Source of the DNA: Dethiobacter alkaliphilus
GTDB taxonomy: Bacteria > Bacillota > Dethiobacteria > DTU022 > UBA8154
Assembly: GCA_016841605.1 (NCBI GenBank)
Contig: JAENYV010000012.1
Location: forward strand, 55,103 to 118,943
DNA: 63,841 nt
Direction of reading: 5' to 3'
Position numbers and translations under genes: made by a program. Positions within the stretch are counted from its first letter, which is position 1, and each line of letters opens with the position of its first letter. Below, one piece after another: positions 1 through 63,841 of the stretch. A model generated the notes under the pieces. It saw only the letters and a list, made by a program, of their open reading frames with translations, had not been told where the DNA came from and did no database searches.

Positions 1-244
1 TCTTGAATTTGAATAGTAACATGTTAAACCGCAAGAACCGTCCCCCTGGTCTCCTCAAGGCAAATAGCGAGACTAACGGGTATTAGCAGAGGTATTAGGA
101 TAAAAGCGTTATACCCGCCAGGATAATATTAGATCTCAGTAAAGATAGATAACATATTATAGATAGGTTTTTTTCTTTCTGCTTACTATTCTTGAATTTG
201 AATAGTAACATGTTAAACCGCAAGAACCGTCCCCCTGGTCTCCT
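1..244. repeat. 55-bp direct repeat, two copies
   Basis: Positions 1-55 and 190-244 are identical over 55 bases and are separated by 134 bp of AT-rich DNA with no gene. The last two bases of the second copy fall inside the stop codon of the minus-strand gene ending at 243. Each copy ends in the block AGAACCGTCCCC, a motif that recurs in altered form at about 11166, 48598 and 51889. This looks like a member of a dispersed intergenic repeat family rather than a CRISPR, since there are only two copies and the window edge cuts off anything further left. Confidence 0.85.
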
Positions 245-923
245 AGATGATAATGCGGGGATCAACCGCTAAGGCCCCCTGTGGGTAAGCGAAGACCGGG
301 TTCAGGTCTATTTCTTTGATCCGCGGCTCTTCCTCCGCTAGACGGGAGACTCGGAGAATAATCTCCATCAAGGCAGTAATGTCAACTGGCGCAGCGCGGC
401 GGTAACCTTTCAGGATGATACTCCCCTTTATGGAATTGATCATATCTATGGCGTCTTCAGCCAGCAACGGAACCTGGCGAAAGGCGATGTCATCGAGCAC
501 TTCCACAAAGATACCGCCAAGACCAAAGGCAACCACCCGGCCAAAGTGGGGGTCAATTGTCATGCCGACCAATAACTCCACACCCGGGGGAGCCATGGGC
601 TGGACCGTCACCCGCGCCCCCCGGTCAAGGAAACGGGCCTTATCCATAATCTCCCGGTAGGCAAAGCGCACCGCCCCCTCATCTGTCAGCCCCAGGCGGA
701 CGCCCCCGGCATCGGTCTTATGCACGACGGCCTGCGAGCGCACCTTGAGTACCACCGGGAAGCCGATCTCTTTTGCCGCCTGCACGGCTTCATCCTCCGC
801 CGCACCTATCCGGCAAGGGGCTACCGGAATACCGACCGCCTTCAATAACGCCCCCGCTTCGTCCGCAAAGAGTAAATTCCGCCCGGAGGCCAGAGCCAAG
901 CTTATGATATCCGCATCAAGCAT
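243..923 (-). CDS. ADP-forming acyl-CoA synthetase, beta (ATP-grasp) subunit
   Basis: About 226 residues, the usual size of the beta subunit of two-subunit ADP-forming acetyl/acyl-CoA synthetases. It has an ATP-grasp fold and the motif VVHKTDAGGV; His68 sits where the family's phosphoryl-carrying beta-subunit histidine lies. The enzyme converts acyl-CoA, ADP and Pi to the acid, CoA and ATP, conserving energy in fermentation. I chose the ATG at 923 rather than the longer open frame to 1079. The 923 start follows an SD (GGGAGGT) and overlaps the alpha-subunit stop by 8 bp, which implies translational coupling. The acyl substrate cannot be told from sequence. Confidence 0.88.
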   Translation of the reverse strand: MLDADIISLALASGRNLLFADEAGALLKAVGIPVAPCRIGAAEDEAVQAAKEIGFPVVLKVRSQAVVHKTDAGGVRLGLTDEGAVRFAYREIMDKARFLDRGARVTVQPMAPPGVELLVGMTIDPHFGRVVAFGLGGIFVEVLDDIAFRQVPLLAEDAIDMINSIKGSIILKGYRRAAPVDITALMEIILRVSRLAEEEPRIKEIDLNPVFAYPQGALAVDPRIII

Positions 924-2322
924 AGCTAGCACCTCCCTCCAGCTTTTTCGTTCCGTAATGCACCAGCGCAGCGGCAGCCACCGCGGTTTTCTCCGGCGCG
1001 GTGAAGAGCGGTATGCCGGCACTCTGCAGAAAATCCCGGTCTGCACGACATCCCAACCAATTCCCGATAAAATTAACAATTAAAGGTTTTTTGTATTTTT
1101 TATAAGCGTCAAGCAGCTCTGCGGCGGGAAGCTCCCAGGTTTCGTGCAGACAATACACTGCCAGAAGAAGATCCACATGGTCATCGGCCAGCATCGCCTC
1201 CGCCAGACCGCCATAGGTAGGCCGGCTGAAACCCAGGCCGGCTGCATCCAGGGGGTTCTTCAGCACAACCGGCGGATTATCGGCCCCGATAATCCCCTTT
1301 ACCCGGGCGATAGTCTCTTCATGCAGCGGCGGAATAATACAGCCGGCCTGCGCCAGATGGTCGATCATGACGACTCCCGGCCCGGCTGTGTGCGTAAGAA
1401 TGCCCACTCGGTTTCCTCCCGGCAGGGGCAGGAGCTCCAGAGCCTTGCAGGCAGCTACCAACTCGGAAGGGCTGTTTACTGTGAAAATACCGTGCTGGTG
1501 CAAAATATCCCTATATAGTTTAAACGATCCCGCTGAGCTTCCCGTATGGGTTTGCGTATAGTTGTCTGCCCCCTCTATCCGTCCTGCCTTATAGACCACC
1601 ACCGGCTTCTTGCGGGCCACCCGACCGGCGGTGCGGACAAACCGGCCGGCATCCCGTGTGCCTTCCATATACACGCCGATCACAGCCGTTGAATCATCGT
1701 TTTCCAAATAATCGAGACAATCGGCAAAATCCAGGTTGGAACAATTCCCCACTCCGATAAATTTGTTTATCCCTATCCCTTCGTCGAGAGCCAGGTTAAT
1801 AATTGTTAATCCGACACCACCGCTCTGAGAAACAACGGATACTTTGCCCGCCGGTATTCTCATGGGATAAAAAGTGCTGTAAAAATTAGCGTCGTTATTG
1901 ATTATCCCCAGAGTATTAGGGCCGATAATCGGTAGACCGTATTTTTCCGCCGCGGCGATCAAGCGCTTTTCGAGCTCATCTCCATCCTCCCCTGTCTCAC
2001 TGTATCCACCGGCATTGCAGACGACCCCTTTCACTCCGGAGCAACCACAGCTCTCCACGGCCTCCACCGTCGCGTACTGATTCAGGCAGATCACCGCCAT
2101 ATCAACCGGCTCCGGGAGATCATCCAAACTTTTATAAACCTTGCACCCGAGCACTTGCTCATGGCGGGGATGCACCGGATAAACTTTTCCGGCAAATCCC
2201 CCGTACAGAATGCTTCTCAAAATATTATAACCTACCCGCTCAGGGGTATCGGTAATACCGATGACAGCCACCCGCTCAGGGTAAAAAACAGAGTGCAGGC
2301 CCTCCGGGCTTATTTGAGTCAC
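916..2322 (-). CDS. ADP-forming acyl-CoA synthetase, alpha (CoA-binding) subunit
   Basis: 468 residues, matching the roughly 460-residue alpha subunit of this family. An N-terminal Rossmann CoA-binding domain (about 1-140) is followed by succinyl-CoA-ligase-like flavodoxin domains. VVSQSGGVG is the ligase motif, and THTGSSAGS contains His259, the expected phosphohistidine that exchanges phosphate with the beta subunit. The start is GTG behind GAGGAG. It is first of a two-gene operon, and the beta gene overlaps its 3' end. It probably makes ATP at the end of an acid-forming catabolic pathway. Confidence 0.9.
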   Translation of the reverse strand: MTQISPEGLHSVFYPERVAVIGITDTPERVGYNILRSILYGGFAGKVYPVHPRHEQVLGCKVYKSLDDLPEPVDMAVICLNQYATVEAVESCGCSGVKGVVCNAGGYSETGEDGDELEKRLIAAAEKYGLPIIGPNTLGIINNDANFYSTFYPMRIPAGKVSVVSQSGGVGLTIINLALDEGIGINKFIGVGNCSNLDFADCLDYLENDDSTAVIGVYMEGTRDAGRFVRTAGRVARKKPVVVYKAGRIEGADNYTQTHTGSSAGSFKLYRDILHQHGIFTVNSPSELVAACKALELLPLPGGNRVGILTHTAGPGVVMIDHLAQAGCIIPPLHEETIARVKGIIGADNPPVVLKNPLDAAGLGFSRPTYGGLAEAMLADDHVDLLLAVYCLHETWELPAAELLDAYKKYKKPLIVNFIGNWLGCRADRDFLQSAGIPLFTAPEKTAVAAAALVHYGTKKLEGGASYA

Positions 2323-2877
2323 GATCTTCTCCTCCTCGAAAAAGTTTTAGGGCAAGGCGGAAAAATTAAGGAGAGCTATGGGCTTGTTTTGAAGCAATTA
2401 TAACAATTTTCTGTCATAGAGGTCAACAGCAAAAACCTTCTTCAGGTCAAGGGAAGGTCACCAAAGAGGGTTCTGAATGGGGAGTCATGATCATATTTTT
2501 GCCGGCAGGAATCGGATGATAGGACATTGCTTTTATGATGAGGCAATAATACCACTATTTTTAGCATGACTTTGCCAAATAGAAACGATACTATCTATCA
2601 AGTGGTTACAAACAGTAGAATATATCGCCGACAAGGCTTGAGGGGGTAAAGTTTCGTTCTGATTTTGCGCATAGCTCCCCCTATCGATAATCTACATGAG
2701 CTTATTCTTCTGCACAATGGTTAACTGTGAATAATCATCGTCATAAGTCATCTGAGAATAGTCATCATTATGTCATAATACAAATTATTCCTCATTTGTT
2801 TTGAACAATCCTTACCATCTCTTCTTTTTCTTTATAAAACTCGACTGATAATAATGAAAGTTGCTCATAAAGTTATC
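2323..2877. other. Gene-free AT-rich spacer
   Basis: About 555 bp without a convincing reading frame. The only structure I see is an imperfect tandem pair of roughly 26 bp at 2727-2752 and 2753-2778, built around GAATARTCATCR. It separates the acyl-CoA synthetase operon from the divergent acyltransferase gene and probably includes both upstream control regions. Confidence 0.5.
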
Positions 2878-2917
2878 TTGACACATAGAGTAATATTAAG
2901 TATTATTACTCTATGTG
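2878..2917 (+). promoter_or_regulatory. Sigma-A promoter overlapped by a palindromic operator
   Basis: TTGACA (2878-2883), a 17-bp spacer and TATTAT (2901-2906) form a near-consensus housekeeping promoter for the acyltransferase gene at 2982. A perfect 14-bp inverted repeat (2882-2895 and 2904-2917, 8-bp centre) runs from inside the -35 box past the -10 box, so a bound dimer would block polymerase. A half-site (AGAGTAATATT) recurs near 2935. The PadR regulator encoded at 4479 is the obvious candidate ligand, by inference only. Confidence 0.75.
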
Positions 2918-2981
2918 ATATAACTATCTCTGGTAGAGTAATATTTTTTTAAAAAAAATATTTTGAAAGGAGTACCTTAAT

Positions 2982-4250
2982 ATGACAAATAATCGATACG
3001 CTTTTATTAAAATTTCTGATGCAGTCCAATCAGACAGACAGTATTTTCTTGACTGGTTACGGATCCTCGCTATTTTGGTAATATTTTTCCATCATTGTGC
3101 TAAGTTTTTTGATTATCATACTTTTACAATTTATAATTCCTTAAGAAGCTTGACTTTTTCGATTTTTAGAGAGTTTAATTTTTTATGGGTAATGCCACTC
3201 TTTTTCATCATATCTGGGGCTGCGGTCTATTTCTCTTTAAATTCCCGTAAAGCGAACCTTTTTATAAAGAATAGAATTCTACGCATTCTTATTCCACAGG
3301 TTCTCATCGGAACATTTTTAATTAATCCTCCACAGATATACCTCGAAAGATTATTTAAAGGGCAAACTGTTTGTGATTTTATTCATTGGTATCCACAATT
3401 TTTTGATGGAATATATCTTATTACCGATGGTAATTTTGCCCCTCTTGGTATGGGAACGCATCTTTGGTATCTGATGTACCTCTTTTTCTTTTCTTTAATT
3501 ATGTTGCCTTTATTAATTAGAAAAAACAAAAAAAGCGTAATCTCAAATTTTTCACGTTTTTTTGAAAAGCCGTGGGCATTGTTTATTCTTTTCATACCAA
3601 TATCAGTAACAGCCGCTACGTCGGAGATACTTGGTCTTGGATTTACGAGATATGCCGGCGGATGGGATCCAATGTCTTTTTTAGTTTTTTTTGCGCTAGG
3701 ATATCTCATTTTCTCCAATGCTCAAATCCGGGAAAATATAAAAAAATATTATTTAATTAGCCTTTTAGCGGCTGTTATTTTTACGATTTTCTACTTGGTC
3801 TCACACTTTGGCATTAAACTGATAATACCTGGAGTGACAAGACATATTATCGATCAAAACGGGGTCCTTTTACCTTTTAATAGCTCAGTATGGATGTTTG
3901 TTGAAGCATTTAGAGGATTAATAGCCTGGCATTGGATTATTGGACTATTAGGTCTTGGTCAGCGATTTTTGAATTACACCAACCGGTTTGTTGTTTATGC
4001 TAACGAAGCAGTACTCCCATTTTATATTTTGCATCATACTGTCATTCAGATTATTGGTTTTCCGATTATCCAGCAAAACAGCAATATATTTACCAAGTTT
4101 TCGATAATAGCAATTGCTTCATTTATAATTATCATGGTAATATATGAATTATTGGTGAGACGTTTGAATATACTTCGCTTCCTTCTTGGAATGAAATTGA
4201 AAAAAATAAGACCTTCATTGAATACAATAGTTGGTAATAAACTGTTTTGA
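2982..4250 (+). CDS. Membrane acyltransferase, acyltransferase-3 (MdoC/OafA-like) family
   Basis: 422 residues with about ten hydrophobic segments. The first segment carries the family signature around DWLRILAILVIFFHHC (residues 22-37), with the His-His pair thought to be catalytic. The C-terminal part (PFYILHHTVIQ) is also typical. Such proteins transfer acyl groups to extracellular glycans or other cell-surface molecules. The ATG follows GAAAGGAG at good spacing. Base composition is markedly AT-rich, like the two genes that follow, which suggests the three came in together. The substrate is unknown. Confidence 0.85.
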   Translation: MTNNRYAFIKISDAVQSDRQYFLDWLRILAILVIFFHHCAKFFDYHTFTIYNSLRSLTFSIFREFNFLWVMPLFFIISGAAVYFSLNSRKANLFIKNRILRILIPQVLIGTFLINPPQIYLERLFKGQTVCDFIHWYPQFFDGIYLITDGNFAPLGMGTHLWYLMYLFFFSLIMLPLLIRKNKKSVISNFSRFFEKPWALFILFIPISVTAATSEILGLGFTRYAGGWDPMSFLVFFALGYLIFSNAQIRENIKKYYLISLLAAVIFTIFYLVSHFGIKLIIPGVTRHIIDQNGVLLPFNSSVWMFVEAFRGLIAWHWIIGLLGLGQRFLNYTNRFVVYANEAVLPFYILHHTVIQIIGFPIIQQNSNIFTKFSIIAIASFIIIMVIYELLVRRLNILRFLLGMKLKKIRPSLNTIVGNKLF

Positions 4251-4281
4251 TTTGATAATTTTTCCTTCCCCAGCGATAGTA

Positions 4282-4299
4282 GTAAGTATTATTTCTTAC
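4282..4299. promoter_or_regulatory. Short inverted repeat before the PadR gene
   Basis: GTAAG and CTTAC are separated by 8 bp of AT-rich DNA, and the sequence resembles the core of the 2882-2917 palindrome. It may be a second operator for the same regulator, but it is short and could be chance. Confidence 0.3.
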
Positions 4300-4366
4300 A
4301 AAACCAACGTGGTAAGTACAGCCAACATTCAGAGACTAATACCATTTATATTAATCAACTTGGCTA

Positions 4367-4375
4367 TGGTATAAT
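4367..4375 (+). promoter_or_regulatory. Extended -10 promoter for the PadR-HAAS pair
   Basis: TGGTATAAT is an extended -10 element with a perfect TATAAT and no good -35 at 17 bp. It would start transcription near 4382, leaving a leader of about 95 nt before the PadR gene. No other promoter is evident in the 228-bp gap after the acyltransferase. Confidence 0.45.
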
Positions 4376-4478
4376 TATCATATTATATTGCGTGAGTTGT
4401 CGGTTATTCGGTTAATGTTAGGCTCACAATTTTTATACCAGGAGGCGTATAAATAAAAGCAATGGACAGTGATGGTAA

Positions 4479-4808
4479 TTGATTAGTAGTGATGTTATTC
4501 GTGGTCATTTGGATTCCATAATTCTACGATTAATTTATGAAAAAGACCGTTATGGATATGAAATTTCCAAAGAAATTAGCTTACGGACAAATAATCAATT
4601 TCAAATAAAGGAAGCATCTCTATATGCTGTATTTCAAAGACTTGAAAAGAAAGGAATTATAGAGTCATACTTCGGGGATATCTCCTATGGAGGAAAAAGA
4701 AGATATTATAAAATTACTACCCTTGGAAAAGCGTATTTCAAAGAAAAAATAGCAGAATGGGAGGAAACAAAAAAAATAATTAATATCTTTATGGAGGGGT
4801 TGGAATGA
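4479..4808 (+). CDS. PadR-family transcriptional regulator
   Basis: 109 residues forming a PadR winged helix: SSDVIRGHLDSIILRLI, then YGYEISKEI, then a recognition region and wing ending GGKRRYYKIT. The start is TTG at 4479. The TTG overlaps the TGA of a tiny six-codon frame starting ATG at 4462, and the nearest strong SD (AGGAGG near 4441) is closer to that ATG, so reinitiation or a shifted start is possible. PadR proteins usually repress neighbouring membrane or efflux genes in response to a small ligand. The gene overlaps the next by 4 bp (ATGA). Confidence 0.88.
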   Translation: MISSDVIRGHLDSIILRLIYEKDRYGYEISKEISLRTNNQFQIKEASLYAVFQRLEKKGIIESYFGDISYGGKRRYYKITTLGKAYFKEKIAEWEETKKIINIFMEGLE

Positions 4809-5203
4809 AGAAATTAGATGTTTATGTGGATGAACTTTTTAAAAACATTCCTCAAAGCCAGCAAAAAGAAAATATTATTAAAGATATTAAGCAAAATCTT
4901 GGAGAAAAGGTCTTGGATCTTATGGAGCAAGGAAAATCTGAAGAAGATGCAATTAATAAGGCGATTGTTGAATTTGGAGATATTGAGGATATAAGGGTAG
5001 AACTCGAAAGTAATCAATTGGAAAAAAGGAAGCATGCACGTATACAACTGAGTTTTTCAATCTGTGGTAGTATTTTAATACTTGCTCTGTTTATCTTTAC
5101 AAACTTTTATTATACACCCCAGATAATATGGTTTGTTTATCCAACCTTTGCAGTCTTATGGTGGCCTTTAATTATGTTATATCGATGGTTTAGTTTGAGG
5201 TAG
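4805..5203 (+). CDS. HAAS-type (permease-prefix) membrane protein
   Basis: 132 residues. The first 70 resemble the HAAS domain, a small helical domain with the EEDAINKAIVEFGD motif that commonly follows PadR genes. Two hydrophobic segments follow (about 82-102 and 108-128). Translational coupling to the PadR gene supports a shared role in signalling at the membrane. The molecular function of this family is poorly known. Confidence 0.75.
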   Translation: MKKLDVYVDELFKNIPQSQQKENIIKDIKQNLGEKVLDLMEQGKSEEDAINKAIVEFGDIEDIRVELESNQLEKRKHARIQLSFSICGSILILALFIFTNFYYTPQIIWFVYPTFAVLWWPLIMLYRWFSLR

Positions 5204-5239
5204 TAAAATATTACTACGTTTTTATCCCAACACCGGATT

Positions 5240-5440
5240 TTATAGGCGTCATTGTCGAAAGCACCTTGTAAACAAAGACGTCATATCCCAGTTTCCCACC
5301 CATGTTAGACCACTTCATTTTTTAATCCCCTTGTATCCCCTTATCGTAAAGAATTAATCGGACAACACATCTTTGCCTTCCGCTTCAGCATTCATTTAAA
5401 TTGATAAATTTTTAAATGGCAAAAAAAAAAAATATTCCGG
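5240..5440 (-). pseudogene. Decayed copy of the gene at 10589-11059 and its upstream region
   Basis: Bases 5271-5440 align closely with 11019-11165, covering the first codons (MKWS), the SD and about 100 bp of upstream DNA. A short piece at 5248-5270 matches an internal stretch of the intact gene near 10704-10728, so about 300 bp have been lost between the two parts. An extra base after codon 4 shifts the frame and leaves only a 34-codon remnant. It lies next to a fragment of the U32 peptidase gene. Confidence 0.75.
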
Positions 5441-5464
5441 CCTCTGGAGCTTGTTATTGTTCCA

Positions 5465-5580
5465 GCGGTTTTTCAGCATGAAATATTTCTGCAGTTCCCT
5501 CTGCACTCTGCACAGTTATTTTGATAATTCGGGGATGAGGAGCAATCTCCAATGATCGGCCTTACTCGCCGTGTGTGACG
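5465..5580 (-). pseudogene. Decayed 3' end of a U32 peptidase gene
   Basis: Bases 5465-5580 match the 3' end of the intact U32 peptidase gene (14338-14450) through TTTTCAGCAT, CAGTTCCCTCTGCAC and TATTTTGATAATT, with several indels. No open frame survives. Together with 5240-5440 it shows that the two genes were once neighbours and that the segment was duplicated before decaying. Confidence 0.7.
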
Positions 5581-5762
5581 GAAGTATTCTTAAAGGGTTC
5601 GATCGGAAGTTTTGCCTAGCGAAAAAGCTCAACAAGGAATTGTGGATATGGGGGACCATGCGGCGGGATCATGCGCAGGATCATAGGAACGTCCTTATTT
5701 GCGTCTGTTTGCCTTTATCTACGGCTTACTATTTCTAGAGTGGATAAAGTGTAAATTTCTTC

Positions 5763-5791
5763 TTGACTCCAGATAGTGGAGGGTATAAAAT
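5763..5791 (+). promoter_or_regulatory. Likely promoter/operator of the tetR-efflux operon
   Basis: TTGACT (5763-5768), a 17-bp spacer and TAAAAT (5786-5791). The spacer contains the inverted repeat CTCCA-gatag-TGGAG (5767-5781), a plausible TetR autoregulatory site. A leader of about 40 nt would follow. Confidence 0.4.
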
Positions 5792-5838
5792 TAACATGGA
5801 AACTATAAAAACTTAAATCGTTTCCTATGGGGAGAGAT

Positions 5839-6402
5839 ATGCTAATGTATGAACGAATTGTTGATGAAGCAACTAAGCAGATTAGTAATTATGGTTTTAG
5901 AAAATTTACTGTTGATGAATTAACTGCTGAGCTTGGGATAAGTAAAAAAACAATCTATAAATATTTTAAAAGTAAAAACGAACTTATCAGTGCCATTGTA
6001 GATAATTTTGTGGAAATGGAAAAAAAACATTGTGCAGAGACAATGGCCGGGGAGAGCTCCTGGATGGATAAATTTCAGCGTTTATTTTTTTTAGGGATTA
6101 AATACCGTATTCCGCTGCGTTTAGTAAATGAGTTGAATAAATTTTTTCCCGAGGAATGGGAAAAAATTAATAATTTAAAACAAAGCAAGTTGGCACTGGG
6201 AGAAAAGCTTCTAGTAGAAGGTATGTCTCAAGGAGATATCAGAACTGATATTACTCCGAAAATAATTCTTAAAAGTATCGATATGATTACTTTAAATATT
6301 ATCCTCGCTGAAGATTTTTATGATCACGATAAGATTACTTTTAATGATGTTTTAGAGGAAATACAACAACTCTTATTTTACGGTCTTCTGAAAAGAGATT
6401 AA
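5839..6402 (+). CDS. TetR/AcrR-family regulator
   Basis: About 187 residues. The N-terminal helix-turn-helix (GFRKFTVDELTAELGISKKT, then IYKYFKSKNEL) is typical TetR, and the C-terminal part is a ligand-binding helical domain. The frame opens at an ATG at 5827, but the only good SD, GGGGAG (5829-5834), lies inside that extension, so translation probably begins at 5839 or 5845. It sits directly ahead of a membrane-fusion lipoprotein and an RND pump. Most likely it represses this operon and is released by a pump substrate. Confidence 0.88.
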   Translation: MLMYERIVDEATKQISNYGFRKFTVDELTAELGISKKTIYKYFKSKNELISAIVDNFVEMEKKHCAETMAGESSWMDKFQRLFFLGIKYRIPLRLVNELNKFFPEEWEKINNLKQSKLALGEKLLVEGMSQGDIRTDITPKIILKSIDMITLNIILAEDFYDHDKITFNDVLEEIQQLLFYGLLKRD

Positions 6403-6420
6403 ATGCCAGGAGGAAGTTAG

Positions 6421-7470
6421 ATGAAAAAGTTGACATTATTATTAATCATTTTATTATTAATCATATTTTCTACCGGCTGTTCAAGCAATTCGGAGGATGT
6501 TGAAGTAGAAGATCCCAAGCCGGTAAAGATACTGGAATTAAAAAATGAAATCTATCCTGTTACCTTAGATTATTTAGGGAATGTAACAGCTAAAGAAACC
6601 AAAAATTATAGTTTTAAATTACCTGGTAAAATTGCCGATATTTTCTTCATTGAAGGTCAGGAAATTTTCCCGGGCGATCTTCTGGCTATGTTGGATACTA
6701 AGGATATTGCTTTGTCCGTGGAAGCTTCCCATAATACTCTGCAAAAAGCCCAAAGCAGCTTTGATTTTACCCAGGATGCTTATATCAGAATGAAAGCTCT
6801 GTGGGAAGCTGAAGCTTTATCTCTACAGGACTTGGAACAAACCGAAATGAAATTGGATTTGGCCGAGGCCGATTTACACAATGCCCGGGTAGATTATGAG
6901 AATAAGTTGAATATGCTGGGGGATTGTCAAATTATTTCCGATATGGAGGGTTATATTGTTCAAGTTTTATATGAAGAAAGTGAAATGACCTCAGCCGGTT
7001 ACCCTGTAATTATTGTCCGAAGCAAAGAAGAAATAGTTCAGGCCGGTTTTTCCCTGGAAGATGTGGAAAAAATCGAGTTAGGTATGCCTGTCGAGGTTAC
7101 TGTTAACGAAAGAAAAGCCCCCGGTCAAATAACTGCTATTCCCCAGGTTCCCGATCCCCAAACAAGAACCTTTGCTGTCGAAATCACTTTAGAAGATGAT
7201 ATCTTTCCTTTAGGGGCCTTTGCCTCAATCTCTCTGGAGATTGCTCAGGAAGAAGGCATCCTTATTCCCATCTCCTCTATTATGTCCACCGGTGAAGATT
7301 ATGTATATCTAGTAGATAGTAATAATCACATAGAAAAAAGGCCCGTTCAGCTAGGGAAAATAAGAGGGAATAAAGTTATTGTCAGTGGTCTGTCCCCCCG
7401 GGGAAAATTAGTCATTGCAGGGATGAAAAAAATTAAACATGGCGATTCGGTCAAAATTATGACTAATTGA
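6421..7470 (+). CDS. RND efflux adaptor (membrane-fusion) lipoprotein
   Basis: 349 residues with a lipoprotein signal peptide and lipobox STGC (Cys20). The order is then a lipoyl/barrel-sandwich half, an alpha-helical hairpin (about 85-160), the second barrel half and a beta-barrel domain, as in HlyD/AcrA adaptors. It follows the TetR gene by 18 bp with SD AGGAGG. In a Gram-positive cell it would be anchored outside the membrane and work with the RND pump encoded next, without an outer-membrane channel. Confidence 0.9.
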   Translation: MKKLTLLLIILLLIIFSTGCSSNSEDVEVEDPKPVKILELKNEIYPVTLDYLGNVTAKETKNYSFKLPGKIADIFFIEGQEIFPGDLLAMLDTKDIALSVEASHNTLQKAQSSFDFTQDAYIRMKALWEAEALSLQDLEQTEMKLDLAEADLHNARVDYENKLNMLGDCQIISDMEGYIVQVLYEESEMTSAGYPVIIVRSKEEIVQAGFSLEDVEKIELGMPVEVTVNERKAPGQITAIPQVPDPQTRTFAVEITLEDDIFPLGAFASISLEIAQEEGILIPISSIMSTGEDYVYLVDSNNHIEKRPVQLGKIRGNKVIVSGLSPRGKLVIAGMKKIKHGDSVKIMTN

Positions 7471-7484
7471 AAGGGGATAAAAAA

Positions 7485-10400
7485 ATGGAAAAAGGATTAA
7501 TTTACCAGGCCAAAAAAAATAGGAAAGTAACCATATTAGTAACCTTCTTGATAATCATTTTCGGCTTATATAGCTATAATCTTATTCCTAAACAGGAAAA
7601 ACCTGATGTTTCAGCGCCGATAGCTTTAATTACAACTATTTATCCCGGTGCTTCCCCGGAGGATGTAGAAAGGTTGGTTGTCTCCGAAATAGAAGATGAA
7701 GTTAAAGAAATTAAGGGATATGACTATTGTTCCTCAGAAGCCAAAAACAGCCTGGCTATTGTTATTTTAGAGCTGGATAGTCAGGCTGATATTGATAAGG
7801 CTTGGAATGAGCTAAGACAAAAAATGGAAGATTTACAGTCTGAACTGCCTGAAGAATGCTACCCTCTGGAAATCGATACTGATTTAACAGAAACAGCTGG
7901 AATAATAATCAGTATCTCCGGAGAAAATTACAGCTATGAAGATTTAACCGGCTATGCAGAGAACTTGGAGAAGGAGTTAACAAAGGTTCCCGGTATTTCC
8001 CGCCTCGAGATTATCGGTGAACAAAAGAAAGAAATCAAAATAATCATCGATTACCAAAAGCTCAATCATTATAACCTCTCTGCGGATGAGGTCGCCGGCA
8101 TATTAAATATACAAAATATACAAATCCCCTCCGGGGCCATTAGGGACGGAGATAGCAAGATCAATGTTACGACTCCGGCCATGTATACCTCTTTAAAGGA
8201 AATAGAAAATCTTATCCTCGATATTTCTGAAGAAACAGGGGCTCTCGTATATTTAAAAGATATTGCCGAAATCAAATGGGATTTAGAAGAAGATACGGCT
8301 AAATTTAAATATTCGGGACAAAATTCAATTCTCCTTACCGCCTACTTTGCCGATAATCTTAACATAGTTTCCGTTGGTAAAGAGGTAGCAAAGGTTCTGG
8401 ATAAATTAAAGAAAAATCTTCCCTCCGACCTTGCCGTAGATAATATCTTATTCCAACCCCACGAGGTCCATAACAAAGTAAATGACTTTATCAAGAATTT
8501 ACTTTTCGGAATGATTCTGGTAATCATTGTCGTATTAGTGGGAATGAATTTAAGAAATGCTTTAATAATTTCTACTGCTATTCCGCTCTCTATTCTAATG
8601 ACCTTTATTGCAATGTTTTTCTTGAAAATAAAAGTCCATGAAATTTCAATCGCCGGTTTAATTATTGCTCTGGGGATGCTGGTTGATAATGCCATCGTTA
8701 TCAGTGATGCTATCCAGGTAAAAATTGACAATAATATGGAAAAACTCCGGGCCTGCATTGAAGGCGCCAGGGAATCGGCTATTCCTATCTTCACCTCAAC
8801 ATTAACTACCATAACAGCCTTTATCCCTTTGATCTTAATCAGCGGAACTGTCGGCGAATATGTTTTTAGCATACCGGCCACGGTTATTATTGCCACCTTG
8901 GCATCTTACCTGACAGCTATGCTGATAACACCCTGTATAGCTTATATTTTCTTTAAAGAAAGTTCTGAAAATGCTAAAAAACAATCCTTTATACGAAAAT
9001 TTTTTAATAATCTACTGCAAACAGGATTGACCTACAAAAAAACCACTTTGTTAATAGCTTTAGGGGCCCTAGGCTTTTCCCTTTTGCTAAGTTCCCAATT
9101 AGGACTGGTATTTTTCCCCCATGCCGACAAGGATATTATTTACATAGATATTACTTCCGAAATTGCCGCCGATATAGATAAAACAGCATTATTGGCCGAA
9201 GAAGTAGAAAATATTCTAAAGGAACAAGAAGAAATTACTGCTTTTACGACCAGTATTGGCGACGGAATACCTAAATTTTTTATGAGTATGATGAAATCTA
9301 CCCGATCTCCCGATTACGCTCAGATTATGATAAGAGTAAATCTTGCCAAGGGGCAAAAATTTAAAACCAATGAAGAACTGGTAAATTATCTCCAGGATAT
9401 CTTTGATAATCAAATTCCGGAAGGAACAGTTACTGCTAAACTTTTAGAACAAGCCAAACCTATCGGGGCCCCCGTTAAGCTCAGGGTTTCCGGTGAAGAT
9501 ATGGACCGTTTAGTAGAAGTGGCGGAGAACATTAAAGCTGTTTTGCATACCATACCGGGCACCATTAATATTAGACATGATGCCCCGGAAAAGGTTTATG
9601 AATATATGGTGAATATTGATGCGGATAAGGCCAGTCAGGTTGGTATTACCAAGTATGATGTCCAAAAACAATTAAATATCTCTTTAAAAGGTTATCAAGC
9701 CTCTATCTTTAGAAAAGGCGGAGAAAACTATAATATTATTGTTAAAAGCAATATAGAATCCCAGAAAGATTTGGGAAATCTGGGGATAAAATCATCCATT
9801 ACCGGGAAAAAGGTTCTCTTGAAGCAAATTGCCCAGATTCTTTTAACCCCCCAAAGGCCGACTATTAAGAAGTATGATGGAGAAAAGACGGTGACAGTCT
9901 TCAGTGATGTTGAAGCCGCCTGTAGTCCGGTGGAAATTGAAAACATTTTAGAAAAAGAAAAACTACCCGAACTTAATATTAATGACGTAAATATAAATTT
10001 TGCCGGTGAAAGAGAAGAAATTAAAAAGAATTTTGGTGCAGCCGGGAAATATGGGCTGCTGACCATCTTCTTAATTTACTTTATTTTGGTGGTACAATTT
10101 AATTCCTTTACTCAGCCGTTTATTATTTTGACAACAGTGCCTTTGTCAATCATCGGTTCTATTCTGGGCTTGTTTATCTTACAACAGCCCATGTCTTTTA
10201 CCGCTTTGCTGGGCATGATAAGCTTGATTGGGCTAGTCGTCAAAAATGCCATTTTACTAATTGAATATATTAATTATGGGCGGGAAAAGGGTATGTCCGC
10301 CGGCGAAGCTGCCCGGGCAGCAACCGACCGAAGGTTTAAGCCGATCATGTTAAGCACTGTTACCACCGTTATGGGTCTTATTCCTTTGGCTTTATCGGGA

Positions 10401-10562
10401 AGTTCTCTATTTGTACCCATGTCTATCTCCTTAATGAGCGGCCTTTTAGTGGCAACCCTGCTGACCTTGATAATCACACCTATTATGTATGTTCTTATCG
10501 AGGGATTATTGGAGAAAGTTAGTCAGAGGAATAGTAAAAAGGATTCGCTTGAAGCATTTTAA
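7485..10562 (+). CDS. RND-family efflux pump (AcrB/HAE1-like)
   Basis: About 1025 residues with the RND architecture: TM1, a large porter domain, TM2-6, then the same repeated. The translocation segment in TM4 reads GMLVDNAIV, with Asp401 followed by Asn402 where many pumps have two Asp. The second half carries GLVVKNAILLIEY. I chose the ATG at 7485 behind AAAGGGG. The frame extends to a TTG at 7467 that overlaps the adaptor stop. It should use the proton gradient to expel drugs, detergents or lipids; specificity cannot be read. Base composition is AT-rich. Confidence 0.92.
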   Translation: MEKGLIYQAKKNRKVTILVTFLIIIFGLYSYNLIPKQEKPDVSAPIALITTIYPGASPEDVERLVVSEIEDEVKEIKGYDYCSSEAKNSLAIVILELDSQADIDKAWNELRQKMEDLQSELPEECYPLEIDTDLTETAGIIISISGENYSYEDLTGYAENLEKELTKVPGISRLEIIGEQKKEIKIIIDYQKLNHYNLSADEVAGILNIQNIQIPSGAIRDGDSKINVTTPAMYTSLKEIENLILDISEETGALVYLKDIAEIKWDLEEDTAKFKYSGQNSILLTAYFADNLNIVSVGKEVAKVLDKLKKNLPSDLAVDNILFQPHEVHNKVNDFIKNLLFGMILVIIVVLVGMNLRNALIISTAIPLSILMTFIAMFFLKIKVHEISIAGLIIALGMLVDNAIVISDAIQVKIDNNMEKLRACIEGARESAIPIFTSTLTTITAFIPLILISGTVGEYVFSIPATVIIATLASYLTAMLITPCIAYIFFKESSENAKKQSFIRKFFNNLLQTGLTYKKTTLLIALGALGFSLLLSSQLGLVFFPHADKDIIYIDITSEIAADIDKTALLAEEVENILKEQEEITAFTTSIGDGIPKFFMSMMKSTRSPDYAQIMIRVNLAKGQKFKTNEELVNYLQDIFDNQIPEGTVTAKLLEQAKPIGAPVKLRVSGEDMDRLVEVAENIKAVLHTIPGTINIRHDAPEKVYEYMVNIDADKASQVGITKYDVQKQLNISLKGYQASIFRKGGENYNIIVKSNIESQKDLGNLGIKSSITGKKVLLKQIAQILLTPQRPTIKKYDGEKTVTVFSDVEAACSPVEIENILEKEKLPELNINDVNINFAGEREEIKKNFGAAGKYGLLTIFLIYFILVVQFNSFTQPFIILTTVPLSIIGSILGLFILQQPMSFTALLGMISLIGLVVKNAILLIEYINYGREKGMSAGEAARAATDRRFKPIMLSTVTTVMGLIPLALSGSSLFVPMSISLMSGLLVATLLTLIITPIMYVLIEGLLEKVSQRNSKKDSLEAF

Positions 10563-10588
10563 TAGTAATCAGCAGGGGGTATTATTCC

Positions 10589-11059
10589 TTATCCTTCCAA
10601 TTTAGTAAAATCTTCAACTCCCGCCATATCAGCTAACATCTTCGTATATTTGAAAAGTTCTTCTTGCAGACCAAGCAATTCGAGTCTAAATTGTTTACAT
10701 TTATCCGGGTCGTCAAAAGCACCTTGCAAACTCAACTTATGCCATTTTGCCGTAAACGGTCTTATTACCTGGTTCAATACAACAATGGCAATTTTAGTAA
10801 ACTCCAGACAATCTCTCTTGTAATTTTTTATAACATTTCTTGTTAAATCAAAAAGACGATAAATACTATCCAAAGCTGTTTTTTCGTCTCCATCTTCCTG
10901 AGCAAGCGGTTGTGTGGTTATTCTGGTAAGCAGTTCAATGTATAACTCCCAAGCTGCGTCTTTATCTGCTTCTTGTGGATTCCATTCCATTTCTAAAAAT
11001 GGAGCGGTTATTTTTAGAGACGTCATATCCCAATTTTCCAACCATTTAGACCACTTCAT
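10589..11059 (-). CDS. Conserved protein of unknown function
   Basis: 156 residues, soluble, largely helical, rich in Trp near the start (MKWSKWLENW) and with the stretch VVLNQVIRPFTAKWH (about 94-108). I recognise the look of a conserved clostridial family but cannot name a function. The ATG follows TAGGGG at suitable distance. It is convergent with the RND pump (26 bp apart) and has a decayed copy at 5240-5440. Confidence 0.7.
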   Translation of the reverse strand: MKWSKWLENWDMTSLKITAPFLEMEWNPQEADKDAAWELYIELLTRITTQPLAQEDGDEKTALDSIYRLFDLTRNVIKNYKRDCLEFTKIAIVVLNQVIRPFTAKWHKLSLQGAFDDPDKCKQFRLELLGLQEELFKYTKMLADMAGVEDFTKLEG

Positions 11060-11364
11060 TTTTTAATCCCCTAGTCATAAAAAATTAATCGGACAACGCA
11101 TCTTTGCGTTCCAGGTTCAGCATACCATTTAAATTATACAATAAATTTTCCAAATGGGCAAAAAAATACCGTCCCCTTGATCCTTCGTGATCCTTATCAG
11201 GCAGTTGAGCCATTCCAGACCATCACCCCTGACAATCAAAGTATAGCTGAACAAGCTTGGGCCGTCCTCTCTTTTCCTGCACCGATATGAGAAGCCTAGC
11301 CGGCATTGCATTTCTTTTTTATACTGTTTCCGTCCGGCATTTAATACTTATATAGACCTACCTT
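11060..11364. other. Spacer with dispersed-repeat motif
   Basis: About 305 bp with no credible gene. Bases 11060-11165 are the upstream region shared with the remnant at 5318-5440. Near 11166 is ACCGTCCCCTTGATCC, a variant of the motif found at the left edge of the window. The rest shows nothing I can interpret. Confidence 0.45.
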
Positions 11365-11793
11365 CTAAGCTTTCAGCAATGCTCTCCATGAGGATATTTT
11401 TACTCCGTTTTTAAAGGCAACTCCGACATTGTCATACGTATCATCGTCGACTTTGATTAACGTTTCCGATCCGCTGAAAACACCGCTGTCAGAAGTATAA
11501 ATGGAAACAATGCTGTCTCCGACAACCTCAAATTTTCCTTTCAGCACCCCTAATAAAGGATTGTACGATTCCCATATAAGAGTTGTTTTATCATCCGTCG
11601 CGTGAATCGTATAGCTATTTTCAAATATTACAGGAGGCTCACACATGACCGTCATTGTGCCGCCTAATGTCCACTCACGTTCATTACGGACAAGAGATGT
11701 CTCACCATATAATTCAGATTGTTTACCCTCGGCATCGTAATAAATGCCGATTGCTTTCCAAGATGATATTCTGTATAAATAAGTATGTTCCAT
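11365..11793 (-). CDS. Small soluble protein of unknown function
   Basis: About 142 residues from the ATG at 11793 (SD AAAGG, 10-nt spacing). The open frame continues to 11967 but that part overlaps the upstream gene and looks non-coding. The sequence alternates beta-forming stretches (for example EWTLGGTMTVMCEPPVIF and DGTY-like turns), suggesting a lipocalin-like or beta-sandwich fold. I recognise no family. It lies about 130 bp downstream of the DUF1835/DUF3658-type gene and may be in its transcript. Confidence 0.6.
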   Translation of the reverse strand: MEHTYLYRISSWKAIGIYYDAEGKQSELYGETSLVRNEREWTLGGTMTVMCEPPVIFENSYTIHATDDKTTLIWESYNPLLGVLKGKFEVVGDSIVSIYTSDSGVFSGSETLIKVDDDTYDNVGVAFKNGVKISSWRALLKA

Positions 11794-11921
11794 CTTGATA
11801 CAACCTTTCATTGTAATCCATTTGAGTAAAGAAGCACTTCCGTTGATTACCGGTTCGTTATGCCGAAAAACTCTTCCTCGTATAAAAGCAAGAATGATTA
11901 TCGGCAGGCCTGCGGCCATGT

Positions 11922-12830
11922 CTAAAAGTTCCCTTTTTCTGCGTTCCGGTCCGCATTCCTCAAACAAAAGATTCCCGAATAGGGATGATCATCGCTTGGC
12001 GGAGCGATTTCCTCTAACCGACCTGATTTTATCATTTTTTGTAACCTCAGATACAGCCACGTATCTCCGACACCGGGCATTTGAGTGAGCGCCTTACCGA
12101 GCACCCGCGCGGCGACAAATTTACCCTCCGGCATATTCGCCATGAGCACAAAGTCATAAAAATCTTCCGGCACACTCATAACCTTTCCGTTGATTACAGC
12201 GCGAAGAGGAGCGTTTTCACGAATAAGATCACGCCATAAGTCTGCATAGAATCGCTTGCAAGAAATACTGATCCGCTTTTCATTGCCGGCCAAGTCGCCG
12301 AATGCCTCCGGCGGTATTTCGCCCGTGCCGCCATATTGCACAATAGTATTGCCGTTTTCCTGTATTACAGGCGTAAAGACAACGGAAAGCGGTACTTCTG
12401 CGTCACGGAGCAGATCACATATAAAATACAGTCCGCACAGTTCAGCCGGATTACAGTTACTTACCCATGCACGGACAGCCTCATGTGCGTCTATGGCTTC
12501 CTCCAAACGGGAAAGTGTCCGTCTGTTGCCGGCCGCCATCTCTTCCGCAGCGCCATCATACCTTCCAAACAAATTCTGAAGCACTGAAAGACGGTCGCCA
12601 ATGTTATCCGACAACGCGCCAATATCTAAAGCTAACGTCAAGGGAAACACATCCTTTGGACTGCCTTTTAAGTCGGCGCCTGTCCAAATGCGCGGCCGTA
12701 AGGCGTCACGCCGTTCTTTGGGTGTTCCACCGAATACGGAAACAGCTCCCTGCAACTTCTCTCCTTTCTTCATGGATTTTGCAAATTTCAAAGCCCCAGC
12801 GGGGCTTTCACCAAACGTAAGTTCTATCAT
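11922..12830 (-). CDS. DUF1835/DUF3658-type protein
   Basis: 302 residues. The start ([17 protein letters not shown]) matches the DUF1835 N-terminal pattern. The C-terminal part ([20 protein letters not shown] and DHPYSGI) matches DUF3658. The function of this pair of domains is unknown. SD GGAGGG and AGGA precede the ATG, which overlaps the stop of the broken ATPase gene by 4 bp (ATGA), so it was probably translated from that mRNA originally. Confidence 0.75.
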
Positions 12831-14298
12831 AGGTTCCTATCCCTCCACAAATTCTTATTTGAGTGTGTCCCGACTTTAGTCATAGGTATAGTGTCCGCTT
12901 TTTCACCGAAGGATCGAATTAAGCGAGCCGAATTAATAACTACCGCTACTGAGCCGATGTTATGAGTAATTGCACCCAAGATGGGGGTCAGCACTCCTAA
13001 ACCGGATAAAAGCAATGCTAAGGCGTTAAAAAGTAACGCGAAGGCAATATTTACGTTAATTGTTTTTACCGTTAGCTTCGCCAACTTAAGCAGATAAGGC
13101 AACTTAGACAAATCATCTTTCATTAAAGCAATGTCTGATGCCTCAAGTGTCACATCGGTTCCCAAAGCTCCCATGGCAATACCCACATTAGCCTAGCTAA
13201 AGACGGCGCATCATTTATACCATCACCAATTAAAGCAACCTTGTGCCCGGTATTTTGTAATTCTTGAATATGCCTCAGTTTATCTTCCGGAAAAAGCTCT
13301 GCATAAAATTCCTTAATATCGCAAAGCTTGGCAACATGGGCTGCAACTGCAGTATCATCACCGGTTAACATTTGAATTTTAGTAATACCATAGTCCTCAA
13401 GCGATCTAATAAGGTCAGTCACCTCTGGGCGTATTTCATCTCTTATTAAAATCTCTCCAATTTCTACGTAGTCTTCTTTCACAACTACAGCTTTGATACC
13501 GGGACCGGTCTCATTTTCTAGCCCATTTACTTTGGAGGTTAAAGTGCCGATAAATATTTTTTTATCATTGATAAAAGCCTCAACACCAAGACCAGGAATT
13601 CTTTTATAATTTTCAGGCTCGACAATCGAAAGTGTCTTCTTTTCTGCAGCTTCTAAAATTGCACGGGCCAGCGGATGCTCAGAATATTTTTCTGCTGAAG
13701 CTGCCAAGGAAAGTATCTTATCTGCAGCAGCGTCGGTAAAAGCCTTAACTTCCGTAACTACAGGCTTACCGGCAGTAAGTGTCCCGGTTTTATCAAAAAC
13801 GATGGTATCAATTTTTGATACCTCCTCTAGGAAAGCACCGCCTTTTATCAAAATACCATTACGGGAGGCATTTCCTAATGCAGACACTATAGCTGTTGGA
13901 GCCGAAAGAATGAATGCACACGGGCATCCAACAATTAGAACTGTAATGGCGCGGTGCAAATCCCTGGTAATAAGATACACCAAGATACTAAGAGCTACAA
14001 TGACCGGCGTGAAATATTTTGCATAACGGTCTGTATATCTTAAGATTGGCGCTTTTTGATTTTCCGCATTTTGAACAAGTTTAATCAGTTTTCCTAGTGC
14101 TGTTTCAGCCCCTACTTTTTGAGTTTCTACAACAATCATCCCGGAATAGCATACTGTTCCCGCATAAACAGTATCTCCTGTTTGTTTCTCCACAGGTAAA
14201 GATTCTCCGGTAAGGGACGCCTGGTTAAGGGATGCGTTACCCCTTACTAAAATATTAAGTAATTGTTCAGCCTCATCCTTGGAAAGGGAAGAGAGCAT
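12827..14298 (-). pseudogene. Truncated, frameshifted P1B-type heavy-metal ATPase
   Basis: Two frames, 13150-14298 and 12827-13186, together encode the C-terminal two thirds of a Cd/Zn/Co-type P1B ATPase: actuator motif LTGESLPVEK, CPC metal motif GCPCAFI, phosphorylation site DKTGT, hinge GDGINDAPS, then the last membrane helices. A one-base loss near 13192 (AGGCTAA where AGGGCTAA would keep frame) splits the hinge region. The N-terminal metal-binding domain and first helices are missing. The frame instead starts with about 20 residues (LTEQMLSSLSKDEAEQ) that look like the last helix of a MarR regulator. No active pump is expected. Confidence 0.88.
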
Positions 14299-14335
14299 TT
14301 GTTCTGTTAAATGCTGGAACTCAAGCCATTCGAGT

Positions 14336-15556
14336 CTAAACTGGTTTTCTCAGCATGGAGTATTCAGGCAGTTCCCTCTGCACAGGTATTTTGATAATTT
14401 GCCGGGGATGGGGGGCAGCCTCCAGTGAGCGACCGTCCTCGTCGTAAAGGGCACTGATCTTCAGCTTTAAGGGGGGCACTCCCGCCGGCATGAGTATTTC
14501 TACTTCATCCCCCACTGCAAAGCGGTTGCGCTGTTCTACCACCGCCATTCCGGTTTGCGCATCGCGGCCCCGGACCAGTCCCACAAAAGAATAATCCCGC
14601 CGATTAATGTTACTGCTGTAATACTGTCCCGACGCGCCCGGTTTACCGAAAAGAAAACCTGTGGTATATTCACTGTGGCTCACTTTACCGATTTCCTCCA
14701 GCCAGGCAGACGGATTACCGCATCCCGTCCCGCCGGAGAAGCAGGCATCTATTGCTTCCCTGTATGCTTTCACTATCCCGGCCACATAATGAACACTTTT
14801 CATTCTGCCTTCGATTTTAAAACTGCTGATACCGGCCGCGGCAAGCTCCGGGATATGCTGAACCAGGCAAAGATCCCTTGAACTTAAGATGTAAGAGCCT
14901 CTTTCATCTTCTTCAAGAGGCAGGTATTCGCCCGGCCTTGTTTCCTCAACAAGCGCGTAACGCCAGCGGCAGGACTGCGCGCAGTCGCCCCGGTTGGCAT
15001 CCCGTCCGGTAAAATAGCTGCTCAGCAAACAGCGGCCGGAATAGGAAATGCACATGGAGCCGTGGACAAAGACCTCCAGTTCCACCCCGACCCGCTGCCG
15101 GATCTCCCTGATTTCCTCAAGAGACAGCTCCCGGGCCAGAATGATCCTGGAAACACCCTGTTTTTCCCAAAAACGAGCGGAGGCCCAGTTGGTTGTATTA
15201 GCCTGGGTGCTTAAATGCACCGGTAAAGCCGGGTGAAATTCTCTGACCAACTCAACCGCTCCCGGATCAGAGACGATCACCCCGTCTGCCCCGGCCGCCC
15301 GGATAGAGTAAAGATAAGCGGGCAGGCCGGCCAGATCGCTGTTATGCATAAAAGTATTTACTGTTACATATACCTTGACGCCCTTTTCATGGGCAAAACG
15401 TATCCCCTCAACCATTTCCTCTTCGTTAAAATTGCCGGCTCCGGCACGAAGTCCAAAATGCCGCCCACCGAGGTAGACGGCATCAGCGCCGTAAAGGACG
15501 GCCACTTTTAATTTTTCCATATCTCCGGCAGGCGCCAAAAGTTCCGGTGGTTGCAC
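14336..15556 (-). CDS. U32-family peptidase (YrrO/RlhA-like)
   Basis: 406 residues. N-terminal ELLAPAGDMEKLKVAVLYGAD and the CAQSCRW cysteine cluster (after DANRGD) are U32 signatures, followed by the usual C-terminal barrel. Family members act in collagen degradation, tRNA or rRNA hydroxylation, or ubiquinone hydroxylation; here a role in RNA modification or protein turnover is possible but not decidable. The start is GTG at 15556 behind GAGGT. Its stop codon abuts 23 bp closely resembling an internal piece of the gene at 10589-11059. Confidence 0.85.
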   Translation of the reverse strand: MQPPELLAPAGDMEKLKVAVLYGADAVYLGGRHFGLRAGAGNFNEEEMVEGIRFAHEKGVKVYVTVNTFMHNSDLAGLPAYLYSIRAAGADGVIVSDPGAVELVREFHPALPVHLSTQANTTNWASARFWEKQGVSRIILARELSLEEIREIRQRVGVELEVFVHGSMCISYSGRCLLSSYFTGRDANRGDCAQSCRWRYALVEETRPGEYLPLEEDERGSYILSSRDLCLVQHIPELAAAGISSFKIEGRMKSVHYVAGIVKAYREAIDACFSGGTGCGNPSAWLEEIGKVSHSEYTTGFLFGKPGASGQYYSSNINRRDYSFVGLVRGRDAQTGMAVVEQRNRFAVGDEVEILMPAGVPPLKLKISALYDEDGRSLEAAPHPRQIIKIPVQRELPEYSMLRKPV

Positions 15557-15662
15557 TGCAGATACCTCACTTTAATAATTTCGGGACACAATGAAAATTA
15601 TTTACGTTTATTATGATATATTATTTGATTAATAAATCAGATGATAATTTGGGAAACGATGG

Positions 15663-18600
15663 TTAAGTCTCCAAAGCGCCCTTTTCGTCTCTACTCTTCT
15701 TTTTTTCCTTCCTGCTTTCAAAAATTTCATAGAGCACCGGCAAAAAGAGCAGGCTGACTGCCGTGGAAAAGAATAAACCAAAGAGGACTGCCGTGGCAAT
15801 TGGCGTCTGAAAATCGGAAGTGGAACTTCCCCCCACAAACAGAGGAAACAGCCCGCCAATTGTAGTAACAGTGGTAGTCAAAATCGGCCGCAGGCGAATT
15901 TTAGCTCCTTCAACAATAGCCGCACGTAATGTACCGTACCTGTTTCTGTTTTTGTTAATAAAGTCTATCAACACAATCGCGTTATTGACAATAATACCGA
16001 TAAGCATAATAACACCGATCATAGCCACCGCGTCAAATGTTCTTCCGGTAGTTAAAAAACCAATACTCACTCCAATCATGGCAAAGGGCAGGGAGAGCAT
16101 GATTAAAAACGGCTGAGCAAGCCTGTTAAACTGCACGGTGAGAATGAGGAAGACCGCAGCAAAAGAGACTGCCATGGCAATCCCCAGATTGACAAATGCT
16201 TCCTGTTGGTCTTGTTCCCGTCCGGTGAAAGATATCTGCACCTCGCCGCCTTTTTTGTTTTCAATTAAGTTTCCCACCAAATTAAGCAGTTCATCCCGCT
16301 TTTCCGGCTGGTAGAAAACCGTCAGGTTGCTGTGATAGCTTTCGTTTTGGCGCAGACGGTTTTGCTCTGCCGGCTGAAGCGTTAATCCGGCCACATCGGC
16401 AACCGTAACCCTTTGATTCTCTATCAGAGGCAGCAGATAGAGAGCATCAGAGGACTTGCGGTAAATGTCCGGGAAGACCAGGGACGCTTTTTTCTCCTCA
16501 CCGTCAATTTTCAGAGTTAATTCAGGTTCTCCCCGCATTACCAGGCTAAGATATCTCTCCACATCGCTTCGGCGTAAACCGTAATAAGCCAACTGTTCCG
16601 GCGAAAAATTGATAATCCACTCCTCACTGCCCTGCATTACATCGCTTTCCACACCCGTTACCCCCGGTAGTAACTGCAGTTCATCCTGGATATGCGGCGA
16701 CTCCCGCAAGAGACTTCCCATAGAATCGGCTGTCAGGGATAAGGATAATTTTCCCGCCGTATCGCTTTGGCCGCTTCCGATGCTGATAAATGAATACGGC
16801 ACAGTATCTGCAAATATTTCGGCAATCTCTGCGTTTACATCTTCATCCGACCTGGTCATTTCTTTAACCGGAAGATAATGCACATAAAAACTGGCTGTGT
16901 GGCTGTTATTCTCACTGCTCCAATAGATAACATCCTGAACACCTTCTACTACCAACACCCGGCCGGCAACATCCTCCATCATTTTTTTGGCAAAGTTAAA
17001 GTCTGTTCTTTCCTCAATTTGGTAGCGCACATATAAAGCCCGCTCGCTCACATCAGGGAGGTAGTTTTTAGGAACGAAAGCAATTAATAAAAACAGCGCC
17101 AAAACAAATGTCAGGACAAAGCCTATTATTACTCTTTTTTTCCTTGCCAAAAAAAAGTGCAGAAGCCGCTCATAAAAAGCAATTCCTCGCCTTTGACCCG
17201 GTTCCGGTTCCTTCCTTTCCGCCCAAAACATAGCCAAAACAGGGATTAAGACCATAGCTACCAAAAAGGAAGCAATTAGGGAGATGGATATGGTGATAGC
17301 CATTTGCTTCATCATTTCACCAACCATGCCCTCTAGAAAGCTAATGGGAACAAAAACAGCGATGGTAGTCAAAATAGAGGAAGCGACAGGTCCCCTTACT
17401 TCGGCAGTACCGTTCAGGACTGCCTCGAGGCGTTTTTCTCCTGTCTGCAGTTTGCGAAAAATATTTTCCAGCACCACAATGCAGGCATCCACAATCATCC
17501 CGGTGCCGATTCCCAGTCCCATTAAAGTAATAATATTAATGCTGAAATCGAACAACTTCATGGCCAAAAAAGTAGTCAGGATACAGATGGGAATGCTCAC
17601 GCCGATTATGAGCATCGTCCGGACACTTTTAAACACCAGCAATAAAATGACGGCAGCCACAATGGAACCGATAATAATGTTTTTCACCAGTTCATTGACC
17701 GCCTGACCGATAAACGCGGAGGAATCCCAGATAGGATAATATTCCCAGTCGGTTTGCCTATTTACGTAAAGTTCCTGTAAAGTCTTGTTGACCTTTTTAG
17801 CGATCTTTACTTCGCTGGCCGTTTCGGATATTGTCAGGTCGGCTTCATAATAGGTCGCGTTGTTATGTTTGCTCACCTGTCTGTCCGCCGGTCGTTCCAA
17901 ACTTACCTCGGCGACATCTCCAAGCCTGTCTCCCGAACTGAGACGGTAACTTTCCAATTCGGCAGCACTTGAAATACCGGCCTGGCTGCGGACCCGATAG
18001 TTTTCTCCTCCGTAGGAAACAGAACCCAACAGGGATGAAGCAAAGCTGCTTTTTATCTCTTCGATTATGCCCGCGGCAGTCTCTAAACTGCGCACTTTTT
18101 CCGGTTTTAAGGCAAATTTGTATGTATACTCAAAGTTTTCAAGTTGATCCGTAACAGACCGGATTTCCGGAATCTTGGCCAGTTCAGCAAAAACGACATT
18201 TTTTAGCTCATCCCTTGTTTTTTCATCTTCCGGATCTGCCGGGACAAAAGCCAGGGCCATAAAAGTATTATCAGCCGTACTGTATTGTTTTACTTCACTA
18301 TGGCTCATGGCCAGGGAGACGGTATTTAACTTCTGATTTAATTCCTCTTTGAGCTTGTCTACCTCTTTTTCCTTAGCCGAATCTTTTAAAAGGATATCTA
18401 TTCTTATATTTCTGGTGCCGGTATCGACATTAACCTGATCCACATATTGAGCATCGGAGACCACGGATTCCAGGGGAAAAACCACTTCTTTTTCTATAGT
18501 ATCCAGATCGGTTTCCCGTTCTAAAGTAATAAAAACATTAACATAGGGGGACGCCAACTTGGGCATAATTTGAATGGGAAGCAAAAAAATACTTAACAAT

Positions 18601-18680
18601 CCCCCCAGGGAAAGCATGATAGTTACCATAAAAATAATCAGCGGTCTGTTTATCATCGCGGCAGGCTTAATTTCCGGCAC
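15663..18680 (-). CDS. RND-family efflux pump
   Basis: About 1005 residues with duplicated RND topology. TM4 reads GMIVDACIVV: Asp398 is kept and the second acidic position is Ala399, unlike drug pumps with two Asp. The second half has IGIIVNNAIVLIDF. The gene begins 3 bp after the adaptor stop. The GTG at 18680 lies right against AGGGGG, so the later ATG (residue 9, MINRPL) may be the real start. It is a second pump, only distantly related to the one at 7485. Substrates are unknown. Confidence 0.9.
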   Translation of the reverse strand: MPEIKPAAMINRPLIIFMVTIMLSLGGLLSIFLLPIQIMPKLASPYVNVFITLERETDLDTIEKEVVFPLESVVSDAQYVDQVNVDTGTRNIRIDILLKDSAKEKEVDKLKEELNQKLNTVSLAMSHSEVKQYSTADNTFMALAFVPADPEDEKTRDELKNVVFAELAKIPEIRSVTDQLENFEYTYKFALKPEKVRSLETAAGIIEEIKSSFASSLLGSVSYGGENYRVRSQAGISSAAELESYRLSSGDRLGDVAEVSLERPADRQVSKHNNATYYEADLTISETASEVKIAKKVNKTLQELYVNRQTDWEYYPIWDSSAFIGQAVNELVKNIIIGSIVAAVILLLVFKSVRTMLIIGVSIPICILTTFLAMKLFDFSINIITLMGLGIGTGMIVDACIVVLENIFRKLQTGEKRLEAVLNGTAEVRGPVASSILTTIAVFVPISFLEGMVGEMMKQMAITISISLIASFLVAMVLIPVLAMFWAERKEPEPGQRRGIAFYERLLHFFLARKKRVIIGFVLTFVLALFLLIAFVPKNYLPDVSERALYVRYQIEERTDFNFAKKMMEDVAGRVLVVEGVQDVIYWSSENNSHTASFYVHYLPVKEMTRSDEDVNAEIAEIFADTVPYSFISIGSGQSDTAGKLSLSLTADSMGSLLRESPHIQDELQLLPGVTGVESDVMQGSEEWIINFSPEQLAYYGLRRSDVERYLSLVMRGEPELTLKIDGEEKKASLVFPDIYRKSSDALYLLPLIENQRVTVADVAGLTLQPAEQNRLRQNESYHSNLTVFYQPEKRDELLNLVGNLIENKKGGEVQISFTGREQDQQEAFVNLGIAMAVSFAAVFLILTVQFNRLAQPFLIMLSLPFAMIGVSIGFLTTGRTFDAVAMIGVIMLIGIIVNNAIVLIDFINKNRNRYGTLRAAIVEGAKIRLRPILTTTVTTIGGLFPLFVGGSSTSDFQTPIATAVLFGLFFSTAVSLLFLPVLYEIFESRKEKKKSRDEKGALET

Positions 18681-18683
18681 CCC

Positions 18684-19925
18684 CTAGTTAATTATCTCCA
18701 CAGGGGTGCCGTCTTCCGTTAAAAGACTTTGCCCGGCTGTGACAATCAATTCGCCCTGCTCTAAGCCGTTGATAATTTCAATGTCATGTTCAGCCCTTCT
18801 CCCCAAGATAACTGTCCGTTTACAGGCAACTTCGTCCGCGACCACATACACATAAGGGTTACCGTTATTTTCCATAACGGTACCACAGGGAACGGCAACA
18901 ACTTCTCCGGCCAATTGATCGTCCAAGATCACCTGGGCACTCATCCCGGGGTGAATTTTTTCGCCGCTATTATCCACTGCCATCTCCAGTTCAAATCCGC
19001 TGCCGCCTTGTTTTTGCGACGGGGCTATGTAGTTAACCTTGCCCTGAACCGTCTCATCCAGAGCGGGGAAATAAACGGCAAATTCATCTCTTTCGCCGAC
19101 AGTTGTTAAATCTCGTTCCGTTAACAATGCCTTGATATGAATAGGCTGCTGCTGCTCTATTCTGACCAGGCCTTGACCCGGTGTTACTCTTTGGCCGGCA
19201 CTGCTGTTTACTTCCACCACTGTACCGGAAATAGGTGCCGTTAGCTTTAATTTATCCAGTTGAAGCATTCCTTCGCGATAAGCTAATTCAGCCTCCTGAA
19301 ATTGTACTTCAAGCAACTCTATCTGCTCCGGTCTCTTGGCTTCGGCAAGTTGTTTCTGCAGCAGCTCCAGCTCCCACTCTATTTTTTTACGGTTATCCGC
19401 TGCTTTCTCAAAATCAGCCATCGAAATAACGCCGTTTGTATACAGCGTTTCCAGACGCAGATAATCTTTTTCGTTTGCATCCTTTTGGAGTTCCAAATTT
19501 TTCAGCTGGTTATTCAGGCCGGCAAGTGTAAGCTCCTGGTCCGCCAGTGCTTTTTTCCGCTGCAATTCGGCCTTATTCCTGTTTATCTTTGCCTTTTCAA
19601 CTGACAAAACCAGATCTCGCTGTTCCAGGATAACCAGGAGATCACCCTTCGCCACCTTCCGGCCGACGGACACCTTGTTCTCAGCTACCGTAGCACTGAT
19701 TTCCGCCAATGCTTCAGCCTGCAGGGCCGCGATAGTATCCGCCGGCAGGATGATGGGCTTGCCCAATGATTTTTTTCCCACTTCCTGCACCCGGACCTTT
19801 TTCGCCCCTATTTCTTCTCCGGTCACATCTGTTACCGGCTTGTTCCGGCAGCCGCCAGACACCGACAGCAACAGAAGCAACAACATGCTCACCCATATCC
19901 ATTGATAATTCTTCAACCGGTTCAC
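18684..19925 (-). CDS. RND efflux adaptor lipoprotein
   Basis: 413 residues. Signal peptide with lipobox SGGC (Cys26), then a biotinyl-lipoyl-like half-motif, a long coiled-coil hairpin (about 100-205, rich in Leu, Glu, Lys and Gln), the second half (APISGTVVEVNSSAGQ) and beta-barrel domains. The start is GTG with a weak SD (AGGA). It is first in a two-gene operon with the pump, which it should link to the cell exterior. The 200 bp upstream hold its promoter region but no box I can call with confidence. Confidence 0.88.
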   Translation of the reverse strand: MNRLKNYQWIWVSMLLLLLLSVSGGCRNKPVTDVTGEEIGAKKVRVQEVGKKSLGKPIILPADTIAALQAEALAEISATVAENKVSVGRKVAKGDLLVILEQRDLVLSVEKAKINRNKAELQRKKALADQELTLAGLNNQLKNLELQKDANEKDYLRLETLYTNGVISMADFEKAADNRKKIEWELELLQKQLAEAKRPEQIELLEVQFQEAELAYREGMLQLDKLKLTAPISGTVVEVNSSAGQRVTPGQGLVRIEQQQPIHIKALLTERDLTTVGERDEFAVYFPALDETVQGKVNYIAPSQKQGGSGFELEMAVDNSGEKIHPGMSAQVILDDQLAGEVVAVPCGTVMENNGNPYVYVVADEVACKRTVILGRRAEHDIEIINGLEQGELIVTAGQSLLTEDGTPVEIIN

Positions 19926-20125
19926 ATCCTATCACTATATCTGAGGGAGAGTGGTTTTGCCCCATTGGAGCAGCGTTTTTCTTTGAGGTCCTATCTTTCG
20001 GCTCCTGAGTAATACTGAGTAATTTCGCATCTAATAATAATAGACGTGGCTTTTTAAAAAAACCCTGCGGTATACGATCAGAATTATCGCGGCATTTTTT
20101 TCTTCTATATTTATGTAAATATATC

Positions 20126-21571
20126 CTATTTTTTCCATGACTGCGGAAACAGCAATGAAATCACGGTATAGATTTCAAGCCTACCGAGAATCATACAGAA
20201 TGATAAAATTATTTTTGTAAAATCAGATAAAGTTGCATATGTACTGCTTGGACCAACCAGGCCAAGCCCGGGGCCGATGTTGCCAAGGGTCGCGGCAACA
20301 GCCGCGGCCGCACTGATCAGATCCAGGTTTTGGGTTAAAAGAAGCAATGTGGCCAGAATAAAGATCGCCATATATAAAACTGTAAAACCCATTACATTGG
20401 ACAAAACACTTCCCTGCACGGGCATATCGCCGATTTTAATAGCTTTTACGGCTTTTGGATGAATTAAACTGTTAATTTCCCGTTGCACATATTTATAGAT
20501 AAGCAGAATTCTTATAACTTTCATGGAACCGCCGGTTGAACCAGCGCAGGCACCGATAAACATTAATGATAAGATGAGAGCTCTGCTCAAGTCCGGCCAT
20601 AAATCAAAATCAGCCGTGGTATACCCTGTTGTCGTAATAATTGAAGCTACCTGGAAGGATGTATAGCGGAAGCTTTCCAGGATTGAATTAAAGGCCCGGC
20701 CGTTAATATTGATCGTAATTACAAGAATATATACGGCAATTATCGATAAGTAGACCTTAAACTCCTTATCTTTAAAAAATTCAACCGGGCTTTTTTTCTT
20801 AAAAGCCTGGTAATAAAGAGCAAAATTTACTCCTGACAGGATCATGAAGATTGTGATGACTATATCAAGATAAACGCTGTCGTATGCACCGATACTGGCG
20901 TTTTTAATGGAAAAACCGCCTGTTCCCAATGTCCCGAAAGTATGGACCAAACTGTCATACAACGGCATTCCGCCAATCAATAAAAAAAAGACTTCCGCCA
21001 GCGAAATTACTAAGTATGTAATATATAATATTTTGGCGGTGCCGCTGACCCTTGGAGTAAGTTTCGCCGAAATTGGTCCGGGATTTTCCGCCTTTAGTAT
21101 CTGAAAGGTCCCGGGACCTAAAGACGGCTGAATAGCCAGCGTTAAAACCAGTATGCCCATTCCGCCAAGCCAGTGGGTAAATGAACGCCAAAAAAGAAGG
21201 CTATACGGCAACGCCTCAATGTTTTGAATAACTGTCGCTCCGGTAGTAGTAAAACCGGAAACAGTCTCAAAAAAAGCATCAATAAAAGAAGAAAATGCTC
21301 CTGTAAATAAAAAAGGAAGGGCTCCCAGGATTGAAGCCGACAACCAGCCGAAACTTACAATAGCAAAGCCTTCCTTATATCGTATCATATTGTCTTTAAT
21401 TTTAACCGAAAATAATGCAAAGCCGACTAGTGCTGTAATGAGGATCGAAATTATAAAAGGAAAAATGGTGTTTTCTCCATATATTACAGCGACAAAAAGA
21501 GCCGGAAGCATGGAGGCAGACTCACCGAGAAGCAGAATTCCTAATGTTTTTAGCACTATTAATAAATTCAT
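20126..21571 (-). CDS. trkH: TrkH/KtrB-type potassium channel subunit
   Basis: 481 residues with four M1-P-M2 repeats. The filter loops can be seen as SGFTTTGAT, GTGGFS, ITTTGYTTADF and LGNIGPGLG. It forms the K+ path gated by the TrkA protein encoded just upstream. Its ATG lies 50 bp inside the trkA 3' end, preceded by AAAGGGGGC, so the two are tightly co-translated. The N-terminal sequence (LKTLGILLLGESASMLPAL) matches family members, supporting this start over the internal Met. Confidence 0.92.
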   Translation of the reverse strand: MNLLIVLKTLGILLLGESASMLPALFVAVIYGENTIFPFIISILITALVGFALFSVKIKDNMIRYKEGFAIVSFGWLSASILGALPFLFTGAFSSFIDAFFETVSGFTTTGATVIQNIEALPYSLLFWRSFTHWLGGMGILVLTLAIQPSLGPGTFQILKAENPGPISAKLTPRVSGTAKILYITYLVISLAEVFFLLIGGMPLYDSLVHTFGTLGTGGFSIKNASIGAYDSVYLDIVITIFMILSGVNFALYYQAFKKKSPVEFFKDKEFKVYLSIIAVYILVITININGRAFNSILESFRYTSFQVASIITTTGYTTADFDLWPDLSRALILSLMFIGACAGSTGGSMKVIRILLIYKYVQREINSLIHPKAVKAIKIGDMPVQGSVLSNVMGFTVLYMAIFILATLLLLTQNLDLISAAAAVAATLGNIGPGLGLVGPSSTYATLSDFTKIILSFCMILGRLEIYTVISLLFPQSWKK

Positions 21572-22931
21572 AGATTACGTTTCTGCCCCCTTTGGCACTA
21601 AAAAGCTTATTAACTCTTTCCATATGATTCTCTAATGTAAAGACAATCACCCTGTCGGTACTTTTGATAATTGATTCGCCATTGGGGATGATGATTTTAC
21701 CGTGTCGAAAGATCGCTCCGATGATCACGCCTTTAGGTATGCCAATCTCCTTTAACGGTTTATTAACAATAGGTGTGTTTTCCTGTGGGATAATCTCGAA
21801 TACTTCAGCCCGGCCTCCAATTAATAAAGATATGGAGATAATTCGTCCGCCGCGAACGAGCCGCAGGATATTTCTGGCGGTAATCAACTTGGGTGTGACA
21901 GTATTATCAATGCCTATTGTTTCGATTAATGATGTGTAGCTTGAGCGGCTCACTTTGGCGATTACCTTCCTGGCTCCCAGTTGTTTAGCCAGGAGAGCAA
22001 CAAGCAAGTTTTCCTCATCAAACCCTGTTACAGCGACAAATGCATCCATTCCTTCAACTTTTTCCGTCTTGAGCAACGAAATATCCGTGCCGTCTCCATG
22101 CAGGACAAGGGTATTGTTCAAGTTCTCGGATAGCTCCCTGCACCGTTCCAGTCTCTGCTCAATAATTTTTACATTAACACCCATCTGCTCAAGTTCTTTG
22201 GCCAAATAAAAAGAAGTCTTACTGCCACCGATAATAAGGACGTTTTTAGTTTTAATGCTGACAATCTGCGCGCCTGCTCCTTTGGCAAAGAAGTCCACAC
22301 TACTCCTCTCGCCCAGGACGTACAAAGTATCCTTCGGATAAATATAATCAAAACCGTTTGGGATAACAATATCTCCCTGGCGCGCTATTGCTGTAATAAT
22401 AACGGATTGCGGCAAATCAATATCTTTGATCTGTTTTTTAATCAGATTTGAGTTTGAGTTTACTTGAATTTCCGAAATCCTAACCCTTCCTTTAGCGAAA
22501 TCTTCAGCGTACGAAGCATGGGTATTGAGGAGTAAACGCATAATTTCATGTGCTGTAGCCAGCTCCGGATTAATGATATGATCAATGCCCAAACTTTTCC
22601 GCATAAACCCTAACTCCGGAACGTAATCAGGATTTCTTACTCTTGCAATAACGCTTTTTGTGCCAAGCTTTTTGGCGGTAATACAAGAAACTATGTTAGC
22701 CTCATCACTATCTGTCACAGCAATTAACAGGTCGGCATTTCCGCATTCGATCTTTTCGAGTAAACCGCTGGAGACACCGTTTCCCTTGATAGCGAGCGCA
22801 TCAAAGTTATCGTTTAATTTATCAATCACATCTTGGCTGCTATCAATAACAATAACATCATGCCTTTCATTTAAAAGACTTTCCAGCAGTTGCACTCCCA
22901 CTTTTCCCGCACCAATGATTACAACCTTCAC
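21522..22931 (-). CDS. trkA: TrkA potassium-uptake regulatory protein
   Basis: 469 residues, two tandem RCK units: Rossmann domains starting VVIIGAGKVG (residue 3) and VLIIGGSKTS (about 231), each followed by a TrkA-C domain. It binds NAD(H) or nucleotides and controls the TrkH channel. The start is GTG behind GGGAGG. The last codons overlap trkH by 50 bp, longer than usual. Confidence 0.93.
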   Translation of the reverse strand: MKVVIIGAGKVGVQLLESLLNERHDVIVIDSSQDVIDKLNDNFDALAIKGNGVSSGLLEKIECGNADLLIAVTDSDEANIVSCITAKKLGTKSVIARVRNPDYVPELGFMRKSLGIDHIINPELATAHEIMRLLLNTHASYAEDFAKGRVRISEIQVNSNSNLIKKQIKDIDLPQSVIITAIARQGDIVIPNGFDYIYPKDTLYVLGERSSVDFFAKGAGAQIVSIKTKNVLIIGGSKTSFYLAKELEQMGVNVKIIEQRLERCRELSENLNNTLVLHGDGTDISLLKTEKVEGMDAFVAVTGFDEENLLVALLAKQLGARKVIAKVSRSSYTSLIETIGIDNTVTPKLITARNILRLVRGGRIISISLLIGGRAEVFEIIPQENTPIVNKPLKEIGIPKGVIIGAIFRHGKIIIPNGESIIKSTDRVIVFTLENHMERVNKLFSAKGGRNVIYEFINSAKNIRNSASR

Positions 22932-23330
22932 GGCTTTAGCCTCCCGGCAAATGTCTTGTCCTCTTAAAAATAACAGATAACAACTTCTCCATGTTTCTTA
23001 GTTTCAACATAGCTAAGGGATAATATTAGACAAATAATGAGCTTTTTCCTGCGATCTAAGGCCGCCTTTCTAATAAATGCTATTTTTTCATGTTCTGATA
23101 AAAAGGGCGGCACCGTTCTAATTATCTGATAAAAGACAACAACTCCGATTGACCGCAGGCAGGATCCTATCTTCAAAATATAACAGATTTAGGCTTTCAT
23201 GCCTACCCCACTTTTATTCATTTTTTTTTCAAGCCGGTTGAAATTATGAAAGGTAAAGCCGGCTTTTACAGCCGGCATTTAAAGAAAAGCTCTATACACT
23301 AATTTCCTCTACGAAAGTCCGAAAGGTTAA
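22932..23330. other. Gene-free spacer
   Basis: About 400 bp between trkA and the beta-repeat protein genes, both on the minus strand. It contains the terminator of the latter (23258-23276). The rest should hold the trkA promoter; I see no clear gene or strong motif. Confidence 0.45.
23258..23276 (-). terminator. Likely intrinsic terminator of the beta-repeat operon
   Basis: Read on the minus strand, GCCGGC-7 nt loop-GCCGGC is followed by TTTACCTTTC, about 55 bp after the stop at 23331. The stem is short but all G/C. A further CCGG pair lies just downstream. Confidence 0.5.
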
Positions 23331-24194
23331 TTAGTCGGCAAAAAGTGCCTGGCCTGGTGTGAGAAGGATAACTAAATTTGTCGTTCCAGTGTCGATTTCC
23401 CGGCGATTGACCACAAAGGAAGGCGTGAGCAAGGGAAGCACTGTGAGCGGTGGAGCGGCAAAGGGTACCTCTACAATAACCTCAACTGCTGAACCATCCA
23501 CCCCTTCGATCCGCAACTCTTCAGCCTGGCCCGCGGGAACGATAACCGATCGGTTCAAAACTTGCCGTTTTTTTGTTGTGCCCCTGTTCAGGCTGTTCAC
23601 GGTAATGACCGCTTCTTCTTCCTCATTGGAAAGGCTGCTTAACCATAAGCTTACTTCTGTCTGCACGCCTTCTTCCACGGCGGGGATATCCACAAGCCCC
23701 CAGGTTAACGGATAGAGATTGGAAGGTACATCTTGCAACCTGTTTTGCTGCCGTTGCGAGGCGGCCATTTGAACCTCATTTTCTCTTACATACCCGAAAT
23801 CACCCACTGTAACAATAGCCAGGGGGAGAGCCGGCCCGTTATTACCTCCCTGAAGAAGATTTAATGACGGCTGCAGCTGGAAGCTACCGGGCGGCTCGAT
23901 CAGGGGCAGTTCCACGACTGCTTCGACTATATTGCCCGCAAGACCCAGGGCAGCCGGATCGAATTCAAAGGTAAACGCTCCTTCCCCGGGAACAGCGGTA
24001 CTCCCGGAGACCAAAGGAATTTTAACTGTATCCGTAAAACGGTTTAATTGAAAGGAGAAGCTTTCCGCCTGTTGCGACAGGTTGCTGATATACAATCGCA
24101 AGCTCAACGAGTCGGAAACACGGGGGATCAGCAGACCACCGCTGGTAAATGTTTCAATATATTGGCTGTTATCCATGCTGTTGACTTCCGTCAT
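23331..24194 (-). CDS. Two-repeat beta-sandwich-like protein, paralogue B
   Basis: 287 residues from the ATG at 24194, which has a seven-G SD and lies 1 bp after the stop of the upstream gene. The longer open frame to 24350 overlaps that gene and is not used. The protein has no signal peptide or membrane helix and contains two similar halves (about 20-130 and 160-287). Each half is Val/Leu/Pro-rich with alternating beta strands, a turn such as EGVDGSAVEV and an ending of the form LLTPGQ. The second half carries VNSLNRGTTKKRQVL, almost the same as in the upstream paralogue. I recognise no named family. Confidence 0.75.
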   Translation of the reverse strand: MTEVNSMDNSQYIETFTSGGLLIPRVSDSLSLRLYISNLSQQAESFSFQLNRFTDTVKIPLVSGSTAVPGEGAFTFEFDPAALGLAGNIVEAVVELPLIEPPGSFQLQPSLNLLQGGNNGPALPLAIVTVGDFGYVRENEVQMAASQRQQNRLQDVPSNLYPLTWGLVDIPAVEEGVQTEVSLWLSSLSNEEEEAVITVNSLNRGTTKKRQVLNRSVIVPAGQAEELRIEGVDGSAVEVIVEVPFAAPPLTVLPLLTPSFVVNRREIDTGTTNLVILLTPGQALFAD

Positions 24195-24195
24195 T

Positions 24196-25239
24196 TTACA
24201 GCCCCCCCTTTTTAACGTTCCTTTGAATAGAGCGGCTGCGACCAGTAGAGGCCAAATGCAGTGCTGCCGTATCTTCAGTAAAAATGCCCATAAATTTTCC
24301 CGGCGGTAGAAACATGACCAAATCAACCGACTCGGCCACCATGAAAACATTTGTTACATTAACAGCAGGTTGAAGTATTCTTCCCTGCACGGTACGCGAC
24401 AGTGTCAAATTAATTTCTATGGGCAACCCTTCTACATTATTGATTACCAGCTGCCTTGCTTCCATGGGAGGAACGGCAACGGTTTCGGACAATACCTGCT
24501 CTTTTGAGGTAGTGCCCCGGACCAGTGTATTCACTACCACATCCGCAGTCAAAGTTTCGTCAAAAAAACTACTCAGCACCAGCTCTACCTGAGGCCTTAC
24601 GGCAAAAACTCCCTGGGGCACTTCCAAAACTCCCGTGGTTAAAAGAATGGGAGGAAGAGGTTCTTCCAGGGAGGAATTTTCCTGCTGCAGGGATGAGATG
24701 CTGTTATCGTTATGAAATGGTAATACTTGCTGAAAACCGGAGGGCGGTAGAAAGAGAAGGGGCAGAGTAGCCCCGTCGGCAGGAAATGTTTCTACAATAT
24801 TCACTGAAGGAAATAGCTGGAAGATATTTATATATTCCGCCGACCGGAGCAGCACTTCCACTGTCTTTCCCATCAATCCCAGTGCTCCCACATCAAACCT
24901 AATCTGTACAGCCCCCTGGGCAGGCACTATCACCGCGGTCTGGACAATCATATTTTTGCCGGATTCGGTAACCGCATTGACCTGAAGTTGTACCGTTTCC
25001 GCCGCGTTGATCAAGCTGCTGACATAAAGAAACATGGTTAAAGGCAGATCTACGCTTGGAACCGTAAACAGGCCGCTTAACTGCCAATTATTAAATTCTC
25101 CCACCTGGAACTTCTTTAGCGTCAGGTCGGTGTCCTCCGCCTGCTGTGAGGACCGTGATAAATCCCGGCTATTATCCGCGATAAAGGCTTTCGCATTGAT
25201 TAAACTGTCCTTTTCGCGGTCCGGGGTCAAATCGGACAT
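24196..25239 (-). CDS. Two-repeat beta-sandwich-like protein, paralogue A
   Basis: 347 residues with a charged, Gln/Ser-rich head (1-45), then two related halves ending FLPPSGF and FLPPGKF. The second half has VNTLVRGTTSKEQVL followed by VAVPPMEARQLVI, matching paralogue B. The last Gly codons double as the SD of the downstream gene. No signal peptide, so a cytoplasmic or forespore-surface location is likely. The promoter resembles a sigma-K site, which hints at late mother-cell expression and a spore-layer role (inference). Function unknown. Confidence 0.75.
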   Translation of the reverse strand: MSDLTPDREKDSLINAKAFIADNSRDLSRSSQQAEDTDLTLKKFQVGEFNNWQLSGLFTVPSVDLPLTMFLYVSSLINAAETVQLQVNAVTESGKNMIVQTAVIVPAQGAVQIRFDVGALGLMGKTVEVLLRSAEYINIFQLFPSVNIVETFPADGATLPLLFLPPSGFQQVLPFHNDNSISSLQQENSSLEEPLPPILLTTGVLEVPQGVFAVRPQVELVLSSFFDETLTADVVVNTLVRGTTSKEQVLSETVAVPPMEARQLVINNVEGLPIEINLTLSRTVQGRILQPAVNVTNVFMVAESVDLVMFLPPGKFMGIFTEDTAALHLASTGRSRSIQRNVKKGGL

Positions 25240-25267
25240 AAAGATTCCCCCTTGTATACGTATAAAC

Positions 25268-25296
25268 TAGAATATGCATCTTTCAAGGGAGAGTGT
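25268..25296 (-). promoter_or_regulatory. Sigma-K-like promoter
   Basis: On the minus strand ACAC (25296-25293) is followed after 16 bp by CATATTCTA (25276-25268). This fits the sigma-K consensus AC-N16-CATANNNTA. Transcription would start near 25262, about 22 nt before the ATG and just ahead of the SD AAGGGGG. Sigma-E promoters look similar. Confidence 0.45.
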
Positions 25297-25520
25297 CGTC
25301 CATAAAAAAAGAACCTTTAAATTTGTCCTTTGCCTATTACTACAGCAAAAAATAATAATGAGCGTTGTCAAGGAGATGGTTTAGTGAGCGCTCGGGCAAA
25401 GCGCCGGACCGGTGCTTCGGTTTCCTGCCTGCAAGTCCTGCGGCTCTTCTTCGCCCTTAGCTGTTTAGTAAAACAAGCAATTTTTCGCTGTAGTACTATT
25501 AATACGAAAATCAAAACTTT

Positions 25521-26663
25521 TTAGTTCAAGAATTCCGGAAAATTTTTACTTATTACGACATTTTTTCCCGAATTTTTGGCTGAATAAAGCATAATATCCG
25601 CCCTGTGAAAAAAAGAAGTTATATCATCGTCTTTTTTTAGTGAAACCACGCCGAAGCTGCAGCTAACCTGTCCCACTACATCAAAATCATGTTCATAAAT
25701 TGATATTCTAATTCTCTTAGCTAGTTGAACGGCCTGCTGTTCCTGGGTATTGGGAAGAAGGAGCATGAATTCATCACCCCCCCACCGGGCAAAAATATCC
25801 GTCTCCCTGATTATTTTTAATACCAGTTTTGTTATGCCGACCAGAACTTTATCGCTGACTAAATGTCCATAAGTATCATTTATATTCTTTAAATTATCCA
25901 GATCAAAAAGGACTAGAGAAAGAGGCGAATTATATCTTTTGGAGATGGCGACCCATTTTTTCAGTTCCTTATCAAATTTTCCCCTGTTGAATATTCCGGT
26001 CAAGGCATCCGTTACAGACACTTTTAAGAGCCTTTGGCTGTTTTGAAAATACAGTCTCTTATAGTAATTAATACGGTAAGAGGAGATGCTGTTCAAAAGT
26101 ATTATTAAAAATGTAAAAACTACGGCTGCAGAAAATTCGTTAGGCTTGATATTTTGTAATTTTAAAAATGCGAGCAAAAAAAAACTTATGCAAAAACCTG
26201 ATGAAATAACCACCAAATTAATCCACCGGTTCGGTACAAGGAAAAAAACAATGATAATTGTTATAATGCCAAAGGTTTGAATAAGAAAATTTGGTGCTTC
26301 ATATATGTAAAAAATAAAAAGATACAAACAAGAAATGATAATTTTATAGACCGTAAACCATTTCACCATTACACTATAATGTTTTACTTCTTTGATCTTA
26401 AAACAAAGGAGCACAATTAAAAGTAAAAAAAGGGCTCTGCTTGCCAGAATAGTATAAAAGATCTGTTTATTCCGGATCAGGTAATAATCCGGTATAACAA
26501 ATAAAAAAAATAAAAAACCCATGATAAAGGCCAGTGGCCTTACGTATTTACAAGCAATATTGAACTCGTTTTTTAAGAATTCTTCTTCAAGTTTCCTGTC
26601 CTTAAATTCTCCAAACATAGCTGAAAAAGAACAGGCACCTTCGCTCTGGGGCATCTGAGACAT
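25521..26663 (-). CDS. Membrane diguanylate cyclase (GGDEF)
   Basis: 380 residues: six membrane segments (about 40-195), a short linker and a GGDEF domain (about 215-375). The active-site motif GGDEF is intact at 295-299, and RETD at 286-289 forms the inhibitory I-site five residues before it. It therefore should make cyclic di-GMP with product feedback. The membrane part resembles no sensor family I can name. It stands alone, with about 280 bp before the beta-repeat operon. Confidence 0.9.
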   Translation of the reverse strand: MSQMPQSEGACSFSAMFGEFKDRKLEEEFLKNEFNIACKYVRPLAFIMGFLFFLFVIPDYYLIRNKQIFYTILASRALFLLLIVLLCFKIKEVKHYSVMVKWFTVYKIIISCLYLFIFYIYEAPNFLIQTFGIITIIIVFFLVPNRWINLVVISSGFCISFFLLAFLKLQNIKPNEFSAAVVFTFLIILLNSISSYRINYYKRLYFQNSQRLLKVSVTDALTGIFNRGKFDKELKKWVAISKRYNSPLSLVLFDLDNLKNINDTYGHLVSDKVLVGITKLVLKIIRETDIFARWGGDEFMLLLPNTQEQQAVQLAKRIRISIYEHDFDVVGQVSCSFGVVSLKKDDDITSFFHRADIMLYSAKNSGKNVVISKNFPEFLN

Positions 26664-26787
26664 TTTTTGTTTGTAACTCCTTAATGTTAATAAATGTATT
26701 TTAATTACTTTTTAAATTCTCCGGTTACATAAAAACCCCTGCAAGTTATTTGACATTCTTTTAAATTAATGGGAAATAAATATGCAA

Positions 26788-26870
26788 TGGACAAAGGAAC
26801 CTGTCCCTCTAGGCTTCTGGGCTTCGGGCTTACGGCTGCGGGCCGCAGGCTGGACAAAGGAGCCTGTCCC
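26788..26870. repeat. Paired hairpin repeats of the GGACA/TGTCC type
   Basis: Near-identical 20-mers at 26788-26807 and 26851-26870, each able to fold GGACA against TGTCC, flank a GC-rich stretch of CTTCGGGCTT-like repeats. They lie just upstream of the gene at 26954 and look like the dispersed hairpin repeats seen elsewhere in the window. Confidence 0.6.
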
Positions 26871-26953
26871 CCTGTCCAGTGCATATGCCCGGGTATCTTG
26901 CAGATACTAAAGGCAGCAAAATGCTCATAAAAAGGAAAAGTTGAGAATAGGAG

Positions 26954-29194
26954 ATGAAGCTGTTGAAAAAGAGGATCTTTTGGGGGCTGTTGGCAGGAAT
27001 CATCGGGGGTATTGCCGGGACAATGATTTTATGGGGCTCGTGGCTGCTCCCCTCTCTCGGCTTATTGCTGACGAGAGCCGACATTATTAATGGTGCCTCG
27101 GCCCTGCTCGTTTTCGGGGCAATAGGAGGTATTGTCTATGCTCTGCTGCTGGGAGAAAGAAAGCTAAGACTGGGCAATACAATTATCGCGGGTTTGGTTT
27201 TGGGCTTCCTCTTGTGGTTTCTGGGTGTGCTGATTATTGTTCCCGTCATCCTTGGTTTTCCTCCCCAGCTCAGAAATCCCCTCGATCACTGGACACCCCT
27301 GGCGGCTTTTAGCTTATACGGCATAATTGTTGCACTGTTGTACAGCAGGTGGGCCCTCAAGCAGCCGGTGACCAGAAGTTATATCGCTCTCGGCCTGGTC
27401 GTCGTATCGTTTTTTTTAACGCCCATAATGCTCCGTGCCGCCGTCAGCACCGAACCGGAAGATTTGCAAGTTCCGCAGGGCTACCGGGCGGAAGTTGTGG
27501 CTAAGGGGTTTACTTTCCCCACAACACTTCTCCTTGATGAAAATGAAAACATTTATATCGCTGAAGCCGGTTACGCTTACGGGCCGAAAACAACCGTCGC
27601 CAAAATAATAAAGGTTGGCAAAAACGGGGGTATAGAGGAGATCGCCAGAAATTTTAAAGGGCCGATTAATGGTCTGGCCATGAAAGAAAACAAACTTTAT
27701 GTTTCCCACCGGGGAAAAATTACGGAGTTTGATCTGGAAAGCAAGGAGAGAAAAGATCTGGTCGAGGGTTTGCCTTCCCTTGGGGATCACCAAAATAACG
27801 ATTTAATCTTCGGGGAAGACGGAGCCCTTTATTTCGGCCAGGGAACAGCTACCAATGCGGGGATAGTCGGCTCAGACAATTTCCTTTACGCCTGGGCGGA
27901 CAGGTTCCCCGATTTTCATGATATTCCCTCCCGCAATTTTGTCTTAACAGGTGAAAATTATGAGGCGTTGGATTTAGGTACTCCCGACCCGGCCGATACA
28001 AGGACAACCGGGGCCTTTGCCCCCTTCGGCCAGGAGAGGGAAGCAGGCGAAGAGGTAGAGAAAAAAGTCCCTGCCGGGGGAACGATCCACCGCTTTGACC
28101 TGGAGACGGAAACACTCTCTATCTATGCCGATGGCCTGCGCAATCCCTTTGGCCTTGCCTGGGGACATAACGGCGCTCTCTACGCCACAAATTTAGGGTA
28201 CGACGACCGGGGAGAAAGAGCTGTCAAAGGTTCACCGGACTGGGTGGTTAAAATTGAAGAAGGAGCCTGGTACGGCTGGCCGGATTATGCCGGTGAGTTG
28301 CCGTTAACCGATGAGCGCTTTGCTTCTGAAAGGGGAGTTAATCTCAATCCCCTGCTTGAAAATCCTCCTGATGTAACGCCTCCTCTGGCTGAGCTGCCGT
28401 CGCATTATTCACCCATGAAATTGGACTTCGCCCCAAAAGGGTTTAATGATCAAGGTTTATTCGTCGCTATCTTTGGAGATGCCCAGCCCCTGACGGAAGA
28501 TCTGGAAGAACAGGTACCTACCGGTGTAATCATCGTCGACCCGGAAAGCGGCGAGTACGAATGGTTTATCAAAAACAAGGAAAAAGCCCGGGGAGGCCGC
28601 TGGGGAGACGGTTTTAAAAGGGTCATTGATGTTAAGTTCAACCGGGAAGGCAATTCCATGTATGTGCTCGATTTCGGCGTCATGGAATTTACCGACTTCT
28701 CCCCCAATGCGATCCCCCGGTCAGGAGTGCTGTGGAAAATTGAATTGGACCGCAGCAACGGTGGAGGGGCAGGGGGAACGGGAGAGCAGCAGCAAACGCC
28801 TGTCGAGCCAAAAACGCAAGAGAAAAACGAGAAGAACAAAGGAGTTCAGGAAGAAAAACCCAAAATAACAGATACCAAAGAAAAAGAAAATGAGCCCGGC
28901 AAGGTTAACGAAAAACCTGAGCAAAATAAACCCACGGAACCGGAACCTGAGGAGCCTGAATTAAAACCCGAAAAGCCTGGTACACCTGAACCCGCGGTAC
29001 CTGAGGAGCCCGTTACTCCAGAGCCTGAAGAGCCCCAGGAACCTGAGGAACCCGGCAATGGTCAGCCCGGAGAAGCTGAACCCGGGATACCGGGAGATGG
29101 GGAATCCATGGTACCTGAAGCGCCCATTGTCCCCGAGCCTCTGGTTCCTGTCGAACCTGAAGAACCTGAAATAGGAGAATCCGGTAATGGTTGA
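26954..29194 (+). CDS. Membrane-anchored sorbosone/glucose-dehydrogenase-like beta-propeller with Pro/Glu tail
   Basis: Up to 746 residues in three parts. Residues 1-165 hold about five membrane helices. Residues 170-595 form a propeller of the PQQ glucose/sorbosone dehydrogenase type (LQVPQGYRAEVVAKG, DGLRNPFGLAWG, YGWPDYAG). Residues 603-746 are a low-complexity tail built from PEEPE and related units, like a cell-wall spanner. Whether it binds PQQ or is an enzyme is unclear. The SD (AGGAG) touches the ATG at 26954, so translation may begin at the CTG or TTG codons 6-9 bases later. The propeller should face outward. Confidence 0.8.
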   Translation: MKLLKKRIFWGLLAGIIGGIAGTMILWGSWLLPSLGLLLTRADIINGASALLVFGAIGGIVYALLLGERKLRLGNTIIAGLVLGFLLWFLGVLIIVPVILGFPPQLRNPLDHWTPLAAFSLYGIIVALLYSRWALKQPVTRSYIALGLVVVSFFLTPIMLRAAVSTEPEDLQVPQGYRAEVVAKGFTFPTTLLLDENENIYIAEAGYAYGPKTTVAKIIKVGKNGGIEEIARNFKGPINGLAMKENKLYVSHRGKITEFDLESKERKDLVEGLPSLGDHQNNDLIFGEDGALYFGQGTATNAGIVGSDNFLYAWADRFPDFHDIPSRNFVLTGENYEALDLGTPDPADTRTTGAFAPFGQEREAGEEVEKKVPAGGTIHRFDLETETLSIYADGLRNPFGLAWGHNGALYATNLGYDDRGERAVKGSPDWVVKIEEGAWYGWPDYAGELPLTDERFASERGVNLNPLLENPPDVTPPLAELPSHYSPMKLDFAPKGFNDQGLFVAIFGDAQPLTEDLEEQVPTGVIIVDPESGEYEWFIKNKEKARGGRWGDGFKRVIDVKFNREGNSMYVLDFGVMEFTDFSPNAIPRSGVLWKIELDRSNGGGAGGTGEQQQTPVEPKTQEKNEKNKGVQEEKPKITDTKEKENEPGKVNEKPEQNKPTEPEPEEPELKPEKPGTPEPAVPEEPVTPEPEEPQEPEEPGNGQPGEAEPGIPGDGESMVPEAPIVPEPLVPVEPEEPEIGESGNG

Positions 29195-29263
29195 ACCTTC
29201 TTTTAAAGGGTTCTTTGACAATAGAAGACACCCATGAAAATGTTTTCAGCGCAGCTGCGGGAA

Positions 29264-29294
29264 GCTGCGGAGACGGTTCAACCGTCTCCGCAGC
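29264..29294. terminator. 31-bp perfect hairpin between convergent genes
   Basis: A 15-bp stem with only one unpaired central base on paper (in practice a 13-bp stem with loop TTCAA), GC-rich, lies between the stop of the propeller protein and that of the MBL hydrolase. No T-run follows on either strand, so it may act as a bidirectional barrier or RNA-stabilising stem rather than a standard terminator. Confidence 0.55.
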
Positions 29295-29340
29295 GAAACA
29301 AAGGCTTGGGAATATTCCTTAAAAACGGTAGAATAATAGT

Positions 29341-30318
29341 TTATTTAACTTGAAAGAAATATTTATCTTCAAGTTTATAACTAGAAACCGAGCCCTCTTC
29401 TTCCATATCTTTTAGATGAGAAAGAATTTCAATAATTGCGAACCACTTCTGGACCACGGGACTATTTTCCCAAGACTCTGTCAGATCCCAACTGGTCTGT
29501 GAAGCAATATGATAGGCACTATAGGCTTTTTTTCTTAAAATAGCGAGGATTTCTTCCTTCCTCTGCCTGTGATGACTCATTAATTCCTTAATTCTTTGGC
29601 GGCAGTTAACAAAAATGCCTCGATGGCCTGGTAAAACGAGATCAACATTAATAGCGAAAATCTTTTCCAAGCTCTGCATGTAATCTTTTAGTGGATTGTT
29701 GGTACTATCAATATTTAAAGGTATATTAGGAGTAATATCTCCCAGTATATGGTCACCCGAAAGAAGAATTTTCTTTTGTGGTTCATACAAACACATACTT
29801 CCATTAGTATGTCCCGGGGTTTCTAAACATTGAAACAGATAGTCTCCAACCTTCAGAGTATCACCCTCGCCCAATATTGTAAATATTTCCGCATCTTCAA
29901 GTTTAAAATGTGAAGCAGGATGTTTTTTTAAAACCTCTCTTAATTCCTTTTGCGGAAAACCATGCATGGAAAGAAATTTTGCAGCACTATCCCAGAAATT
30001 AACCCTTTTCATAAACTCTAAATCCGGCCTGTTAAAAAATACTGTTGATCTGTCTGAGGCTAATTGAAAAACTAATCCTATATGGTCGACATGAAGATGG
30101 GAAATAAAAAAGTCTGTCTTCTTAAGATCTACTTTCAGTAGCTTTAAAGCTTGCAGAAGGACAGAGCGACATTCTTCAGTGTCCATACCTGTATCAACAA
30201 TTAAATTGCGCTCTCTCCCTTTTATTAGATAAGAATTAATACTTTTTAAAGGATTACCGGATAAAGGAACTTCTATCCTGTATATTGCGGGTAAAACTTC
30301 TTCTACTCGGGGTTTCAT
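29341..30318 (-). CDS. Metallo-beta-lactamase-fold hydrolase
   Basis: 325 residues. Metal-binding HLHVDH (His74, His76, Asp78, His79), then TPGHTNGS and GDHILGD supply further ligands, and PGHRG closes the fold. The C-terminal 80 residues resemble the winged-helix extension of LACTB2/hydrolase-type members. The substrate cannot be read. The best SD (AGGAG) is 14 nt before the ATG, longer than usual. The neighbouring flavoprotein gene is on the same strand 44 bp upstream. Confidence 0.87.
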   Translation of the reverse strand: MKPRVEEVLPAIYRIEVPLSGNPLKSINSYLIKGRERNLIVDTGMDTEECRSVLLQALKLLKVDLKKTDFFISHLHVDHIGLVFQLASDRSTVFFNRPDLEFMKRVNFWDSAAKFLSMHGFPQKELREVLKKHPASHFKLEDAEIFTILGEGDTLKVGDYLFQCLETPGHTNGSMCLYEPQKKILLSGDHILGDITPNIPLNIDSTNNPLKDYMQSLEKIFAINVDLVLPGHRGIFVNCRQRIKELMSHHRQRKEEILAILRKKAYSAYHIASQTSWDLTESWENSPVVQKWFAIIEILSHLKDMEEEGSVSSYKLEDKYFFQVK

Positions 30319-30362
30319 TGTATCATCAATTACTCCTATGTAAATTTTGCTTTCCTAACTAC

Positions 30363-30935
30363 CTACTGCAGTTTCTTGAGCAGCCAAGCCATGTTTTCTC
30401 CCAATTTTTGCATTATTTGTATACCTTCTTTATCTGCTTCCACTTCTCCGATATCTCTGCCGATCCCCATATTCCAGTATACTGATCCGGGGATGATCAT
30501 TTCGTTGATCAAATAGAAATTGTTAATGGCCTGAAATACGTTCAGGGAGCCGGCACGGCGCACGGCCGAGACTGCCGCACCGACTTTCCGTTTCAACATG
30601 CTGTTATTTGCCTTGGCTACATAGCCTGCCCTATCAATTAATGCTTTTGTTTCAGCCGTCAAAGAGGCAAAATATGTCGGAGATCCTATAATAATACCGT
30701 CGGCTTCCAGCATTTTCTTAATACAGTCATTAATAATATCCGTATTAATGGAACATCTTTGATCCATGTTTTCTCTGCATTTCATGCAAGCAGTACAGCC
30801 TCTGATACTATTTCCGGTCAGGTTGACAAGCTCGCATTCAATCCCTTCTTCTTCCAACTTCCTAAAGACATGGTTAATTAAAAGCCACGTATTCCCCTTT
30901 TTACGCGGACTTCCGTTAAAAGCGACAACCTTCAT
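30363..30935 (-). CDS. NADPH-dependent FMN reductase / iron-sulfur flavoprotein family
   Basis: 190 residues from the ATG at 30935 with SD GGAGGAG; the frame extends to 30986 without support. [11 protein letters not shown] is the flavodoxin-like phosphate loop, and [15 protein letters not shown] is a cysteine cluster typical of iron-sulfur flavoproteins in anaerobes. [19 protein letters not shown] is the flavin-side loop. It probably carries electrons or reduces quinones or metals in oxidative defence. Confidence 0.88.
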
Positions 30936-31030
30936 TTTATCTCCTCCAGTTTGATGTGATTTTTTAATCGCATGTTTAAAAACCACTACTATACTATTTT
31001 ACAATAGGATAGTAAATTCTCAACCATATC

Positions 31031-31783
31031 CTATATCTTTTTTAAGGCCGTCAGGGAAACATACCATTTGCTGTATTTTTGCCCCTGCTGATCCTGATAA
31101 ACCCCTTCCCTATCCGGAACCATAACGGTGGCCCGCTTGTTTATTCTGTAAATAATTCCTCTGTATTCTCTCCCCCCATGAGTGAAGCAAACCTGGTTGC
31201 CGACGCGAAAGCCGAACTTTACTCCGGCAATTTCTTTTTCTGTGGGCAATTGATGATAGCTGTCCGTATGGCCGAAAAGTTGTTTGGCTATGGTTTTGAA
31301 GCGCTCTTTACGGCAACTGGATTCCCTGCAGCAGTGAAGCTCGATCAGGTGAACGAGTTCATGTTCAAAAACCAGTTGCAAAGCTTCCAGGGAATCCTTT
31401 GTGTTGATGCCGTTCACGGTTTTGTTCCTCCGCAGCTTGTTATAATTGAAAAAGAAATCGATCCCGATCCTTATCTCATATTCCTCCTGCTCCGGCCGAA
31501 GCGCTGCCAGGTTGCGAAGATAATTCGTCTTCCCAGCATTCCGCGTCATCCGGGTAGAAAGGGCAAAACGAAGTATGCCGGGAAAATATTTCCGGAAATA
31601 ACCCTTCAGGAAAACATTATCGTAAAGCTGAAACAGCATTTCCAAATCAGCATCCGCGATACGGCTTATTTCCCCGTCGCTGAGATAGGGGGACCTGGAA
31701 ATTAGAGCGTGTCTTATCTCTGCTCTTTTTTTGCTAATTTCGGGCGGTGTATATCGCATCTCCACCAGCTCTTTAGTTTGCAT
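31031..31783 (-). CDS. SprT-like zinc metalloprotease-fold protein
   Basis: 250 residues. HELVHLIELH (His141, Glu142, His145) gives an HExxH zinc site in a SprT-like domain (about 45-175), followed by a small beta domain. SprT-like proteins include DNA-protein crosslink proteases. Proximity to an Fpg/Nei-like protein and Lhr (both on the same strand) fits a DNA-repair neighbourhood, by inference. The SD is AGGAGGG. Confidence 0.8.
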   Translation of the reverse strand: MQTKELVEMRYTPPEISKKRAEIRHALISRSPYLSDGEISRIADADLEMLFQLYDNVFLKGYFRKYFPGILRFALSTRMTRNAGKTNYLRNLAALRPEQEEYEIRIGIDFFFNYNKLRRNKTVNGINTKDSLEALQLVFEHELVHLIELHCCRESSCRKERFKTIAKQLFGHTDSYHQLPTEKEIAGVKFGFRVGNQVCFTHGGREYRGIIYRINKRATVMVPDREGVYQDQQGQKYSKWYVSLTALKKI

Positions 31784-31844
31784 ATCCCTTGTCCCTCCTG
31801 CTTCCCGTCATCTTTCTCGGCTGCTATTACCGGGAAACTTATTA

Positions 31845-32672
31845 TTACAGCTTCTGGCAACCTTCGCAAAAATAAATGCTGCCGCCCATATAGCTTTGTT
31901 TTTTAATCACCGTTTGGCAGATGGGACAGGGTTTGTTTAAGCTTTTTTTACTGAGTTTGGTGCCGTATCCGCCAAAAGTGCCGAAGAGATCTTTTTCCGT
32001 ATCGCGGCCCCCCTGGGCAGTCATCTCTGCAAGAGTATTTCTTACGGAGATGAAAAGAAGCTCCAGATCTGTGCCGGTTAGGGAACTCAGCTTTTTCTTG
32101 GGATGTATTTTGGCGTTATATAGAATATCCTGCAAAACCCCGTTACCAAGTCCGGGGATCCTTTGCTCCGTGGCCAGGAAGGCCTTTGCGCTCAGCTTCC
32201 GGACATCCGGTTGGGAGACAAGCCCGTCAAAATAGGCTTTATCAAATGTTTCCGACAGTGGTGACGGTTTTTCTTTGGCCTGCCGGTAATAAATATTATC
32301 AAATTCCCCGTCTTTAAAAGCCCACAGTCCGCCGTACATTTGCACTGATGCACTCAACGCGGATAAATCCTCGAACTCAAGCAAAAGCTGGTGCTTGGGC
32401 GGACGTTTTTCATCTTTCCGGTGGAACCTGAGGTTCACTCCGTCACTAAAGACAAGGACCGCATCATCAACCTTAATTTCCAGCATGGCTCCATATCCCG
32501 CAGCTTGACCGACACTTTTCCCGGTCAGCAATCCGCCGTAGTTTTGGGGGTCTTCCCAGAACCAGGCAAATTTGTGGGGAGACCCGGCAACAGTAACACC
32601 GGTCACCCTTTTGCCGGAAACATTCTCGTTTACCTGCTGTGCGAGGACCGTTACCTCAGGCAATTCAAGCAT
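31845..32672 (-). CDS. Fpg/Nei-like protein lacking the N-terminal catalytic proline
   Basis: 275 residues: N-terminal beta-sandwich, helix-two-turn-helix (IPGLGNGVLQDILY) and a C4 zinc finger (CPIC...CEGC near the C-terminus). In Fpg/Nei enzymes the mature N-terminus is Pro, then Glu. Here the start reads MLELPEV, so position 2 is Leu while Glu3 is kept. The SD GGGAGGG leaves no doubt about the start. Base-excision chemistry through proline would not be possible; DNA binding or another nucleophile may remain. It is 20 bp downstream of the lhr stop and likely co-transcribed. Confidence 0.88.
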   Translation of the reverse strand: MLELPEVTVLAQQVNENVSGKRVTGVTVAGSPHKFAWFWEDPQNYGGLLTGKSVGQAAGYGAMLEIKVDDAVLVFSDGVNLRFHRKDEKRPPKHQLLLEFEDLSALSASVQMYGGLWAFKDGEFDNIYYRQAKEKPSPLSETFDKAYFDGLVSQPDVRKLSAKAFLATEQRIPGLGNGVLQDILYNAKIHPKKKLSSLTGTDLELLFISVRNTLAEMTAQGGRDTEKDLFGTFGGYGTKLSKKSLNKPCPICQTVIKKQSYMGGSIYFCEGCQKL

Positions 32673-32692
32673 AAAAATCCCTCCCGATTCAT

Positions 32693-35600
32693 TTAATTGT
32701 ACTGCCTTCTCAATTCCAGGCCTTTGTAGTGGACGGTAAAGCCGATTTCCTGTAGAGCTTTTTTATAGGGACTTTCCAGGGCGGGCAGGCCGTTAATCAA
32801 TTCCACGGTTATACTCTTTAAAGGATTATAAGCCCGGATCAAGAGAGTTCTGCAAAAAGTAAAATACGCGGGCAGAGCCGGGTCAGCGGGGTCGGCTCTA
32901 ATGACAAGCTCTTTGCCGTTGCGTTTAGCCACCATCTTCAGCCGGCTGCCCCGGAAGACCATAAAATTAGTCGATAAGCGGGCAGGGAGCTCCTCATCCA
33001 GGCCCGGCAGTTTGAGCCCGCAGGGGGAGGCCGGGTCGGCCGCGTTCAGCCAATAAATTCCGTCCTCATCCAGGCCTTTCCTCAAATAACGGATCGCTTC
33101 CCGGGAAGCAAACTGTAAACCGGAGATTTGGGCAAAAAAATACCCGGCGTAAATCTCCCCGGAAAACTCCATGAGACGCAGCGTGCGAAAAATACTCCGC
33201 CACTGCAGCTCAGGCAGCTCTTGCCGGAGTAGCTCGCGAAACAGCACACCATAACGGGAAAAGAGCCGGCGGATTCGCTCTTTGCTCAGTTCCTCCTGTT
33301 CGAGCAGATCACGGTCTTCACTTTCCGGCAGGATAAACCAGTTGCCGTGTATGGGACGGGAAGCGGACCAGCGGTTAAAGCCGGCGCGGCGGCCAAAGCC
33401 CCGCCTTTTTTCCACCTCGATGGGCGTAAAATTATTCAGAATGCCGGCGCGCAGTACTGCCAGGCTATCGTTAGCGATGCTGCCCTGCCAGACATGTTGC
33501 CATAGTTTTTGCGTCAACTCATCAGTCGGTAAACCTGTATACCTGCCCAGGGCAAAAAAATCGTATTTACCCCACGGATCAGGGAAGAGGTCCCTCGCTG
33601 CGCCTGCTTTCTCCCCTTCGTCTTTCACCCGCCCATTTTCACCCGCGGGAAACAGCTCCAGGTCCTCAGGGAAGCAGAAACCCACCCGTTTGCTGCCCCG
33701 GCCAAACCAGAGCAGACCTTGAGCATGCAGGAGGCTGTCCGTCCAGGCGGTATAATAAGGTTCCATGCGGGCCGGCAGAATCACTTCTTCCCACAGCCGG
33801 GCCTGGCTGACAAAACCGAACAATCTTTCCAAACGCTCCTGCAGGTCTTCTATGGTTGTGCCTTTTTCCACGATCCCCTGGTACGAAGCCAAAAACAGGG
33901 GCAGCGCATCCAGAGGCAGCGGGTTGAACTCCGGCCGGCGGGCACGCCTGGCCATGGCCAAAAGGCGCTCCAGGTTTTCAAGGTCACAAACCTCTGCTTC
34001 CCGGGCTCCTTCAGTAAGCACATCCGCGACGATACTATCCTCCTGGAGCAAAGTCTCCAGGACGGCGGACCACGCCCCGGCTGTCAAACCAAGGCGCTTA
34101 CAGACAAAATCCTGCGGCACAGGGCCGTAATATGACAACCACTGGCTCACAAAAAGGACGGTATCGCTGCCGAATTGTTCCGGCTCCTCGGGCGTCCCGG
34201 CCGTCCCCGGCGTAAAAAGCGCCTCAACCTTTGTCAGTGAGGCTTCCAGTTCGCCTGCTGCCTGGGGGTTTAAGGGATGCAGGGTAAGCTCGGAAAAAGC
34301 GATCCCTAAAGCAGCGGTAATCCGCGGCAAATTTTCCAGGGCACACAAGCCGGGCTGCTCTCCCCCCGGCAGATGAAGCCGGGCCACCTTGGCCCCCAGG
34401 GAACCTGTTATCTTTTTCAGATCCGGATTGTAATCCCTTTCCATGGCGGCAAAAAGGGAGTCCACTTCATCGGCGGGAATGAAAAGGCGTTCTTTGATCC
34501 AAAGCAGCAGTTCTTCGCCGTCAGCAGGCGCGTAACCAGGTGCGGTCCGTTTCAATTTGCCGTCCAGTTCCCGGATTAAAGCCTCCGGAAGTTCGGGCCG
34601 CAAATGAGGTGCATAAACCAGTTCTTTTAAAAGCTCCCGGCTCAAGTCCGACTGCTTGCCGGAAAAAGGTGTGTCATCTTCATACATATATTTATTGGTC
34701 CGCTGCCATAGCAGATCCGCGGCAAAAGGAGACGGCCGGCTTGTAACTGTCTCACTGATGCTGATGCGGCCGTCAATTATTTCCTCCAGGAGTTGTTTAA
34801 GCGTTTCCAGGTCAAATTCGTCCTGGAGGCAGGTACGCCAGGTTTCCAGCATGATGGGAAAATCAGCATATGAGCTCACTGCTGCCATTAATTTTTTAGC
34901 CCTGAGGCGATTAAGCCAGAGAGGCATGCGCTTTTTAAAATTAGCCCTGGGCAGCAGCAGGGCGCGTCCCGCGTTCTCGCGAAATTTGGCCCCGAAGAAG
35001 CCGGAGCTTTCCAATTTCTGCCGTAATTTACTCTCCAGATTGTGCGGCGAAACCAGAGTAAACAGATCTATGGGCGCAAAACTGTGGGGGAGCAGCAGCA
35101 TAATGCTGTTATTATCAGCATATATTTCCAGATGGTACCCGTGCTTTTCCTCCCACGCGGCAGCCAGAGCCAGAGAAAAAGGCCGGTTGACTTTGCCGCC
35201 CCAGAGGGTATGCAGAATAACCTGTTTGCTGTCCGCCTTGTTGCCGGGGTCATCGAAGTGTTCTATTAAAAGATGGTGACGGTGCGGCAGGGGCCTGCCG
35301 GTCACATCTCTTTGCCGCTTAAGAAAGTCAGAAAGCATGCCGACAGCTTCTGCCGACCAGTTATATTCCGCGGCAAGCCGCGGCATGAATGACACTGTTT
35401 CCAGGTTTTCCTCCGCGTCTTCCAAAAAGCGGCCGATTTTAGCGGAATAAAAAAAGTCCCGGTTTTGCTCTTCAGACCGCCAGAAAGGGATAATGTTGAT
35501 GGTCTTATCTCCGGGAACCACTTCCACATCATTGTGCGTAACACGCATAATCCGCCAGACCCGGGTGCCCAGCATGAATGTTTCGCCCACTCTTCGCTCC

Positions 35601-37192
35601 CAGACAAATTCCTCGTCCAATTCGCCGATCTTGGCCCTGGTGTCGGCCAGACGGAGGTCATAATAACCCCGGTCGGGGATAGTGCCGCCTCCCTGAAAAA
35701 CGAGACGGGCAGCGCCGTCACGAGCCTTGACGGTCCGGTCGAGCTTATCCAAAATGATCCGCGGCTTCAACTCCCGCAGGCGGGTATCCGCGTAGCGTCC
35801 GGCCAACATTTCCAGCAAAAGGTCATAGCTCTTTCTGGACAGATTACGATAGGGATAACTGGTTTTGAGGAAGGCGTAGAGCTCATCTAGATCCCAGCTC
35901 TCCACAGAGGTCATGGAGAGAAGCACCTGGGCCAGCACATCCAGAGGTGCTTCAACAGGGGAGGCAGGTTCAATCTCTGCCGCAGAGAGGTTAAGGGAGG
36001 CCACCGCGGCTTCCACAAAATCCCGGCCAAAAATGGGATATAAAAACCCCCGGCTCACCTGACCCACCCCGTGGCCGGCTCGGCCGAGTCTTTGGATGGC
36101 AGAGGTCAGGGAGGGCGGGGTTTGCACCAGAAGCACCGCATCCAGATCACCGATATCGATTCCCAGCTCAAGGGAATTGGTGGCCACGATCCCCTTCAGC
36201 TCGCGGTGTTTTAGTTTCTCTTCCACTGTCAGGCGAAGCTCCCTGGCCAGTGAGCCATGGTGGGAATAAACCAGGGGTTCGCCGGCAGCATCGTTGATCA
36301 GGCGGGTCAGTTTTTCCACTGTGCGGCGGTTATTGCAAAACACCAGGGTAGCCCGGTTCTCATTGATCACTTTTACAAGAACGGAGGCCAGGGCCTGCCA
36401 GAGTGCGTCCTTTTCCGCCCCCGCACCATTCTGCTGAACAGCGTCAACAGTTAAGCAATAGTGTTTTGGTGCGGCCGACCGGCAGAGAGTCACCTGCCGC
36501 TTTGCATAGGAATAATTCCCGCCGCGGGGATGTGCCGTATAGCCGCCCACAAAAGCGGCAACCTGTTCAAGGGGCCGGACTGTGGCGGATAAGGCGATCC
36601 TCTGGAACTCTCCCGCCAGAGGAATAATCCTGTCCACCGCGGTGATCAGGTGAGTGCCCCGTTTACTGTCCAGGACCGCGTGGATTTCGTCCAAAATAAC
36701 CGTTTCCACCCCGTTTAAGATGAGGCGGTTATTTTTTGAGCTGAGCAGAAGGTTGAGGCTCTCAGGAGTGGTAATCAGGATCTCCGGCGGCTTGCGCAGC
36801 ATTTGGCGGCGTTCGTTTGACGGTGTGTCGCCGCTGCGGGTCAGCACTCTTATCCGGGGAAACGCCTCCCCCGCCTCTTGAAAACAGGTCTGCAGTTCCT
36901 GGAGCGGCTTCAAGAGGTTGCGCCGGACATCATTGTTGAGGGCCTTGAGGGGAGAAACATACAAGACCCGCACCTGGCCGCCCGTCCAATCACCGGTAAT
37001 GAGCTTCTGCAAGGCCCAGAGAAAAGCGGTCAGGGTTTTACCGCTGCCCGTAGGAGCAGTAATCAAGACATGTTCTCCTTTGGCAATGCAGGGCCAGGCC
37101 CGGACCTGGATATCGGTCGGCGTGCCCACCTTTTCGGCAAACCATTTGCGGATAAGCGGATGAAACAGCTCTAAAACCGGGTGCTCCTCCAT
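32693..37192 (-). CDS. lhr: Lhr-type large ATP-dependent DNA helicase
   Basis: 1499 residues, the full-length bacterial Lhr size. Walker A APTGSGKT (46-53), DEIH box (VILDEIH), the RecA2 domain with LGRAGHG (motif VI region), a winged helix and the long C-terminal region of HTH/Lhr-CTD type. Lhr proteins translocate 3' to 5' on single-stranded DNA and unwind RNA-DNA hybrids. In mycobacteria lhr lies beside a nei-type gene, as here. The ATG follows CAGGTGG. Confidence 0.93.
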   Translation of the reverse strand: MEEHPVLELFHPLIRKWFAEKVGTPTDIQVRAWPCIAKGEHVLITAPTGSGKTLTAFLWALQKLITGDWTGGQVRVLYVSPLKALNNDVRRNLLKPLQELQTCFQEAGEAFPRIRVLTRSGDTPSNERRQMLRKPPEILITTPESLNLLLSSKNNRLILNGVETVILDEIHAVLDSKRGTHLITAVDRIIPLAGEFQRIALSATVRPLEQVAAFVGGYTAHPRGGNYSYAKRQVTLCRSAAPKHYCLTVDAVQQNGAGAEKDALWQALASVLVKVINENRATLVFCNNRRTVEKLTRLINDAAGEPLVYSHHGSLARELRLTVEEKLKHRELKGIVATNSLELGIDIGDLDAVLLVQTPPSLTSAIQRLGRAGHGVGQVSRGFLYPIFGRDFVEAAVASLNLSAAEIEPASPVEAPLDVLAQVLLSMTSVESWDLDELYAFLKTSYPYRNLSRKSYDLLLEMLAGRYADTRLRELKPRIILDKLDRTVKARDGAARLVFQGGGTIPDRGYYDLRLADTRAKIGELDEEFVWERRVGETFMLGTRVWRIMRVTHNDVEVVPGDKTINIIPFWRSEEQNRDFFYSAKIGRFLEDAEENLETVSFMPRLAAEYNWSAEAVGMLSDFLKRQRDVTGRPLPHRHHLLIEHFDDPGNKADSKQVILHTLWGGKVNRPFSLALAAAWEEKHGYHLEIYADNNSIMLLLPHSFAPIDLFTLVSPHNLESKLRQKLESSGFFGAKFRENAGRALLLPRANFKKRMPLWLNRLRAKKLMAAVSSYADFPIMLETWRTCLQDEFDLETLKQLLEEIIDGRISISETVTSRPSPFAADLLWQRTNKYMYEDDTPFSGKQSDLSRELLKELVYAPHLRPELPEALIRELDGKLKRTAPGYAPADGEELLLWIKERLFIPADEVDSLFAAMERDYNPDLKKITGSLGAKVARLHLPGGEQPGLCALENLPRITAALGIAFSELTLHPLNPQAAGELEASLTKVEALFTPGTAGTPEEPEQFGSDTVLFVSQWLSYYGPVPQDFVCKRLGLTAGAWSAVLETLLQEDSIVADVLTEGAREAEVCDLENLERLLAMARRARRPEFNPLPLDALPLFLASYQGIVEKGTTIEDLQERLERLFGFVSQARLWEEVILPARMEPYYTAWTDSLLHAQGLLWFGRGSKRVGFCFPEDLELFPAGENGRVKDEGEKAGAARDLFPDPWGKYDFFALGRYTGLPTDELTQKLWQHVWQGSIANDSLAVLRAGILNNFTPIEVEKRRGFGRRAGFNRWSASRPIHGNWFILPESEDRDLLEQEELSKERIRRLFSRYGVLFRELLRQELPELQWRSIFRTLRLMEFSGEIYAGYFFAQISGLQFASREAIRYLRKGLDEDGIYWLNAADPASPCGLKLPGLDEELPARLSTNFMVFRGSRLKMVAKRNGKELVIRADPADPALPAYFTFCRTLLIRAYNPLKSITVELINGLPALESPYKKALQEIGFTVHYKGLELRRQYN

Positions 37193-37364
37193 GACGGTTC
37201 CACCTGCCTGCTTATTTTTTTTGCAAATAGTTAATCAGGACTGGAAAAAATAACACGTAACATTTAAAATAATGGTTAAGAATAAAAAAGGAATTCTCAA
37301 TCGATAGGTCGAAAGAACTGCTTTGAGAAAATTAGATAAAATTCACTGAGAAAAGGGATGCCTC

Positions 37365-39041
37365 TTGAAAAAGAAAAGTGATAAGCCTACAGTTAATATA
37401 ATTCTTCCCGATCATTCAACCGTGACATTACAGGCAGGCAAAAGCCTGCTGGAGTTAAGCGAGCAAATATCATTACATTATCCCACATCAATTGTAGCTG
37501 CTTTGGTTAATGGGAAACTCAAAGATTTGACATATATCCCGGAAGATGCTGCAGTTATCCGATTTCTTGATATCGGCACAAAAGAAGGCGCCAGTATTTA
37601 CCAGCGAAGCCTTACTTTACTGCTGATTTATGCCACCCGACTATTATATCCGCAAGCGCAGATTCAAGTAGAACATTCCCTCGGCAAAGGTCTGTATTGT
37701 GAGATAGATAAAAGCCCGCCTCTTACGGCTGAAGACGTTAAGGCTCTTGAAAAAAAGATGCGGGAGCTTATAGCGCAAAACTTACCGATTAAAAAAAACA
37801 AAGTACCAATTGAGGAAGCCGGACAAATTTTCCAGCAAGAGGGGTTCCAGGACAAAGCTCTCTTTTATAAGTATTGGCCGGAAGAAAAATTAACCATCTA
37901 CACTTTAGGCGATCTAAAAGATTCACTTCATGGATACATGGTACCAAGCACCGGTATCCTGCGGCTATTTGCCTTGCAATACCGTGCTCCCGGCTTAGTT
38001 TTGCGCTTTCCCCATGAAAAAGACCCGCAAACAATTCCCCCGTACATTGAACAACCAAAACTTTTTGAAATCTTTCGGGAGACGGAAAAATGGGCTGAAA
38101 TTCTTGGGTTTGACACTGTCGGCGTGTTAAACGACCGGATTAAGCAAGGTGAAGGCTCCGACATAATTCGGATTACCGAAGCGCTTCACGAAAAAAAAGT
38201 CGCACAAATAGCCGACATGATATCAAAACAGAAAGATGAAATAAGCATCATTCTCATTGCCGGTCCTTCCTCTTCCGGCAAAACCACTTTTGCCCAACGC
38301 TTGCGCATCCAGTTGCTGGTAAACGGCATTCGCCCCTTTCCCATCTCCCTGGATGATTATTTTGTCGATAGAGGACATACACCAGTTGATGAGTCCAACA
38401 ATCCTGATTTTGAACATATTGAAGCAATCGACCTGGAACTATTCAATACCCATCTGCTGCGCCTCATTGATGGTAAAGAAGTAGAAATACCCACTTTTAA
38501 TTTCACAACCGGCGCCAGAGAATACTCCGGTCATAAAATTAAACTTCAAAAGAACCAGCCTCTTATTATTGAAGGAATACACGGACTTAATGAAAGGCTG
38601 ACGCAGTCTATCCCCCGCCACAAAAAATTTAAAATCTATGTTTCCGCGCTGACAGCCTTAAACGTGGACCGCCATACGCGCATTCACACTACCGATACAA
38701 GGCTTATTCGCCGCATCGTCCGTGACAACCAGTTCCGCGGCACTAATGCACAGAAAACTATTCGCCGCTGGCCCTCCGTCCGACGCGGGGAAGAACAAAA
38801 TATCTTTCAACTTCAGGAAGAAGCGGATATTATGTTTAACTCCTCCCTGGTCTACGAACTAGCCGTACTGAAACCGCTGGCAGAACCGCTCTTGAAAGAA
38901 ATCGATCAAACAGCACCTGAATTTGTTGACGCCAAGCATCTGGTCCTCTTCCTTTCCGGCTTTGTTCCTCTGGGAACAAAGGATATACCCGCCAATTCCA
39001 TCATACGAGAATTTATCGGCGGATCATGCTTCTATTGTTGA
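37365..39041 (+). CDS. TGS-domain nucleoside (uridine) kinase-like protein
   Basis: 558 residues: a TGS domain (10-70), a threonyl-tRNA-synthetase-like second domain (about 75-240) and a uridine-kinase fold with Walker A GPSSSGKTTF from residue 300 and SLDDYFVDR. This arrangement is common in Firmicutes and annotated as nucleoside kinase. The start is TTG behind AAAAGGGATG. Its last 29 bp overlap, tail to tail, the anti-sigma gene on the other strand. Confidence 0.88.
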   Translation: MKKKSDKPTVNIILPDHSTVTLQAGKSLLELSEQISLHYPTSIVAALVNGKLKDLTYIPEDAAVIRFLDIGTKEGASIYQRSLTLLLIYATRLLYPQAQIQVEHSLGKGLYCEIDKSPPLTAEDVKALEKKMRELIAQNLPIKKNKVPIEEAGQIFQQEGFQDKALFYKYWPEEKLTIYTLGDLKDSLHGYMVPSTGILRLFALQYRAPGLVLRFPHEKDPQTIPPYIEQPKLFEIFRETEKWAEILGFDTVGVLNDRIKQGEGSDIIRITEALHEKKVAQIADMISKQKDEISIILIAGPSSSGKTTFAQRLRIQLLVNGIRPFPISLDDYFVDRGHTPVDESNNPDFEHIEAIDLELFNTHLLRLIDGKEVEIPTFNFTTGAREYSGHKIKLQKNQPLIIEGIHGLNERLTQSIPRHKKFKIYVSALTALNVDRHTRIHTTDTRLIRRIVRDNQFRGTNAQKTIRRWPSVRRGEEQNIFQLQEEADIMFNSSLVYELAVLKPLAEPLLKEIDQTAPEFVDAKHLVLFLSGFVPLGTKDIPANSIIREFIGGSCFYC

Positions 39042-39756
39042 AATCAACCAAAATCGTATCGTCGGTGGTAGGAAAGAGGCTTCCGCCTTTCGGTTCCAGG
39101 CTGATACTGATTTGTTGCACCTCTTGAATGTTCCGTTGCTGCAAATATAATTCACCATATTGTTCCATCACACGCAGCAGTCCGCCGTTTTCTTTTTTTA
39201 CGGGTTTAACCAACCAGATCTGATAATCGTATCCGGCATTATTTTCTACGTTCTGCATATAACAGTATACCTCATCACGCCGGCCGTTTACCCAAATGAT
39301 TCCGTTAATACCGCTAAGCTGGCCCTTTTGGGGATTAATCATATATTGCACCGTTTTTTTATCATCTGTGACAAAGGACGGAATATCCTCCGTAGCAATA
39401 GGAAGCCGCTCCCATGAATCCAGAGGCAATCTACTCTGAATCGTCGTTACGGCCAGTATAAACATGCCTATTACGATAATTGACGCTGTACTCCAGAGTA
39501 CTGCCGGATTCAGAAGTTTACGCTTTACTTGCCGACGTAGAATCCGGTTTTTTAAACGCCTATACAGATAGACCGTCGGCTCAACATTGCTGTCATCTTC
39601 TAATATATTATGCCACTCTGCATACAACTTCCGGCACGACCCGCACTCAGCCAAATGCTCTTGCAAGGCTTGAGATCTAATTGAGGGCAAATTGCCCAAT
39701 ATATCATCAACAATCTCTATCTCAAACTGCCGGCATTGTGTTGGATTCATCTGCAC
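39013..39756 (-). CDS. Anti-sigma factor, zinc-finger plus RskA-like domain
   Basis: 247 residues. The N-terminal ZAS domain has HLAECGSC (HxxxCxxC); one membrane helix lies at about 84-104; the outside part (105-247) resembles the RskA domain. It should hold the ECF sigma factor encoded 6 bp upstream at the membrane until a signal, perhaps proteolysis, frees it. The 3' end runs 29 bp into the convergent kinase gene. Confidence 0.87.
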   Translation of the reverse strand: MQMNPTQCRQFEIEIVDDILGNLPSIRSQALQEHLAECGSCRKLYAEWHNILEDDSNVEPTVYLYRRLKNRILRRQVKRKLLNPAVLWSTASIIVIGMFILAVTTIQSRLPLDSWERLPIATEDIPSFVTDDKKTVQYMINPQKGQLSGINGIIWVNGRRDEVYCYMQNVENNAGYDYQIWLVKPVKKENGGLLRVMEQYGELYLQQRNIQEVQQISISLEPKGGSLFPTTDDTILVDFNNRSMIRR

Positions 39757-39762
39757 ACCTCC

Positions 39763-40320
39763 TTAAGGTTCCAACCAACCCATTTGAATAAATTGTTTTC
39801 TAATATTGTTTACTCCATAACGAACCCAGGACTTGACTGTTCCCAGCGGGCATCCTGTTAATTCGGCCCAATCTTTTTGCCGTAACGAGCGAAAATAGGT
39901 TGCTGCCAATGCTTCACGCTGAGGTCCGGACAAATGCTGCAACGATTCATGCAAGCTTTCTATTTTAAGTTTCATCAAAACCGATTCGGCAGTGGGATCA
40001 GCAGTACTGTTAAGGCCGGCGGATTCCGTCACATCATTTAATTCCTTACTTAAAACCTGTTGCTTCTTCCTCCGCAAGCGGTCGATGGCTCTACTCCTGG
40101 TTTTAACCCCCAGCCATGCCTTCATGCTGCCCCGTTCGGGGTCAAACTGTTCCGGATGCTGAATTACTTCTAAAAAAACATCGTGGCATAAATCTTCGGC
40201 TTCAACAGGATCTTTGATTATATACAGGGCGATTTTATATACATGGGATATATTTTGCTTATAAAGATCGTCAAAACATTGCAGTGAGCATTCTGTTTTA
40301 TGTTGCCATAAATTAGACAT
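39763..40320 (-). CDS. ECF-family RNA polymerase sigma factor
   Basis: 185 residues from the ATG at 40320 (SD GTGAGG); the frame stays open to 40614 but that part overlaps the divergent gene and encodes nothing recognisable. Region 2 reads DPVEAEDLCHDVFLEVIQHP, and region 4 holds the HTH QKDWAELTGCPLGTVKSWV. It resembles SigK/RpoE-type factors paired with RskA-like anti-sigmas. It is divergent from the NEW3-ABC-HtrA operon, its likely regulon. Confidence 0.9.
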   Translation of the reverse strand: MSNLWQHKTECSLQCFDDLYKQNISHVYKIALYIIKDPVEAEDLCHDVFLEVIQHPEQFDPERGSMKAWLGVKTRSRAIDRLRRKKQQVLSKELNDVTESAGLNSTADPTAESVLMKLKIESLHESLQHLSGPQREALAATYFRSLRQKDWAELTGCPLGTVKSWVRYGVNNIRKQFIQMGWLEP

Positions 40321-40353
40321 TTTCCTCACCCACTTTAGAAAGATGCTAACTAT

Positions 40354-40383
40354 TTTATACACCAATATCAAAAAAAAAATCAA
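40354..40383 (-). promoter_or_regulatory. Possible sigma-A promoter for the sigma/anti-sigma pair
   Basis: On the minus strand TTGATT, 18 bp (mostly a T-run) and TATAAA lie about 35 bp before the sigma-factor start. No classic ECF box (GGAAC with CGTC at 16-17 bp) could be found with confidence in the shared 136-bp gap. Confidence 0.35.
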
Positions 40384-40456
40384 CCCCCATAAATCCAACC
40401 CGGCTGTTAATACGTAATAACTTATAGAAGAAAATTTATTATAAGGAGGGAAAAAC

Positions 40457-41629
40457 TTGCAGCGCCACTTACAAAAAATCGTTGTCATACTTATGCTGAT
40501 GGGTTTAATGGGGGGGATTTTGTTTCCTGTTTTGCCCGCGCTGGCGGCAACCGCCGGTGTCCAGCTCTTTACGGAATATTCGGGGATTGCCGTTACACCG
40601 GGCCAATCGATCAATTATTCTATTAACATTATTAATAACAGCAATTCCATCCAACATGCCTCTCTGGAAATCACTGAACAACCGGAAGGGTGGGAAACCA
40701 GTTTGACTGCCGGCGGATGGAACATCAGCCGGCTTTCCGTCAGGCCGCAAAGCGAAGAAAGCTTTACCCTGCAGACCGAAGTTCCTTTGCAAGTAGAAAA
40801 AGGCAGTTATCGCTTTACTATTCGTGCCACCGATACCGCCGGCAGAGTCAGCACGCTGCCTATTGCAATTGAAGTCACGGAACAGGGCACTTTTCGAACC
40901 GAATTGGAGACCGACCAGCCCAATATGCAGGGGAACGCTGATTCTAGTTTTAATTACCGTCTTACTTTAAGAAACCGTACCGCGGATGAGCAGCTTTATG
41001 CCCTTTCCACTGATGCTCCCCGGGGATGGAATGTTGATTTTGAAGTTTCCTCCCAAAAAGTTACCTCTGTAAAAGTAGAAGCGAATACAGCTCAGGAGAT
41101 AAATGTCACCATTGCTCCTCCTGCCGAAATTGAGGCCGGAACTTACACCATCCCTGTTCAAGCTCAAGCCGGTTCATCTTCAGCAGAAGCGGAACTAGAA
41201 GTAAACATTACAGGAACTTACAGAATGGAGCTCAGCACTCCCACCGGCCGGTTAAGCACCGATATTACCGCGGGAAAAGAGAAAATGGTCGAACTGCAGT
41301 TGAACAACACCGGATCTTCGGAGCTGGAAGACATTAAACTGAGCCAATCGGCACCTGTTGATTGGGAAGTGAAGTTTGAACCCCAAATTATTGAATCATT
41401 GCTTCCCGGTGAATCTGCAACCGTAAATGCCCGCATTAAATCGAGCGGTAAAGCCATCTCCGGCGATTATCTTGTTAATATCCAGGCCCAGACACCGGAA
41501 GTATCCGACAGCGCGGACTTTAGGATCACGGTTAAAACTTCCGCCCTCTGGGGTTGGATCGGCGTATTTATTATTGCCATGGTTGGAGCAGGAATTTATT
41601 ACCTTTTCCATAAATTTGGGAGGCAATAA
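40457..41629 (+). CDS. Secreted NEW3-repeat protein with C-terminal membrane anchor
   Basis: 390 residues: signal peptide (1-30), three NEW3-type Ig-like domains (about 35-140, 145-255 and 258-360) marked by PEGWETSL, PRGWNVDF and PVDWEVKF, then a single membrane helix (about 363-385). Such COG1470-type proteins often precede ABC-2 transporters. The start is TTG six bases after AAGGAGGG. First gene of a four-gene operon, facing outward; a role as surface receptor or scaffold for the transporter is inferred. Confidence 0.85.
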   Translation: MQRHLQKIVVILMLMGLMGGILFPVLPALAATAGVQLFTEYSGIAVTPGQSINYSINIINNSNSIQHASLEITEQPEGWETSLTAGGWNISRLSVRPQSEESFTLQTEVPLQVEKGSYRFTIRATDTAGRVSTLPIAIEVTEQGTFRTELETDQPNMQGNADSSFNYRLTLRNRTADEQLYALSTDAPRGWNVDFEVSSQKVTSVKVEANTAQEINVTIAPPAEIEAGTYTIPVQAQAGSSSAEAELEVNITGTYRMELSTPTGRLSTDITAGKEKMVELQLNNTGSSELEDIKLSQSAPVDWEVKFEPQIIESLLPGESATVNARIKSSGKAISGDYLVNIQAQTPEVSDSADFRITVKTSALWGWIGVFIIAMVGAGIYYLFHKFGRQ

Positions 41630-41634
41630 AGATA

Positions 41635-42576
41635 ATGATAAGCGATACTATCATTGAATTAAATGGGTTAACTAAAAAATACGAGCAACTAACAGCTGTC
41701 GATTATTTAACACTGTCCGTTCACCGGGGCGAAATATTTGGGTTGCTGGGACCCAATGGAGCAGGGAAAACAACCACCATCCTGATGTTGCTGGGGCTAG
41801 CGGAGCCTACTGCGGGAAAGATCGAAGTCTGTGGAATCGACCCCACTTTTCAGCCCCTTATCGTGAAAGAAAAAGTAGGCTATCTTCCCGATGAGGTTGG
41901 TTTCTATGAAAACTTGAGCGGTTGGGAAAACCTTCTTTACACGGCAGCACTTAACCGTATTACAATCTCCGTAGCCGAAGAGCGGGCGCGGCATCTGCTG
42001 GGACAGGTAGGCTTAACGCAAAAAGCCCACGAAAAAGTCCAAACCTACTCCAGGGGTATGAAACAACGTTTGGGCCTGGCCGATATCTTGATCAAGGAAC
42101 CGGAAATTATTATTCTGGATGAACCGACCAACGGTATCGACCCGGAAGGTGTACGGGAGTTGCTGACACTGATTAAACAGCTAAACCGGGAAAAAGGTAT
42201 GACTGTTCTTTTATCTTCCCATAACCTGCATCAAGTTCAACAAATTTGTGACCGGGTAGGCCTTTTTGTCGAGGGGAAATTAATCGCCATAGGACCAATT
42301 AAAGAACTGGCTTCGGACCTGTTTAAAAATGATCCTGTCCTGCTGGAAGTAGAGGCGGAACCCGTTGACGAGCAATTGCTTACCGCCATAAAAACAAACC
42401 AATATGTGACAAAGGTTGAGCAAAAACAGAATTGCTTATTAATCTTTTCCCGGCAGCATGTAAGCGCGGAAATCGCCGGCATCATTGTAAGCCACGGGGC
42501 CCGCCTCTCCCACTTAAACCAACATGATTACGGCCTCGATGAAATTTATCACCGCTATTTTGAAGGAGGGATGTAG
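41635..42576 (+). CDS. ABC-2 type transporter ATP-binding protein
   Basis: 313 residues. Walker A GPNGAGKTT, signature YSRGMKQR, Walker B IIILDEPTNGID and an H-loop (SSHN) are intact, and a regulatory C-terminal domain follows (about 230-313). The domain order resembles CcmA/DrrA proteins that partner ABC-2 permeases. It lies 5 bp after the NEW3 gene. Confidence 0.92.
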   Translation: MISDTIIELNGLTKKYEQLTAVDYLTLSVHRGEIFGLLGPNGAGKTTTILMLLGLAEPTAGKIEVCGIDPTFQPLIVKEKVGYLPDEVGFYENLSGWENLLYTAALNRITISVAEERARHLLGQVGLTQKAHEKVQTYSRGMKQRLGLADILIKEPEIIILDEPTNGIDPEGVRELLTLIKQLNREKGMTVLLSSHNLHQVQQICDRVGLFVEGKLIAIGPIKELASDLFKNDPVLLEVEAEPVDEQLLTAIKTNQYVTKVEQKQNCLLIFSRQHVSAEIAGIIVSHGARLSHLNQHDYGLDEIYHRYFEGGM

Positions 42577-42577
42577 C

Positions 42578-43597
42578 ATGACCGCGGTTCTGCAAAAATT
42601 AAGTGCGTTCTTCCGCCGAGTCCCCTTTAACCGGGAAAAAGCGCATCAAGCACAGCATCCCTTTTGGGTCATAGTCCGTAAGGAAACAATGGACCAGATA
42701 AACAGCCGACGTTTTATTATACTGCTGGGATTAATGCTGTTAACGGCTATTGCCTCACTTTATACGGCAATGTCCAGCCTTCAAAGCGCAATTTCGGAAG
42801 ATACCTCGACATCTTTTGTCTTTTTGAAGCTGTTTACGGCTACTGACGGCACTTTGCCCCCTTTTATCACCTTTATCAGCTTATTGGGGCCGATTATTGG
42901 CATTGCTCTGGGTTTTGACGCCGTAAATTCAGAACGCAGCAGAGGGACTTTGAGCCGCTTACTGGCTCAACCCATCTCCCGGGATTATATTATTAACGCC
43001 AAATTTGTCGCTTCCCTGTCAATAATTTCCATGATGGTTATTACCCTGGGTTTGTTGATGTTTGGCATGGGCATTTTGTTAACAGGCATACCGCCTACTC
43101 CGGAAGAATTCTGGCGCATATTCTTTTTCCTGCTGGTTAGTATAGTGTATATTGGCGTCTGGCTAAACCTGGCAATTATGTTTTCCGTTAAATTTAAACA
43201 ATCTGCCACATCCGCTTTGTCCGGCCTGGCGGTCTGGTTGTTTTTCAGCCTCTTCTTTACAATGCTTGTTAATATTATTGTGCAATCTACAATGCCCACG
43301 CAGGTTACGGATGTTAATCAACTCATCAGTTATCAAAGCTTTGTGCAGAACTTGTTGCGCATATCACCCAGCCAGCTCTTCAGTGAAGCAACGACTACTT
43401 TACTGGTTCCCACTATCCGCACACTTGGTCCTGTTACCGTGGAACAGGCCTCTTACGCCCTAGCCGGGCCGCTGCCGTTAGGACAAAGTTTACTGCTGGT
43501 TTGGCCCCAGTTAACATGTCTGGTTGCAGAAGCCTGTCTAATCTTCGGACTTTCCTATGTGCTCTTTATGAAACAAGAAGTTCGTTCCCGTTTATAA
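42578..43597 (+). CDS. ABC-2 type transporter permease
   Basis: 339 residues from the ATG at 42578 (SD GGAGGG, 1 bp after the ATPase stop). A cytoplasmic head, TM1 (about 45-65), a short outer loop, then five more helices; NSERSRGTLSRLLAQPISR is the family coupling region. Transport direction is outward in most ABC-2 systems. The substrate is unknown; the neighbours point to the cell envelope. Confidence 0.88.
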   Translation: MTAVLQKLSAFFRRVPFNREKAHQAQHPFWVIVRKETMDQINSRRFIILLGLMLLTAIASLYTAMSSLQSAISEDTSTSFVFLKLFTATDGTLPPFITFISLLGPIIGIALGFDAVNSERSRGTLSRLLAQPISRDYIINAKFVASLSIISMMVITLGLLMFGMGILLTGIPPTPEEFWRIFFFLLVSIVYIGVWLNLAIMFSVKFKQSATSALSGLAVWLFFSLFFTMLVNIIVQSTMPTQVTDVNQLISYQSFVQNLLRISPSQLFSEATTTLLVPTIRTLGPVTVEQASYALAGPLPLGQSLLLVWPQLTCLVAEACLIFGLSYVLFMKQEVRSRL

Positions 43598-43640
43598 ACG
43601 CTTAAACCGTCACAAAAATTTTGATTGGAGGTAAATTATT

Positions 43641-44786
43641 ATGGGATTCAAGAAAAAATCGCTTGTCAGAAGTTCCTTATTTATTCTTTTAACAGGTATC
43701 TTCTTGACCGCCGGACTGATTCTCTGTAGTGAATATAATATATCCGTCTCAAAGGTTTCTCCTGTGGAGGCAATTCCGATTTCGGAGACCGTATCAGCAA
43801 ATGTATTTCTCGGACCGGATACTATCCAGACCATTGTTAAACAAACAGGCCCTGCTGTTGTTAAAATTGAGACAGAAATACAAGCTCAAGGACAATACAG
43901 CCCGTTTCTCAATGATCCCTTCTTCCGGGATTTCTTTGGAGACTCATTTAAAAGTCAACCGGAAATCACCAATGGTTTGGGTTCAGGTTTTATCATCTCT
44001 CAGGACGGCTATATTGTCACCAATAATCATGTTGTTGATGGTGCTTCAAAAGTAAATGTCTATTTAAGCAGCAGTCAAGAACCTTACGCGGCTGAATTAA
44101 TCGGTTCAGATGGGCAATTAGATCTGGCAGTATTAAAAATTAATGCCGGTAATAATCTTCCATTTCTAGAGTTTGGAGATACCAACAAGCTTGAAGTCGG
44201 CAGCTGGGTTATAGCAATCGGCAACCCGTATGGACTTGACCATACCGTTACAGTTGGTGTTATAAGTGCAAAGGGTAGACCAATTACTATTGACGGAAAC
44301 GAGTTTAAAGATCTTTTGCAGACCGATGCTTCGATCAACCCGGGCAATAGTGGCGGTCCTTTAATCAATCTTCAGGGTAAAGTAATCGGTATTAATACGG
44401 CAATAAATGCCCAGGCTCAGGGGATAGGGTTTGCTATTCCCAGCTCAACCGTTACTCAAGTCTTGGACCAGCTTATCAGTAATGGAAAAGTAATCAGACC
44501 ATGGATGGGGATTTACATGCAACCGGTTACGGAGGAGCTTGCGGATTACTTTGGCCTGGAAAAGATTGAAGGTGTTTTGATACGTGCCGTTGCCGAAGAT
44601 TCGCCTGCCCAGAAAGCGGGTCTGCAAAGAGGAGATATTATTCTCGAATATAACAAGAAAAAAATTAATGACCCCGATACTTTATCGGAAGAAGTCCTGA
44701 ATACGGAAATTGGGGATAAAGTGGTTTTGTTGGTTTATAGAGACGGGAACACTATCTATTTACCAATTACAATTGAAGAAAGATAG
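43641..44786 (+). CDS. HtrA/DegP-type membrane-anchored serine protease
   Basis: 381 residues. N-terminal anchor (about 10-30), trypsin-like domain with triad His130 (NNHVVDGA), Asp161 (LDLAVLK) and Ser237 (GNSGGP), then one PDZ domain (about 285-375). It degrades misfolded or regulatory proteins outside the membrane. It is the last gene of the operon, with SD TTGGAGG. Its last codons are repeated at 48617-48652. It could also cleave the anti-sigma factor, but nothing in the sequence shows this. Confidence 0.92.
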   Translation: MGFKKKSLVRSSLFILLTGIFLTAGLILCSEYNISVSKVSPVEAIPISETVSANVFLGPDTIQTIVKQTGPAVVKIETEIQAQGQYSPFLNDPFFRDFFGDSFKSQPEITNGLGSGFIISQDGYIVTNNHVVDGASKVNVYLSSSQEPYAAELIGSDGQLDLAVLKINAGNNLPFLEFGDTNKLEVGSWVIAIGNPYGLDHTVTVGVISAKGRPITIDGNEFKDLLQTDASINPGNSGGPLINLQGKVIGINTAINAQAQGIGFAIPSSTVTQVLDQLISNGKVIRPWMGIYMQPVTEELADYFGLEKIEGVLIRAVAEDSPAQKAGLQRGDIILEYNKKKINDPDTLSEEVLNTEIGDKVVLLVYRDGNTIYLPITIEER

Positions 44787-45074
44787 TAAGTCAGATCCGG
44801 AGCAGCTTCACGGATTACAAGAATGCTTGGTTTTTAGAGATTCTTTGCGAACTGCTCCGGGTTTTCCCTGGCTTAGATGGTTTTATAGTAACTATTCTTC
44901 ATTAGGCTGCCTGGCATGGCATACCCTTCCGGATATTGCACGATGCCAGGCAGCCTCTCTATTTACCTTTTTTTATTAAACAACTTTTTAAAAATTACTT
45001 TACGTCACTCCTGTTCCGGACCCTGTGATTGATTCTGTCCTTTACCTTCCGTGCTATTTTGCTAATATTCTTTT
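44752..45074. repeat. About 320-bp duplication, left copy
   Basis: It starts in the last codons of the HtrA gene, passes through a terminator and ends with a fragment of the 3' end of a gene like that at 48914 (minus strand; 45048-45074). It aligns along its length with 48617-48933, with small indels. No promoter or gene is evident in the remaining gap to 45362. Confidence 0.85.
44904..44956 (+). terminator. Intrinsic terminator of the NEW3-ABC-HtrA operon
   Basis: A 14-bp stem (AGGCTGCCTGGCAT and its complement at 44943-44956) with a 25-nt loop is followed by CTCTATTTACCTTTTTTT, about 120 bp after the HtrA stop. Confidence 0.85.
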
Positions 45075-45362
45075 CCTCTACTCTTGCGTTCTATCCATTT
45101 ATTTGACGCTCGCTTTTCGGCCATTCAAATTCGAAAAACAGCCGCTTGCGCCTTCCCGGCAGGAAATAGGTAGCATTTGTGGAATTTGATTACATAGGAA
45201 ATAAATAATTACAGGGAAAGATGATGACTATGTTGGGCTATACCGGAAACAGGGAGGCAATGTTATGGATTTGCCATAAAAAATAGGCGACAAAATCAGT
45301 ACTATTCCGATACCGATACAGAATATTAGAGGATTCTATAAAAATAAGACGGAGGTATCATA

Positions 45363-46766
45363 ATGACTAAAACAAAAAAGGTTGTCCCTTATTTTTTGGT
45401 TGTTATAATAATGATGCTGAGTTTCATGCCTGTATCTTTAGCAGCAATTGATGCTGGCTCGGAGGAGATTCCTATCGCTAATTCAGCCGATGAGATAAAA
45501 AAACTCATTGATTTAAATGAAGCAGGATCAGAGAGCATTGAACTCGACATCTCACAAGACAAAAAGCCAACCTTCTTAGAATTGCAGAAACAGGACTTTG
45601 CAAACATAGTTACCGAAGAAGAAGGTATGGCTGCCAGATCAGGTTATAATCCCTTAAATGCTCCAGAAATACAGCTAAATTCAGAGTATATTGCCTATAT
45701 TGCTGCTCAGGGCCAACAACATATCTTTTACCTGCAGCTTCCCTACGCCGGAAAAGTAACCGAAATGCTGACCGTTCCCTCCGGCCTCAATTATGATATT
45801 GCCCTTTACCGTATCAACCCTCCCGGTGAAGGTTATACCGGCATCGCGTCTTCCAATTATGGTACCGTCTTGCAGGACTATCTCGGACGTGAACAGGTCA
45901 GCGCCATTGTCGAGGCTGGAGATTATTATGTGATTGTCCAGTCCATTACGGGGTACAGCACAACGGAGTACTATTCACTGAAAGTTATCGAGACATCTGA
46001 GTACAGTTCATGCGAGCCGAACGATAGCCTATATACGGCTCAATACGTAAACGTGCCCCTGGCGCCGAACATTACTGTTTACGACGACATAGATAGTCAG
46101 TACGATTGGGACTTTTTCAGGCTGGGATTTGCCGAAGCCGGTGAATACCGGCTGGAGATGGAACGTCTTGCCGGTAGCGGAACCCATTTACTACAAATAT
46201 ATGAATTTACTAGTGGGGGAACACTCAACATTTCTTCTGTATATGATGATGATTATTATTTTTATTTTGATTTTAACAGCAGCAGTACCTATTACATCAG
46301 GATCACACCACTAATATATGTTAGCGGAACAGAGTACTACATCAACATACAAAAAGCGGTCAGAACGGTGGAAATTACTCAGGTATGGAGCCCGGCATCC
46401 GCACCGCCGGCTTATTACCCGGGACAGCGGACCGATGTGTTCAGCGGCGGCGGTATGTTTGTGGTCCAGGATGAAGCACAGGTACGGGGCATAGCCAAAG
46501 ACGCCCAGGGCCGCCCGGTTCCCAATGCTCTCCTTAGGATGAGATTTGACAGCACGAATAGCGACTATCCTCAATGGTATACTTATGGATATACTGATGT
46601 CGATGGAGAGTTCGATATCTATACCTTGTGTCCAGAGTGTTATTATACCGAGGCGCTGTCCTATCCCCCATACTACTTCAGATATTCCGGTGCTAATTTT
46701 ATTGTCTGGGACCCGGGGACTGGATCTGGAACCGTTGAGGCAGTTATCCATATGTACAGCAACTAA
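45363..46766 (+). CDS. Secreted protein with PPC-like beta domains and a carboxypeptidase-regulatory-like domain
   Basis: 467 residues with signal peptide (about 1-28), a short acidic linker, two PPC-like beta domains (about 105-215 and 220-335; the second begins EPNDSLYTAQYV) and a C-terminal domain with AQVRGIAKDAQGRPVPNALL, typical of the CarboxypepD_reg/Ig-like fold. The tail has a Cys pair (LCPEC). No catalytic domain was seen. It lies in the segment between the 320-bp repeats. SD ACGGAGG. The role is unknown, perhaps surface binding. Confidence 0.8.
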   Translation: MTKTKKVVPYFLVVIIMMLSFMPVSLAAIDAGSEEIPIANSADEIKKLIDLNEAGSESIELDISQDKKPTFLELQKQDFANIVTEEEGMAARSGYNPLNAPEIQLNSEYIAYIAAQGQQHIFYLQLPYAGKVTEMLTVPSGLNYDIALYRINPPGEGYTGIASSNYGTVLQDYLGREQVSAIVEAGDYYVIVQSITGYSTTEYYSLKVIETSEYSSCEPNDSLYTAQYVNVPLAPNITVYDDIDSQYDWDFFRLGFAEAGEYRLEMERLAGSGTHLLQIYEFTSGGTLNISSVYDDDYYFYFDFNSSSTYYIRITPLIYVSGTEYYINIQKAVRTVEITQVWSPASAPPAYYPGQRTDVFSGGGMFVVQDEAQVRGIAKDAQGRPVPNALLRMRFDSTNSDYPQWYTYGYTDVDGEFDIYTLCPECYYTEALSYPPYYFRYSGANFIVWDPGTGSGTVEAVIHMYSN

Positions 46767-46927
46767 AAAAATGTATCAAGCATTTCATTTGTTTTTATTT
46801 AACTTTTTTCGAAGCATGACGATATAAAGGTACGGAAAAGGTAATTTTGCGGAAGGAGCCGTGAAGGGCAAGACGGAGTTTGCCCGGCGGCTCTTCTATT
46901 TTAAATATATATAAAGAGGTGATACAA

Positions 46928-47695
46928 ATGCCGATGATAACAATAGCGATGCTGAATGGACAGCCGAGGCCTTGGTTTGTACCACCGGAACCTATCGTGC
47001 TGCCAAGAGAAGAGGAAAAACCACAAATAGAAATTAATTTAGACAAATGGGAACCGTCCCTACCTTCGGTATGCGAGGGGATCTTTGCGGAGAGAGAACG
47101 CAAGTGCTTTCTTGAAAATGGTATTATGATGTGGAATGCCCATTTTATCAAAGACCTTTCAGAAGAACAACAGCTATTGTTCATTAATACCCTAAATGCT
47201 ATTGAGGGAAGCATGCTTCGTCTGAACAGTACTCCGTGGGGCTCTGACAACAGTATCTGCGGAGCCGTGTACGGTCAGAATCTGGCTAAAATTGAGATGA
47301 CCAGCAGGATGCTGGGGGGTAAATATGCGGACAAGATGAAGGAGGTCCTCGATTGGTATGCTGAAAACACCATACTTAGAGGAAGAGCATTTGGTTCGCT
47401 CCCCTCCCGGTATAATGTAGATTTCCAGGAATTTGAAAACATTTTTGCAGAGCTGGGAAATTACGACAATCCAAAGGAATTCAAGCAGCAGTTAAAGGTT
47501 AGGTTTGAAAAACTGACGGATGCGCTCGGTGAAAAGTTCGCCAAACCTATACCGCACTTTTTCGGTAATATATGGACAGACTTCATAGGTTTTCTCGTCA
47601 AGGATTGGGATAATTATATCTCGAAACTCATGATATATACGCCATCAAAGGAAATAGCCGCATTTATGCATAAAGGAATCGACGTACTGGTTTAA
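46928..47695 (+). CDS. Hypothetical protein
   Basis: 255 residues from the ATG at 46928 (SD AGAGGTGAT); the frame opens earlier at 46880 without support. A Pro/Trp-rich start (QPRPWFVPPEP) is followed by a mainly helical soluble body. No signal peptide, membrane helix or known motif. It may share a transcript with the secreted protein 160 bp upstream. I do not recognise it. Confidence 0.65.
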   Translation: MPMITIAMLNGQPRPWFVPPEPIVLPREEEKPQIEINLDKWEPSLPSVCEGIFAERERKCFLENGIMMWNAHFIKDLSEEQQLLFINTLNAIEGSMLRLNSTPWGSDNSICGAVYGQNLAKIEMTSRMLGGKYADKMKEVLDWYAENTILRGRAFGSLPSRYNVDFQEFENIFAELGNYDNPKEFKQQLKVRFEKLTDALGEKFAKPIPHFFGNIWTDFIGFLVKDWDNYISKLMIYTPSKEIAAFMHKGIDVLV

Positions 47696-47886
47696 ACTTC
47701 TAAACTCCCATGGTAAGATGCAGTTGTTATTAGGTGGAAAGCATGGAGATGCTGTTTAATTCATTACCTGGTTTTTGCCGCACAGGCACTCCTCTGATTT
47801 CACTTGCTTTTTAAAAGAAATGGCTAAGATCGTTACCTAATCTTTGATGTAACATGTCATTACAGTAAGACTGGGGATGTTTTCAG

Positions 47887-48472
47887 ATGGCACTCAAAAT
47901 ACTTATTGCCGAAAACGGAAGTTTTATTATTTCTTGAAAAAATTATAGACGGGGTTCAGGATGTTTTTGTAGTGGGAACAAGTTCTACTATCCGAGAAGC
48001 ATATCAAATGATCCTGCAGACAGAACCGGATTACGATTATATTCTAAAACCGGCTGACGAAAATCGTGTCCTTCGTGCAATAATGTACCTGCAAAAACAA
48101 AAGGAACAGGAATCCTCAGACCGTTTTTTCGAAAAAGCAGAGATGCCTTATCGCATAGCTATAAAAAAAGAAAAAGAAATATCCTTAATAGACCCAAAAA
48201 AAATAATCTTTCTCGAAAAAGCAGGGAAAAAAGTAACGATCCACTGTAGCGAAAGCGAGTATGAACTGATAGATACTTTAGAAAGGTTGGGGAAAAAACT
48301 AAGTCAATATTTTTTTCGCTCTCATAAATCATACCTTATTAATGTAAGTTATATACAAAAAATTGTACCATGGAATAAAAATACCTACCAGATTCACTTT
48401 AAAAATACTACTAAACAAGCCCCCTTAAGCCGCAGAAAACTTAATGAATTATTGGAAAAAATAGAGCAATAA
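47887..48472 (+). pseudogene. LytTR response regulator with damaged receiver domain
   Basis: The ATG at 47887 starts a receiver-like frame (MALKILIAEN) that shifts near 47916 into the frame ending at 48472. The receiver then runs from TEPD straight to DYILKP, losing about 45 residues that would carry the phosphorylated Asp. The LytTR DNA-binding domain (about residues 90-188 of the long frame) is intact, with FFRSHKSYLINVSYIQKI. A TTG at 47906 could start an intact shorter product lacking any phosphorylation site. Either a pseudogene or a phosphorylation-independent DNA-binding protein. Confidence 0.8.
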
Positions 48473-48485
48473 AAGGGAGAGCACT

Positions 48486-48606
48486 AGGACAGTTCTATTG
48501 ATACCATTTCTGCAAAAAATATGTTCTGATAGAATTCCAAGAAAGATTTCACGTATTTGAAAATAATCTTCTTTTATAAAGGGTATAGGTGTAAGAGAAC
48601 CATCCC
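48486..48606. repeat. Dispersed element with GGACAGTT/AACCATCC ends
   Basis: AGGACAGTT (48486-48494) and AACCATCCC (48598-48606) form imperfect inverted ends around about 100 bp of non-coding DNA. The flank GAGAGCACT also precedes the similar element at 51844. Confidence 0.55.
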
Positions 48607-48616
48607 CATAATCCCG

Positions 48617-48933
48617 CTATCTATATACCAATTACAATTGAAGAAAGATAGTCAGACAGATCCGGAGCAGCCTCGTCCTCCCTGGTTTTTAGAGAGATTC
48701 TTTGAGAACTGCTCCGGCTTTTTCTTGCTTAAATAGATATAAAGTTAAATATTTTCCATTAGGCTGCCTGGCCTGGCATACCCTTCCGGATGCCAGGCCA
48801 GGCAGCCTTCTCTATTTTGTTTATTTATTTAACTACTTTCAAAATTAAAACTGCTCCTATCGGCACTCCTGTTCCCGACCCCCTGTGATTGATTCCGGCC
48901 TTTACCTTCCGTGCTATTTTGTTAATGTTCTTT
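48617..48933. repeat. About 320-bp duplication, right copy
   Basis: It starts with 12 codons matching the end of the HtrA gene (IPITIEER then stop), includes a terminator and ends in the 3' codons of the intact gene at 48914. It is the partner of 44752-45074. Confidence 0.85.
48761..48808. terminator. Bidirectional intrinsic terminator
   Basis: An 18-bp perfect stem (48761-48778 with 48791-48808) and 12-nt loop, followed on the plus strand by TTCTCTATTTTG. On the minus strand it lies about 105 bp after the stop at 48914. It is the counterpart of 44904-44956. Confidence 0.8.
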
Positions 48934-49660
48934 CAGGAGCACTTAAAATCTCCTCCGGAACAGTTATAGAGGTCTGATTAAAGCCGCCTACTGTCGTAAT
49001 CCCGGTCACAGCAAGGGTTTTTCCGTCTTCTCCAGAGATATTAGCCGTCATTTCTATACGGTCCGGATAAAAGGTATCTTTTTGCACATAGAAAACATAT
49101 CGGGTACTGGCTGCTACTTTATCCGGTAAATTAACCCCGTTCGATTCCAAAGATGTCTTAATATCCTCTTCCAAAGTACCTGTTCCATGGATTACATAAT
49201 GCGTACTGTTGGTTAGTTCACTATCCAGCACAAAGGTTGTCATGTTAAAAGCAAGCTGGTGGGCATTCTTTAGATTTTCAGCTATTCTTGTAGCCCTTTC
49301 TCCGTTCATGTTTAATTTTACTTTGACAAACTCCCCTGTTTTGGGCTTCATCCAGTAAGCATAGCCGTCCTGCACGTAACTTTCTCTTACATTTTTTCCG
49401 TTTTTGCATGTTTGCCCATGCCTGCTGCTATTGGTTTTATCCCTTTCCACCAAGCGCTGAATCTCTACATTCCCGTCGTTCTTGCTTACAATATAGCTAC
49501 TCTCCGACTTAAAACTCTCCAGCTGTTTCATTGTCTCCACAGACTTGGCCATTATTTCCCTCGCCGACATTGTTGTCGGTGCATTCTCTCCGGCAATAGC
49601 AGGCATTGCCAGTGTAAAAAATACCATCGCAGAAAGCAAAATCGAAACCATTCTTTTCAT
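48914..49660 (-). CDS. Secreted LolA-like (DUF6612-type) protein
   Basis: 248 residues with a signal peptide (AMPAIAGE cleavage region) and a half-barrel-type sequence: REIMAKSVETMKQLESFKSE at the start, then long alternating strands and YVFYVQKDTFYPDRIEMT near the end. The pattern resembles LolA/LppX-like lipoprotein-sorting folds annotated DUF6612 in Firmicutes. There is no lipobox. It lies downstream of the two-component genes with a 94-bp gap. A 27-bp fragment of its 3' end survives at 45048-45074. Confidence 0.7.
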   Translation of the reverse strand: MKRMVSILLSAMVFFTLAMPAIAGENAPTTMSAREIMAKSVETMKQLESFKSESSYIVSKNDGNVEIQRLVERDKTNSSRHGQTCKNGKNVRESYVQDGYAYWMKPKTGEFVKVKLNMNGERATRIAENLKNAHQLAFNMTTFVLDSELTNSTHYVIHGTGTLEEDIKTSLESNGVNLPDKVAASTRYVFYVQKDTFYPDRIEMTANISGEDGKTLAVTGITTVGGFNQTSITVPEEILSAPERTLTK

Positions 49661-49754
49661 CAGAAAATCATCCTTTCCAATTATTTGATGGTTTAAATTC
49701 TACCAACGAAATATTAAATAAAAATACCGGAAAAATTAAAAATTATTAACTGGT

Positions 49755-51101
49755 TCACCTCTGCATGGGAATTACAAAAGAGATGCCAAGCCCTCCATCC
49801 TCCGGCGCATAGGCCCATATTTTTCCCCCGTGAGCTTCAACGATTCTCCGGCAAATAGCCAGACCCAGGCCACTGCCTCCCTGCTCTCTGGATCTGGATT
49901 TATCAACCCTATAAAACTGATCAAATATTTTAGTGAACTCCTCCGGTACAACACCCGCTCCTGTATCTTCAATGGAAAATTTTAAGTTAGATCCATCCTG
50001 GACACAGATCATCATAATCTTCAAATGATCTTTACTATACTTGACTGAATTGGAAATAAGATTATCAAACACCCGCTTAAATTTATCCCTGTCCACAGTC
50101 ATTACCACACCAGGCGGAATCCGGCATTCCAGAGTTAGTTCGCCGTGATGCTCCAGCAGCTCTTGCTCGTATTCTTTAACCATCTGTTCCAGATAAGGAC
50201 AGACTTCAACTCTGCTTTTTTTAAGAGCCGTATCCTGCAGCTCGCTAACGGCAAATTAGTGAAATTCCTCCAAAAGGTTGTTCATATCCCGAGCTTTGCT
50301 GTGTATTATTTGATAATACTCCTGCCGGCGTTCTTCGGTCTGCTGTTTTGCCGACAGCAACCTTTCTGAAAAACCGATTACCGATGTCAGCGGAGTTTTC
50401 AGGTCATGAGAGATCGATAAAATAAGATCTACCTGTTTTTTTCTCGATTCTTTCAAACGTTCGGTCATCTCCAAAAATTTTTGGCAGAAGTATCCGATTT
50501 CATCATCACGGTTTATATAGGGCAAATCTATGCTCAAATCATCATAATTAAATTTATCCAGGCTTTTTTGCAGCGTCAGCAGAGGTTTAACAATAGCATA
50601 ATGCAAGTAAATAATGATGGTGCCAACGATAATCGCCAGCAGCAGGAGAATTATTAACCGTATACCGCCTCCCAGAGTGCCACGCCATCCGGCAATTCTC
50701 AGCCATCTGAAAATCCTCAAAGGATACGGATGCATAATTTCTACCGTATAAACAAGATTATCTTGATAGAAGGCAAGCTCTTTTTGTTTCAATATCGGCA
50801 AATTACGTTTTACATCTTCTGTTTCCATAACCAGGCGGCCTTCGGTATCCATAATTCGGACGCTGATTTGCTGGGCATCGTAAACCTGCTGCAAATAGCT
50901 CTCCATTTCTTCTGTATCCGGATAACGTTGCATAAGGCCGCTGATAATCCCCTCGTTGACAATTTCATAATGTTCCCAGTAACTATCCAGGTTTCGGCCG
51001 AAATCATCATTTAAGAAGACTTTAAAAAAGCCGAATAGGATGGGTATAAAAAGCAAAAAAACAATTACGAGATAGAGGGGCACTTTATATTTTATACTCA
51101 T
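49755..51101 (-). pseudogene. Sensor histidine kinase interrupted by an in-frame stop
   Basis: 448 codons: two membrane helices flanking an outer sensor region (about 8-30 and 147-168), HAMP, HisKA with His232 (SISHDLKTP), then the ATPase domain with N-box DNLISNSVKYS, DTGAGV and GGSGLGLAI. Codon 282, in the second HisKA helix, is TAA (50256-50258), and the same frame continues without shift to 49755. This one change breaks an otherwise intact kinase. It overlaps the response-regulator stop by 4 bp. Sequencing error, a recent nonsense mutation or two separate polypeptides are possible. Confidence 0.88.
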
Positions 51102-51808
51102 TTACTCTCCGGTCTTCCCACGAATTTATAGCCTACACCCCAGACTGTTTTAATATATTCTCCATCCGGGTCCAACTTGTCCCTGAGATATTTAATGTGC
51201 ACCGTAACCGTATTAAGTTCCCCATAACTGGCGTTTCCCCAAATGCTCTCATAGATCTGCTCACGACTTAAAACAATATTCTGATTGTTGGCCATATAGG
51301 CCAGTATCTGGAATTCCCGGGTCGTCAGATCAATTCTCTGCCCATCCTTCCAGACTTCAAAAGAGTCAAGACAGATCTTTAAATCTTTAAAAGACAAGAC
51401 CGACGTTTTGGCCGAAACCGAACGGTTTTCCAGCTGCCGGCGGTCCCTGCGGATATGCGCCTTAACTCTTGATGTTAACTCTATTGTGCTAAAGGGTTTG
51501 GTCAGATAGTCATCTGCTCCTATCTCCAGTCCGAGAGCCTTATCCAGCTCCCTGACCTTGGCACTCAAAAATACGATTGGACCGGCATAGGTATCCCTAA
51601 TCTTTTTGCATACTTCCATACCATCCATTCCCGGCATCATAATATCCAGCAAAATCAGGTCCACCCGTTCTTTTTCATGCATAATCTTCAGGACTTCCAG
51701 ACCGTTATAGGCTTTCAGAACCTTAAAGCCTTCATCCTCCAGCGTATCCCCGATCAGTTTGACAATTTCCTTTTCATCATCAGCGATCAGCACTACACAG
51801 TCATCCAT
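51098..51808 (-). CDS. OmpR-family response regulator
   Basis: 236 residues: receiver domain with Asp55 as phosphorylation site (LILLDIMMPG) and Lys in the LTKPFS loop, then an OmpR winged helix ending VWGVGYKF. The pairing with a HAMP-type kinase resembles VanRS-like Gram-positive systems. The ATG follows GGGAGG. With its kinase split, it may be activated by other donors. Confidence 0.92.
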   Translation of the reverse strand: MDDCVVLIADDEKEIVKLIGDTLEDEGFKVLKAYNGLEVLKIMHEKERVDLILLDIMMPGMDGMEVCKKIRDTYAGPIVFLSAKVRELDKALGLEIGADDYLTKPFSTIELTSRVKAHIRRDRRQLENRSVSAKTSVLSFKDLKICLDSFEVWKDGQRIDLTTREFQILAYMANNQNIVLSREQIYESIWGNASYGELNTVTVHIKYLRDKLDPDGEYIKTVWGVGYKFVGRPESK

Positions 51809-51843
51809 AGACTAAAACCTCCCACCCAAAATAAGAGAGCACT

Positions 51844-51897
51844 GGGACGGTTTTAATTAAGCGTATAGATGTGAGTTGGAATCAGTAGAACCGTCAC
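51844..51897. repeat. Dispersed element with GGGACGGTT/AACCGTCAC ends
   Basis: GGGACGGTT (51844-51852) and AACCGTCAC (51889-51897) form inverted ends around 36 bp, followed by CATGATCCCC. It lies between the response regulator and the DUF763 gene and belongs with the copies at 48486 and the window's left edge. Confidence 0.6.
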
Positions 51898-51916
51898 CAT
51901 GATCCCCCTTCGGCCT

Positions 51917-53008
51917 TTAGTTCTTTTGAAAAGCGGCAAGGCGTTTTAAAGCTTTCATCTTATCCAGCTCGCCGATCCTGGCCCGGGAAACTGTTTCCTG
52001 TAAAAACTCAATGGACTGGTTATATGTTTCCCGGTTGACAGGGTAAGGGTGGCCGTCTTTACCGCCGTGGGCAAAACTGTAGCGGGCAGGGTCCCTGCGG
52101 CTGGGGGGCGCTCCGAAACTCAGTTCCGCCAGAAGGCTCAAAGCCCGGATGGTTTGCGGTCCCACTCCACGAATGGTCAAAAGTTCCTTGAAACCTGCAG
52201 GCTGCTCCAGATAAGCCTTATACAGGGAAGCGGAAAGCCTCTTACCCTGGGGTAAGGGGTGGTGCCGGGGCAGATCCAGAGCAATTTCGTGCTCCTTGAT
52301 TTTCGACCATTCCTTGAGAAACTGCTCCGGGTTTTCTCTGCTTAAAAGGACACTGGCCTGACGGTTTTCCTCGCTTTCCACGGCAACCATATTTAGGATA
52401 TTCTCCTTCCGATAATCACAACACACGGCATGATGGGGTTCGGAAACAAAATCGGTTATCTCCTCACCCAACCAGTGGTAGCGACGCGCCCAGCGGGAGT
52501 TTTCGTTCATGCCCTGCTGCACCACAGCCCATTCTCCCCGGGCAGTAAAAATAATACAGTGATGGTAGAGGTCGTAACCATCCTGCAAGGCCGTATTATC
52601 CACCTTGGCCACGAGTCTGCTGGTATCCTGCAGCCCCGCAACATGCCTGTCCAAAGCATATTTGCCGCCAAGCGTCTCGATCTCCCGGGGAGTCTGCAGG
52701 GCTGTCTTCCCTTTGCCCCCCGCGAGAAAAATACCCAGTTCCTGCTCCCTGTTTTTGATTCCATCCTTAATGGCCGCGCATGTTGTGGTAGTCAGGCCGG
52801 AGGAATGCCAGTCAAAACCGAGGGTACAGCCCAAAGCCTGAAACCAGTAGGGGTCGGCCATACGGCGCAATACTTCGCCCGGTCCATACTCCAGGACAAC
52901 AACTTCAATGATCAGGCCGGACAAATGTTTCATTTTTTGAAAAAGCCAGGCCGGACACTTGCCCCCGTGCAGGGGCAGCCTTGTGGTCCCTGTGCGCACT
53001 TTGCTCAA
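51917..53008 (-). CDS. DUF763-family protein
   Basis: 363 residues. The N-terminal TGTTRLPLHGGKCPAWLFQ and the GGKGKTALQTP stretch are typical of DUF763. A helix-hairpin-helix-like motif (LLTIRGVGPQTIRALSLL) sits at about 270-288. The family is common in archaea and some anaerobes with no known function; HhH and the PolX neighbour suggest DNA binding. The start appears to be TTG. It lies 26 bp downstream of polX. Confidence 0.85.
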   Translation of the reverse strand: MSKVRTGTTRLPLHGGKCPAWLFQKMKHLSGLIIEVVVLEYGPGEVLRRMADPYWFQALGCTLGFDWHSSGLTTTTCAAIKDGIKNREQELGIFLAGGKGKTALQTPREIETLGGKYALDRHVAGLQDTSRLVAKVDNTALQDGYDLYHHCIIFTARGEWAVVQQGMNENSRWARRYHWLGEEITDFVSEPHHAVCCDYRKENILNMVAVESEENRQASVLLSRENPEQFLKEWSKIKEHEIALDLPRHHPLPQGKRLSASLYKAYLEQPAGFKELLTIRGVGPQTIRALSLLAELSFGAPPSRRDPARYSFAHGGKDGHPYPVNRETYNQSIEFLQETVSRARIGELDKMKALKRLAAFQKN

Positions 53009-53034
53009 CTCCGTTCATATTCCTTCTTCAATAA

Positions 53035-54759
53035 TCAGTTGCCTTTTCTGCTTTGAAAATAAGCTTCCACTTCCTGACGCGAACGGGTGTTAAAAACATC
53101 TTTTTTTTCCAACCAGCCTTTGCGCGCTATAGCCACCCCCAAATAAGTATCGGCAAATTCTTCTAACCTGTGCGCATCAGGGTTAATAGAAACGAGAAGA
53201 CCCAATTCTTTAGCGCTCTTTAAGTGCCTCCAATCCAGGTCCAGACGGGCCGGGCTGGCATTTAACTCTATGATAACATTGTGTTCCAAAGCCGTTTGCA
53301 ATACCTTCTCCAGGTCAAAGGGGTATCCTTCTCTTCCCAGCAGAAGCCTCCCGGTCGGATGTCCGAGCATGGTCACCTGTGGATGGGAAAGGGCCTTGAC
53401 CAGCCTTTCCGTCATCTTATCCCCGGACATTTTAAACCCGGAATGGATCGAGGCAATAACAAAATCCAGTTGCTGCAAAAGCTCATCTGGATAATCCAGA
53501 GACCCGTCCGCTCTGATATCTGACTCCACTCCGCTGAAAATAGCTACATCAGGATATCTTTCCTTCAATACTTCGATCTCTTTTAGTTGCCTTTTTAAAT
53601 CGTCTTCTTTTAGCCCTCCGGCATAATAGGCGGACTGGCTGTGATCCGAAATGCCCACATATTCGTAGCCCGCTTCCCGGCAAAACTTGACTACATCTTC
53701 AAGGGTATTTTCCCCGTCGCTGTAAGCCGTATGGATGTGAAAAATACCCTTAATATCCCTTTCCTCTACCAGGAGGGGCAAAGCCCCTTTTTCCGCGGCT
53801 TCAATTTCCCCATAGTTTTCGCGCAGCTCCGGAGGTATATAGGACAGGTTAAGAACCTGGAAAAAAGCCTCCTCACTTTGGCAAACAATCGGTTCTTCTC
53901 CCCGAAAAATCCCGTATTCGTTTATTTTCATGCCCATGGTTTTGGCCCGGTGCCTCAAAGCTGTATTATGTTCTTTGCTGCCGGTAAAGTGATGAAGGGC
54001 ATAGGGGAACTGTTCAGTTTGGACAACCCTGAGGTCCGCGTTGATACCCTCCTGCAGACGGACCGCAGCCTTTGTTTCCCCCAGAGCGATTACCTCTGCA
54101 ACCTGCGGCAACCCGGCAAAATATTCGGTTAACTTTCCAGGCTCAGCAGCGGAGGCTACGAGGTCAATATCTTTAACAATCTCCCTGCACCGCCTGATGC
54201 TGCCTGCCGTGCTAACCTCGCCCAGCGCGGGATAAGCCTTTATTTTTTCCAGCAAGCCGGCGGCGATTTGCCTCGCAAAACTGTAATAATATTGTCCCTG
54301 AAAGCGCCTTAAATACTCAATTCCTCTCAGAATATTGTCCTGAGTTTTGGCACCGAAACCCTTCAAGTTTATCAGGCGATTTTCCTTGCAGGCATATTCC
54401 AGCTCTGCCAGGGCAGCTATCCCCAGAGTATCATAAAGCATTTTAACTTTTCTGGGACCCAGACCGGGAACCTTCAAAATATCCCGGAGTCCTGCAGGAA
54501 TGCTCGCTTTCAGCTCTTCATAATATTTCAGGCTGCCTGTCAAAATCAGCTCCCTTAATTTTTCATTTAAAGCGGAGCCGATTCCTTTAACTTCTTGTAA
54601 CTTATCCTCCACGACAAGCGTGCGCACCTTTTCTTCCCCCAAAAGCTCCACAGTTCTGGCAGCGTTGTAATAAGCCCTGCTTTTAAAGGAATTTTCTCCT
54701 CTGAGCTCCAATAACAAAGCGATTTCTTGAAGAATTTTCGCGATAGCACCCTTCTCCAC
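53035..54759 (-). CDS. polX: PolX-type DNA polymerase / 3'-5' exonuclease
   Basis: 574 residues: HhH motifs (KGIGSALNEKL, VPGLGPRKVK), a polymerase-beta core with TAGSIRRCREIVKDIDL (GS and the metal-binding Asp pair), and a PHP domain (HIHTAYSDGENTLED) with exonuclease function. It acts in gap filling in base-excision repair. The start is GTG at 54759 with only a weak SD. It forms a pair with DUF763. Confidence 0.93.
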   Translation of the reverse strand: MEKGAIAKILQEIALLLELRGENSFKSRAYYNAARTVELLGEEKVRTLVVEDKLQEVKGIGSALNEKLRELILTGSLKYYEELKASIPAGLRDILKVPGLGPRKVKMLYDTLGIAALAELEYACKENRLINLKGFGAKTQDNILRGIEYLRRFQGQYYYSFARQIAAGLLEKIKAYPALGEVSTAGSIRRCREIVKDIDLVASAAEPGKLTEYFAGLPQVAEVIALGETKAAVRLQEGINADLRVVQTEQFPYALHHFTGSKEHNTALRHRAKTMGMKINEYGIFRGEEPIVCQSEEAFFQVLNLSYIPPELRENYGEIEAAEKGALPLLVEERDIKGIFHIHTAYSDGENTLEDVVKFCREAGYEYVGISDHSQSAYYAGGLKEDDLKRQLKEIEVLKERYPDVAIFSGVESDIRADGSLDYPDELLQQLDFVIASIHSGFKMSGDKMTERLVKALSHPQVTMLGHPTGRLLLGREGYPFDLEKVLQTALEHNVIIELNASPARLDLDWRHLKSAKELGLLVSINPDAHRLEEFADTYLGVAIARKGWLEKKDVFNTRSRQEVEAYFQSRKGN

Positions 54760-54975
54760 AGTCCACCCCGATCTAAATTGTTGTGACTAATCTAAACTTC
54801 CTCTTGTAAGAAGCGGGAAACTTTTAGGTTTAACCTTTTTTAGCATAATATCACATCAATGCTCCGGAAACAAGCAGACGTTCGCCTCTCTCATGGCCTT
54901 ATCCGGCTTACAAGACAAACGAACGCCCTTTTTATCTCTCCTCTTTTCTTCCTTTTGCCTTCCGTCTCCCTCTGT

Positions 54976-55797
54976 TTACTGTTTGTTCAAGAAATGCTTC
55001 TCCAGCAAGACAACCGCCTGATACATTACAGCAGCGGCAGCGGCAAGAATAATGACGCTTGTCATTACCAGATCAAGCCTGAAGACCTGCCCTCCATAGA
55101 CAATTAAATATCCAAGGCCGGCTCTGGAAACAAGAAACTCTCCCACGATAACTCCAACCCACGACAGCCCCACATTAATTTTAAGGGCAGCAATAATCGT
55201 CGGGATACTCGAAGGTAAAATTACCTTTTGCAATACCTGCCCTCTGGTTGCTCCAAAAGACTGGAGCAGTTTTATTTTTTCCGGCTCAACCTGGGCAAAA
55301 CCGGTATAGACCCCCAGAATAGTTACAACCAGCGATATCAGGAGCGCCATGGCGATAATAGCCGGCGCCCCCTGACCTATCCAGACAATTAAAATCGGAC
55401 CGAGGGCAATTTTCGGCAGGCTGTTTAAGATGACCAGGTAAGGGTCCAATACATCGGAAAGAAACTTCGACCACCACAAAGCAATAGCAGCAAAAGTACC
55501 GCAAATTGTTCCCAGGATAAACCCGGCCGCCGTTTCCAGGACGGTTATGACGATATGGTGATACAAAGCCCCTTCCTTATGCAGCATGATCAGGGTTCTG
55601 ATGATTCGGGAAGGCTGGCTCGTAATAAACGGATCGATCCATTTTAAATTGCCGGCAATCTCCCATACCACGATCAATAACACCAGCAACGCTATTTGGG
55701 ATAAGATTACCCTGATCCGGTAATTCTTCCTTTCCTGCTGATAAGCGCGGTGCTCTTCCGATATGTATTGTATTTGCTCCTGATTAGGCATGAACAT
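54976..55797 (-). CDS. ABC importer permease (SsuC/TauC-type)
   Basis: 273 residues from the ATG at 55797, 6 bp after AAGG and overlapping the ATPase gene by 14 bp. Six membrane helices and the EAA loop (SFGATRGQVLQKVILPSSIP) that contacts the ATPase. Members of this group import nitrate, sulfonates, taurine or pyrimidine precursors of thiamin. It is the third gene of the operon. Confidence 0.9.
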   Translation of the reverse strand: MFMPNQEQIQYISEEHRAYQQERKNYRIRVILSQIALLVLLIVVWEIAGNLKWIDPFITSQPSRIIRTLIMLHKEGALYHHIVITVLETAAGFILGTICGTFAAIALWWSKFLSDVLDPYLVILNSLPKIALGPILIVWIGQGAPAIIAMALLISLVVTILGVYTGFAQVEPEKIKLLQSFGATRGQVLQKVILPSSIPTIIAALKINVGLSWVGVIVGEFLVSRAGLGYLIVYGGQVFRLDLVMTSVIILAAAAAVMYQAVVLLEKHFLNKQ

Positions 55798-56557
55798 CCA
55801 GTTCCTTCCAGATTGAATTAAAATACAGGCGGAATTCAGGCGCTTCACGGCTTTTCAGGGGAGTTTTTTCGCTGCAGGTCAGTTCAATACTGTGTATACT
55901 TTTTATGGAGCCCGGCCTTTTCGTCAGAACCACTATTTTATCCGACATACTGATCGCTTCGGCGATATCATGGGTTACCAGAATAGCTGTTTTATTTTCT
56001 TTGACAATAATCTGCTTTACTTCGTCGGCAACAACCAGCCTGGTCTGGTAGTCCAGGGCGGAAAAAGCTTCATCCAGCAGAAGTATCTCCGGATTAACGG
56101 CCAGGGTGCGAATCAGGGCTACCCTCTGTCTCATGCCGCCTGAAAGCCGGCTCGGGTAGGAATGAGCAAAATCGATCAGCCCATAATTCTCCAAAAGCTT
56201 ACGGGCAAATGCTTTGGTCTGCTCGTTAACATTGTTTTGCACTTCCAGACCAAGCAGAACGTTTTTCCAGATAGTGCGCCATTCAAACAACTGATCGCTT
56301 TGCGGCATGTAGCCCACCATTTTAGTGCCCCGCCTCACCGCTGTCCCCTTAATTAAGACCTCACCACCGGAAGACGGGATCAAACCGGCAATAACATTAA
56401 GCATCGTCGATTTGCCGCACCCACTGGGGCCTACTATACCGACAAACTCCCCTTCCCCGACCTCCAGAGACAGGTTTTGCAGGGCGGTAATTTCCCCTTC
56501 GGGACTGTGGTACTTCACAGTTAAATCTCTAACTTCAACAAGCGGCCCTGCCTTCAA
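55784..56557 (-). CDS. ABC importer ATP-binding protein (SsuB/TauB-type)
   Basis: 257 residues with Walker A GPSGCGKST, Q-loop (YMPQSD), signature LSGGMRQR, Walker B LLLDEAFSALD and H-loop (VTHD), all intact. It powers uptake with the neighbouring permease and binding lipoprotein. It lies 31 bp after the binding-protein gene, with SD AGGGGAG. Confidence 0.92.
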   Translation of the reverse strand: MKAGPLVEVRDLTVKYHSPEGEITALQNLSLEVGEGEFVGIVGPSGCGKSTMLNVIAGLIPSSGGEVLIKGTAVRRGTKMVGYMPQSDQLFEWRTIWKNVLLGLEVQNNVNEQTKAFARKLLENYGLIDFAHSYPSRLSGGMRQRVALIRTLAVNPEILLLDEAFSALDYQTRLVVADEVKQIIVKENKTAILVTHDIAEAISMSDKIVVLTKRPGSIKSIHSIELTCSEKTPLKSREAPEFRLYFNSIWKELDVHA

Positions 56558-56588
56558 GCAAATCTCCCCTTTTCATAAAGTAGCAAAA

Positions 56589-57596
56589 CTACTTGATTGT
56601 ATCTAACGCCCGCTCGGCAAAATAATTGGAAACCAATTTTTCGTAGGGAGCCCTTTTATCAAGTTCACCGGCAAGCTCCATGACATCTTGCAGTCTCACA
56701 AAAGCTTCTTCTGTAAAGACAGGGTTTTTGGCCCAGGCATCAACATCCTTATAGCGTTTTGCCACCGAGGCAAGTATCTCCTCGTCTACATCCGGAAAGG
56801 AAGATTTAATCGCACCGGCGATTTCTTCGGGAGAATGGCTCTCCACCCAAGATTGGCCGTGATAAACGGCATTGGTAAATTTTTGAATTATCTCCTCATT
56901 CTTTTCTATGTAACTCTTGCGTGCCGAAAAAACTGTATAAGGGATCTCACCGCTTTCCGCTCCGACAGAAGCCACAACAAAGCCGGTTCCTTCTTTTTCC
57001 AGAGATGCGGCGACAGGCTCAAACAGGGTCACGTAATCGCCCTCTCCCCCCGTAAATGCTCCGGCCATCAAGGCAAACTGGATATTTGTCAGCACTTCCA
57101 CATCTTCACCGGGGACAATATTCTTTCCTTTTAAGACATATTCCAAAGTCATCAGCGGCACACCGCCCTTGCGCCCGCCGATGATTGTGCTGCCCCTGAC
57201 CTTATCCCACTCAAAATCAGGATCCGGCTCTCTTGCCACCAAGAATGAACCGTCCCGTTTCGTCAATTGGGCAAAGTTTACGGCATAATCATCCTGACCC
57301 TGGTTATAGACGTAGATGGTCGCTTCCGGACCCATGAAGCCTATGTCAGCCTGGCCCGACAGCAAAGCTGTCATAACCTTGTCGGCACCCTGTCCGCTCG
57401 TTAGTTCCAGTTCAATACCTTCATCGTCAAAAAATCCCTGATTAATGGCCACATACATGGGCGCATAAAAAACGGAATGGGTCACTTCATTCAGCCTTAC
57501 CTTAGTCATTTTACTTTTTACTCTGCACCCGGTTATGTAAGAAAACAGCGACACTATTACCAGCAAAAGCCCCAACCATAGAAAAAATTTTTTCAT
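56589..57596 (-). CDS. ABC importer substrate-binding lipoprotein (NMT1/SsuA-like)
   Basis: 335 residues. Signal peptide with lipobox ITGC (Cys24), then a two-lobed binding fold of the NMT1/SsuA group: VTHSVFYAPMYVAINQGFFD, and ALLSGQADIGFMGPEA. The ligand is not decidable (sulfonate, thiamin precursor or another small anion). SD GAGGAGG precedes the ATG. First gene of the operon, with a terminator hairpin in its leader. Confidence 0.9.
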   Translation of the reverse strand: MKKFFLWLGLLLVIVSLFSYITGCRVKSKMTKVRLNEVTHSVFYAPMYVAINQGFFDDEGIELELTSGQGADKVMTALLSGQADIGFMGPEATIYVYNQGQDDYAVNFAQLTKRDGSFLVAREPDPDFEWDKVRGSTIIGGRKGGVPLMTLEYVLKGKNIVPGEDVEVLTNIQFALMAGAFTGGEGDYVTLFEPVAASLEKEGTGFVVASVGAESGEIPYTVFSARKSYIEKNEEIIQKFTNAVYHGQSWVESHSPEEIAGAIKSSFPDVDEEILASVAKRYKDVDAWAKNPVFTEEAFVRLQDVMELAGELDKRAPYEKLVSNYFAERALDTIK

Positions 57597-57962
57597 TCAG
57601 CAACAACCTCCTCAGGTTAAACTCGTTTCCTTATTGTATTAATCAAGCCTTATTTTGGTTCAAAAATAAACAAAAAGACTGGAAGCACAGCAAAGTACCT
57701 TCCCTGCTTCCAGTCTTCAAAAAATTTAGTAAGTTAAAAAATAAAATACCGATTAAAAAAAAGAGGATATTTATTCTTTAACCAGGATCAGCGCACTGTT
57801 CATACAATAAATAATAAATTAAAAGAAATCTATCCTTACTTGTGGAAATATAGAATTAAACAACTTGTCCTTAACTGTTGAAGGAATTTAACATTGTGCA
57901 TAGAAGTAAATAATATTATAATACTCTACATAAAAATCATAAAAATAATAAAGGTGCTGTTC
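57597..57962. other. Divergent control region, ABC importer / speD
   Basis: 366 bp between divergent genes. It holds the minus-strand terminator at 57675-57717 and the SD of speD. Both promoters must lie here, but the AT-rich DNA offers several weak boxes and I cannot choose. I recognise no standard riboswitch. Confidence 0.45.
57675..57717 (-). terminator. Intrinsic terminator in the leader of the ABC importer operon
   Basis: On the minus strand a 13-bp perfect stem (AAGACTGGAAGCA) with a 17-nt loop is followed by TTTTTGTTTATTTTTG, ending about 75 nt before the binding-protein ATG. There is no gene upstream on this strand within 3 kb for it to terminate except citrate synthase beyond speD, so it most likely acts as an attenuator of the importer operon. 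Confidence 0.8.
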
Positions 57963-58778
57963 ATGAAAATTCAACCGATCAATAAAAAACTAAAGCTTTA
58001 TGGTTTTAATAATCTCACAAAAACCCTAAGTTTTAATCTTTATGATATTTGTTATGCCCTGACCCAGGAACAACATCAAGAATACATTGAGTATATCGAC
58101 GAAGAATATAATGCGGATAGACTCGTAAAAATTCTTACCGACGTAGTGGAAATAATAGGAGCCAACATTTTAAATGTCGCCCACCAGGACTATTATCCTC
58201 AAGGGGCCAGCGTCACTATGCTTGTGGCAGAAAATGAAGTTATCAACGTAGAGCAACCCATGAAAGTCCTGGAAAACGAATCTCCAGGACCCTCTTCAAG
58301 GGCTGTTGTCGGTCATCTTGATAAAAGTCATATTGCAGTGCATACGTATCCGGAAAACCATCCGGATAAAGGTATCAGTACATTTCGAGCAGATATTGAC
58401 GTTTCAACTTGTGGAAGAATATCTCCTCTCAAGGCCCTGAACTATCTTATTACAAGTTTTGAGCCTGACATAGCCATGATGGACTACCGGGTCCGCGGTT
58501 TTACCCGGGATATTAACGGTAATAAATATTATATTGACCACAAAATCAATTCCATACAAAACTTTATCGATGAAGAAATGAGGGATTGTTACCAGATGAT
58601 TGATGTCAATGTTTATCAGGAGAATATTTTCCATACAAAAATGTTATTAAAAGAATTTGACCTGGATCATTATCTGTTCGGGGTAGCCAAAAGGGAACTA
58701 CCGAAAAAAGATAAGCAAAAAATTAAAAAGCGGATTAAAAAAGAGATGCTGGAAATTTTTTACGGCAGAAACATTTGA
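57963..58778 (+). CDS. speD: S-adenosylmethionine decarboxylase proenzyme
   Basis: 271 residues from the ATG at 57963 (SD AAAGGTG); the frame opens at 57894 without support. This is the longer E. coli-type SpeD. The motif [10 protein letters not shown] marks self-cleavage: Ser122 should become the pyruvoyl cofactor. The [17 protein letters not shown] stretch is also conserved. It supplies the aminopropyl donor for spermidine. No speE was seen in the window. Confidence 0.93.
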
Positions 58779-58852
58779 TAGATCAAATGTTTAACTGAAT
58801 ATTTGACGGAGCTGTTGTTTTGATTCATCCTTAATTATATATTTTATTTTTT

Positions 58853-58874
58853 AACACTTCCATGCTGAAGTGTT
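58853..58874 (+). terminator. Intrinsic terminator after speD
   Basis: AACACTTC-6 nt-GAAGTGTT followed by ACTTTATTTC, 75 bp after the speD stop. It also lies just past the convergent citrate synthase gene. Confidence 0.7.
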
Positions 58875-58926
58875 ACTTTATTTCATACCGTTTTTTTCTC
58901 TTTTTATGCGGCTTATATCTCCTCAG

Positions 58927-60381
58927 TCAGCAGCTAAGGTCTTTTCTTTCCGCCTGATAAATAGCTTTTTTAATGGCAGATAAATCTTGATCGCTAAAAG
59001 ACTCAATCGTTCGTTTATCCAAAGGAATGTAACGGCTTTTAGGCATGACATTTTTATAGGCAGGGCGGATGACCTTTCCACCACTGACGATTTCTTCAAT
59101 CCTGTGAGCGGACCAGCCGGCAATGCGTGACATAGCAAAAATTGGTGTAAACAATTCGACGGGAATATTTAACATTTTGTAAACAAACCCCGAATAAAAG
59201 TCCACATTTATGGCAATCTCTTTAGCTACGTTTCTCTCTTCAGCAATGACCAGGGGAGCGATCTTTTCAATAGTATTATATAACCGGTATTCTTCCTCCA
59301 TACCCTTGGCCTGAGATAATAATTCGGCCTTTTCTTTCAATAAAATCGTTCTGGGATCGGATAGAGTGTAGACTGCATGGCCAATGCCATATATTAAGCC
59401 TTTGCCATCAAAGGCCTTTTTCCGAAGTATTTTTACTAGATACTCTTCGAGTTCCTTTTCATCGTCCCAGTGGCTGACATTTGCCTTGATGTCCTCCATC
59501 ATTTGGATTACTTTTTTATTTGCTCCCCCGTGTTTTGAACCTTTCAAGGAACCGATGGCAGCAGCAATTACCGAGTATGTATCCGTATCAGTTGAGGAAA
59601 CAACGTGAGTTGTAAAGGCAGAATTATTCCCCCCTCCGTGTTCGGCATGTAAAATCAGGTTTAGATCTAAAATTTCTGCTTCCTGCTCGTTATATTGGTT
59701 ATCAGGCCTGATCATATGCAAAAAATTTTCCGAGGGGCTTAAGTCTTCCTGCGGTTTATGTATATATAAGCTTTTATCACCGTAAAAATGTTCTCTGGCC
59801 TGGTAAGCATAAGCGACCATAGTTGGGAAACAGGCGATAAGTTCGATGCATTGTCTGAGGACATTGGCAACACTGGTATCTTCCGCATTCTCATCATAAG
59901 AATAGCAGGCCAGTACACTTCTGGCCAGTTTATTCATAATATCCCTGCTGGGTGCCTTTAAAATCATATCTTCCGTGAAACCATCCGGAAGAGTTCTGCT
60001 TTCCCTCATCCATTTCTGAAAATGTTCCAGCTGTACTGCAGTAGGCAATTTGCCAAATAGAAGAAGGAAGCAAGCTTCATCAAAGCCGTGTCTTTGCTCT
60101 CGCTGAAGACCTTTTACCAGATCGTTAATTTCGATTCCGCGATAGTACAACCGTCCATCTTGAGGGATCTTTTCTCCTTCATCAATTATATAGGCATGAA
60201 CCTCGCCAATCTCTGTTAAACCGATTAAAACTCCGGTACCATCACTGTTTCTTAATCCCCGTTTAGTATTGTATTTTCCATACATTTCCGGCTTAATGAA
60301 GCTGTTTGTTTCAGCCAAAGAAGAAAGTTCATTAAAAAGCTCACTTTCCAAGAGAGAAAAATTGGATGGATTTAGTCTCAT
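58927..60381 (-). CDS. Citrate synthase
   Basis: 484 residues, including a 45-residue N-terminal extension typical of clostridial forms. Catalytic motifs LHAEHGGGNNSAF (His), GIGHAVYTLSDPR (His and Arg) and NVDFYSGF (Asp) are intact. It condenses acetyl-CoA and oxaloacetate to citrate, feeding glutamate synthesis. A 2-methylcitrate activity cannot be excluded. AAGGAG precedes the ATG. Transcribed alone. Confidence 0.93.
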   Translation of the reverse strand: MRLNPSNFSLLESELFNELSSLAETNSFIKPEMYGKYNTKRGLRNSDGTGVLIGLTEIGEVHAYIIDEGEKIPQDGRLYYRGIEINDLVKGLQREQRHGFDEACFLLLFGKLPTAVQLEHFQKWMRESRTLPDGFTEDMILKAPSRDIMNKLARSVLACYSYDENAEDTSVANVLRQCIELIACFPTMVAYAYQAREHFYGDKSLYIHKPQEDLSPSENFLHMIRPDNQYNEQEAEILDLNLILHAEHGGGNNSAFTTHVVSSTDTDTYSVIAAAIGSLKGSKHGGANKKVIQMMEDIKANVSHWDDEKELEEYLVKILRKKAFDGKGLIYGIGHAVYTLSDPRTILLKEKAELLSQAKGMEEEYRLYNTIEKIAPLVIAEERNVAKEIAINVDFYSGFVYKMLNIPVELFTPIFAMSRIAGWSAHRIEEIVSGGKVIRPAYKNVMPKSRYIPLDKRTIESFSDQDLSAIKKAIYQAERKDLSC

Positions 60382-60559
60382 AATTTTAACTCCTTAATTT
60401 ACTTATAAATGACAACAACTCCCCTCTGTATAATTCTACAAATAAAACTGGAATCCTTTTTTTGTCCCAAACTTTTTAAAGGAAATTTTTTATAAAGGAT
60501 GAAAAAAAGCGTCTTATTGTTGTTCCTTTTACTTTTACGACTATCACTTTAAATTAAAA

Positions 60560-60585
60560 AACTTTGTTAACGTGTTAACAAAGTT
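60560..60585 (-). terminator. Intrinsic terminator of the DUF3231-like genes
   Basis: On the minus strand a 12-bp palindromic stem (AACTTTGTTAAC) is followed by TTTTTTAATTT, 26 bp after the stop at 60611. Confidence 0.8.
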
Positions 60586-60610
60586 CCCTGGGCCTGTGCC
60601 ACATTTCTTA

Positions 60611-61126
60611 CTATCTGTAGAGGGGCGGTTCGATTACATACCCTTTTAATTTTCCGTATTCTAAATATTTATCATAAAGCTTCATCTCGTCATACAGGAA
60701 TGTTAAAAACAGCTCTCTTATCTTGGGCGAAGTGCTGTGAATAAAAGCCATTATATGAGTAGGTAGAAATTCCTGAATTCCTCTGAGTATTCGCCTAAAA
60801 ATATGTCTGTCTGAAACATGCTCTATATTTTCCGTAATTGTTGCTTGTTTTGGCGGCCTGAGAGGTAGAGGTATCCCATATTCCATCATTTCTTTTTCCA
60901 ATATCTTAATATTTTTATTAAGGACCTTCCTTCCAATTTTAAGAACCGCCTTTAAATCATCATCCCTCACAAACGATTGCAAAGTATCTGTGACGAGTAT
61001 GACATCATACCTCGAAATTAAATGATTCCAGAGATGATAGACCTCACTAACAGTAATACTTTGCTGTTTTTCCCTGGTTGACATGCATAATTCTTTTATC
61101 TTTTGCATTTTTTGTAAAAGCCTCAT
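60611..61126 (-). CDS. DUF3231-like protein
   Basis: 171 residues, all helical, with two related helical-hairpin segments. Pro-rich linkers (GIPLPLRPPKQ) and the ending EPPLYR resemble DUF3231 proteins of spore formers, which have a ferritin-like fold and unclear function. GGGAGGG lies 4 bp before the first ATG; later Met7 and Met15 are alternatives. Its upstream neighbour is a paralogue 14 bp away. Confidence 0.7.
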   Translation of the reverse strand: MRLLQKMQKIKELCMSTREKQQSITVSEVYHLWNHLISRYDVILVTDTLQSFVRDDDLKAVLKIGRKVLNKNIKILEKEMMEYGIPLPLRPPKQATITENIEHVSDRHIFRRILRGIQEFLPTHIMAFIHSTSPKIRELFLTFLYDEMKLYDKYLEYGKLKGYVIEPPLYR

Positions 61127-61140
61127 GATACCCTCCCAGA

Positions 61141-61655
61141 TTATGCTCTGTAAATAGGCGGAGCATACAATAAACCTTTTAACTTACCGTACTCAACAAT
61201 TAACTCCTGTAATTCCATACTACGAAGCAAGTGGTCTTTGAATACTTTCCTTACTTGCGGTGTTGTACTGCTCATAAAGGCCTGGGATAGAAGAGGAAAA
61301 AATGTATGTATTCCTTCTAATAAACTTTCATATATATACTTGTCTGTAAAATGTTCCAAACTCCCTGTCGTCTTGCTGCCGGCCGGCGGTCTCATCGGAA
61401 AAGGTATACCGTAATCTTTCATTATTTTTTCCATCGCGGAGATACCTACTTCGAGACCCTTTACCATCTGACCGGAGATAAATCTTAAATCTTTATCTTT
61501 AATAAAATTATCGAGAATTCTAAAGGTATGCAATATATCATTCTTGGCCACCATAATATCCCACACATAGAAGACTTCACCGACATTTATACTTTTCTGT
61601 TTTTCCCTGGTTGTTTTACCTGCGTCGGTTATTTTATAATGGATAAAGAATTTCA
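61141..61655 (-). pseudogene. DUF3231-like paralogue without its start
   Basis: From the first ATG (61566) 141 residues are encoded, but the frame upstream keeps matching its paralogue (TTREKQKSINVGEVFYVWD versus STREKQQSITVSEVYHLWN) to about 61655 and then runs into a stop with no ATG, GTG or TTG in frame. The break lies next to the IS3-type element, whose insertion probably removed the 5' end. The C-terminal part, with PFPMRPP and APPIYR, is intact. Confidence 0.7.
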
Positions 61656-61694
61656 GACAAAAAAACGGCTTTCTTTAAGGTGTATAATTGTCAC

Positions 61695-61994
61695 ATGAGA
61701 AAAACATATACAGGTAAATTCAAAGCTGCCGTAGTGCTAGAAATTTTAAAAGAGGAGAAAACCATATCCGAGATAGCCTCTCAGTATGAGGTTCACCCCA
61801 ATCAGCTAACGAAATGGCGAAAAGAAGCCATTAATGGCCTTGCTAACGTACTTGAAGATGGCCGGAGAAAAAGTGACAAGGAGAAGGAAGCTCTTGAAAA
61901 GAAAAACCAGGAACTTTATGCAGAAATCGGCAAGTTGACGACTCAGCTCAACTGGCTCAAAAAAAAATCTGGAATTAAACTGGAGCAGGAATGA
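61695..61994 (+). CDS. IS3-family transposase OrfA
   Basis: 99 residues: HTH (KFKAAVVLEILKEEKTISEI, then ASQYEVHPNQLTKWRKEAI) and a C-terminal leucine-zipper-like helix ending NWLKKKSG, typical of IS3-type OrfA. A run of nine A (61961-61970 region) could allow frameshifting into OrfB, which lies in the +1 frame. The element's left end was not identified. Confidence 0.88.
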   Translation: MRKTYTGKFKAAVVLEILKEEKTISEIASQYEVHPNQLTKWRKEAINGLANVLEDGRRKSDKEKEALEKKNQELYAEIGKLTTQLNWLKKKSGIKLEQE

Positions 61995-61998
61995 ACGC

Positions 61999-62042
61999 AT
62001 GATCCTAATAGATTTTAAAAATCGAAAACTACCTGTTACAAC
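61999..62042 (+). pseudogene. IS3-family OrfB, 5' fragment
   Basis: In the frame after OrfA, the codons ending KLPVTT are cut by the inserted IS at 62043. The rest resumes at 63795 as QTELLSLNRTSLYYR, an OrfB N-terminal motif. Joining the parts restores one open frame. Confidence 0.8.
62035..62042. repeat. Target-site duplication, left
   Basis: GTTACAAC, repeated at 63787-63794 directly outside the other end of the IS. Confidence 0.8.
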
Positions 62043-62113
62043 CTTAATTCCCGGAAAGTGTAACGATGTTTTTTAATGAAACATTGAAAATAGAGTATTT
62101 GAGCATATTTTGG

Positions 62114-62154
62114 TAGACTTATTCCTCGTTACATATTATAATATATGTAACGAG
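62114..62154 (+). promoter_or_regulatory. IS promoter nested in a hairpin that hides the transposase SD
   Basis: TAGACT (62114-62119), 17 bp and TATAAT (62137-62142) form the likely promoter. The TATAAT is the loop of a perfect 12-bp inverted repeat (62125-62136 and 62143-62154). The second arm contains GAG of the SD GAGGTGA. A transcript starting near 62149 lacks the first arm, so the SD is open. A transcript coming from outside would fold the hairpin and cover it. Confidence 0.65.
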
Positions 62155-62163
62155 GTGATGCCG

Positions 62164-63771
62164 ATGGGTACTGTCTATCAAAAGAACAAGAAAACTGGAA
62201 TTACATATGTTTACAATAATAAGCCGTACTGGGATAAAGAGAAACAACAATCCAGAACAAAGAGAACCCTGATCGGCAAGATAGATCCAGAGACAGGTGA
62301 AATTGTACCCACCCGATCATATAAAAATAACAAGAAGCCGGAGCCTGTGGTGCCAGTAAAGCCAGGCCCTGTTCCGATCACAACGGTTCGGAGAAGTTTT
62401 TACGGTGCAAGCTATTTGCTGAACCAAATCGGTCAGATGACGGGCGTAACCCAAGATCTTAAGTCTTGCTTTCCCGATCGCTATAAGCAAATTCTGTCTG
62501 TCGCCTACTATTTGATACTGGAGGAGAGCAATGCACTCAGCCGTTTCTCCCATTGGCAGCGGCTTCACATCCATCCTTACGGGGAAGATCTCCCCTCACA
62601 AAGAAGCAGCGAACTATTCCAATCAATTGATGAAGAAAATCGCATGGCTTTCTTTAAAAAGCAAGGGAAGCGTCGCCTTGAAAAAGAGTACTGGGCCTTC
62701 GACATCACGTCCATCTCAAGTTACTCTGAAACCCTGATTCAAGTAAAAAAAGGGAGAAACAAAGAACATGACCGGCTTCCTCAGATCAATCTGGCGTTGC
62801 TTTTTGGGGAAGAATCCGGCCTGCCATTCTACTACCGGAAACTGTCGGGCAATATAACCGACGTTAAGACGGTCAAACAATTGATGGCAGAGTTCGATGT
62901 TATGGACTACAAAAAGGTCAGCGTTATCCTCGATCGAGGTTTCTACAGCAGAGAAAACATCAACTTGCTTTACAAGAATCACCAAAAGTTTATCATTGGT
63001 GTGAAGCTTGGGCTTCATTACGTCAAAGAGGTGTTGGAAGAAGAGCGTGAGAACCTCCAGCTCTGGTCAAATTTGCAGACGCAGTTTGGTGCTTATGGCG
63101 TCTGTCGCACAATCGAATGGGACTATGAGCAGGAAAGACCTTACAAAGGCGACGTCCTGAAATCCAAAAGACGAGCCTATCTACACCTTTTCTATAACCC
63201 AGAGAAAGCAGCGAAAGATCAGGCAGACATGAACGATTACCTGACCAGCCTGCGCAACGACCTTTTGGAGAATACAAAGAAAGATTACCGGATGAAGGAT
63301 TATGATAAATACTTTGAAGTAACCACAACGCCAAAAAGAGGGAGAAAGATCAAGCCGAAAGAAGAAGCTATGCGTCAAGCTTCCAGGAATTATGGCTATT
63401 TCGCCCTCCTTTCCAACGAAGTAAGAGATCCTTTCGAAGCTTTATCGCTGTATCGCAGCAAGGACATTGTCGAGAAAGGATTCGGCAACTTGAAGGATCG
63501 TCTGAAATTCAGGAGAATGCAAGTTTCCTCGGAACTTTCGCTAAATGGAAAGATTTTCGTAGAATTTATCGCACTTATTTACCTTTCTTACGTAAAAAAG
63601 AAAATGCAGGATGCCGGCCTATTTGAAAAATGGACCTTACAGGGACTACTTGACGAACTTGATACAATCGAGCTATTTGAATCCCCAGAGCATGGTCGTT
63701 TGCTCGGTGAAGTGACTAAAAAACAAGAAGAAATCTACAACGCATTGGGTGTGGAACCACCCTCGTTATAA
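62164..63771 (+). CDS. IS4-superfamily transposase
   Basis: 535 residues from the ATG at 62164 (SD GAGGTGA). The N-terminal TVYQKNKKTGITYVYNN is typical of IS1634-like transposases. WAFDITSIS and ILDRGFYS provide the first two Asp, and LYRSKDIVEKGFGNLK is the Y-R-E-K box with the catalytic Glu. The frame is complete, so the element may be active. Met at 62158 is an unlikely alternative, as it has no SD spacing. Confidence 0.9.
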   Translation: MGTVYQKNKKTGITYVYNNKPYWDKEKQQSRTKRTLIGKIDPETGEIVPTRSYKNNKKPEPVVPVKPGPVPITTVRRSFYGASYLLNQIGQMTGVTQDLKSCFPDRYKQILSVAYYLILEESNALSRFSHWQRLHIHPYGEDLPSQRSSELFQSIDEENRMAFFKKQGKRRLEKEYWAFDITSISSYSETLIQVKKGRNKEHDRLPQINLALLFGEESGLPFYYRKLSGNITDVKTVKQLMAEFDVMDYKKVSVILDRGFYSRENINLLYKNHQKFIIGVKLGLHYVKEVLEEERENLQLWSNLQTQFGAYGVCRTIEWDYEQERPYKGDVLKSKRRAYLHLFYNPEKAAKDQADMNDYLTSLRNDLLENTKKDYRMKDYDKYFEVTTTPKRGRKIKPKEEAMRQASRNYGYFALLSNEVRDPFEALSLYRSKDIVEKGFGNLKDRLKFRRMQVSSELSLNGKIFVEFIALIYLSYVKKKMQDAGLFEKWTLQGLLDELDTIELFESPEHGRLLGEVTKKQEEIYNALGVEPPSL

Positions 63772-63786
63772 ATTCCGGGAATGCAG

Positions 63787-63794
63787 GTTACAAC
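63787..63794. repeat. Target-site duplication, right
   Basis: GTTACAAC, matching 62035-62042. Confidence 0.8.
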
Positions 63795-63841
63795 TCAAAC
63801 CGAACTGCTGTCTCTTAATCGGACAAGCCTTTATTATCGGC
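63795..63841 (+). pseudogene. IS3-family OrfB, continuation to the window end
   Basis: Encodes QTELLSLNRTSLYYR, the OrfB N-terminal motif, in frame with 61999-62042 once the IS is removed. The gene continues beyond the window. Confidence 0.8.

Follow-up and report, generated by a model that had tools for sequence, protein, structure and literature searches.

Two adjacent genes in the 63,841-nucleotide window (i.e. the whole stretch of DNA that was analysed), designated here as A and B, were found to encode paralogous proteins of an unnamed family that is new and adopts an already known fold. On balance, A and B appear to form a two-subunit spore-surface pair, of which A is the tailed member, and to be produced by the mother cell at a late stage. 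Little is known about spore-surface proteins other than those of Bacillus and some Clostridium species, and they are seldom detected by sequence searching; the nameless family described here occurs in spore formers that are mostly uncultured, and combines a confidently modelled fold with a build-up that can be traced from one unit to four and a late-sporulation promoter type. If the pair is located on the spore, a fold known from metabolite-sensing proteins would have been reused as a structural block. The features of the locus are listed in Table 1.

Table 1. Position and basis of assignment of the features of the A-B locus (coordinates are those of the window)
Feature	Position	Strand	Basis or remark
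Gene A	24196-25239	-	ORF, ATG start, 347 aa
Gene B	23331-24194	-	ORF, ATG start, 287 aa
A unit 1	24718..25092	-	Unit alignment; grouped with B unit 1 in tree
A unit 2	24274..24654	-	Unit alignment; VPQGVxAxxP stretch common with unit 2 of ZC4RG18 and G580
B unit 1	23778..24158	-	Unit alignment; model strands 12-136
B unit 2	23334..23720	-	Unit alignment; fold match 1nc7, Z 10.2 over 107 residues
Ribosome-binding site of A, AAGGGGGA	25246..25254	-	Sequence
Sigma-K-type promoter, AC-N16-CATATTCTA	25268..25294	-	Sequence; AC 25294-25293, -10 25276-25268
Terminator-like hairpin GCCGGC..GCCGGC 3' of B, weak U tract	23258..23276	-	Scan

Gene A precedes gene B, from which it is separated by a single base (position 24195), and the ribosome-binding sites of both genes are G-rich, with that of B overlapping the 3' end of A. 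The deduced proteins exhibit 36% identity over 226 aa (E 4e-30), confirming the two adjacent paralogues with a 1-bp gap that the initial annotation had described. Protein A consists of an N-terminal flexible stretch, two β-sandwich units and a basic C-terminal tail; protein B is represented by two β-sandwich units, almost without extensions. Both proteins are acidic (pI 4.7 and 4.3 for A and B, respectively) and contain no cysteine. A hydrophobic N-terminus was looked for in A and B and was absent from both, in agreement with the earlier claim that neither carries a signal peptide, and no further copies of A or B were found in the genome from which the window derives. The pair had also been credited with a terminator of its own; a hairpin is indeed located 3' of B, but its U tract is poor, and the hairpin scan returned six terminator-like sites in the region compared with 3.1 expected.

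Local alignment of the two halves within each protein resulted in z-scores of 7.2 (A1/A2) and 8.3 (B1/B2), and corresponding halves were closer across the two genes (z 22 for A1/B1 and 18 for A2/B2); direct pairwise alignment of A2 and B1 was not significant. All four units of the window fitted a single alignment of the 23 units collected from many genomes. It is thus confirmed that A and B are both built from two copies of one unit, giving four copies in total, as had been proposed. The unit is β-rich, as originally stated, but its actual length of ~125 aa slightly exceeds the ~110 residues first assigned to it. The motif VN-LxRGTT-K-xVL is common to the second halves of both proteins, where VN-LxRGTT-K-QVL had previously been pointed out. 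In the AlphaFold model of B (pLDDT 87.2, pTM 0.84), both units were predicted with confidence (209 of 287 residues at a pLDDT of at least 90) and were connected by a disordered linker (residues 140-156); the same strand order was observed in both halves.

The model of a single-unit relative (pLDDT 95.8, pTM 0.87) comprised eight strands, and both models had the same top fold match, namely Thermotoga maritima TM1070 (1nc7, Z 10.2), a member of the ASRT (sensory-rhodopsin-transducer) family. In the single-unit model, 103 of the 116 aa were covered by this match (Foldseek TM 0.60). The Anabaena ASRT (2ii7) ranked lower, at Z 7.6 with 21% identity. The structure 1nc7 served as the reference in the description of ASRAH domains, which are tetrameric and proposed to bind sugars, and which in non-ASRT families occur as dyads or tetrads (PMC2739507), comparable to the arrangement of the A and B units in twos and fours. 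The predicted units also display the eight-stranded β-sandwich of ~120 aa that marks ASRAH, as judged from strand count and the 1nc7 match. These resemblances speak for a reading that we consider unlikely yet plausible, in which A and B constitute an intracellular ASRT-like sensor, i.e. a hetero-tetramer whose cleft would bind a sugar or small metabolite and which would act on a partner in sporulation, off the spore surface. The end of strand 2, where Asn is near-invariant in ASRAH, has Asn in 11 and Ser in 12 of the 23 units, an Asn-or-Ser pattern that was counted in favour of such a sensor. Conversely, the ASRT pocket signature SHEshChhN was absent from all 23 units, which have almost no Cys or His, and only ~6 of them have the conserved Trp where strand 1 begins. 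The PF07100 profile, which matched T. maritima among the control genomes, did not match any unit, and a profile-profile comparison with six ASRTs (hhalign, small alignment) was not significant (probability 0.65%, E 0.088). Sugar-metabolism neighbours were not seen around most loci, and the disordered or low-complexity extensions of the family better suit a structural protein. The A/B family further differs from ASRT in its sporulation-type promoter, tandem paralogues and tails. As the sequence profiles are unlinked, and the pocket signature and a conserved strand-1 Trp are missing, the family was not filed as a member of ASRAH; that A and B would operate like the ASRT tetramer is offered as a hypothesis, by analogy.

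Searches of Pfam and NCBIfam (per protein and per unit), and of the PDB by sequence and by profile, did not return a significant match, and no Pfam family was matched by A or B up to E 5. The absence of a name in the initial annotation was thereby borne out; a resemblance to a known non-spore family, which was to count against the proposed spore role, was encountered with ASRT at the level of fold, but not of sequence. Carbohydrate-binding modules of Ruminococcus flavefaciens Cel5A (5fu2 and 5aos) were a close second in fold (Z 9.1-9.2 over 91-93 residues), so that fold alone is insufficient to establish kinship. Together with the origin of several carriers from compost or digesters (according to isolate names only), this match is compatible with a carbohydrate-binding adhesin pair that would decorate the spore or cell and bind plant or other polysaccharide without building a layer. 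We regard such a role as decidedly unlikely, as β-sandwich matches at this level are common, a conserved aromatic binding platform is absent and Trp residues are few, with none present in all units; the Cel5A module has a similar sandwich, but shares 10-11% identity with the units, and A and B are without an enzyme partner or signal peptide. The top Foldseek hit of the two-unit model (E 2.9e-6) was RbmA, the tandem Fn3 biofilm scaffold of Vibrio cholerae, which likewise has two β-sandwiches per chain; it was rejected because the whole chain showed no fold match (TM 0.24, rmsd ~19 Å), indicative of a tandem-sandwich effect.

A sigma-K-like promoter had been proposed for the pair, and an AC-N16-CATANNNTA site upstream of A was found to be an exact match. 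A single such site was counted across the window, compared with 1.3 expected in shuffles, and since it is as frequent as in shuffled DNA, the site proves little by itself. A strict motif (AC, 15-17 bases, CATANNNTA) was, however, also present upstream of gene A in G390, G447 and G448, as the sole copy on both strands of each 7-16-kb locus; as G447 and G448 belong to one genus, these represent two independent lineages besides the window. In G305, G391 and G040, AC-N17 sites whose -10 element deviates at one or two positions were recognized under a looser reading made after seeing the sequences, and the strict site was looked for and absent from G387 and from the lone two-unit genes of G539 and G580. 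The AC of the -35 element sets sigma-K apart from sigma-E, the -10 boxes of the two being very similar (PMC3789822), and in sigma-K promoters of Bacillus subtilis, a -35 element of five bases and a -10 element of ten bases are spaced 14-16 bases apart (PMC517825). The proposed promoter thus gained support from other genomes, but not from the window alone, and the recurrence of the motif supports a predicted late mother-cell expression of the pair from a sigma-K-type promoter.

Sigma-K (TIGR02846) scored above the curated cut-off in all ten genomes tested and in none of the control genomes, and SpoIVA was present in every carrier tested, a set outside which G539 and G580 fall; no carrier within this set belonged to a non-sporulating lineage. 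As most non-carriers of the same classes also possess SpoIVA, its presence in carriers represents consistency rather than proof. The link to spore formers suggested earlier was thus upheld by the carriers, but is tempered by a very patchy distribution, with the pair being carried by 2 of the 98 genomes from the class to which the window belongs.

In total, 11 carriers in three classes were identified among ~700 genomes searched. Within the window's class, the only one with two adjacent two-unit genes, an orthologous tandem pair in the same order was found in G040, which belongs to another family of the same order (61-62% identity for A and B), and the pair was missing from the two remaining genomes of the window's genus and from 20 others of its family. 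The second class harboured tandem single-unit gene pairs in six genomes and a lone unit in a seventh, and the third class contained single two-unit genes in two genomes (G539 and G580), the tandem A-B order being represented by eight genomes from two classes. A unit-1 motif scan of 84,980 species genomes returned eight loci, all in metagenome-assembled genomes, and an evenly drawn sample of 398 genomes from the phylum contained only three carriers, none of them new. Matches in G210, G096 and G599 lay in apparent ABC-transporter, HypE/HypD and CcoG-like genes and were attributed to chance. The family is real but rare and very patchy, with visible losses, and is accessory, outside the conserved sporulation core.

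Remnants of the family were observed in two genomes. In the closed genome of G093, a decayed 3' end of B is located between intact genes (L007, 1495-1707, minus strand): the pair was once present and was then lost. A decayed B-type first-unit fragment (LLGLAGQTVEAVVELPVIEP) was also found in G040 (C28; L052, about 1498-1600, plus strand), far from the intact pair, as a sign of copy turnover. Such patchy presence and remnants, together with a weak fold likeness to phage proteins and to the prophage protein XepA (Z 7.0, but rmsd 27), would be in keeping with a mobile or phage-derived cargo pair of fibre- or tail-like β domains without a role in sporulation. This origin is highly improbable, given that no phage genes were recognized beside the loci read, that PHROGs matches (per protein) were at chance level, and that gene order and promoter were retained across genera.

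No conserved gene neighbourhood and no conserved metabolic neighbours were found across the loci. The G040 pair adjoins yqfC-yqfD, and a Coat_F gene is located downstream of the pair in G305. The record with the G040 pair (L041) is titled Desulfovibrio sp., yet the genome has yqfC-yqfD, SpoIVA and sigma-K, and the name looks wrong. The two-unit protein of G580 (L061, about 1036-2145, plus strand) differs from the other members in its C-terminus, where hydrophobic residues precede arginines (PATLALLAALVALSRRR) and may serve as a tail anchor.

In the unit trees, first units grouped with first units and second units with second units, which also applied to the lone two-unit genes; the supports were not all high. 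A single clade of A1 and A2 was rejected in the larger data set (p-AU 0.004) and not in the smaller one (p 0.10). This grouping and the rejection of the A1-A2 clade indicate that a two-unit gene most likely predates its duplication into A and B, which would have occurred in the window's lineage. The observed arrangements form a series of adjacent single-unit genes (1+1), one two-unit gene and adjacent two-unit genes (2+2), in which the window pair likewise has the appearance of a two-unit gene that was duplicated. In the single-unit pairs, a tendency of gene A to group with unit 1 was weakly supported (64/76 and 46/80).

The members of the tandem pairs are asymmetric, with the first gene carrying an N-terminal extension and the second encoding almost bare units. 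The extension amounts to ~50 aa in the window and ranges from a few tens to nearly 200 aa in the single-unit class, where some extensions have a basic start such as VSRIKKRLVLTR followed by long Thr/Ala/Glu-rich stretches. This asymmetry suggests that A may act as the tethering partner and B as the packing partner. Upstream of gene A in all six single-unit pairs (L034-L039), a conserved element, GATTCCTA (GACTCCTA in one), was observed 15-17 bases past a -10-like box and about 37-111 bases before the gene. It lies in the loop of a short hairpin in two or three loci, with differing stems, and only some of the six copies fold better than most shuffles; it may represent a 5' regulatory element.

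Building on the supported family, fold and promoter type, we infer a location, an assembly and a ligand as follows, the dedicated two-protein layer of the initial annotation being retained as a hypothesis. As they lack a signal peptide, A and B would be produced in the mother-cell cytoplasm and would gather on the forespore surface, where the flexible tails of A would tether it to the coat. The units of A and B would pair side by side like those of the TM1070/ASRT tetramer, with one A and one B supplying four units, and the product would be a component of the coat, crust or exosporium, possibly binding polysaccharide via one face of the sandwich. Arguing for a spore-surface pair are the promoter footprint in independent genera, the presence of sigma-K and SpoIVA, the confident sandwich models, the retained A-B order, the lack of a signal peptide-like start, of cysteine and of conserved metabolic neighbours, and the yqfC-yqfD and Coat_F neighbours in G040 and G305, respectively. 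Counted against it are the chance-level frequency of the promoter motif in the window alone, the lack of a strict site in G539, G580 and G387, the patchy presence and the hydrophobic end of the G580 protein, as well as the fact that cytoplasmic proteins are the best-known examples of the ASRT fold. A more specific version, which we put forward tentatively and as possible rather than probable, is a new ASRT-fold spore-surface assembly, in which A and B would form a disulfide-free pseudo-tetramer or lattice that is tethered by the tails of A and perhaps grips polysaccharide, and which different clades would build as 1+1, as a two-unit chain or as 2+2. In outline, such a system would resemble ENA (DUF3992) of the Bacillus cereus group, in which several late mother-cell β-sandwich paralogues occur, one of them as an anchor (PMC12921279). 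However, A and B do not match DUF3992 and lack Cys, whereas inter-chain disulfides hold the Ena1C ring together (PMC12921279). A literature search on β-sandwich spore-coat proteins and on Limnochordia coats yielded nothing specific.

Elsewhere in the window, two adjacent related small genes (60611-61566), one with a DUF3231 match and the other with a Coat_F match just under the cut-off, possibly represent a second tandem pair of spore-related proteins. A P-type metal ATPase ORF of 382 aa (13150-14298) begins within the E1-E2 domain and ends early, and looks truncated or broken. The protein encoded by the region 26954-29194 is membrane-anchored, resembles glucose/sorbosone dehydrogenases and has a long C-terminal tail rich in Pro and Glu.
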